Shown here piece by piece: positions 1 to 35,053 of a stretch of 35,053 nt of DNA (position 1 is its first letter; the number at the start of each line of letters is the position of its first letter). The stretch is from positions 1 through 35,053 of the forward strand of contig JAUYJN010000009.1 of NCBI GenBank assembly GCA_030700255.1, given 5' to 3'. A program made the translations under genes and the position numbers. This DNA comes from Candidatus Peregrinibacteria bacterium. GTDB taxonomy: Bacteria; Patescibacteriota; Gracilibacteria; UBA1369; JABINC01. The notes under the pieces are model-generated. The model had not been told where the DNA came from. It searched no databases and saw only the letters and a program-made list of their open reading frames with translations.

Positions 1-61
1 GACTATTTTATGAGAGAAATGTGTCTGGGAGTGTTTTTTTTAGCAAGGCATAAAAACCAAA

Positions 62-123
62 TTGTACGGATTATTGTACAATCCCTCCTTCCGGGAAGAG
101 TTTTTGTACAAGATAACGTACAA
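62..123. promoter_or_regulatory. Two dyad sites TTGTAC-N8-GTACAA
   Basis: Two 20-bp dyads with identical 6-nt arms and an 8-nt spacer lie at 62-81 and 104-123. A third is at 758-777. The arms are perfectly conserved while the spacers differ, which is what operators for a dimeric DNA-binding protein look like. The 28 bases at 101-128 match 755-782 at 24 positions. No regulator gene is next to them, and I do not recognise the site as that of a known CPR factor. A short palindrome (TGTGCACGTGCACA, 128-141) follows directly. Confidence 0.5.
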
Positions 124-248
124 AATCTGTGCACGTGCACACTTCCACATGATCAAAATTCATTAAATTTGTTTTCGTACGTTTGGATTTTTTAGATTTC
201 AGCATCTACACGCCCTCAAACATACTTTTGATTGCCAAATTTGTTTAA

Positions 249-600
249 AGAACCGGTTCTCACGAGCCAATTATTTCAAAGCAACTTTTTGACAAGGTGC
301 AGCGGGTAATGGAGCAACGAGGCAAACCACGAAAAGCAAAAGTAAAATTGGCTTTTGCTTTTCGTGGAACATTCAATTGCGGTGAGTGCGGCCGTTCGAT
401 CACAGCCGAAAAGAAAATCAAGAAGTCAGGCCGCACTTACACTTATTACCGCTGCACCAAAAAAAATGTTATTTGCCATCAAAAATATCTGGAAGAACAA
501 CCACTAATTGCGCAAATCAATGAGCTTTTTCAAAAAGTGGCTTGCCACCTAAAAATTCCATACCAAAAATCCGCGAAAAAATCGCAATATCCTGATTGGC
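249..600 (+). pseudogene. C-terminal remnant of a large serine recombinase
   Basis: The open frame from 249 has no start codon. It reads as the end of the recombinase domain (HEPIISKQLFDKVQ), then RGKPRK, then a recombinase zinc beta-ribbon with the four expected cysteines (CGEC, YRC, ICHQ). A short stretch that could start the usual C-terminal coiled coil follows (PLIAQINELFQKV). The N-terminal resolvase domain with the catalytic serine is absent, and so is most of the C-terminal arm. The frame runs on into the 3' end of the tRNA-Gln gene on the other strand, where its codons are only the tRNA sequence read backwards. An ATG at 309 or GTG at 297 could in principle start a zinc-ribbon-only peptide, but decay is simpler. 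It is probably the relic of an integrated element whose end was at the tRNA. Confidence 0.75.
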
Positions 601-670
601 TGGGGATGAGGGATTCGAACCCCCGATCACTGGACCAAAACCAGCTGCCTTACCACTTGGCTAATCCCCA
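597..670 (-). tRNA. tRNA-Gln (anticodon TTG)
   Basis: Read on the minus strand, all arms fold. The acceptor stem is TGGGGAT/ATCCCCA, the D arm is GCCAAGTGGTAAGGC, the anticodon stem is GCTGG/CCAGT around loop TTTTGGT (anticodon TTG), and the T arm is GGGGG-TTCGAAT-CCCTC. The discriminator base is G and CCA is encoded in the DNA (597-599). It differs from the second Gln tRNA (9932-10005) mainly in the acceptor and anticodon stems. Its 3' end abuts the recombinase remnant. Confidence 0.95.
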
Positions 671-701
671 GCATAAAAGTGCTCACAAACTGAGCGTGAT
701 A

Positions 702-730
702 AATTTAGTGAATTTGTATGTGAAAATCAA
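702..730 (-). promoter_or_regulatory. Promoter of tRNA-Gln(TTG)
   Basis: On the minus strand a -35 box TTGATT (730-725), a 17-nt spacer and a -10 box TAAATT (707-702) place transcription start near 695, about 25 nt before the tRNA 5' end at 670. Confidence 0.55.
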
Positions 731-734
731 TGAG

Positions 735-760
735 AAGTGTGCCCGGGCACACTTTTTTTG
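735..760 (+). terminator. Terminator-like perfect palindrome with T run
   Basis: AAGTGTGCCCGGGCACACTT (735-754) is a perfect 20-bp palindrome that runs into a T tract ending at 759. It has the form of a plus-strand terminator, but the only plus-strand gene upstream is the recombinase remnant. It may be what is left of that element's terminator, or a DNA site, because the next TTGTAC dyad begins inside its T tract. Confidence 0.45.
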
Positions 761-830
761 TACAGGATTGTGTACAAAATCTACCGTCGTGAGCAGAAAA
801 CGTACAAAATCTACTGCCAAATTATATAAT
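758..830 (+). promoter_or_regulatory. Dyad operator, half-site and -10 upstream of the methyltransferase gene
   Basis: A third TTGTAC-N8-GTACAA dyad lies at 758-777. A further half-site, GTACAAAATCT, is at 802-812, matching the 3' arm of the dyads (118-128 and 772-782). A consensus -10 box TATAAT is at 825-830. Seventeen nucleotides upstream of it, in the -35 position, stands the half-site GTACAA (802-807). A protein bound there would sit on the promoter, so repression of the gene at 881 is the simplest reading (inference). Confidence 0.45.
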
Positions 831-880
831 ATTGTGTATATTTGTGTGGATTCGATTTGAAAAAACATAAATAAATGTAA

Positions 881-1417
881 ATGATAATAAAACTAATCGT
901 AATAATTATATATTTTATTGTGATTTTGGCTGTTTTTGTGCCGCTTTTTGTAGCGGGGCTTTCGCTTGCGCCATGGGTGCCGGCGCCGGTGGATGTGCCG
1001 GATAGAGTGAACAAACTTGCGAAGTTGAAGCCAGGTCAGGTTTTTTATGAAATAGGATGTGGGGATGCGAGAGTTTGTCATTATATAGCGTCCAAAAATC
1101 CAAAAGCAAAAGTGATTGGGATTGAGATGGCGCGGACTATGTATTTGTGGAGTCGATTTAAATGTTTTTTGAAGCCGCTTAAAAATCTGACGATTATTCA
1201 TGCAAATGCGCTCAAAGTGGATCTCAGTGATGCGGATATTGTTTATTTTTATATGGTGGAGCCTGCCATAAACAACAAACTCAAACCAAAACTTTTGAAA
1301 GATTTGAAAAAAGGAGCGAGGATAATTTCGTACGCATGCAGGATACTCGAATGGAAAGGAAAGAAGATGTCGGAGCCTGGTAAATCAAGTAAGGCTGTAC
1401 ATGTTTATACGGTGTAA
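881..1417 (+). CDS. Membrane-anchored class I SAM-dependent methyltransferase
   Basis: This 178-aa protein has one N-terminal membrane segment (residues 4-27) followed by a Rossmann methyltransferase core. SAM-binding motif I is VFYEIGCGDARV (about 54-65), with the acidic residue of motif II in IGIEMA (about 80) and a motif-IV-like strand LSDADIVYFYMVEP. Length and layout fit small inner-membrane methyltransferases common in CPR genomes, which resemble Dot1/PrmA-like folds. The substrate cannot be told from the sequence. The start ATG at 881 has no Shine-Dalgarno sequence. It stands alone, 77 nt before the nitroreductase gene, downstream of the TATAAT box at 825 and the TTGTAC operator-like sites. 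Confidence 0.75.
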   Translation: MIIKLIVIIIYFIVILAVFVPLFVAGLSLAPWVPAPVDVPDRVNKLAKLKPGQVFYEIGCGDARVCHYIASKNPKAKVIGIEMARTMYLWSRFKCFLKPLKNLTIIHANALKVDLSDADIVYFYMVEPAINNKLKPKLLKDLKKGARIISYACRILEWKGKKMSEPGKSSKAVHVYTV

Positions 1418-1494
1418 TTCTTGGGATTTTCCTATTTGGTTTATCTGGGGAAAGTCGCTATATTTGATTTGTAAAACATAAACACAATATATAT

Positions 1495-2127
1495 ATGGAC
1501 ATTATCGATGCACTAAATTGGAGATATGCGGTCAAACAATTTGACTCGACCAAAAAAATACCGGAAGCGGAATTAGAAAAATTACTCGAAGCACTTAGGC
1601 TTTCACCTTCTTCGTATGGGCTTCAGCCTTGGAAGTTTCTTGTTATAGAAAATCAAGAGTTAAAAGAGAAACTTAAATCACATTCATATAATCAATCTCA
1701 AGTGGCGGATTGTTCGCACTTGGTTGTGCTTTGCCGTGTAAATGATATCAATGAGGCTTATATAGAGAAATATATAAAATCTATCGCAGAGACTAGGGGG
1801 CAAAATGTAGAAGAATTAGATGGTTACAAAGGTATGATGGTCGGCGCTCTGCTCGGTCATGAAAAACCATGCTTCCTTCGTAATTGGGCAAATAAGCAAG
1901 TATATATAGCTCTTGGCAACTTGCTTACGAGCGCCGCCCTAATGAATATCGACGCATGCCCTATGGAAGGCTTCATGCCGGCTGAATACGATGAAGTACT
2001 TGGCCTCAAAGAAAAAGGTCTATCATCCGTGGTGGTTTGCTCGATTGGCTTTAGGAGCCCTGAAGATGAATATGCGAAAGCAAAAAAAGTTAGATTTTCA
2101 ACTGATGAAATGATAGAAAGGCTCTAA
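1495..2127 (+). CDS. Nitroreductase-family NAD(P)H oxidoreductase
   Basis: This 210-aa protein matches the NfsB-like branch of FMN-dependent nitroreductases in length and in its N terminus (MDIIDALNWRYAVKQFD, then LRLSPSSYGLQPWKF). The R-Y/H-x-x-K-x-F-D region and the SPSS-x-x-x-QPW motif are the usual FMN phosphate and isoalloxazine contacts. The C-terminal block (ALMNIDACPMEGF, then SVVVCSIGFRSPEDEYA) is also typical. The enzymes are homodimers that pass two electrons from NAD(P)H through FMN to quinones, nitro compounds or flavins, and the natural acceptor is unknown. The start at 1495 follows an AT-rich leader without a ribosome binding site. It is followed 62 nt later by the RNA helicase gene. 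Confidence 0.88.
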   Translation: MDIIDALNWRYAVKQFDSTKKIPEAELEKLLEALRLSPSSYGLQPWKFLVIENQELKEKLKSHSYNQSQVADCSHLVVLCRVNDINEAYIEKYIKSIAETRGQNVEELDGYKGMMVGALLGHEKPCFLRNWANKQVYIALGNLLTSAALMNIDACPMEGFMPAEYDEVLGLKEKGLSSVVVCSIGFRSPEDEYAKAKKVRFSTDEMIERL

Positions 2128-2189
2128 ATATTGTTTACCATTGCTTTTTTGGATTTTTATGTTATTTTATAAGTCAAATAACAAACGAA

Positions 2190-4037
2190 ATGAGTACATT
2201 TAAAGACCTGGGATTGAATCCTATGATACTGCAAGCATTGGATGAGCTTGGATTTGCAGTCCCAACACCTATACAAAGTAAGGCGATTCCACATTTAATT
2301 AATTCAGATAATGATCTGATAGCTTTGGCGCAAACCGGCACCGGTAAGACAGCCGCATTTTCGCTACCTATCGTTCAGCAATTGGATATGGCTGATAGTT
2401 CGGTGCAAGCATTGATCCTTTGCCCAACTAGAGAGCTCGCTATACAGATCGCCAGTGATATTAAAACTTTTGTAAAATACTCAAAAGGAGTTTCGGTAGT
2501 CCCTGTATTTGGTGGAGAGAGTGTTGATAAACAAATTCGAAGCCTTAAGCAAAGACCTCAAATCGTTGTTGGTACTCCGGGTCGTGTAAATGATATGATT
2601 AGAAGACGTATATTAAAGGTGGAGTCACTTAAGTGGCTCGTATTGGATGAGGCTGATGAGATGTTAAATATGGGTTTCAAAGAAGAATTGGATCAGATCT
2701 TGGAAACTATGCCGGAAGGTAAACAGGCACTGCTTTTTTCTGCGACTATGAATAATCAAATACGTAGAATAGCTAGCAATTACATGAGAAAACCTGAGGA
2801 AATAACAATAGGAGAAAAAAACACCGGAACAGCAAATGTTGCGCATTTTTATTATGTAGTTCATGAAAAAGATCGTTATCAAGCGCTTAGGCGTATTGCA
2901 GACTTGAATCCTGATATTCATGCGCTTGTTTTTTGTAGAACTAGGAGAGAAACACAGCAAGTTGCAGATAAATTGATTCAAGATCATTATTCCGCTGAAG
3001 CGATTCATGGAGATATTTCTCAAGATCAGAGAAACCATGTTATGAACAGATTCCGTGAAAAGAAAATTCAGCTCCTTGTTGCGACAGATGTTGCTGCGAG
3101 AGGTATTGATGTAAGTGGTATTACTCATGTGATCAATTACAACCTTCCTGATGGTGACGAAGCGTACGTTCATCGCAGCGGCCGTACCGGCCGCGCTCAT
3201 AACCTTGGGATTTCTTTGGTTATTGTAAACATGCGTGAGAAATACAAGATACGAGATTTAGAAAGAAAAATCGGTAGATCTTTTGAAAAAGGTAAAATCC
3301 CTACAGGTGAAGATGTTTGTGAAAGACAGTTATTTAGCTTGATAGATAAACTTTGCAAGGTTGAAGTCGATGAAAGCCAGATTGATAAATACACGGATGT
3401 AATAAATAAAAAATTCGAACATTTGGATCGTGAAGCATTGATAAAGAAATTTGTTTCCGTTGAGTTCAATAGATTCTTGGAGCATTACAAAGGTTCAGCT
3501 GATTTGAATTCAAATGCGATTGAAGGTCAATCAAGACAACTTGATAAACCATCTATCTTATTTGCACGTTTTCAGATAAATGTAGGTCGTAATGTAGGTT
3601 TGACTGTGAAGGACTTGTTGGAATTTATAAATTCGGAGCCGGACCTCAAAAAAGCTGATATAGGAAATATAGAATTGAAAAATCAATTTGCATTATTTGA
3701 AGTAGATGAAAAATATAAAGATATGGTTATCCACTGTTTCAATGACGCTGAGATAGCTGGTGTTCGTGTGAAAATCTCATGTGAAGCCACTGGAGTTTAT
3801 TCTTCTCGCGAAGTAAGTGGTGGAGGCGGAGGTCGAGGAGGCCGTGGCGGAAGTGGAGGTTACAGAGGTGGAGGCGGAGGAGGCTACAAAGGCGGAGGTC
3901 GTGGTGGTGATAATCGAGGCCGAGGCGGAAGCGGTGGCTACAGAGGTAGCAGTGGAGGCCGAGGCGGTGATAGTCGAGGCGGTCGAGGGGGTGAAAACCG
4001 AGGCAGCGGCAGCCAAACAAAACGAAAGCGTTTCTGA
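2190..4037 (+). CDS. DEAD-box ATP-dependent RNA helicase (DeaD/CsdA type) with Gly/Arg-rich tail
   Basis: A 615-aa RNA helicase that unwinds short RNA duplexes, probably in ribosome assembly or mRNA decay. Visible motifs in order: Q motif (FAVPTPIQ, about 22-29), motif I AQTGTGKT (47-54), Ia PTRELA, Ib TPGR, motif II DEAD (about 153-156), motif III SAT (about 185), then the second RecA lobe with ARGIDV and HRSGRTGR. Residues about 455-530 resemble the DbpA/CsdA RNA-binding domain. The last 70 residues are almost all Gly, Arg and Ser with RGG repeats, an RNA-binding low-complexity tail of the kind seen in cold-shock helicases. The gene ends at TGA. The repetitive tail makes long spurious frames on both strands. 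Confidence 0.93.
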   Translation: MSTFKDLGLNPMILQALDELGFAVPTPIQSKAIPHLINSDNDLIALAQTGTGKTAAFSLPIVQQLDMADSSVQALILCPTRELAIQIASDIKTFVKYSKGVSVVPVFGGESVDKQIRSLKQRPQIVVGTPGRVNDMIRRRILKVESLKWLVLDEADEMLNMGFKEELDQILETMPEGKQALLFSATMNNQIRRIASNYMRKPEEITIGEKNTGTANVAHFYYVVHEKDRYQALRRIADLNPDIHALVFCRTRRETQQVADKLIQDHYSAEAIHGDISQDQRNHVMNRFREKKIQLLVATDVAARGIDVSGITHVINYNLPDGDEAYVHRSGRTGRAHNLGISLVIVNMREKYKIRDLERKIGRSFEKGKIPTGEDVCERQLFSLIDKLCKVEVDESQIDKYTDVINKKFEHLDREALIKKFVSVEFNRFLEHYKGSADLNSNAIEGQSRQLDKPSILFARFQINVGRNVGLTVKDLLEFINSEPDLKKADIGNIELKNQFALFEVDEKYKDMVIHCFNDAEIAGVRVKISCEATGVYSSREVSGGGGGRGGRGGSGGYRGGGGGGYKGGGRGGDNRGRGGSGGYRGSSGGRGGDSRGGRGGENRGSGSQTKRKRF

Positions 4038-4047
4038 TCTATTGTTT

Positions 4048-4087
4048 AATCCAATCAGCTACGCTAAACTCGCGTGGATTTTATTTT
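4048..4087 (+). terminator. Possible terminator after the helicase gene
   Basis: AATCC (4048-4052) pairs with GGATT (4076-4080), and inside it ACGC (4061-4064) pairs with GCGT (4072-4075), leaving an 8-nt bulge on the 5' side. A T-rich stretch follows. The bulge makes this uncertain; otherwise typA is read through from the helicase gene. Confidence 0.3.
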
Positions 4088-4101
4088 AAATAAACTTTTT
4101 T

Positions 4102-5898
4102 ATGGATATATATAATGTTGCAATTGTGGCCCATGTGGATCACGGGAAAACGACTCTAGTAGATGCGTTGCTAAAAGCTAGTGAGAGTTTTGATGTTCAC
4201 AGAGGTATTGAAGAGAGGGCGATGGATAGTAACGATCAAGAAAAAGAGCGTGGAATCACGATTTATGCGAAAAATGCAGCAATTACATACAAAGGACATA
4301 AATTAAATATCGTAGATACTCCCGGCCATGCGGATTTCGGTTCAGAAGTAGAACGTGTTCTGCGAACTGTAGATGCGGTGATATTGGTTGTAGATGCTTT
4401 TGAAGGACCTATGCCACAAACCAAGTTTGTACTCAAGAAGTCTCTTGAGCTTGGCCACAAAGTTCTAGTTGTTATAAACAAAATCGACAAACCAATGGCT
4501 CGCCCGGATGAAGTTGTAGACCTAACATTTGATCTATTTGCAACACTCGGTGCTACAGATGCACAGCTGGATTTCCCTTATATATATGCGATCGCAAAAC
4601 AAGGAATTGCACTCAAAAAACTTGATGATGAACGCAAAGATATAACTCCATTGATTGATTTTATTCTTGAAAACGTAAAACCGGCAGAATCTAATATAGA
4701 TGCGACTTTCCGTATGCAGCCGGTAACTTTGAAATACGATAACTTCCTAGGAAGAATCGCAATCGGACGTGTGTACGAAGGAGTCCTAAAAGTGAACGAA
4801 CAAATTACAATTATAAAAGCAGATGGTTCAAAATACACAGGCCGAGCTTCAAAACTTTTTGCATTCGAAGGAATGGAAAAATACGAAATCGAAGAAGCGA
4901 TAGCTGGGGATATGATAGCAATTGCCGGACTTCCTGAGATTTATGTAGGAGAAACAATCACAACAGACCCGAACGCAGAGCCACTTCCGGCGATCAAAGT
5001 TGATCCACCATCCCTAGCAATTGAATTCATGGTAAATGATTCTCCTTTCGCAGGCAGAGAAGGTAAATTTGTGACTAGCAGACATATCAAAGATCGTCTC
5101 GAAAAAGAACTCGAAACAAACGTAGGTTTACAGATCGAACCTGTAGCAAATAGCGATGCTATCAAAGTATATGGTCGTGGAGAGATGCATATTGCAGTAT
5201 TGATTGAATCTATGAGACGTGAAGGTTTTGAGCTACAAATTTCTCAGCCGGAAGTAATCATGCAAGAAATTGACGGACAAAGATGCGAACCTATAGAAAT
5301 GGCAGTTATCAATGTGCCGGATGCTATGGCAGGTGCTGTTATAGAAGCTCTCAGCAAAAGAAGAGGGATTATGCAAAACATGAAATCAGAAAATGGAAAT
5401 ACGATGCTCGAATTCGAAGTCCCAACACGTGGACTTCTCGGGTTCCGCGGAGTTTTCCTACTTATCACAAGAGGTGAGGGGACTCTTTATCATTCATTTG
5501 ATCGTTTCGCTCCACACATGGGTGTTATAGAAAAACGCCAAGTCGGTTCTATGATCTCCGGTGAAACAGGCCCAACTATGGCATATTCACTTTGGAAACT
5601 CCAAGAACGTGGCCCACTTTTTGTCGGCCCGGCAACTCAAATTTATGAAGGTATGGTTATCGGCGAACATAATCAAGGTACTGACCTGGTCGTAAACGCC
5701 CTAAAAAACAAGAAACTCACAAACGTCCGCTCAAGCGGCGCAGACGAAGCTCTCAACCTAACACCTATCAACCCGATGACTCTCGAAAAAGCTATCGAAT
5801 ACATCAAAGACGACGAATACGTTGAAATCACTCCACAAAGCATCAGACTCCGAAAGAGATTCTTAAAGGAACATGAAAGAAAAAAATCAGGTAAGTAA
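4102..5898 (+). CDS. typA: Ribosome-associated translational GTPase TypA/BipA
   Basis: At 598 aa this is full length for TypA/BipA, a GTPase of the EF-G/LepA superfamily that helps 50S assembly and stress adaptation. G1 is AHVDHGKTT (residues 10-18), the switch region has the usual RGITI, G3 is DTPGHADF, and G4 is NKID. The family-specific C-terminal blocks GRGEMHIAVLIESMRREGFE, TRGLLGFRGVF and the end NLTPINPMTLEKAIEYI are all present. The ATG start has no ribosome binding site. The 3' end overlaps the convergent acyltransferase-like gene by 12 bp. Confidence 0.97.
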   Translation: MDIYNVAIVAHVDHGKTTLVDALLKASESFDVHRGIEERAMDSNDQEKERGITIYAKNAAITYKGHKLNIVDTPGHADFGSEVERVLRTVDAVILVVDAFEGPMPQTKFVLKKSLELGHKVLVVINKIDKPMARPDEVVDLTFDLFATLGATDAQLDFPYIYAIAKQGIALKKLDDERKDITPLIDFILENVKPAESNIDATFRMQPVTLKYDNFLGRIAIGRVYEGVLKVNEQITIIKADGSKYTGRASKLFAFEGMEKYEIEEAIAGDMIAIAGLPEIYVGETITTDPNAEPLPAIKVDPPSLAIEFMVNDSPFAGREGKFVTSRHIKDRLEKELETNVGLQIEPVANSDAIKVYGRGEMHIAVLIESMRREGFELQISQPEVIMQEIDGQRCEPIEMAVINVPDAMAGAVIEALSKRRGIMQNMKSENGNTMLEFEVPTRGLLGFRGVFLLITRGEGTLYHSFDRFAPHMGVIEKRQVGSMISGETGPTMAYSLWKLQERGPLFVGPATQIYEGMVIGEHNQGTDLVVNALKNKKLTNVRSSGADEALNLTPINPMTLEKAIEYIKDDEYVEITPQSIRLRKRFLKEHERKKSGK

Positions 5899-6831
5899 AG
5901 TTCGCTTTTCACGAATCATTTGATTTTTCCTCATCCATAATTCAATGAGTTTTTCTTGAAAATATTCTAGATCAGGAGTTTCTCCAAACAGATCTTCTCT
6001 GCTGATTTCTTGTACATCGAAATGTAAATTCCCTCCGAACGCATGAGTAACAGTAGGTTCGACAATTGTACAATCAAAGAATCTTACATCAGTTTCTGCG
6101 GCTTGTCCGAAATCCCAAAGACCACCACTATGTGGAAAGCATGTTTCGGTCAGCCACTCCGGTATATTAAGATCAGGTTTCCTTACACTCCATTTCTCTT
6201 GAGCTTTTTTGATTCTAGATGGGTATGGCCTATGGGCGTCCGGGAATATAATCCCACTACTGCCTTCTGTCAGAGCCTCTTTCGCTAGGGTGCGTATTAT
6301 TTGCGATGAAGCCTCTCTGTCACCTTTTCCCCTTGGGATAAAAACTCCTTTACCGGTTCTTTGCATAAGGTCTCCAAGAAAATATCTGATTATAGGGTTT
6401 TTTATAATATCATCCTTTCCAATTGCAAAAGTATTGTATGCAAAATTTTGACTCATGAAGCATGACCATACCCAAATAGTTGTAAGGGTAGGGTGGTTAC
6501 ATATATATATAATTTTATCTTTTTGTGAATCAACTTCCGGTAGATCTTCATTGTGTGTAATGGTTCGACCTAAGTTATCAGACGCTAGGGCACTCATCAA
6601 TTCGAAAAAATCACGCTCAAATCCCCTGAAGACTTCTTTGTTATTTGGAGATTCCCTTTCAAGACGTTTTGCGACCTCCTTAAACTCCAATAACTCACCA
6701 ACGGCCCGTCTTATGACATCAAGCCAATTTATATATTCAAACATTGGTGGTCTCTTGATTAGACCTTCCTCCGATGATTGCGGTTCAGATGATAACTGCA
6801 TATTTGTAAATACAAGATTTACAAATATCAT
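5887..6831 (-). CDS. PlsC-like acyltransferase (probable)
   Basis: This 314-aa protein has the order of motifs found in lysophospholipid acyltransferases: ICNHPTLTTIW (residues about 110-120), where the family has NH-x4-D; then GKGVFIPRG, which fits the middle arginine motif; then GIIFPDAHRP, which fits FPEGTRS. The catalytic His is present but the Asp of HX4D is replaced by Thr. The enzyme may therefore be divergent or use another residue. No clear membrane segment is seen, so association with the membrane would be peripheral. The start could also be the ATG at 6801 (MQLSSEP). It lies 22 nt downstream of the HAD phosphatase gene on the same strand, probably in one operon, and its 3' end overlaps typA. 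Confidence 0.55.
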   Translation of the reverse strand: MIFVNLVFTNMQLSSEPQSSEEGLIKRPPMFEYINWLDVIRRAVGELLEFKEVAKRLERESPNNKEVFRGFERDFFELMSALASDNLGRTITHNEDLPEVDSQKDKIIYICNHPTLTTIWVWSCFMSQNFAYNTFAIGKDDIIKNPIIRYFLGDLMQRTGKGVFIPRGKGDREASSQIIRTLAKEALTEGSSGIIFPDAHRPYPSRIKKAQEKWSVRKPDLNIPEWLTETCFPHSGGLWDFGQAAETDVRFFDCTIVEPTVTHAFGGNLHFDVQEISREDLFGETPDLEYFQEKLIELWMRKNQMIREKRTLLT

Positions 6832-6853
6832 AAATAACTTATGGAATCAATTG

Positions 6854-7537
6854 TTATGTTTGAGTGCCTAGAATCATCATTTGATTATCGAACGTGCGTT
6901 CTAATTCATCATAACTTGAAATAATCAGATCTGCTTTATTCAACTGCTCCCTTGTATTTGTGTTGTTTTTAATTGCGACACAAAAAAGCCCCGCACCCTT
7001 TGCGGAAGTGATGCCGGTTTCAGTATCTTCAAATGCCACGCCATATTCTGCGGTTATACCAAGTTGTTTGAGTGCTTTTTTATAAGGGTAGGGGTGCGGT
7101 TTTTGAAATTCCACGGTGTCTTCGTAACCGATGCAAAATTGGAAAAAATCTCTCAGACCGAGAATCGACAATGAATTTTCAAGCGTATGATGTGACGCCC
7201 CGCTGACGATGACGCATGGCACTTCATGAGCTTTCGCCTGTTGTAAGAGCATGACCAGTCCGGGTGTGGCATCCAGTTCCTTTCGCGCAATCGTATCATA
7301 GTATTCGTGTTTTTTTCTATACAACTCATTCTCATTGCAGGCAATACCTTGTTCTCTCAAAACCTGATCCGGCCTCTTATACTCAACGACGCATTCATCG
7401 AAATACAGCTGTTTTGAAAAATCAAAATCGTATAGTTCCTTGCACACTTTCTCATACGCCTTTTGATGCAACATTGTACTGTCATACATGGTTCCATCGG
7501 CATCAAAGAGCAGTGCTTTGAAAGATTTCTTTTTCAT
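6854..7537 (-). CDS. HAD-superfamily phosphatase (beta-phosphoglucomutase/Gph-like)
   Basis: This 227-aa HAD hydrolase has motif I LLFDADGT (catalytic Asp12 and Asp14), motif II VIVSGAS, the motif III lysine in QKPHPYPY, and motif IV FEDTETGI. The helical cap between motifs I and II (about residues 20-85) is the C1 type seen in phosphoglycolate phosphatase and beta-phosphoglucomutase. The small phosphorylated metabolite it acts on cannot be told. It is the first gene of a minus-strand pair with the acyltransferase-like gene 22 nt downstream. No Shine-Dalgarno sequence is seen. Confidence 0.85.
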   Translation of the reverse strand: MKKKSFKALLFDADGTMYDSTMLHQKAYEKVCKELYDFDFSKQLYFDECVVEYKRPDQVLREQGIACNENELYRKKHEYYDTIARKELDATPGLVMLLQQAKAHEVPCVIVSGASHHTLENSLSILGLRDFFQFCIGYEDTVEFQKPHPYPYKKALKQLGITAEYGVAFEDTETGITSAKGAGLFCVAIKNNTNTREQLNKADLIISSYDELERTFDNQMMILGTQT

Positions 7538-7565
7538 GTCACGCAGTATAGCATATGAGATTGAA

Positions 7566-7985
7566 TCATCTAACCATTTTCAGATAGCACTCTTTGCATA
7601 GGATTATCCAATCAATACATGGTTTTATGTTCAAACCATTGATACATTGAATAGCTTCTTTTTGACTTTTGAATATACGAAAATGAATACCCTCATCTAT
7701 ATACACGTTCTTAAGATGATAGATAATGTTACTCTTAAGAGTAACATTATCAGTATTTTTCACTTTTTTTACAGAACAAGGGGGTATAAATGTAACCGCC
7801 TTCTCATGGAGTGCATTCAGACACAATCCATTTCTTGGATTAGTTCGAATGTCTTCGCGTTTACTCCATGGAATTATATGGCTTGCAATAAGTAGTTCGC
7901 TCGCCTTCGGTGTGATCCCACCTCCAGTACCTAACTGGATATACTGAGCCGTTTTTCGTTGTTTCCCAGACCTTTTTATGCTATC
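7566..7985 (-). pseudogene. Truncated HNH endonuclease (HNH_2-like) remnant
   Basis: The open frame (139 codons) has no ATG in its first part and is bounded upstream by a stop at 7986-7988. Its first third matches the HNH motif of HNH_2-type nucleases: ASHIIPWSKREDIRTNPRNG and then LCLNALHEKA, with the His, Asn and His of the metal-binding site all in place. After that the family normally has FDxGLIT, but here the sequence departs (VTFIPPC) and runs through a perfect 30-bp palindrome (7722-7751). The last 60 codons are not recognisable. I read it as a decayed mobile or restriction-type HNH gene that lost its N terminus and was altered by an inverted duplication. Confidence 0.65.
7722..7751. 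repeat. Perfect 30-bp palindrome
   Basis: Two 15-nt arms, GATAATGTTACTCTT and its exact reverse complement, meet at 7736/7737 with no spacer. It lies inside the HNH remnant reading frame without breaking it. There is no T tract, so it is not an ordinary terminator. An inverted tandem duplication from template switching, a protein-binding site, or a cruciform-forming insertion footprint are all possible. Confidence 0.8.
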
Positions 7986-8108
7986 TTATTTCTCCAAAAA
8001 ACAACCCTCGCTATTCGAAAAATGGTGGAGCTTTAGAAAACAAAACTGGACAAATTGAGGATTTCCTTTAGAATGAAGTCTCATTTTAATAGATTGAATT
8101 GATTATAT

Positions 8109-9074
8109 ATGAAATTTTTAGATAACCTTCTAGACTGGTTGGACCCACCCAGCCCTAAAACTGGCAAAAAAAGTCTGTCGCCACCCGCCCTAAACGTAGA
8201 GGTTATTGCAAACTTTAGATCAAAATATACCGATATTTTCAAAGTTTTTGAGAATGGGGGGGGGCAAGTAGTTGACGCTGAAGTTGTCAGAGCTATGGCA
8301 TCAATTAATGCCCTCGATGGGCGGCTTTTGAAGAGCACTGAAGAGCTAAAGGAAAGATGTTTCCCGAAGATATACGAAAAGATTGTCACGGCATTGAAAG
8401 TTATTGAAAAGACTGAGGCTGATATCATACGGAATAGGAAAGAAATGAAAATAAGCTCTTATGCTGACTACAAAAAAAGTTATCTCACTATAATAGACAT
8501 GGAGAAAGAACGTGTGGTTCTTTTGCGAAAATTAATACTCTACTTCGCTTCAAACATATATGCGCTCGATGCGGTTCACAAAGAAGCTACACGAATGCAA
8601 GGGCTGATGAAAGAGAAAAGAACGCAAGTGGATGACCGAATGCGAGGTAAACACACTCTTCTGGCAGCTATAGAAAGGTCCAGAAAGCTTGACGAAGAGG
8701 CTTTTAAAATAGTGGCGTATGCAAGGTCTTTAGAATCTGAGATGGATGCTATAGCCCCAGAACTCATAGGGATAATTAATGCTCTTTCAGCACAGATCAC
8801 AGAGACACTTGATTTCAATGAAATATTTTACAGCAGAGTCGATGAACTTGATGAAGTGGCTGACTTGGTTAATATTTTGGAGGCTAACGCCGAAGATGTT
8901 ACAATAATAAAATTAATTGGGGGCAAGATAGCTGGATTGTTGAAAGGTGTGGAGGGAACAACTGAATTAGAAAAAATAGATCACTTAGTTATTGCAGGCG
9001 GAAAAAAAATAACAAAGAAGGTTGTTGACTCCCATGTAAAAAAAGTAAAAAGTATTGTCGAGCCTGATCAGTAA
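8109..9074 (+). CDS. Unknown mostly helical protein
   Basis: I do not recognise this 321-aa protein. It begins MKFLDNLLDWLDPP, a short amphipathic helix followed by a proline break, then is almost wholly helical with many charged residues and several coiled-coil-like stretches (about 75-130, 150-200 and 215-250). There is no signal peptide or membrane segment. In overall look it resembles TelA/toxic-anion-resistance-type helical proteins, but no family motif can be named. The ATG at 8109 follows TATAT without a ribosome binding site. The next gene begins 34 nt after the stop and is probably cotranscribed. Confidence 0.7.
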   Translation: MKFLDNLLDWLDPPSPKTGKKSLSPPALNVEVIANFRSKYTDIFKVFENGGGQVVDAEVVRAMASINALDGRLLKSTEELKERCFPKIYEKIVTALKVIEKTEADIIRNRKEMKISSYADYKKSYLTIIDMEKERVVLLRKLILYFASNIYALDAVHKEATRMQGLMKEKRTQVDDRMRGKHTLLAAIERSRKLDEEAFKIVAYARSLESEMDAIAPELIGIINALSAQITETLDFNEIFYSRVDELDEVADLVNILEANAEDVTIIKLIGGKIAGLLKGVEGTTELEKIDHLVIAGGKKITKKVVDSHVKKVKSIVEPDQ

Positions 9075-9108
9075 GTTCGATAGCATATTCACATAACAAT
9101 TATCAACT

Positions 9109-9843
9109 ATGGTAAAAGGACCCGATGGCAAAGAGTATGTTGAAGTACTTGTTCCGGTAGATACGGAAGAAGGCCAAGTTGCGCTTGCAGAGCAGGAGTT
9201 ACGAGAAAAACTCGCTAATGTTGAGCGAGAAATAAAAATAAACGACCTTGAAACCAAGGCTGGTTGCGCAGGTATGCTTGGAGGCTTTTACGCTAAATCT
9301 TTGGAGAAGACTTACCCGACTCCGGATCCAGGGGAGGCGAACAAAGCGAAAAAGAGAGCTGCCGTAGCGCAAGATTTAGGCTGTCTTCTTTTTTTGTACT
9401 CTACTATTATAGGTCATACTCTTTGGTTTCGAAAGAGAAAGCTTGAGAAGGAAATTGCAGGTGAAAGGACGGAACTTATAACGAAAGATGAAGCGGATGC
9501 GATCATCGGAACCACCAGGGATCTCATTGCGCAGTTTGCGCAAGAAGGGGGCTCTTCTTCCATTGGTGAGCGATTTGACAATACAATAGAGGGGGTCGGT
9601 AGGAAAAGAGGAGTTGAAAAAATGTTGCCGGAAGATGAGATAAAGGCGGATATAGAGCTCCTTAGATACAGGGTGAAGATGGCTTTATTCGCTGCAGGTA
9701 TCGCAAGCGCCGCTCTTATTGGTTTGATCCTCACGAGCCTTTTAAGTTCGTGTAATAGTTACGGAGACGATCAAGGTGATGAAGATGTGGAGCTATATGA
9801 AAATATAAATTCCGAGGATGAGAATTATGCAAATCGACAGTGA
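9109..9843 (+). CDS. Unknown membrane protein with coiled coil and acidic C terminus
   Basis: I do not recognise this 244-aa protein. Residues about 20-50 are a charged helix. A weakly hydrophobic segment lies near 85-102 (LGCLLFLYSTIIGHTLWF), charged helices follow, and a clear membrane segment is at about 197-215 (AALFAAGIASAALIGLILTS-like). It ends in a Cys and a very acidic tail (DDQGDEDVELYENINSEDE). It follows the unknown helical protein at 8109 by 34 nt, and the two probably work together. The tRNA-Gln gene is downstream on the opposite strand, so the two units converge. Confidence 0.7.
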   Translation: MVKGPDGKEYVEVLVPVDTEEGQVALAEQELREKLANVEREIKINDLETKAGCAGMLGGFYAKSLEKTYPTPDPGEANKAKKRAAVAQDLGCLLFLYSTIIGHTLWFRKRKLEKEIAGERTELITKDEADAIIGTTRDLIAQFAQEGGSSSIGERFDNTIEGVGRKRGVEKMLPEDEIKADIELLRYRVKMALFAAGIASAALIGLILTSLLSSCNSYGDDQGDEDVELYENINSEDENYANRQ

Positions 9844-9931
9844 AAATTTACCAAAAAATTCGCAATTGGCCAAAATTTATACAACTACCATAAGCGGGGT
9901 TGGAAGACTGGTTTTTCTTATTTTTCCGAGT

Positions 9932-10005
9932 TGGCTGGGGCGGAGGGATTCGAACCCCCGATACCGGTACCAGAAACCGGTGCCTTACCACTTGGCGACG
10001 CCCCA
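9932..10005 (-). tRNA. tRNA-Gln (anticodon CTG)
   Basis: On the minus strand the acceptor stem is TGGGGCG/CGCCCCA, the D arm is GCCAAGTGGTAAGGC, the anticodon stem is CCGGT/ACCGG around TTCTGGT (anticodon CTG), and the T arm is GGGGG-TTCGAAT-CCCTC. The discriminator is G and CCA is encoded (9932-9934). Its 5' end is 22 nt after the stop of the TPR gene on the same strand with no terminator between, so it may be processed from that transcript. Confidence 0.95.
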
Positions 10006-10027
10006 ACATTTTTGTAGCGAGGGCATT

Positions 10028-10942
10028 CTACTTATTTCCTATGATTTCAGCAACCAATTTGTCGTTTTGGAAATCACTGTACCAAGCAATCAGCTTGTTG
10101 GCATAGGCCTTTGCTTCAGTTGCATCGCCGAGCAAGTTTAGAGTTTTCATCATCAGGTAATTTGCAGGGATAGAGGAGGGTTGTTTCGCAAGTATGAAGT
10201 CCAGTTGAGTTTTGGCATCCGATAATTTGCCGAGTTCTATATTTGTGATTGCTAGGTTGATTCGAATATTTATATTTTCAGGTGAAATCTGAACCATCCT
10301 TGTATTGTATGTGAGTGCAGTTTTTAAATCTTTAAATTCATTTCCATATTCACCCATATATATTAGCGCTAGAGCATTGTTTGCTTCAAAATTATTTGGT
10401 TCGAGCTTGATTGCATTATTCAAAGCGATAATTGCTTTTTTTACATTAATATATTCTCCAAGAAGAGCTATTTTAGCTTCTGCAACATTAAAAAAAACAC
10501 TCTTAGGTGAGTTATTCTGTATTATTCTGTAAGTTCTTGTTGCATTCGTTGAATCATGAAGTGCTTCATAAGCCAGTGCGAGATTCATAAATATAGTTGT
10601 GGAATTTTGTTCTTCAAAACCTCCAAGTGCTAGAGCTTCGTTATATAATGCGACTGCATTTTCAAAATCCCCATTGTTGTATGCTCTAACAGCTTTTTCA
10701 GCGCGGACCTTTGCATTACTTTTAGTATCTTCTTCGCTCCAAGTTGATTTCAATTGAGCGATTTTTGCATAGTCGGCATCAGTTAAAACAAATACTTGTT
10801 CGGTTGGATTGCCGTCTGCATCAAAAACGCTTGTATGTAGACTATCAGTGGAAATTATGTTTGCAGTTAGTATACTCAGCCAGCCGATGGATAATATTCC
10901 GACAATGTACTTGAAACCTTTATGATATTTAATATGATGCAT
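10028..10942 (-). CDS. Membrane-anchored TPR-repeat protein
   Basis: This 304-aa protein has one N-terminal membrane segment (about residues 12-30) and then several tetratricopeptide-like helical pairs. Typical positions are AVRAYNNGDFENAVALYNEALAL, NLALAYEALHDSTNATRTYR, AIIALNNAIKLEPNN followed by EANNALALIYMGE, LTYNTRMVQISPENINIRIN and ELGKLSDAKTQLDFILAKQP. Such proteins are scaffolds that hold protein partners, here on the outer face of the membrane. It is divergent from the substrate-binding protein at 11022, and the short space between them must hold both promoters. The tRNA-Gln(CTG) gene follows 22 nt downstream. Confidence 0.8.
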   Translation of the reverse strand: MHHIKYHKGFKYIVGILSIGWLSILTANIISTDSLHTSVFDADGNPTEQVFVLTDADYAKIAQLKSTWSEEDTKSNAKVRAEKAVRAYNNGDFENAVALYNEALALGGFEEQNSTTIFMNLALAYEALHDSTNATRTYRIIQNNSPKSVFFNVAEAKIALLGEYINVKKAIIALNNAIKLEPNNFEANNALALIYMGEYGNEFKDLKTALTYNTRMVQISPENINIRINLAITNIELGKLSDAKTQLDFILAKQPSSIPANYLMMKTLNLLGDATEAKAYANKLIAWYSDFQNDKLVAEIIGNK

Positions 10943-11021
10943 GTGTCTTCTAAATTACTTCGTCTAATATATTACTTGAGGAGTGATTGCAAAAGCAACC
11001 TTTCTCTGGAATAATCACGTT

Positions 11022-12587
11022 ATGAAATCAAAACTTGAATACATGTCGCACAAAACATCTCAAGGTATATTCGTTGGTTTCCTTTCACTATTTGTTTTTA
11101 TAGTTGTCACTGTCGGCGTAAATTTTTTTACGCAAGGAGCGGTTCTTGAGTACTTAGCGAAGTTTGATAAAAACAGCGTGGCAATCGACACAAATCTAAA
11201 ATCTTTTTCAGTTGGTATGGCGGCCCCGGTGACCTCGCTTGACCCTTTGAATTTCGAATTTCAAAACAGACTTATTTTGAACAATTCATACGAAGGCTTG
11301 GTTGCACTTGATTCGAGTTTGCAGGTCAAGCAAGCTCTTGCTGTAACATTCGGACAGGTAGATGAAACGACTTGGGAATTTCGAATTCGTGAAGGTGTAA
11401 AATTCCACAATGGTTCAGAGCTCTCAGCAAATGACGTTATTCAAAGTTTCCGTAGCGCTATGGAGGACAGTTCATCGCAACTTAAATCAATACTTGCAAA
11501 TATAGATGATATCACTGCAGGTGGAGGGAAAATTCAGATCAAGACAAAGAAGCCGGATCCAACTTTTATCAACAAACTTGCTACAGTTTATATTTATAAG
11601 GATTTTGATAATGGTGAGAGATATGGGACCGGCCCATACGTATTATCGCAGGAAAAAAAACCTTCAAATACTTTTGATGGGAGTAGAGTATTGCTTGAGA
11701 GATTTGATGATTATTGGGGTAGGGAGCCGAGCGTTAGCGAGGCTACTTTTGTTTATGTTCAGAATAAAGATGAACGTATGAAATTGTTTAAAGATGGAAA
11801 GATCGATGTTTTGAGAAATGTCCCATATAATTTATTGGAAAGTATAAAAAAGATGGATGCTGTCATTATGGAGCAGCCAAGTCTTGAGGTGACTTTTCTT
11901 GGATTCGGATTTAAATCTACCGAAGTTTTTAAGGATCCAAGTGTTGTGAATATGATTATAAAATCCATCAATCGTGATGAGCTAATTAATGCTTTTGGAT
12001 CGGCGGTACATACGGCAAACCAATTTGTTTCAAATGGAGTTGTTGGTTATGTGCCGGGGCTTACAAGTGAGGATATTGAAGAAGAAATTCCTGCGAATTT
12101 CACATTGCCTGAAAATACAGATCTTACATTGGATTTTGCAAATGGTCAGAATGAAATTGCAAAGCGTATTCAGAGTAATATGAAAAAACTTGGATTTAAT
12201 ATTACTCTAAATCAGGTTGGCGGTGAGGAATTTATAAATATGTTACATAGTGGTAAATCAGATATGTATTTGCTTGGTTGGAAATCTGAATTCGGAGATG
12301 CTATAGATTTTTATAAAGTTATGGCGCATTCAAGAGAAGGTCATCTTGGCGAATTCAATGCCGGTAATTATTCGAATCCTGAAGTAGATGAACTTATAGC
12401 GGAGTCCGATAATACGTGGAATCCACTAGAGCGTGTGAAAATTCTACAAAAAATAATGAAGATAATTCTCATAGATAATCCACTTGGTATGCCAATACTT
12501 GAAACAGAAATAATTTATGCCGTCAAAAAAGGCATAAACTTCGTCCCACGCATCGACGGCTACATCTACTTAAATGAGCTTAGGTAG
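11022..12587 (+). CDS. ABC-type peptide/solute-binding protein (SBP_bac_5), membrane anchored
   Basis: This protein of about 521 aa resembles the extracytoplasmic solute-binding proteins of oligopeptide and dipeptide ABC importers. It has a membrane segment near the N terminus (IFVGFLSLFVFIVVTVGVNFF) with no lipobox cysteine, so it is tethered by a helix rather than a lipid. The domain-start signature is LDPLNFEFQNRLILNNSYEGL, followed by WEFRIREGVKFHNGSELSANDV, the signature of the family. The C-terminal part DMYLLGWKSEFGDA is also typical. I chose the ATG at 11022; an in-frame GTG at 10983 and an ATG at 11043 are alternatives. No permease or ATPase genes of an importer are nearby, so the partner must be elsewhere, or the protein is used as a surface binder. 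Confidence 0.85.
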   Translation: MKSKLEYMSHKTSQGIFVGFLSLFVFIVVTVGVNFFTQGAVLEYLAKFDKNSVAIDTNLKSFSVGMAAPVTSLDPLNFEFQNRLILNNSYEGLVALDSSLQVKQALAVTFGQVDETTWEFRIREGVKFHNGSELSANDVIQSFRSAMEDSSSQLKSILANIDDITAGGGKIQIKTKKPDPTFINKLATVYIYKDFDNGERYGTGPYVLSQEKKPSNTFDGSRVLLERFDDYWGREPSVSEATFVYVQNKDERMKLFKDGKIDVLRNVPYNLLESIKKMDAVIMEQPSLEVTFLGFGFKSTEVFKDPSVVNMIIKSINRDELINAFGSAVHTANQFVSNGVVGYVPGLTSEDIEEEIPANFTLPENTDLTLDFANGQNEIAKRIQSNMKKLGFNITLNQVGGEEFINMLHSGKSDMYLLGWKSEFGDAIDFYKVMAHSREGHLGEFNAGNYSNPEVDELIAESDNTWNPLERVKILQKIMKIILIDNPLGMPILETEIIYAVKKGINFVPRIDGYIYLNELR

Positions 12588-12719
12588 TTAAAGCATTGCG
12601 AGTCCAAAATGACACTCTTACGCATATTGTCAAGCCGTAGATGGTCTGTTGGGGGGGTAGAGCCTTAATAAATTGGCGTTTTTCTGCTAAAATAGTATGA
12701 ATAATTATACATTTTTCAG

Positions 12720-14429
12720 ATGGATAAAACGCAAGAAAAACAGGAGGCGGAGATGATAGAAGATATAGCCGAGCAGGTTGCTGAGGTTGTACCGATGGAT
12801 GATGCTGATAGCGGTGATTTTAAGATTCATTACTCAATTCGTTCGAAGTTGATTGCTGTGGTTAGTATTCTTGTAATTATACTGATGGTTTCGACCGCTG
12901 GATTTTTGCTAAATCAGAAGAAAAAAGAGCTTACTCGTGATATCTATGTGAATTCTAGGAGTTTTGCAGAATTGACGGCCGATGACATTACGAGTGTGTA
13001 TGAGACATACTTAGCTGAAAATGGGTTTATTCAATTCAATAGAATAATTCAGAGCTTATTTAGAAAATCGGAAGATGTTTCACGTATTACGCTTGTGCGT
13101 TTCAATGGAGAGGTTTTGTATGATTCTGAAACTGATAAATTACAGCAGTATAGTGGTGAGATGAGATCTGTTTCCGGCGATAATCAGCTTTTAGAACGAG
13201 TGCAGGCACCTTTTCCTTCTATAAATGTAGCCGGGGTTGGTCGCATCGTTTATTTAGAGAAAGATCCGCTTGGGCAGACATTTGAGGTAAATCTAAATGG
13301 TAAAAAAATAGAGCCGATTATTGATACGGATAGAGTTGCTACAATAGTTCATCCTGTAGCTCAAAAATACGCGGTACTTTATCAAGTGAGTTATGATCAG
13401 CTAGACCAACGCATAGCAAAAACTATGCGACAAATTGGGTTACTTCTAGCCGGAGCGATTGCATTTGGTGTACTGCTTGCTATAGCTATAGGCGCGAAGA
13501 TAGCAAATCCTATTCGTGGACTTACCGCTGGGGCTGCAGAGATAGCACAGGGGCATTTTGATTATCGTGTAGATATTCATTCAAAAGATGAACTTGGACT
13601 TTTATCAAATTCATTTAATCAAATGGCACGGGATTTGAAAGAAAGTACAAAGGCTTTGATCTATAAGGAGAGAGTCGCAAAGGAACTTGAGATCGCAAAA
13701 GAAATTCAAGAGTCGATAATCCCAAAGAATATTCCGGTTATAGATGGGCTTGATATATCTGCCAGCGTTGAGCCGGCGGCTGAGATAGGGGGGGATTGTT
13801 ATGATTTCATAAAGATTGATGATACAAATACGGTTATATATTTGGGAGATGTGACAGGGCATGGAGTCCCTGCGGGACTCCTCGTATCCGTTGCAAATGC
13901 ACTAATTTATGCATTTAGAAGCCTTGGTAATATTTTTGATATCTTGGTTAATGTGAATGCGATTTTGCAAGCAAAATCGCAACCTAACATGTTTATCACT
14001 ATGGCGATGCTCAATTGGAATCAAGCTCTGCAAAAAATGGAATACATATCTGCCGGACATGAGAAAATTCTTCATTACAATGCGGCTTCATCGCAAGTAA
14101 CCGAGCTTGATAGTGGCGGAATCGCACTTGGTATGATTCCGGATTGCTCTAAATTGTTGAAAAAAACTCCTATCAATATGGTCGCCGGGGACATGATTGT
14201 TTTATACAGCGATGGTATTCCGGAGGCATGGGGTGCAAAAAAACAACAATACGGAATGGGCAGATTTAGAAGGGTTCTGCTGGATGCGGTCAAAGGTCAT
14301 GCACAAGTTGTAGGTACGGCAGTTACAGCACAAACTATAAGGGAGGATATATTAAAAGACCTCCACGAATTCATGGGTGCAACCCCACAAGCCGATGACA
14401 TTACCATCATGGTCATAAAAAAACTTTAA
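12720..14429 (+). CDS. HAMP-domain sensor with SpoIIE/RsbU-type PP2C serine phosphatase
   Basis: A 569-aa membrane-bound sensor phosphatase. Membrane segment 1 is at about 42-64 and segment 2 at about 238-262, with an extracytoplasmic sensing region between. A HAMP linker follows (PIRGLTAGAAEIAQGHFDYR), a coiled coil (KELEIAKEIQESIIP, the usual RsbU lead-in), and a PP2C-like domain with metal-binding acidic motifs GGDCYDF (about 355), GDVTGHGVPAGLL (about 376) and YSDGIPEA (about 496). The family dephosphorylates serine on anti-sigma-factor antagonists. No such antagonist or anti-sigma kinase is in the window, so the target is unknown. The acidic first 40 residues are cytoplasmic. Confidence 0.9.
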   Translation: MDKTQEKQEAEMIEDIAEQVAEVVPMDDADSGDFKIHYSIRSKLIAVVSILVIILMVSTAGFLLNQKKKELTRDIYVNSRSFAELTADDITSVYETYLAENGFIQFNRIIQSLFRKSEDVSRITLVRFNGEVLYDSETDKLQQYSGEMRSVSGDNQLLERVQAPFPSINVAGVGRIVYLEKDPLGQTFEVNLNGKKIEPIIDTDRVATIVHPVAQKYAVLYQVSYDQLDQRIAKTMRQIGLLLAGAIAFGVLLAIAIGAKIANPIRGLTAGAAEIAQGHFDYRVDIHSKDELGLLSNSFNQMARDLKESTKALIYKERVAKELEIAKEIQESIIPKNIPVIDGLDISASVEPAAEIGGDCYDFIKIDDTNTVIYLGDVTGHGVPAGLLVSVANALIYAFRSLGNIFDILVNVNAILQAKSQPNMFITMAMLNWNQALQKMEYISAGHEKILHYNAASSQVTELDSGGIALGMIPDCSKLLKKTPINMVAGDMIVLYSDGIPEAWGAKKQQYGMGRFRRVLLDAVKGHAQVVGTAVTAQTIREDILKDLHEFMGATPQADDITIMVIKKL

Positions 14430-14530
14430 GAAGATATTAAAAAAAATCTCTTAGCTTTTTAATAATTTTTTAAGTTTGAAGTGTAATATCCCACTTATGG
14501 AAAAAGAATTGGAGAGATAGGAATAGGCGT

Positions 14531-14734
14531 TTGAAATTCTTACCTTGTGCTATTGAGTTAATGATCTATTCTAATATCGAACCAAATGTAAAATTTAATC
14601 CTAAAGCATTTGGGGAGAAATTATACAGATTCGCTGGCGTTACTCCGTACAATGAAATTTTTTACGTTCAAGTAAGGGAGAATGTAAAAAATAAGCAAAA
14701 GAACCTTGTGTCTATATTTCCAGAACAAAAATAG
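14531..14734 (+). CDS. Small unknown protein, possibly 5'-truncated
   Basis: I do not recognise the 67-aa product from the TTG at 14531 (LKFLPCAIELMIYS, then a basic C-terminal half ending SIFPEQK). The same frame is open upstream from about 14480 and reads sensibly there (KKNWRDRNRR), but it has no ATG. The coding start is therefore unclear and the gene may be a fragment. The C-terminal pattern (LYRFAGVTPYNEIFYVQVRE, then a basic loop, then SIFP) loosely resembles the beta-sheet end of RelE/BECR-fold toxins. That is only an impression. It stands alone, followed at once by a structured element that overlaps its stop codon. Confidence 0.45.
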   Translation: MKFLPCAIELMIYSNIEPNVKFNPKAFGEKLYRFAGVTPYNEIFYVQVRENVKNKQKNLVSIFPEQK

Positions 14735-14776
14735 TCCTCCGGCCAAGTGTGGTATATGAACCACAGCAGAAGGACT
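14733..14776 (+). other. Stem-loop element overlapping the stop of the small ORF
   Basis: An outer stem, AGTCCT (14733-14738) with AGGACT (14771-14776), encloses an inner hairpin, TGTGGT (14748-14753) with ACCACA (14760-14765) around loop ATATGA. No T tract follows, so it is a poor terminator. It could be a processing or decay signal, or a recombination site. Confidence 0.45.
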
Positions 14777-14856
14777 GAATATATACTAATAAAATTCGTC
14801 TGGAAAATCAAATAAATAAATAATATCCTCTGTTGGAATTATAATAATTTTACAAA

Positions 14857-15657
14857 ATGCTCAATTCTGCTTTTATCTGTCCGCACGCTCCAGTGATGAT
14901 ACCTTCTATTGGCTCAAAAGGTGGTATTCAAGGTATGCAACAAACGATCAATCATGTGCTTGCAAATTGCATTGAAATTGCGAAGTCTGAACCGGACATC
15001 GTTGTGATTATGAGTCAGCGCGCTTACATAGTGCCAAATGCTATCTCAGTTCAATTGCCGGAAGAAGAAGAGCTCTTTGGATCTATGGCGGATTTTGGCG
15101 AGGAGGATTGCGTTGGCGTGAAATCTGATAATGATCTTGGTATGAGAATTTTAAATACAGCACATCAAGAAGATTTAAAAGTGCTTGGTCAAAACAACAA
15201 CAGTCTTGATTATGGGATGGTGATACCTTTGTATTATCTTCAAAAAGCTTGCCAAAAGAAATTCAAAGTCGTGGCTCTTGCAATGTCGCTCGAATCAAAG
15301 AAAAATCATTTTGAATTTGGAAAAGTACTTAGTAGCGTGTTTGCGGAATCAAAAGAAAATATAGTATTTATAGCGGCGAGTGAACTTTCTCACACGGTAA
15401 CAAAAGAAGCTTTGCAGGGCTACATGCCGGATGCCAAAGATTTCGATGCCCATGCCGTAAAATATCTTAAAGCAGGAATGGTAGAAAATTTCTTACTTAT
15501 GGATTCATTTGATGAAGATGAATTCTTCTGTCATGGGTTACGGCCTATCGCGACGTTGCTCGGCGCAATAGACCGCTCCCACTTAAAACTTAATGACATT
15601 TCATACGAAGCTCCATACGGAGTAGGGTACTTAACTGCACTTTACAATCCGGGGTAA
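14857..15657 (+). CDS. LigB/Memo-like (class III extradiol dioxygenase fold) protein
   Basis: This 266-aa protein matches the extradiol-dioxygenase LigB fold of the AmmeMemoRadiSam group. The N terminus AFICPHAPVMIPSIG carries the expected first metal His. NSLDYGMVIPLYYL occupies the place of the HE-x-x-VPL motif, and FIAASELSHTVTK corresponds to the S-x-D-L-S-H motif with a further His. FFCHGLRPIATLLGA lies near the end. Family members are either true metal dioxygenases or, in the Memo group, proteins of unsettled function often found with a radical SAM partner. No radical SAM or AMMECR1 gene is next to it here. The substrate is unknown. Confidence 0.75.
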   Translation: MLNSAFICPHAPVMIPSIGSKGGIQGMQQTINHVLANCIEIAKSEPDIVVIMSQRAYIVPNAISVQLPEEEELFGSMADFGEEDCVGVKSDNDLGMRILNTAHQEDLKVLGQNNNSLDYGMVIPLYYLQKACQKKFKVVALAMSLESKKNHFEFGKVLSSVFAESKENIVFIAASELSHTVTKEALQGYMPDAKDFDAHAVKYLKAGMVENFLLMDSFDEDEFFCHGLRPIATLLGAIDRSHLKLNDISYEAPYGVGYLTALYNPG

Positions 15658-15668
15658 TATGGCGCAAA

Positions 15669-15692
15669 CGTGTAACCAAAAGGCTTTACACG
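15669..15692 (+). other. Hairpin after the LigB-like gene
   Basis: CGTGTAA (15669-15675) pairs with TTACACG (15686-15692) around a 10-nt loop. It lies 12 nt after the stop codon. There is no T run directly after it, so it is either a weak terminator or an mRNA-stabilising 3' hairpin. Confidence 0.35.
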
Positions 15693-15737
15693 CATTATAA
15701 CTAATGAGGGAATTTTTTTATTATCTAATTTATTCAA

Positions 15738-18317
15738 ATGAAAAAGATGCTCAAATGGCTATCAATACCATTTATTATTTTATTGATTTCAACTCAGGTG
15801 GTATATGCCGATCAAACACCTGCAAGTGGTGACAAGCTTTTTATGGATGTGTCATCAAATGACCCAAGTAAAGATGGTATCACCTACCTAAAAGAGCACG
15901 GAGTGTTGCATGGGTACAGTGATGGTACGTTCAAATCAACTAGCAAAATAAATCGTGCAGAATTTATAAAAATCGTAATCGCCTCACTTGATGGTTTTAA
16001 TCCAGGTCAAGAAAATGGCAAAAATTGTTTCTCTGACGTGAAAGATGAATGGTTTGCAGAGTATGTATGTTATGCAAAAGAGAATGGAATTATTAGCGGA
16101 TATAGTGATGGCACATTTCGTCCTGCAAATAACATAAACTTTGCAGAGGCGAGTAAGATCATGGTGAATGCATTTGATATGGATGTGGCTAACGTAAGCG
16201 GCAGTGATCCATGGTATAGAGCTTTCGTAGAACCACTTGCTGCAAATAATGCAATACCAGAGTCAATTTCAGATTTTGATAAATTCATTGCACGTGGAGA
16301 AATGGCAGAAGTGGTATATAGGATAAAAGATGAGGTGAAAGAAAAAAACTCGCTCGATTATTTTGATTTAGAGGCAATACCTGTAAGTGGTCAGTCCTGT
16401 GCGGCGCTTGGTAAGTTGTTCGAGGGGTCGAAAAACGCATATTATTATGGTGATGTCGCAGAGGAAGCTGTAATGGATTTCTCCGATGACTCATCGGTTA
16501 CTGCAGCGCCTCAGGCGGTATCAAACAGGCAAGAATCTGGTTCCTCAGATGAATATTCAGAGACCAATGTGCAAGTACAAGGCGTAGATGAAGCAGACAT
16601 TGTAAAAAATGATGGTGAATATATCTATATGGTTTCACAAAAAGATATTCGAATTGTGAAGGCGTATCCAGCAGATCAGATGTCAGAGATTTCGAAAGTT
16701 ACATTGGATAATGAAAACTTTAATCCGTCAGAAATTTATGTCGATGGTGACACATTAGTTGTAATTGGTAGTGAATGGTCTTACCGGGCATATGATGGGG
16801 GGCCGGCGAGACTTATGTGGTACCCTGAATTTCATAGCAATCGGACGATTGTATTGATCTATAACATTAGTGATCGTACAAATCCACGAATAACTCGTAA
16901 GCTCACATTTGATGGTAGTGCGTCACATTCTCGCAGAGTAGACGATACTATGTACCTTGTTTTAAATAAATCAATATACGCGTATTATAACATGCCAGAA
17001 ACAGTCGAAGCAGAGGGGCTTCTGCCACGTTTTAGTGACTCAAAAGAAGCAGGTACAGAGAAGTTTCTTACAGAATGTGAAGACATTATGTATTTCCCAC
17101 GTACGCAGGATTTGAACTACGTGATGGCTGTGGCAATTCCCCTCAAGAGTAATCAGGAGATAACGACAGAAGTGATGCTTGGAAATAGTGAAAATATATA
17201 TGCATCTCAGGATAACCTTTATATAGCATCTACAAATTACAATAGTGGAAGTTATTATTACGATTGGAGTAACGCAAAAACAATGGTCTACAAATATGCA
17301 TTGGCTCCAAATAATATAGAATATAAATCACGAGGCAAGGTTCCAGGGACAATTCTCAACCAGTTTAGCATGGATGAATCAAAAGGTTTCTTCCGTATAG
17401 CAACGACCAAAGGGGATATGTGGGGGGAAGGTGGGAATATTTCAAAAAATAATCTTTATGTATTGAATGCCGATATGAATATAGTAGGTGACATAGAAGA
17501 TATAGCTCCAGGTGAAAAAATCTATTCTACCAGATTCATGGGGGACCGTGGGTATATGGTTACTTTCAAGAATGTAGATCCATTGTTCGCATTTGACCTT
17601 TCTGATCCTTACAATCCAAAAATTTTAGGAAAACTAAAAATCCCAGGATACAGTGATTACCTTCACCCATATGATGAAAATCATATTATTGGATTCGGTA
17701 AGGATGCAGTTGAAGTAACTGGAGAGGATAAGCTTCGTAGGGGTGATAATTTCGCATGGTACCAAGGTATGAAAATTGCTTTATTTGATGTGACTGATCC
17801 AGCTAACCCAACGCAGATGTTTACAGAGCTCATAGGGGATCGAGGGACTCAAAGCGATGTGTTGTATGACCACAAGGCACTTCTCTTCGACAAAGAAAAG
17901 AATCTCCTCGCATTCCCAGTGCAAGTGGCAGAAGTACCAGGTGGGCAAACCTCAGCAAATCCAGACGCATATGGTACGACGGTTTTCGATGGTGCATATG
18001 TATATAGTTTGGACCTTGAGAATGGATTTAAGCTCCGAGGTAAAATCAGTCATTATTCAGACGATGATGAGGCTTATTTGAAGCAAGGTTCATATTGGTA
18101 TGGTGATGCTCTCAAGGACATCAAACGTATCCTCTATATAGGCGCAAATCTCTACACAGTTGCAGATGGAGGTATCAAGGCAAGTGACATCAATACAATC
18201 ATAGAAAAAAACTACCTAGAACTAACCCCATCATTCGAATACGACGATCAGATATATAATGAAGATGGAGTGGAGCCAGTAACTCCAGGCGGAGTAATTC
18301 GCAATTTGTTTCGGTAA
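15738..18317 (+). CDS. Secreted S-layer-homology protein with C-terminal beta-propeller domain
   Basis: This 859-aa surface protein starts with a signal peptide (residues 1-25, MKKMLKWLSIPFIILLIS). Three SLH-like modules follow at about 34-85, 95-145 and 150-200, with the signatures GVLHGYSDGTFK, GIISGYSDGTFRP and FIARGEMAEVVYRI. A Ser-rich linker near 250-270 leads to a large beta-propeller domain from about 275 (NVQVQGVDEADIVKNDGEYI, the start signature of the Beta_propel family), with the later repeats LFDVTDPANP and FDLSDPYNPKI. SLH modules anchor proteins to the cell wall or S-layer. The propeller probably binds ligands or proteins outside the cell. It shares a bidirectional terminator with the convergent SLH gene. 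Confidence 0.9.
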   Translation: MKKMLKWLSIPFIILLISTQVVYADQTPASGDKLFMDVSSNDPSKDGITYLKEHGVLHGYSDGTFKSTSKINRAEFIKIVIASLDGFNPGQENGKNCFSDVKDEWFAEYVCYAKENGIISGYSDGTFRPANNINFAEASKIMVNAFDMDVANVSGSDPWYRAFVEPLAANNAIPESISDFDKFIARGEMAEVVYRIKDEVKEKNSLDYFDLEAIPVSGQSCAALGKLFEGSKNAYYYGDVAEEAVMDFSDDSSVTAAPQAVSNRQESGSSDEYSETNVQVQGVDEADIVKNDGEYIYMVSQKDIRIVKAYPADQMSEISKVTLDNENFNPSEIYVDGDTLVVIGSEWSYRAYDGGPARLMWYPEFHSNRTIVLIYNISDRTNPRITRKLTFDGSASHSRRVDDTMYLVLNKSIYAYYNMPETVEAEGLLPRFSDSKEAGTEKFLTECEDIMYFPRTQDLNYVMAVAIPLKSNQEITTEVMLGNSENIYASQDNLYIASTNYNSGSYYYDWSNAKTMVYKYALAPNNIEYKSRGKVPGTILNQFSMDESKGFFRIATTKGDMWGEGGNISKNNLYVLNADMNIVGDIEDIAPGEKIYSTRFMGDRGYMVTFKNVDPLFAFDLSDPYNPKILGKLKIPGYSDYLHPYDENHIIGFGKDAVEVTGEDKLRRGDNFAWYQGMKIALFDVTDPANPTQMFTELIGDRGTQSDVLYDHKALLFDKEKNLLAFPVQVAEVPGGQTSANPDAYGTTVFDGAYVYSLDLENGFKLRGKISHYSDDDEAYLKQGSYWYGDALKDIKRILYIGANLYTVADGGIKASDINTIIEKNYLELTPSFEYDDQIYNEDGVEPVTPGGVIRNLFR

Positions 18318-18336
18318 GCGATTAATCATCTAATAC

Positions 18337-18365
18337 AAAAAGCCCCGCCGTAGGCGGGGCTTTTT
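18337..18365. terminator. Bidirectional rho-independent terminator
   Basis: AAAAAGCCCCGCC (18337-18349) and GGCGGGGCTTTTT (18353-18365) form a perfect 13-bp stem with loop GTA. It has A and T tracts at both ends and sits between the convergent SLH genes, serving both. Confidence 0.95.
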
Positions 18366-18389
18366 ATTATAAAAACATTTTGTTTATTC

Positions 18390-20093
18390 TTACTGAGTCT
18401 CATCAATCCATCCTTCAAGCTCATTTGTATCAAGATCTTCTATTTCTCCAAATATATCATCTACAACCTCTTCTTCAAGAGCAGATTCTCCTAGTAGTTC
18501 AGCTGCGATTGTCATCATCTTTGCAACCTCTGCACGGTTGGTCTCTGCATTAGGACGGAATGTTCCATCGTCAAATCCTTTTACTATACCAAGCTTAAAT
18601 GCTTTGCGGATAAATTTATCTTTTGTATCTGGGAATGCGTCAGGAAGACCTGCTTCTGCAGTAGGGTCAACCCCATACGCACGAAGGATCGCTTCGATTA
18701 CTTCTGCTCTCAGAGCTGGACGATCTGGATTATCTACTGCTGGAAGAAGATTAAAATCCTCTGCATGTTTAAGATAAAACTTAGCCCAGTGTTTTTTGTA
18801 TTTTGCTCTAAGCTGATTTTCACTTACATCGCTATCTACCTCATGTTCAGCAGATTCTGAAACAACCTTTGCAGTTTCTGCGATAGTTACTGGGTTTGCA
18901 CCACCAAAAGTTCCATCAGCATAACCTGTAAATACACCTCTATCAAAAAGTCCGCTTAAGTATTTTGTATACCATAGGCCATCATCATTTGTATCGATGT
19001 CTTCATATAGAGATGCTCCAATTCTAAATTGCATCTGCGCATTGTTACCATCGGATTCGTTTTTATTGAGTGCACGCATATTATCAACTATCATGCTTTT
19101 TTCCGCTCTGTAACCAGTACCTTTTACAAAAACTTTTTGATCGATGAATTTAGAATAATCCTTGTCTTGCAAATCAAGTTTTACAAACATTTCCCCATGT
19201 TGATTTACCAATATGTTGTATCCGTCTTTTGATTTGAAAATCCCACGAAGTGTAACTACTTTACCATTTAAAGTAGCATCTGATTGTTTATCTATTTTTA
19301 CAGGATTCACATGTGTGAATCCAACTCTTCGCTCTAATTCTTCAACATCATCGTCAGACTTGTGAAGAAGTGCACGTTTTCTTAAGTCATTTTTTAGAGC
19401 CTCCATATCAGATGGACTAACTGGGCCTTCTTCTTTTAGCTTTTCTGCGAGCTCTCTTTTGAGTAAACCTCTTAGATTGTCATCTGCCTCATCATGATTT
19501 GAATTTATTAGCATTGGCATTATTCTCTTCTTGAAATCATGCCTTACTTCTCTGTGATCACCATCAGAATCATATAGAGTAGGGGTCACGTCATCTTCGA
19601 AATCAGAAGGAGGTCTAGAAAGAACCTCTCCTTCTGGGAGGTCGTCAGCATTCATATATACTTCCATTATAGAATCGTCGACATGTGAATCTTCACCATC
19701 CCCAGTGTCATCACCATCATCATTTGAGTCATCATTGGCAGCCAAAGCATCTAGTATGAGTTGGAGGTTATCACATGTGCCACCGGCAACATTTGCCATA
19801 ACTTCAACAAAAAAGTTACCTTCGTCTCCGATATTAACTAAATCGTTGTTGGTCATGTATCTATTAACTGATGTACGCCAAGTGGCTCTGTCCGATGAAT
19901 TTAGAAATTCGAACTTGTGAGTATCTCCATCACACTGTTCGAGCATGATATAGAATTCTCCGGTGTCACCTTCATCTACGAAGTTTGTTATGTGACCAAA
20001 GTAGCTATAGCTATTGCTTGCAAAAGCGTGCACGGCAAAAGTACCTATAGACAGCGCTCCTACTAGCATCGCAACAAGAAGTTTTTTCCTCAT
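18390..20093 (-). CDS. Secreted acidic SLH-domain protein
   Basis: About 567 aa from the ATG at 20093 (MRKKLLVAMLVGALS), which starts a clean signal peptide. The frame is open to 20135, but that longer start would put 14 residues in front of the signal. The middle part is strongly acidic, with Asp-rich stretches near 115-135 that could bind calcium. A compact domain at about 270-350 (KQSDATLNGKVVTLRGIF, then VNQHGEMFVKLDL) looks like an OB-like beta domain. Two SLH modules are at the C-terminal end (GVFTGYADGTFGGANP, and GIVKGFDDGTFRPNAETNRA). It is an S-layer or wall-attached protein, and its ligand is unknown. It shares the 18337-18365 terminator with the SLH/beta-propeller gene. Confidence 0.85.
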   Translation of the reverse strand: MRKKLLVAMLVGALSIGTFAVHAFASNSYSYFGHITNFVDEGDTGEFYIMLEQCDGDTHKFEFLNSSDRATWRTSVNRYMTNNDLVNIGDEGNFFVEVMANVAGGTCDNLQLILDALAANDDSNDDGDDTGDGEDSHVDDSIMEVYMNADDLPEGEVLSRPPSDFEDDVTPTLYDSDGDHREVRHDFKKRIMPMLINSNHDEADDNLRGLLKRELAEKLKEEGPVSPSDMEALKNDLRKRALLHKSDDDVEELERRVGFTHVNPVKIDKQSDATLNGKVVTLRGIFKSKDGYNILVNQHGEMFVKLDLQDKDYSKFIDQKVFVKGTGYRAEKSMIVDNMRALNKNESDGNNAQMQFRIGASLYEDIDTNDDGLWYTKYLSGLFDRGVFTGYADGTFGGANPVTIAETAKVVSESAEHEVDSDVSENQLRAKYKKHWAKFYLKHAEDFNLLPAVDNPDRPALRAEVIEAILRAYGVDPTAEAGLPDAFPDTKDKFIRKAFKLGIVKGFDDGTFRPNAETNRAEVAKMMTIAAELLGESALEEEVVDDIFGEIEDLDTNELEGWIDETQ

Positions 20094-20176
20094 AAAATAT
20101 GGGGTTAAGTAATATACGAAATAATTATGATTCAATCATCGTATTATATAATGCCCTATATTTAAAAATGTTACAA

Positions 20177-20214
20177 AAAAACAGCGTATAAGTTTGTAGC
20201 CTAGACGCTGTTTT
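20177..20214 (-). terminator. Terminator of the CARDB gene
   Basis: AAAACAGCGT (20177-20186) pairs with ACGCTGTTTT (20205-20214) across an 18-nt loop. Read on the minus strand it ends in a run of T's, 15 nt after the stop of the CARDB gene. It separates that gene from the SLH gene downstream. Confidence 0.75.
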
Positions 20215-20228
20215 GTGGTTTTAAGTCT

Positions 20229-21389
20229 TTATTTTACCAGTGCAGTCAGACAGTTATTGTTCTCATTTTTTTCTTGTACTTTGTTACTTTCATCTATACA
20301 TACTTTTACTTGATGAGCACCTATAGTTTCATATATTGGTAATACAGATTCACCACCTTTGCTTAAGAAACTTAAATCAGAGAAATTAGTCCACATTGAA
20401 GGTTTTTTCGCTTTACCTTCTAAGTAAAAAGTTATTGCTCCTGCAGTGCTTTGATTATTGTAATCCGATCCCTTGTTTACAACTCTTGCATATATAACAT
20501 TATCATCACCCTTGTAGACTTCTTCAATTACGAAATCTGGTTTATTCTGAGGTTGATTCATTGTTGGCATTTCCATATTCCTTCTTCTATACTTAACTAC
20601 TCCATCGTTTTGGACTTTCCCAGTTCTCACATAACGAGAAGGATTTACATCACTTACTGTACGTGTTAGGCAGTTATTTTCTTTGCTTACTTCTGCTATT
20701 ACATCGCGTGTACTTGTACATGCCGTAACCGTATGTTCTCCGTTTCGAAGTTTGTTTGGAATTATAGTATCTGTAGCTCCTGGATTCAAAAATTGTTTAT
20801 TCATAGATGAGTAATTGTAAGTCCAACGTAAATTACCATCTACATATATGTTAACATTACCGTTAAAATCAGAGACTCGACCTTTTCCGATATTTCCATG
20901 TTCAACAATTAAATTTCCATTAAAAGGATTAAGTTCAATGTTTGTAACTGCTAGATCAGGAAGCTCACCAGTAGTGATAGAGCCTTCATTCCCTTCGACC
21001 ATGTTCATTTGAACTTCAAGACAATTATTAGCTTCGTCTGTTTCACTTACATTATCACGTGCATCTATACATACTTTCACATTCCCATTTCCTTTTGGGA
21101 TTTGTGAAGTGATGATGGAGCTTCCATCTGCATTTAGGAATCCAGTTTCTTTTAAATATTTCCAGTTATAAGTCCAAGCTACTTTTCCATCTACGTATAC
21201 ATATACAAATCCATCACTGTTCGCGTCTATCGCATCAGAACTCTCATTTGCAAGTTGAAAAGTAACTCGTGATTGATCATCCATAGATACGTTTTTTACT
21301 GTAAGGTCAGGTAGTATTTGAGCTACTGTTGTGCTTGCTAGTACGATTATACCAGCTAATACTGCTACAGCTTTCTTGGTTATTTTCAT
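20229..21389 (-). CDS. Secreted protein with three CARDB-like repeats
   Basis: This 386-aa exported protein has a signal peptide (MKITKKAVAVLAGIIVLAS, cut near residue 23) and three Ig-like CARDB repeats of about 100-120 residues. They begin LPDLTVKNVS, LPDLAVTNIE and KPDFVIEEVY. Each ends with a paired-cysteine signature: VCIDARDNVSETDEANNCL, ACTSTRDVIAEVSKENNCL and VCIDESNKVQEKNENNNCL. The spacing of the two Cys is the same in all three, so each repeat is probably closed by a disulfide outside the cell. CARDB domains are cell-adhesion modules. It lies upstream of the SLH gene on the same strand but is separated by its own terminator. Confidence 0.85.
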   Translation of the reverse strand: MKITKKAVAVLAGIIVLASTTVAQILPDLTVKNVSMDDQSRVTFQLANESSDAIDANSDGFVYVYVDGKVAWTYNWKYLKETGFLNADGSSIITSQIPKGNGNVKVCIDARDNVSETDEANNCLEVQMNMVEGNEGSITTGELPDLAVTNIELNPFNGNLIVEHGNIGKGRVSDFNGNVNIYVDGNLRWTYNYSSMNKQFLNPGATDTIIPNKLRNGEHTVTACTSTRDVIAEVSKENNCLTRTVSDVNPSRYVRTGKVQNDGVVKYRRRNMEMPTMNQPQNKPDFVIEEVYKGDDNVIYARVVNKGSDYNNQSTAGAITFYLEGKAKKPSMWTNFSDLSFLSKGGESVLPIYETIGAHQVKVCIDESNKVQEKNENNNCLTALVK

Positions 21390-21469
21390 TGGAAATAAAG
21401 TTAAGAAAAATTCTTCTAAGATGCTAAAGCTACAGTATTTCTCGAAAAAGTCAAGCCCTATAGTATTGG

Positions 21470-22405
21470 CTATCCGAAAGCGCTTATGAGGAAGCAGCCT
21501 GCGAATATAATGATTGAGCCGATAATCCTAAATTTGCTAAATTTTTCCTTGAGGAGGAAGTGTCCAAATAGAACACCTATAATCACTGAGAATTGCCGTA
21601 GGGATACGATGTAGGCGAGCGGAGCGAGCAGGAATGCCATAAGTGTCATGAAATACCCTGGGAAGTCGAATATGGAAGCTAAAATTATGTTTTTACGATT
21701 GTTTATCCATTCGTATTTAATTGAATCGCGATACATATATATAATGATAGGCCATACGATTATTACATCGACAGTTAGCATTACCGAAAAAAGTGCGGGC
21801 CCAACTAGCAGCAAATCCGCCCCGGTAATTCCTTCGGGTGTAAATGCCTGGGTCAGAGTTTTATCTGTTACAGAAAATATTGCGGATAGGATACTTGTTC
21901 CGAATGCCAACATAATTGTAAGGCTTCGACATTGTCGAAAAGGTTCAAAAAAGCCTTTGAGCGTCATTGTATCCCTATGCATGATTACCCATGTGCCAAA
22001 GATGGTAAGGATAATCCCCAGGAGTCCTAAGATAGTTATTTCTTCATGCAAAACCAATACAGACCAAATCAGTACAAAAAGAGGCGCTAGCCGTGATAGA
22101 GGGTAAACTAGCGAAAGGTCACCTTTTATATATATTTTAGATTGAGTAAAAAAATAAAAGATATGCATAAGTATACTTGCCCCCAAAATACCCCAAGTAA
22201 GCGGCCCCACATTTCTCAGAATTTCAATTTCACTTACATCATTAAGCCAAAAATACACAAATATCGCCGGCACGGTCAAAATCACACCTCCAATCCAGTA
22301 GAGTAGGGTAAATGCATATTTATTGTAGCTCGTTTTATTAAACAAACTCTTGAATGCATGAAAAACCGCAGAGGTTAGCACGAGAACGATGGCAAGCGTG
22401 GTCAT
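21470..22405 (-). CDS. EamA/DMT-superfamily permease
   Basis: This 311-aa integral membrane protein has about ten hydrophobic segments in two halves, the layout of EamA drug/metabolite transporters. The N-terminal half carries LVYPLSRLAPLFVLIWSVLVLHEEITILGLLGIILTIFG in outline, and the second half repeats it with IVSLRQFSVIIGVLFGHFLLKE followed by KFRIIGSIIIFAG. The glutamates in HEE and KEK follow the family pattern. It would export or exchange a small metabolite, which cannot be told. The gene stands alone. Confidence 0.88.
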   Translation of the reverse strand: MTTLAIVLVLTSAVFHAFKSLFNKTSYNKYAFTLLYWIGGVILTVPAIFVYFWLNDVSEIEILRNVGPLTWGILGASILMHIFYFFTQSKIYIKGDLSLVYPLSRLAPLFVLIWSVLVLHEEITILGLLGIILTIFGTWVIMHRDTMTLKGFFEPFRQCRSLTIMLAFGTSILSAIFSVTDKTLTQAFTPEGITGADLLLVGPALFSVMLTVDVIIVWPIIIYMYRDSIKYEWINNRKNIILASIFDFPGYFMTLMAFLLAPLAYIVSLRQFSVIIGVLFGHFLLKEKFSKFRIIGSIIIFAGCFLISAFG

Positions 22406-22583
22406 TTAAAGTGGCTTAAAGCCGGCTCATTATAGAGTCTTTATCACATGCTCCACAAGTCCGTATTTCTGAGCCTACCAGCTAGGTCCCGACATACGCC
22501 CACTCCTCAGTGAGTGATTACCAGGGAGTGGCTGGACAATGGTGTGGAAAAATGCTCTAATGTCTTTACGAAATTAAAACTTT

Positions 22584-24341
22584 ATGGAAAATCATTACGG
22601 AAATCTTTTAAAAACTTCATGGAAGTACGCATATGGGTACCGCAAAAAAATGGTGCTTACGTACGTTATGTTCGTGATATCAAACTTCATATTTATGACT
22701 GCACCATATGTATTGTCACGTGTTTTGAATCAAATTCAAATCGGAGGAGATGGCATGATGATGAGAGTTACATGGTTGCTTTTGCTCTATGCGTCACTTG
22801 ATTTTTGGTTTTGGTTATTCCACGGGCCGGCTCGAGTGATGGAGCGTACGGTTGCGTTTTATATAGTTAAAAATTTCAATGAAGATATGTTCGACATCAT
22901 ATCGAAATTACCTTTGAAATGGCACAAAGATCATCATTCCGGCAATACTATAAGTCGTATAAGGAAAGCATCTGATGCATTAAAAGAATTTACAAACAAC
23001 AATTTTGATAATATAGCTACAATCGTGCGTGTATTCCTTTCACTCGGAGCTATCTTTTTCCTTTTGCCAAAATTTGGATTCCTGGCATTGGGTATTGGTG
23101 TTTCTATAGTTCTTATGATTTTTAAATTCGATAAATTTCTGGTGGCAACTTTGGATAAAACCAATGAAAAAACACATATATTTGAATCTACATTTTTTGA
23201 TTATATAACAAACATCACGACAGTTATTACTTTAAGACTTGAGAAATTGGCAAAAAACGAAACCATAGGCAAAATTCAGAGTATTTTTCCGATTTGGCGT
23301 AAAAACATTCGTGTAAACGAAGTGAAATGGTTTGCGATGAATATGGGGCTGGCAGCTATGACATTTATCATTTTATTCACTTATATATATGAGCGTGTTT
23401 CAGCTGGTGAAGCGGTGATGGTGGGAAGTCTTATGGCGCTTTTTCAATATACCGAGCGATTTTCGGATACGTTTTATCGGCTTGGGTGGCAGTATGAACA
23501 ACTTGTTTGGAGAAATACAGATATCAAAACAGTGAATGTGATTAAAAAGGCGTACGCAAAACTTAATAAGAAATTTTTGGAAAACTTCGAGCTTGGGGAT
23601 TGGCACAAAATTCAAATTAAGAATTTGCATTTTAAGTATGAAGACCAAAAACATCTTAAACATACACTGAATGCTGTTAATGTGGATCTTGAGAAAGGTC
23701 TTAAAATCGCATTTGTCGGGGAGAGCGGGAGCGGGAAAAGTACGCTCATGACATTGATTCGTGGACTTGAGGAGGCGGGTAGGGTGATAGTTGATATAGA
23801 TGGTAATAAATTTAATTCACTTAAAGTGATATCGGATACGGTGACGTTGATTCCGCAGGAGCCTGAGATTTTTGAGAATACGATAAAATACAATATAACC
23901 GCAGGGATTCATCATACGAATGAGGAGCTTGCGGAAGTATGCAGACTTGCTCGGTTTGATAGTGTTTTGCCGAGACTGCCAAAGGGTTTAAAAACGGATA
24001 TAAAGGAAAAAGGTGTGAATTTATCCGGAGGCGAAAAACAAAGATTAGCATTGGCGCGTGGTATATTCGCCGCAAAGGAAAGTCAAATAATACTTATGGA
24101 TGAGCCGACGAGCAGTGTGGATTCCAGGAACGAAATTCAAATTTACAAAAATTTATTCGAAGTTTTTGATGATAGGTGCATCATCGCATCCGTGCACCGT
24201 CTTAATTTACTCAAAATGTTCGATATTTTATATGTCTTTGAAAAAGGCAAACTTATAGAAAAAGGCGATTTTGGTACGCTCGTTAAAGCGGGTGGTTTAT
24301 TTCAAAGCATGTGGCATTCATATGAGAAGAACAAAGCGTAA
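22584..24341 (+). CDS. ABC exporter, fused membrane and ATPase domains
   Basis: A 585-aa half-transporter of the MsbA/multidrug type that works as a dimer. The membrane domain (about 1-320) has six predicted helices, starting near residue 25. The nucleotide-binding domain has Walker A GESGSGKST (about 378), a Q-loop in TLIPQEPEIF, the signature LSGGEKQRLALARG (about 478), Walker B IILMDEPTSS (about 500) and the switch His in ASVHR. The Walker B Glu and the switch His are intact, so it should hydrolyse ATP. The exported substrate is unknown. It converges with clpP, the stops being two bases apart. Confidence 0.92.
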   Translation: MENHYGNLLKTSWKYAYGYRKKMVLTYVMFVISNFIFMTAPYVLSRVLNQIQIGGDGMMMRVTWLLLLYASLDFWFWLFHGPARVMERTVAFYIVKNFNEDMFDIISKLPLKWHKDHHSGNTISRIRKASDALKEFTNNNFDNIATIVRVFLSLGAIFFLLPKFGFLALGIGVSIVLMIFKFDKFLVATLDKTNEKTHIFESTFFDYITNITTVITLRLEKLAKNETIGKIQSIFPIWRKNIRVNEVKWFAMNMGLAAMTFIILFTYIYERVSAGEAVMVGSLMALFQYTERFSDTFYRLGWQYEQLVWRNTDIKTVNVIKKAYAKLNKKFLENFELGDWHKIQIKNLHFKYEDQKHLKHTLNAVNVDLEKGLKIAFVGESGSGKSTLMTLIRGLEEAGRVIVDIDGNKFNSLKVISDTVTLIPQEPEIFENTIKYNITAGIHHTNEELAEVCRLARFDSVLPRLPKGLKTDIKEKGVNLSGGEKQRLALARGIFAAKESQIILMDEPTSSVDSRNEIQIYKNLFEVFDDRCIIASVHRLNLLKMFDILYVFEKGKLIEKGDFGTLVKAGGLFQSMWHSYEKNKA

Positions 24342-24343
24342 AA

Positions 24344-24982
24344 CTACATTGTTTTAATCACATGATCGATGAGTCCGTATTTGAGGGCTTGTTCGGCACT
24401 CATATAGTTATCACGATCAGTGTCCTTTTCGACTTGTTCTTTTTTCTGACCTGAATGCTTCGCAAGAATTCCGTTTAGAATACCCTTAGTCTTTAGGATG
24501 TGTTCTGCATGAATACTAATATCTGAAGCTTGTCCTTCTGTTCCACCAAGTGGTTGGTGAATCATAACCTCTGCATGAGGTAGGCAGAATCTTTTACCTT
24601 TTGCACCACCGGTAAGAAGGATAGCTCCCATAGAAGCGGCCATACCTACACATACTGTAGAAACATCCGGTTTGATGTGTTGCATTGTATCATATATAGC
24701 AAGCCCTGCAGTCACATGGCCGCCCGGACTTTGTATATACATTATAATATCTTTTTTTGGATCTTCTTTTTCTAGGAAAAGAAGCTGCGCCACAATACTA
24801 TTTGCAACATCTGAATCAATTCCTGAACCAAGGAAAATCACACGATCCTTTAATAAGCGAGAATATATATCGTATGCGCGCTCTCCATCATGTCGTTTTT
24901 CAATAACTGTCGGTACAAGTACTGTGTTCCTAACCGGCTTGTGCATACTTGTAAGTCCATGTGTGTTTCCCATATCTTGCAT
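24344..24982 (-). CDS. clpP: ATP-dependent Clp protease proteolytic subunit
   Basis: ClpP forms the 14-subunit barrel that degrades proteins fed by Clp ATPases. The mature part is very close to the E. coli family type: [31 protein letters not shown] (oxyanion loop), the catalytic Ser in GMAASMGA, the catalytic His in MIHQPLGG, and the Asp region [20 protein letters not shown]. The frame is open to an ATG at 25012. The -10 box at 25016-25021 puts transcription start near 25009, so the start must be the ATG at 24982 (MQDMGNTHG) or 24973. No Clp ATPase gene is in the window. Confidence 0.95.
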
Positions 24983-25015
24983 AGTTTTTATTTTTATGTG
25001 AAATATTTCCATTTC

Positions 25016-25021
25016 ATTATA
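25016..25021 (-). promoter_or_regulatory. clpP -10 box
   Basis: A perfect TATAAT on the minus strand lies just upstream of the clpP reading frame. The -35 region is weak. It decides the start codon of clpP because the ATG at 25012 would lie upstream of the transcript. Confidence 0.5.
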
Positions 25022-25145
25022 CTGGAAAATTAGGAGCTTTGAGATGTATTCTGCTTGACTTAGGCGTTATATGGTTGTTCTTTGATCAAGAAAGCTTTAC
25101 ATATTGCGTGGATCTGTAATACTTCTTTCAAATAATCCAAAATTC

Positions 25146-25649
25146 ATGAAGCCTAGAGGTTTAGCAATGGTGGGAGCAATGATATTAAGTTTGTCCGGTG
25201 TGCCGGAGGTTATGGCTGATGATGTAGGTGATGGGGCGGTCGCCACTTCTAAAGCTTCAAGTAGTGTAAGAGAGTTAATGGCAAGGCTATATGAAACAGA
25301 TGCTAAGTGCGATGAGCAAGCAAGTAAAGAGTTACTCAAAGAGGTGTATCCATTGGTAGCAGGCCATCAGGCATTTATATTTGGTAGAAAAACAAGAGAT
25401 AATTTAAAGGATAAATGCCCTGATAAAGCCAAAAATATTTCAGCATTACTTAAAAGTAATCAGCCTGAAATGTGGTATTTGTTATCGTTTGAAAAATTAT
25501 ATGTATCACAGCCTAGTCCTGAATTGATTTTTGGTGAAATAAAAAGAGTTATTGATTTAATAGAAGCGAAGCTTGAAGAGGCAAATGATAAGGGTTTAAG
25601 TTATAAGGAGCAGCGGCTCTATATGAAGCAATATAGTGATTCACTTTAG
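25146..25649 (+). CDS. Small exported protein of unknown function
   Basis: I do not recognise this protein of about 167 aa. From the ATG at 25146 it starts MKPRGLAMVGAMILSLSGVP and then VMADD, a short signal peptide with a plausible cleavage after VMA. The mature part is helical and charged with two cysteines (ETDAKCDEQAS and NLKDKCPDKAK) that could pair outside the cell. A TTG start at 25104 would add 14 residues in front of the signal and is less likely. It stands alone between clpP, which is divergent, and the 16S promoter. Confidence 0.6.
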   Translation: MKPRGLAMVGAMILSLSGVPEVMADDVGDGAVATSKASSSVRELMARLYETDAKCDEQASKELLKEVYPLVAGHQAFIFGRKTRDNLKDKCPDKAKNISALLKSNQPEMWYLLSFEKLYVSQPSPELIFGEIKRVIDLIEAKLEEANDKGLSYKEQRLYMKQYSDSL

Positions 25650-25687
25650 TTAAATGGATTTTTATTATAAATAAATAGTAAATTCGT

Positions 25688-25715
25688 TTGACTTTGGGTA
25701 ATACATTGCTAAAAT
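25688..25715 (+). promoter_or_regulatory. 16S rRNA promoter
   Basis: -35 TTGACT (25688-25693), a 16-nt spacer and -10 TAAAAT (25710-25715). Transcription should start near 25722, about 190 nt before the mature 16S 5' end. Confidence 0.7.
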
Positions 25716-25912
25716 ACCCCTGCTCTAAGGACGTGTTCTCAAGTTTTTTTATGGCCAACTAAAGTCTCTACTAGCGACTAAAACGGCTTGAGGGACGGTT
25801 CGGAGAGGCTAACGATCTTTTACATTCAGGAAATAGTAGAGAAATTACTCACATCTATTTTTTTTGAAGTTTTTTTTAAAACTTTGTGATTATTTATAAT
25901 CAATGTTAATTT
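25716..25912 (+). other. 16S rRNA leader
   Basis: This is the transcribed spacer before 16S. It holds a long-range stem, CTCAAG (near 25739) with CTTGAG (near 25788), an inner AGTC/GACT hairpin, a purine-rich stretch and two T tracts just before the mature 5' end. TGCTCT at 25721 is like the start of a boxA antitermination site. I see no open reading frame here. Confidence 0.5.
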
Positions 25913-27241
<1,329 letters not shown>

Positions 27242-28110
27242 AATAAAAGCGCCGGGCAGTTTATCAATCTAAGGAGTTCAAATCTCCTCCTCCGTTTCCC
27301 AAACGGAGCGTAGTTTAAAGGTAGTCGCGTATCGCGAGGTACGCGGTGAAGGACCTGGAAACGAATGGTAGTCCAACCAAGAAAGAATCGTATCGACTTC
27401 TGAACCTAGGCGGTGAGCAGAAGGAAGATATAATAGAGCGATTCGTTGGAATGTCAGGAACAGAATGATAGATAACCCCGGGAGATCTCACGCTGTTTCA
27501 ATATTATGTTATAATATTGAATAATGAAACTTACGCAGCGTAAGAAGTCAGCTGAGCTATAGTAACTTCTGATAAGAGTATCAGAATGAAGGGCTCACTC
27601 AGATGCATATGGAAAAAATAACTTCAGATTACATCGTTGGTCTTGTGGATGGAGAGGGAAGCTTTACAGTCTATGTGAAGAATCCTGATTCAAAGAAGCA
27701 AGTCATACGACGAACAAAAGTAGAACCACGGTTTTTTCTGAAACTTATCGAGAAAGATAAAAAAATTCTCGATGAACTCAAGAAATTCTTTGGGTGCGGG
27801 AACGTGTATTTTCAGAAAGACACTCGTCCCAATCATCAAAATTGTTATCGTTATGAAGTAGCCAACAGGAAACATCTGGAAACCATTATTATTCCATTCT
27901 TCAAAAGTAATTCTTTGAGGTTATGTTCAAAGAAAAGTGACTTTGTAATTTTTTGCAGGATTTTTAAGATGATTATGAAAAATGATCATTTCAAAGATTC
28001 GGGATTGCGTAGGATATACGCGCTCAAGCAGACAATGCATTAGAGCTCGTCGTGTGCGGGAAATCCGCAGGCACGATGGGAACATCAATTCGTAGTTTTA
28101 CGAAGATAAT
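27242..28110 (+). mobile_element. Intervening sequence (probable self-splicing intron) in 16S rRNA
   Basis: About 869 nt interrupt the 16S decoding-centre strand between the equivalents of E. coli 1399 and 1400. Before and after it the rRNA sequence is contiguous (GTACTCAC then CGCCCGTCACACC). It carries a LAGLIDADG gene near its 3' end. The 5' part is rich in hairpins, for example CTTACG/CGTAAG near 27530 and CTGATA/TATCAG near 27568. The segment between the gene and exon 2 also folds (GTGCGGGAAATCCGCAGGCAC). That is what a group I intron with an inserted homing endonuclease looks like. I could not assign P1-P9, and the end at exon 2 does not show the expected terminal G at the homology-based junction, so class and exact boundaries remain open. 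Confidence 0.8.
27603..28043 (+). CDS. LAGLIDADG homing endonuclease (single motif)
   Basis: A 146-aa protein inside the 16S intron. The one LAGLIDADG helix is DYIVGLVDGEGSF (about residues 9-21), with the catalytic acidic residue in GLVDGEG. FFGCGNVYFQKD and NCYRYEVANRKHLETIIIPFF follow the usual order of the I-CreI-like fold. With one motif it should act as a homodimer that cuts intron-less 16S genes at the insertion site, so the intron can spread. ATG at 27609 is an alternative start. Expression presumably comes from the rRNA transcript. The gene is intact and looks active. Confidence 0.93.
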   Translation: MHMEKITSDYIVGLVDGEGSFTVYVKNPDSKKQVIRRTKVEPRFFLKLIEKDKKILDELKKFFGCGNVYFQKDTRPNHQNCYRYEVANRKHLETIIIPFFKSNSLRLCSKKSDFVIFCRIFKMIMKNDHFKDSGLRRIYALKQTMH

Positions 28111-28243
28111 CGCCCGTCACACCAAGAGAGCCGGCAGTACCAGAAGGCCCCGGGTTAAATCGGGGACGACGGTAAGGTTGGTAATAAGGGTGAAGTCGTA
28201 ACAAGGCATCCGTAGCGGAAGCTGTGGATGAATCACCTCCTTT
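28111..28243 (+). rRNA. rrs: 16S ribosomal RNA, exon 2
   Basis: The exon starts with CGCCCGTCACACC (E. coli C1400 onward) and ends with GTGAAGTCGTAACAAGG, then GGATGAATCACCTCCTTTCT, which contains the anti-Shine-Dalgarno core CACCTCC. It contains helix 44 and helix 45. The 3' end is placed by homology, within a few nucleotides. The anti-SD is intact even though few genes in the window have an SD sequence. Confidence 0.95.
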
Positions 28244-28610
28244 CTAGGGAGATAAAGGTGTTAAAAAGAGTTGATGGTCAACATCAAATTCTTAAACCCA
28301 TTGGGTCGTTCACTGTACAACTATTTGCTAACGTTTCGACGAAAGCAAAACTAGCAGTGAAACCAAAGCAGACATAGAGACTTACGCAAAGGACTAACCA
28401 CAAAAGGTTTTGATTATTGTTTACCCAGTGAAATTGCTCTTTTAGAGCACCCGCTTGCGGGATTTCACGGGGTTAAATTACAAATTATCTGATGGAGCGC
28501 TCTTCAATGAGTGATTCCCCGCGAAGGGAATTTCATCAGGTAAGAATCATATACTCTACGCACAGTATTCCAAGATAAAGGAATTTCTTCGTTTACTGCT
28601 GTAAGACACG
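28244..28610 (+). other. Highly structured 16S trailer without tRNA or 23S
   Basis: No reading frame or tRNA is seen in these 370 nt, but they are full of paired segments. TTGATG/CATCAA is at 28271-28287, TTCACTG (28309-28315) pairs with CAGTGAA (28355-28361), and CTGATG (28489-28494) with CATCAG (28534-28539) encloses ATTCCC/GGGAAT (28514-28519, 28526-28531). The most striking is a three-way junction: 28423-28434 pairs with 28462-28473 (one mismatch) and encloses two abutting hairpins, 28435-28449 and 28450-28461, with no unpaired base at the junction. This could be RNase processing structure or a separate small RNA. Confidence 0.55.
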
Positions 28611-28644
28611 GAAACTCGTCGCAAGACGGGTTTTCTTGTTTTTC
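28611..28644 (+). terminator. Probable terminator of the 16S unit
   Basis: GAAACTCGTC and GACGGGTTTTC form a stem with a GCAA tetraloop (28621-28624), one wobble pair and one bulge. It is followed by TTG and a T5 tract ending at 28643. Confidence 0.6.
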
Positions 28645-28666
28645 CAGAAGCCTTTATTGTTTCAAG

Positions 28667-28691
28667 AAACACCTTAAATAGGGTGTTTTTT
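28667..28691 (+). terminator. Second terminator hairpin before the exported-protein gene
   Basis: AAACACC (28667-28673) pairs with GGTGTTT (28682-28688), with an 8-nt loop and a T run to 28691. With the hairpin at 28611 it forms a double stop for rRNA transcription. Confidence 0.7.
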
Positions 28692-28697
28692 GGTGTG

Positions 28698-28706
28698 TGT
28701 TATAAT
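28698..28706 (+). promoter_or_regulatory. Extended -10 promoter of gene 28735
   Basis: TGT-TATAAT (28698-28706) matches the extended -10 consensus TGnTATAAT, and no -35 is recognisable. Transcription would start near 28713, 22 nt before the ATG. Confidence 0.6.
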
Positions 28707-28734
28707 ACAACCATAATGTAACTAACATAAAACT

Positions 28735-29382
28735 ATGAAAAAGAATATTTTTCTCTCGGTTGTCGGACTGGCAGCCTTTGCTGTTTTGGTATTACCTGTT
28801 TCTGCACAAAAACCAGCAGATGTAGGTAAGCCAGCAGAAAAGCCATTGCAGGCACAAACCGCACAGGCAAACCCAAATGCCAATAAAGGCCAGGTGAATA
28901 TTCCTACGAGTGATGCTGCCGAAACTACTCAACCAGCGACAGAAAAAAATGTCAAAGGTCAAGCAACGGCCGAATCACATCGCAGTGCGGTGGCGAGTTT
29001 TGTTCAGAGTCTCTTGGCCGTAGCTGACAGAGAAGGAGGCATCGGAGCACAAGTGAAAGTGGTAGCCCAGCAGCAAAAAGATTCCCAAGAAGCAGTGGCA
29101 GGGGAAATCAATGCAGTCGAAAATCGCAGTCCTTTGAAGACTTTTTTCCTGGGAACGGATTATAAGAACGTCGGAGCGCTTCGCAGTGAGATGGTAAAAA
29201 CCAGAAATGATATCGCACAGCTTACACGGTTGGCAGCCAAAGCGGAAAACCCAGAGGATAAGACTGCGCTCGAAACTCAAATTCAGTCTCTAGAACAAGA
29301 AGCCAAAAAGATTGATACTTTTATCACCGATAATGAAAGCCAGTTCAGTCTCTTTGGATGGGCAGTAAAACTGTTCCAGTAA
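28735..29382 (+). CDS. Exported protein with C-terminal LFGW-type domain of unknown function
   Basis: This 215-aa protein has a clean signal peptide (MKKNIFLSVVGLAAFAVLVL, cleavage likely after VSA, residue 23). A low-complexity Ala/Gln/Pro linker covers about 24-80, and a compact helical domain covers 82-215 (from HRSAVASFVQSLL to FSLFGWAVKLFQ at the very end). This domain is found again at the C terminus of the RelA/SpoT-like protein encoded 181 nt downstream. Shared anchors are VASF, EGG, a basic/aromatic FLxGxxYK block, a long charged coiled coil, and the closing LFGW-x-x-x-LF. I believe domains of this kind are common in unannotated Parcubacteria proteins, but I cannot name a family. The two genes have separate terminators and promoters. 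Confidence 0.8.
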   Translation: MKKNIFLSVVGLAAFAVLVLPVSAQKPADVGKPAEKPLQAQTAQANPNANKGQVNIPTSDAAETTQPATEKNVKGQATAESHRSAVASFVQSLLAVADREGGIGAQVKVVAQQQKDSQEAVAGEINAVENRSPLKTFFLGTDYKNVGALRSEMVKTRNDIAQLTRLAAKAENPEDKTALETQIQSLEQEAKKIDTFITDNESQFSLFGWAVKLFQ

Positions 29383-29445
29383 AGAGCGCAGGAGGTCGTT
29401 CATTGTATGATTATTTCGTGGAGCTTCGGTGAAGCGAAATCTTCC

Positions 29446-29483
29446 GCCTTGGGCGGAGAGATAAGCACCCAAATGGGGTGCTT
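29446..29483 (+). terminator. Terminator pair after gene 28735
   Basis: A CCGCC-TTG-GGCGG hairpin (29449-29461 region) is followed by AAGCACCC (29463-29470) pairing with GGGTGCTT (29476-29483) around AAATG. The T tract is short, so termination may be partial. Confidence 0.5.
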
Positions 29484-29503
29484 TATGGCGTTACGTTGAT
29501 GTG

Positions 29504-29512
29504 TGTTATATT
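29504..29512 (+). promoter_or_regulatory. Possible extended -10 promoter of gene 29563
   Basis: TGT-TATATT (29504-29512), preceded by GTG as in the promoter of gene 28735 (GTGTGTTATAAT). Transcription would start near 29519, leaving a 44-nt leader. Confidence 0.4.
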
Positions 29513-29562
29513 GGATGTACTCCATTGCCATACTCATTAAAAATATAATCCCGGTAATTTGA

Positions 29563-31062
29563 ATGATGATGAAGGATGATTTGAATAATTTTTTAGCGCT
29601 ATTCAATATATCGGAGAAGGATTTTGAATCCACCAATTTAAAGTGGGAAGATTTGCAGTCTATAAAAAAAGATTATAAAGAAATCAGAAAAGAATTAAAT
29701 CTTATCGCAAGGTATATAGAAGAAAAACTCCATACCTTGGACACAGTCCATTCCGTGAGATATAGAATAAAAGACCCCGATCATCTTTTAGCCAAGATAA
29801 TAAGAAAGAAAATCAAAGATCCAAATCGCGAGATTACCATTCACAACTATAAATCTTCGATTACAGATTTAATTGGAATAAGAGCTATTCATCTCTTTAA
29901 AGAGGATTGGGTGTCTATTCATAAATTTATAGAGGATAATTGGGATTTGCACGAGCAACCGGTAGCGTATATTAGAGAAGGAGATGCGGGTCTCTGTGTT
30001 GAGGAATACGAAAAGTATAAATGCAATATCGAATTGCATCCCCATGGGTATAGATCGGTGCATTACCTCATCCAGTCAAGACCTGGCAGAAATCCTTATA
30101 TTGCTGAAATACAAGTGAGAACTATTTTTGAAGAAGGCTGGAGCGAAATAGATCATACGATAAAATATCCCAATAACATCGTTGATCCTCTACTCAATAA
30201 ATTCCTCGATACATTCAACGTACTGGCTGGGAATTCTGATCAAATGGGATCTTTCGTGAGACGCTTAAAAGATGATTTGCTCAAAGGAACAGAAAAGATT
30301 GAAGAGTATGAAAAATTAACTGAAAAGAATACTGAAATAATCAATGATTTGAGGAAAAGGATTGCTGGGACTATTGGTGAGCTCAATTCCAAAATTCGGA
30401 ATGTCGCATTAAAAATAAATGCCGTAGCCTCAAGCGGAATTGCTACGGAAGCATTTAAAAATATTCTTAGCGCAGTCAGGGTGATGGCCTCCAAATTTGA
30501 GCTCATGATGGCCACTCGTCCTCAAGAAGCGGCAAGCTTTCTTGAATCAGCCGAACAGAAATTAGAACGAGTAGAAAAGTTGCTCGAGATGACTCTCGAA
30601 GAAAATAATAGTAGTAATAATACTGATGCTGCTGGTGGAGAAGCAGTGGCTGGATCGTATAAAAAGGATGTCGCTTCTTTCATGCATAATTTGAAAACCA
30701 TAGCGGAGTTGGAGGGAGGTGTTGCGCAAAAAATGCTCATGGATGTGCAGGGGCAGGATGGTTTTCAAACAAAAATTGAAAACGCAGTCAATGAAATCAG
30801 GGGGAGAAGCGGATTTGTAAAATTTCTTATCGGGCCAAAATATAAAAGCATTCAATCTTTACAGGCTGAAATAGTTGCGAACCAGGAAAGAATGAAGATA
30901 CTGACTGACGCAGCGAATCTCATAACCGATCCGGCTGTCCAGTTTGTATTACAGAAGCAAATTGATTTGTTCGCTCGACAGAACAGTCATTTGAAGGCGT
31001 TTGTCGCTAAAAGAGAGCGCGGCATAAATTTGTTTGGGTGGCTCGTCCAGCTATTTCATTAA
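29563..31062 (+). CDS. RelA/SpoT-type nucleotide pyrophosphokinase fused to an LFGW-type C-terminal domain
   Basis: A 499-aa protein. Residues about 60-215 are a RelA/SpoT synthetase domain with the usual motifs: basic ATP-binding segment SVRYRIKDPDHLLAKIIRK, SSITDLIGIRAI (about 96-107), GYRSVHYLIQ (about 161) and the catalytic Glu block EIQVRTIFEEGWSEIDH (about 181-197). No HD hydrolase domain and no TGS or ACT domain are present, so on sequence it would make but not degrade (p)ppGpp or a related nucleotide. A coiled coil at about 245-355 leads to a C-terminal domain (365-499), which is the same kind as in the exported protein just upstream and ends INLFGWLVQLFH. No signal peptide or membrane helix is seen. 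The fusion is not a layout I know for Rel, RelQ or RelP. Confidence 0.85.
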   Translation: MMMKDDLNNFLALFNISEKDFESTNLKWEDLQSIKKDYKEIRKELNLIARYIEEKLHTLDTVHSVRYRIKDPDHLLAKIIRKKIKDPNREITIHNYKSSITDLIGIRAIHLFKEDWVSIHKFIEDNWDLHEQPVAYIREGDAGLCVEEYEKYKCNIELHPHGYRSVHYLIQSRPGRNPYIAEIQVRTIFEEGWSEIDHTIKYPNNIVDPLLNKFLDTFNVLAGNSDQMGSFVRRLKDDLLKGTEKIEEYEKLTEKNTEIINDLRKRIAGTIGELNSKIRNVALKINAVASSGIATEAFKNILSAVRVMASKFELMMATRPQEAASFLESAEQKLERVEKLLEMTLEENNSSNNTDAAGGEAVAGSYKKDVASFMHNLKTIAELEGGVAQKMLMDVQGQDGFQTKIENAVNEIRGRSGFVKFLIGPKYKSIQSLQAEIVANQERMKILTDAANLITDPAVQFVLQKQIDLFARQNSHLKAFVAKRERGINLFGWLVQLFH

Positions 31063-31097
31063 AAGCCAAGAGTATCATCGTGCTGTAGGTCAAAGCG

Positions 31098-31120
31098 CCA
31101 CCATTCCAATGGTGGTTTTT
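31098..31120 (+). terminator. Terminator of the RelA/SpoT-like gene
   Basis: CCACCAT (31098-31104) pairs with ATGGTGG (31109-31115) around loop TCCA, followed by T5. It lies 36 nt after the stop codon. Confidence 0.85.
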
Positions 31121-31211
31121 GAGAGGCGAAGATCTGCCAATTCTAGCCGAAACCACTAGTGGGTAACTCGCCTTGACTTCGCGTGCTACGAAGGAAAGGT
31201 ATTGGTGTTTG

Positions 31212-31220
31212 TGATATACT
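31212..31220 (+). promoter_or_regulatory. Extended -10 promoter giving a leaderless HAD mRNA
   Basis: TGA-TATACT (31212-31220) is an extended -10. Its predicted start near 31227-31228 falls on the ATG of the HAD gene (31228), so the mRNA should have no 5' leader. Confidence 0.5.
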
Positions 31221-31227
31221 TTGAATC

Positions 31228-31824
31228 ATGAATAAAATCTTACTATTGGATGCGGATGGGGTGGCGGTCGCGCCACGAGAGAAATACTTTAGCACGCGAT
31301 ATGTAGAAGACTTCGGCGTTTCCTCAGACATCATCGTGCCGTTTTTCAAGAACGAGTTCAATGATTGTCTGACTGGGAAGAAAGAATTGCGGGAAGTTTT
31401 CAGCGAAGAGGATCTTCTGGAAAAGTGGGGATGGAAGGGATCTCTGGATGAGCTGCTCGAGTACTGGTGGGCGGGGGAGAATAAACGCAATGAGCCAGTT
31501 CTTGCAATCGTGAAAAATCTCCGAGCGGAGGGAATGAAATGTTACCTTGCAACTGATCAGGAAAAGAATCGGGCACAGTATTTGTTGCGTGATATGCGGC
31601 TGGCTGAAGATTTTGATGGAGCATTTTTTTCTTGTGACCTTGGTGCTCGAAAGCATGAGGCTCTCTATTGGGAGAAAGTCATGGCTACTCTGGGCAATCC
31701 GGATCCTGCGACTGTTTCTTTCTGGGATGATGAAGAAGAAAATATCGAAGTTGCTCAAAAAGCGGGCATTGATGCTCACTTGTTCACAACAGTTGAAGAT
31801 CTGAAAAGAGGGTTGAAGATTTGA
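31228..31824 (+). CDS. HAD-superfamily hydrolase
   Basis: This 198-aa protein has HAD motif I LLLDADGVAVAP (Asp8, Asp10), motif II as CYLATDQ, the motif III Lys in GARKHEALYWEKV, and motif IV FWDDEEENIEVAQKAG. The C1 cap is helical (about 20-80, LEKWGWKGSLDELLEYWWAG). Members of this group dephosphorylate small sugars, nucleotides or cofactors. Sequence alone does not say which. It abuts the convergent gene at 31825 with no base between the stop codons. The start has no SD, in line with a leaderless message. Confidence 0.85.
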   Translation: MNKILLLDADGVAVAPREKYFSTRYVEDFGVSSDIIVPFFKNEFNDCLTGKKELREVFSEEDLLEKWGWKGSLDELLEYWWAGENKRNEPVLAIVKNLRAEGMKCYLATDQEKNRAQYLLRDMRLAEDFDGAFFSCDLGARKHEALYWEKVMATLGNPDPATVSFWDDEEENIEVAQKAGIDAHLFTTVEDLKRGLKI

Positions 31825-32286
31825 TTACCGCTCGTGATCAATTTTGCCAGTTTTTGCTTCGATCATTCCCACGGCGCGGGTGAGATACTTGTAGCGCGCC
31901 TTGAGTTTTTCGTATTCTTCAGGTGAGATGTTTGTTTTCTCTTTCAAAAAATTCAAAGCTACTACAATAGGAATAAGGCCTTGCTTTGCGGCCTCTCTCG
32001 CTAGATGATTTGGAGCGTCTTTGACAGCGAGGTCTGTGATAGCATAGAGCTCTGCGATAGGGTGAGTTGCTTCAAAAGCAGTAAGCAATCCTTCAAGTTC
32101 GTTTATTTTTTGTTCACACTCCTCAGGACTTAGTTGGGCAACTTCCGGTTCGTCGGCATATTTTGCCAGCCATTCTGGTGCTTGCTCCGCGTGCGCCGGA
32201 TTGAGTTCAGTCACACTTGTTCTCGGATGGCCTTTCGGTTCCTGTTCCGGTGACGGATTGGGTTTGGGAAATTCGTGTTCGTTCAT
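31825..32286 (-). CDS. Small soluble protein of unknown function
   Basis: I do not recognise this protein of about 153 aa. From the ATG at 32286 it starts MNEHEFPKPNPSPEQ, a disordered Pro/Glu-rich tail to about residue 50. A helical core follows, with LSPEECEQKINELEGLLTAFEA, the block LYAITDLAVKDAPNHLAREA and PIVVALNFLKEKTNISPEEYEKLKARYK in outline. It has no signal or membrane segment. The ATG at 32292 is another possible start. The frame is open to 32346, but the -10 box at 32299-32304 lies inside that extension. Confidence 0.6.
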   Translation of the reverse strand: MNEHEFPKPNPSPEQEPKGHPRTSVTELNPAHAEQAPEWLAKYADEPEVAQLSPEECEQKINELEGLLTAFEATHPIAELYAITDLAVKDAPNHLAREAAKQGLIPIVVALNFLKEKTNISPEEYEKLKARYKYLTRAVGMIEAKTGKIDHER

Positions 32287-32298
32287 ATACATAAGTGT

Positions 32299-32304
32299 AT
32301 CATA
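32299..32304 (-). promoter_or_regulatory. -10 box of gene 31825-32286
   Basis: TATGAT on the minus strand at 32304-32299 puts transcription start near 32292, at or just before the two candidate ATG codons. This would make a leaderless or near-leaderless message. Confidence 0.4.
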
Positions 32305-32385
32305 TCGGGAAAAACCTGGCTCAGAGGGCTTTGCTTTCCAAGCCAACCGGTTTTTTGTTTGACTTAGAGAGAATTGAATAAATTG

Positions 32386-32417
32386 AAAACCGCGTAGCTT
32401 GTGGGCTAGGCGGTTTT
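32386..32417 (-). terminator. Terminator of gene 32472-32864
   Basis: AAAACCGC (32386-32393) pairs with GCGGTTTT (32410-32417), with an inner AGC/GCT pair. Read on the minus strand it ends in TTTTC, 55 nt after the stop codon. Confidence 0.75.
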
Positions 32418-32471
32418 GTTTGCTTCGGTATTACGAAGACTTTTGTTCTGGAGAGAGGCGGGGCGTGCTGT

Positions 32472-32864
32472 TTAGTAGAGTTGTCTCTTCTTGAGATCGA
32501 TGTCGCGGACAGTTTTGGCGGCATCCCAGGAGAAATGGAAAGCTGGTCCAGTCCATCTGCTTATCTCTTTGTAACTTCCGTCTTTCAGGTAACTTGCTTT
32601 GGCTTGCCACCCGAGCATAAATTTCCATCCGTCGCTTTCCGTTTTAACCCACGGACTAACGACAGTGTACGTTTCCGTTGAGTTTGAGACTTCGATGGAG
32701 CACTCGAAGTTGTTTTTGATGCAGTACTCGTTAAAGTTGTATTCTTTTGCGGATGCTTGTTGCCCTTCGTTTCCCGACTGGGTGATGTTGTTGGTAATAT
32801 ACCATCCCATGGCGAGACCGAAGATCAAGAGGAGTCCTGACCAAGTCAAACTCGTTTTGTTCAG
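32472..32864 (-). CDS. Small membrane-anchored protein, probable CTG start
   Basis: I do not recognise this protein of about 130 aa. It has one N-terminal membrane helix (WSGLLLIFGLAMGWYI, residues about 7-23) and then an extracytoplasmic domain with two cysteines five residues apart in EYCIKNNFECSIEV and Trp/Lys-rich strands (WKFMLGWQAKASY). The frame is open to 32951, but the TTG there is the -35 box of its own promoter. The best start is CTG at 32864-32862: AAGGAG lies 6 nt upstream (32876-32871), one of the few clear Shine-Dalgarno sites in the window. ATT or ATC starts nearby cannot be excluded. Confidence 0.6.
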   Translation of the reverse strand: MNKTSLTWSGLLLIFGLAMGWYITNNITQSGNEGQQASAKEYNFNEYCIKNNFECSIEVSNSTETYTVVSPWVKTESDGWKFMLGWQAKASYLKDGSYKEISRWTGPAFHFSWDAAKTVRDIDLKKRQLY

Positions 32865-32922
32865 GATTGTCTCCTTGCAGGTTGTTAGTGAACGAAATTC
32901 AGAATACTTATTCTGACCTCCT

Positions 32923-32951
32923 ATTATAGCACTATTTTGTGTTATTGTCAA
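32923..32951 (-). promoter_or_regulatory. Strong consensus promoter of the small membrane protein gene
   Basis: On the minus strand, TTGACA (32951-32946), a 17-nt spacer and TATAAT (32928-32923) match the sigma-70 consensus at all twelve positions. An imperfect palindrome AGAATA-CT-TATTCT (32901-32914) sits at the predicted transcription start, as an operator or 5' hairpin might. Confidence 0.85.
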
Positions 32952-32974
32952 TCGCAGAAAAATGGCTTAACCTA

Positions 32975-33003
32975 TTGACTTTTTCGCTCTTTCCTGCGAT
33001 ACT
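32975..33003 (+). promoter_or_regulatory. Probable promoter of the tandem structured RNA
   Basis: -35 TTGACT (32975-32980), a 17-nt spacer and -10 GATACT (32998-33003). Transcription would start near 33010, 20 nt before the first structured element, and no coding start follows. Confidence 0.45.
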
Positions 33004-33029
33004 CTGATTTAGCCAGAATTGACAATTGA

Positions 33030-33406
33030 TATCAGGATTTTTGAGAGATGATTCTATCTCTATGTATTCCTTCCAGCGCACTGTAAGGGGGAGCAGTCAT
33101 TTCGTTGCGGCGACTCAGAACGCTGCCTAACACGATTGACACTTTGTCCTCGCAGAGAGCATTGGTGTTTTTGCCCAAGCTCTAAGGAATGTGGCTTCTT
33201 CGGCGCAAGCTTAATACGCCGTTCTCACAGGAGCCACTCAGTAGGCTGTGACCACAAGGCAATCGCGCGCGACCAGAATCGCCGCGCCAACGCCTTCACA
33301 AGCCGAGAAGTGCTGGGGGACGGCAGGGTGTAAGACCACCTTGCCGGACTACACGAGGAGGAAGACAATGAATATCTGTCTTCCTCCTCTCTCAAAAGTC
33401 CTGATA
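33030..33406 (+). ncRNA. Structured non-coding element, copy A (377 nt)
   Basis: The ends are inverted repeats: TATCAGGATTTTTGAGAGA (33030-33048) against TCTCTCAAAAGTCCTGATA (33388-33406), one mismatch in 19. Inside the 5' end AGAGAT-GATTCT-ATCTCT forms a hairpin. Near the 3' end are a 10-bp stem, CGGCAGGGTG/CACCTTGCCG (33321-33330, 33337-33346), then GGACTACA, then a 13-bp stem, GAGGAGGAAGACA/TGTCTTCCTCCTC (33355-33367, 33377-33389). The last two nucleotides of that stem overlap the terminal repeat, so the two pairings may alternate. The middle 230 nt are GC-rich and differ from copy B. Frames in it are short and unlike proteins. It could be a structured RNA or a MITE-like element. I do not recognise the family. 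Confidence 0.6.
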
Positions 33407-33436
33407 GGCCGGTTCTTTTAGAAGGTTAATAATTTG

Positions 33437-33694
33437 TATCAGGATTCTTGAGAGATGATTCTATCTCTGTAGTATTCTTTCCGATGTTCTAGGCGGACGC
33501 TTAGGTGCGGGTGCGGGGCTTGCCCTAGTGAATGCTGTAGTGAAGCATGCTGTGCTCGTTTGGGCTCTCCTCCCTGGCTTCAAACGGCAATATGCAGCGC
33601 AATATCGGAGAACGGCCGTGTTTATTTCCGGCCGGACTACATGAGGAGGAAGACAAAGAACATTTGTCTTCCTCCTCTCTCAAAAGTCCTGATA
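33437..33694 (+). ncRNA. Structured non-coding element, copy B (258 nt)
   Basis: Same orientation and same parts as copy A: terminal repeats 33437-33455 and 33676-33694, the AGAGAT/ATCTCT hairpin, a GC stem CGGCCG/CGGCCG (33613-33618, 33629-33634), GGACTACA, and the same 13-bp stem (33643-33655, 33665-33677) with a different 9-nt loop. The GC stem has changed on both strands relative to copy A (an A-T pair against C-G, a G-T against G-C) while staying paired, which argues that the fold is selected in RNA. The middle is 119 nt shorter. It begins 30 nt after copy A and is followed 9 nt later by a terminator. Confidence 0.6.
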
Positions 33695-33703
33695 TTTGCT
33701 CAA

Positions 33704-33725
33704 AAAACACCCGGAAGGGTGTTTT
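33704..33725 (+). terminator. Terminator after the tandem elements
   Basis: AAAACACCC (33704-33712) and GGGTGTTTT (33717-33725) form a perfect 9-bp stem with a GGAA tetraloop. It closes the putative transcript that begins near 33010 and insulates the flavin-carrier gene. Confidence 0.9.
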
Positions 33726-33770
33726 CTTGCGGGGATTTTTTGACAATGAGCTTTGAATTCTTTTGAAAAG

Positions 33771-33779
33771 TGGTATAAT
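33771..33779 (+). promoter_or_regulatory. Extended -10 promoter of gene 33812
   Basis: TGG-TATAAT (33771-33779) is an extended -10, with TTTGAA about 16 nt upstream as a weak -35. Transcription would start near 33786. Confidence 0.6.
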
Positions 33780-33811
33780 TTAGGTGTCGTTTTAATACAA
33801 ACACAAATAAA

Positions 33812-34243
33812 ATGTTTACAATGAAAAAGAGTACAGCCTTGATCGCGCTGGTGGTGTTAATCAGTGTTTTCGTTTACTATCGGTACGCGGTAAAAGTACT
33901 GCAGGTGAACAAAGGTGAGAATGAGGTACCGGTGACGGATATGCTTCCGGTCGGAGCGAAGAAAGTGAGCGCGACGGTCAAATATATGGCGACAGAGGAC
34001 AAGGAAGACGAACTGCGTTTCGTTTTGACTATCGACAAACAAGGGAACATAACTGAAGTCGCTACCTTGGACGCGAAGACGAATGAAGTGCCTGAAAAGA
34101 AAAAGGCGTTCAACGAGCAAGCCACGGTTATGATTGTGGGGAAGAAGTTGAGCGAACTCTCGGCTATCGATAATGTCGCAAAATCGACGTTGACAACAAA
34201 TGCTTTCAACAGCGTCATCGATCAACTGAAAGCACAATTGTAA
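33812..34243 (+). CDS. Membrane-anchored FMN-binding (flavinylated) domain protein
   Basis: This 143-aa protein has one N-terminal membrane helix (about 6-24, ALIALVVLISVFVYY) and an extracytoplasmic domain that resembles small FMN_bind domains. The C-terminal motif AIDNVAKSTLTTNAF (about 118-132) fits the ApbE target pattern, where NqrC/RnfG proteins have SGATxTS. Thr126 would be the residue that receives FMN through a phosphoester. The next gene, starting at the base after its stop codon, is an ApbE flavin transferase, which strongly supports this. It would carry electrons outside the membrane. Its partners (quinone, dehydrogenase) are not in the window. The ATG at 33821 (MKKSTALIAL) is an equally good start. 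Confidence 0.75.
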   Translation: MFTMKKSTALIALVVLISVFVYYRYAVKVLQVNKGENEVPVTDMLPVGAKKVSATVKYMATEDKEDELRFVLTIDKQGNITEVATLDAKTNEVPEKKKAFNEQATVMIVGKKLSELSAIDNVAKSTLTTNAFNSVIDQLKAQL

Positions 34244-35053
34244 ATGATGGAAAAATTTTCTTTTACCGGATTGGGGACAAAATGGTCCGTCATCGTTGAC
34301 GGCAAACCATTTCGAAATGAGGTAAAGGAAAGTATTCTTCAATATGTGGAGGACTTCGAAAACCGTTTCTCGCGTTTTTTGCCGGAGTCCGAGGTGAATG
34401 CTTTTCGAGAGTCGCCGGCTGGCGATTTTGTTCTTTCCAAAGAATTTTTTCTTCTGCTTACCGTCGCGGATAAGCTTCGAGTCTTGACTGATGGTGCGTA
34501 TGATCCGGCAGTGGCGAGCGTTCTCGAAGAGGCGGGTTATGGTGCAAAGCAGGGTTTGAATTCTCTCAAGAAAAATGAGAGATTTTTTGTTCCAGCGTGG
34601 TCACTCAGAGGTGAAAAACTGACAATTGATGGTCCGGTTGCATTTGACCTCGGAGGTATCGGGAAAGGATATTGCATCGATCGGGTAGCTGAGATAGTTA
34701 AGCGTTTTGGATATAATTATTTTCTTGTGGATGGCGGCGGAGATATGGTAGCAACAACGAAGGCGGATGGGAGTGCGTGGCGGATTGCCGTTGAATATCC
34801 CGGGAAACCGGATATGGTCGCAAGTGTCGTGAATCTAGCTCATCAAGGTGTGGCAGTGTCTGATAGCTTTCGACGGCGCTTCGGGAAATGGCATCACTTG
34901 GTAGACGTACAAGAAAAAAAGCCGGTGGAGAAAATCATCGGGTGCGCCGCTGTAGCGAGAGACGCGTGGGCAGCTGATTGTATGACTTCCGGACTTTTCT
35001 TCGCGCCTCCCGAGAATTATCATACTTTGGCACAGGAATTCGAAGCCAGTTAT
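34244..35053 (+). CDS. apbE: FAD:protein FMN transferase ApbE, truncated by window end
   Basis: 270 residues are present before the window ends, and the family is about 300-350 aa. ApbE moves FMN from FAD onto a Thr of target proteins outside the membrane, using Mg2+. Visible blocks: GLGTKWSVIV near the N terminus, the region DGAYDPAVASVLEEAG (LTDGAFDP-type), FDLGGIGKGYCIDRV (the conserved DLGGIAKG motif), FLVDGGGDMV (the DxGGD motif) and WHHLVDV (the sHIiDP motif). No signal peptide or lipobox is seen at the start, which is odd for an enzyme that acts outside. The start is the ATG directly after the stop of the flavin-carrier gene (34241-34243), so the two are translationally linked; the ATG at 34247 is an alternative. 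Confidence 0.93.
   Translation, partial: MMEKFSFTGLGTKWSVIVDGKPFRNEVKESILQYVEDFENRFSRFLPESEVNAFRESPAGDFVLSKEFFLLLTVADKLRVLTDGAYDPAVASVLEEAGYGAKQGLNSLKKNERFFVPAWSLRGEKLTIDGPVAFDLGGIGKGYCIDRVAEIVKRFGYNYFLVDGGGDMVATTKADGSAWRIAVEYPGKPDMVASVVNLAHQGVAVSDSFRRRFGKWHHLVDVQEKKPVEKIIGCAAVARDAWAADCMTSGLFFAPPENYHTLAQEFEASY

Follow-up and report, generated by a model that had tools for sequence, protein, structure and literature searches.

ROOL, GOLLD and OLE are large, ornate bacterial RNAs that are long, multi-branched and non-coding, that assemble as homo-oligomers and whose function is poorly understood (PMC12286853). They are the closest analogues in kind of the locus described here, a pair of directly repeated units that are likewise long, multi-branched and non-coding. 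However, whereas each of these RNAs is a single molecule of about 600–800 nt, the present units measure 258–377 nt and occur in tandem. In contrast to those RNAs, they have neither an Rfam match nor a family of homologues, and no adjoining tRNA island or recognizable phage genes are seen in the window, i.e., the whole stretch of 35,053 nt that was analyzed. By analogy with the oligomeric RNAs, perfect hairpins such as the stem named P4 below could in principle dimerize.

Two other groups bear comparison. HEARO/IscB omegaRNA and the TnpB-associated RNAs resemble the units in being structured, intergenic and a few hundred nucleotides long, but the units have no Rfam match and no gene of the IscB/TnpB type was present among the scanned proteins of the window. 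MITEs and mobile insertion cassettes are small and combine inverted constant ends with a variable interior. The units share their inverted ends, the constancy of these ends, the variable interior and the small size, but differ by the absence of dispersed copies and of a consistent target duplication, as well as by a covarying interior stem. Constant ends around unrelated interiors would be expected of a MITE and likewise of an RNA whose arm varies.

Tandem units and their flanks

The window corresponds to one contig (C9) of a genome of 1.37 Mb that is 97% complete. The units sit between a minus-strand ORF (32472–32951) and a plus-strand gene pair that begins at 33812. The initial annotation described two tandem units, an observation that is confirmed with exact coordinates and lengths: copy A spans 33030–33406 (377 nt) and copy B 33437–33694 (258 nt), both on the plus strand and separated by a spacer of 30 nt (33407–33436). 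Sequence comparison indicates that the copies are true homologues, their 3′ modules (33343–33406 and 33631–33694) being 94% identical over 64 nt (blastn E 4.6e-22) and their 5′ modules (33019–33061 and 33426–33468) 88% identical over 43 nt (blastn E 9.5e-12). The inverted ends, initially given as 19 nt, pair over 22 nt at 91% in both copies. The middles do differ, as had been proposed: no similarity is detectable between the interiors, and homology between them was rejected because their local alignment score falls below the mean of shuffles. No reading frame common to both copies was found, in agreement with the view that no protein frame fits. A leader peptide (GAGGAGGAAGACA-ATG in copy A) was considered and rejected, since copy B has no ATG at that place.

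The pair is preceded by a promoter-like site and followed by a terminator-like one, both oriented as the units are. The candidate promoter, TTGACT-17-GATACT (32975–33003, plus strand), has a TG before its -10 and ends 26 nt upstream of the first stem of copy A; it matches the consensus at 9 of 12 positions, a quality for which about one site is expected by chance in the region. Beyond copy B, a hairpin (AAAACACCC-GGAA-GGGTGTTTT, 33704–33725, plus strand) starts after 9 nt. The terminator initially read there is upheld as a real hairpin of 9 bp and -13 kcal/mol, but most of its U run belongs to the 3′ arm of the stem itself and the signal scan did not list it. Between this hairpin and the next gene lies a TATAAT preceded by TG (33774–33779), which could start separately the small metabolic operon of FMN-binding and ApbE genes (plus strand, at 33812 and 34244). 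This operon, located 3′ of copy B and on the same strand as the units, starts 118 nt past copy B.

Predicted fold, paired changes and strand

Folded alone, copy A reaches -170 kcal/mol (z -8.57 against dinucleotide shuffles) and copy B -115 kcal/mol (z -7.68), with no shuffle as good in either case. A common plan emerges, in which a closing stem P1 of 14 pairs is followed by the hairpin H1, the stem P2 with its variable arm, the stem P3, the constant GGACTACA, the hairpin P4 and the 3′ strand of P1. Predicted pair probabilities are about 1 over most of the length of P1, P2, P3 and P4 in both copies; P1 of copy B contains one mismatch, and the pairing of H1 is less certain than that of P1–P4.

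In copy A, the 5′ strand of P1, TATCAGGATTTTTG (33030–33043), is predicted to pair with CAAAAGTCCTGATA (33393–33406) with probabilities of 0.88–1.0. H1, AGAGATGATTCTATCTCT (33044–33061), which contains the AGAGAT/ATCTCT pairing noticed initially, comes right after this strand, as it does in copy B. The arm (33073–33316) holds an interior of 230 nt and is closed by P2, in which CCAGCGC (33073–33079) faces GTGCTGG (33310–33316) with pair probabilities of about 1.0. It is followed by the GC stem P3 (CGGCAGGGTG / CACCTTGCCG, 33321–33346), by the constant GGACTACA (33346–33353), mostly unpaired in the prediction although its first G closes P3, and by P4 (33355–33389). In copy B, the 5′ strand of P1, TATCAGGATTCTTG (33437–33450), faces CAAAAGTCCTGATA (33681–33694), and H1 (33451–33468) is identical in sequence to that of copy A. 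The arm (33481–33608), with an interior of 112 nt, is closed by P2 (CCGATGTT, 33481–33488, with AATATCGG, 33601–33608); P3 (CGGCCG / CGGCCG) occupies 33613–33634, the constant GGACTACA 33634–33641 and P4 33643–33677. Within this second GGACTACA segment, ACTACA (33636–33641) is predicted to pair with TGTAGT (33468–33473). The stem of P4, described initially as 13 bp, is perfect and comprises 13 bp in copy A and 15 bp in copy B.

The GC stem had been said to keep its pairing in spite of changes on both strands. This holds for one pair of P3 only, and the three upper pairs are lost in copy B. P2, which the initial annotation did not list, provides what we regard as the best evidence for an RNA: between the copies, CCAGCGC/GTGCTGG is replaced by CCGATGT/ATATCGG, so that four of the seven pairs are changed on both sides and yet remain paired and in register. 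In the trimmed alignment of the two sequences, 95.5% of the cells pair, compared to 43–55% with the partners slid. A search for covarying pairs returned five pairs changed on both sides, a count that derives from two paralogues only and that 17 of 500 shuffles reached, a modest control. A P2 this long arises at the exact position in shuffled interiors with p 0.007 (copy A) and 0.006 (copy B), or about 0.04–0.05 for each copy if a slack of 2 is allowed. P1, H1 and P4 test no covariation, since they are invariant between the copies save for one broken pair of P1. As for the interiors, that of copy A is more folded than its shuffles (z -3.0) whereas that of copy B is no more structured than expected (z +0.5); the case for an RNA is thus carried mainly by the frame, P2 and copy A.

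A G-U pair is kept in both copies in each of P1, H1 and P2, which favors the plus strand: on the opposite strand, the same positions would form A-C mismatches. Moreover, the folding advantage of plus over minus in copy A exceeds what composition explains, being reached in none of 60 shuffles. It is weak in copy B (3 of 60 shuffles), whose composition already favors G and T. The G-U pairs kept in both copies, together with the asymmetry of copy A, speak for an RNA read from the plus strand.

A switch had been suggested from a competition of P4 and the terminal stem for the same few bases. This idea was rejected, as P4 and the extended P1 overlap by 2 nt only. The competition that does occur opposes H1 to the inner 5 bp of P1, both of which use the GAGAG strand; forcing the inner P1 over H1 costs 2.2 kcal/mol in copy A and 0.8 kcal/mol in copy B. 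This amounts to the usual migration of branches at a junction, and a regulated switch is not supported.

Search for relatives and competing explanations

A covariance model of the trimmed core, built from the two copies, found no match elsewhere in the genome of origin, in 89 genomes of the order, 353 of the class and 49 of another class, or in 380 genomes drawn from the phylum. With looser filters, up to an E of 1, it found none in the 38 nearest relatives. Together, these searches covered about 710 distinct genomes, among which the homologues that were initially expected to settle the identity of the element did not appear. No homologue was found in the genus mate, and blastn of the locus yielded nothing in 99 relatives or in phage or plasmid records. 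Eight exact-pattern scans of viral contigs hit unrelated places only, and the covariance model returned nothing over the loci so retrieved. A single GGACTACAYGAGGAGGAAGA match in genome contigs, from an archaeon, was judged to be chance, as its surroundings are unlike the unit and look coding; three loci matching the 5′ end of the unit were similarly dismissed, the sequence around them having no similarity to it. Because these searches, from the genus mate up to the phylum sample, found no homologue, there is no independent covariation. A relative that keeps the shape alone would be missed, since only two sequences went into the model and filters were applied when the genomes were searched.

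At gathering score, no Rfam family matches the locus, including ROOL, GOLLD, OLE, raiA and HEARO. A permissive scan of 32900–33800 up to an E of 10 gave weak matches to unrelated families only, with no group I or group II intron and no riboswitch among them. A group I intron, with GGACT/AGTCC as its P7, was rejected given the absence of a core match and the use of the AGTCC strand in P1. The standard RNase P RNA (contig C43, 165.9 bits) and tmRNA (contig C37, 130.9 bits) genes are both present elsewhere in the genome with scores over the cut-off, so the units are not displaced housekeeping RNAs of these kinds.

The main alternative named at the outset was a MITE. The units would then be two adjoining non-autonomous elements, either MITE-like or mobile cassettes, in which transposition requires the ends and the interiors have been swapped. 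Inverted ends are indeed present, with their 22 nt pairing at 91% and their subterminal hairpins, and the contrast of conserved ends with unrelated interiors, the TA at both outer ends of both copies and the TTTG on either side of copy B would all suit such elements. However, copy A shows no target duplication in its flanks, and the TA ends are equally explained by P1, TA being self-complementary. In the 97%-complete genome, this locus is the only one: searches turned up neither dispersed copies nor a second pair of ends within 3 mismatches, other ends matching only singly and with 3 mismatches, so that ends of an autonomous partner are missing too. The lack of dispersed copies and of a consistent target duplication makes a MITE less likely, and the pairing kept in P2 and the strand asymmetry of folding also speak against it. 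We therefore hold mobile elements to be a secondary, rather unlikely explanation, under which a single local pair would be of modest interest. It is improbable that a DNA palindrome cluster, or a phage or plasmid remnant, was duplicated locally, with no present function and with interiors that drifted. The neighborhood is lineage-specific, as the product of the upstream gene has no relative among the 39 nearest genomes and the genus mate has no ApbE gene, which would fit such an origin, but drift alone does not produce near-identical ends around interiors without detectable similarity, and P2 is still paired. It is very unlikely that the units form a cis-regulatory leader, a tandem switch for the FMN-binding/ApbE operon. 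Their strand, their position 118 nt upstream, the tandem arrangement known from some riboswitches and the two alternative states of H1 and inner P1, close in energy, are compatible with a leader, but the terminator-like hairpin and the TATAAT with its TG intervene, no riboswitch of Rfam matches, and nothing supports ligand binding or anti-termination.

We consider that the locus is probably, though by no means certainly, an accessory gene for a structured non-coding RNA with two tandem domains. The shared architecture, the covariation of P2, the G-U pairs and the flanking signals argue for such a gene, whereas the lack of homologues in the genomes searched and the interior of copy B, no more structured than its shuffles, weigh against it, the two copies being the whole data set. 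The initial interpretation is supported in part. A single transcript of the plus strand, about 700 nt long and running from about 33010 to 33727, would carry two paralogous folded domains, each composed of a constant frame (P1, H1, GGACTACA and P4) and a P2 arm that differs in sequence and length. As the frames are identical and the arms unrelated, the frame may be recognized by a common partner, and the arms may have different purposes or be free to vary. The frame could be a handle for this partner, e.g., a protein, RNase III or a further copy of the RNA, and the variable arm could give each domain its own specificity or be bulk that is tolerated. On this view, the RNA would be a structured scaffold that works in trans and apart from the FMN-binding/ApbE operon with its own -10-like site; its function is only a guess. 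That it represents a large bacterial RNA of a new kind, in which tandem domains recruit shared machinery through the invariant frame (P1-H1-GGACTACA-P4) and each interchangeable arm serves as a specificity module, is a speculative and, in our opinion, doubtful extension. If the locus encodes an RNA, this reduced genome devotes about 700 bases to a structured RNA with two domains that falls outside every curated family. Such a new family, its frame constant and its arms exchangeable, would help to reveal the role of large RNAs of this sort.

Other features of the window

A perfect TTGACA-17-TATAAT site with a TG before its -10 lies on the minus strand at 32923–32951, divergent from the candidate RNA locus, and overlaps the listed start of the upstream minus-strand ORF. 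Further upstream, a protein of 499 aa (29563–31062) harbors a RelA/SpoT domain. Rfam lists just the 16S and two tRNAs in the window, and no 23S gene follows the 16S in 28250–35053; the rRNA operon appears to be split. Within the 16S rRNA gene itself (25913 to about 28240), an insert (27230–28110) interrupts the sequence and encodes a LAGLIDADG protein (27603–28043). This insert has a weak Rfam match to group II intron D1–D4 (27510–27594, 27.3 bits, E 0.011), which is below the gathering score, and GAGCTCGTCGTGTGCGGGAAATCCGCAGGCACGATGGGAAC near 28045 resembles domain V; it may be a group II intron that carries a LAGLIDADG ORF.
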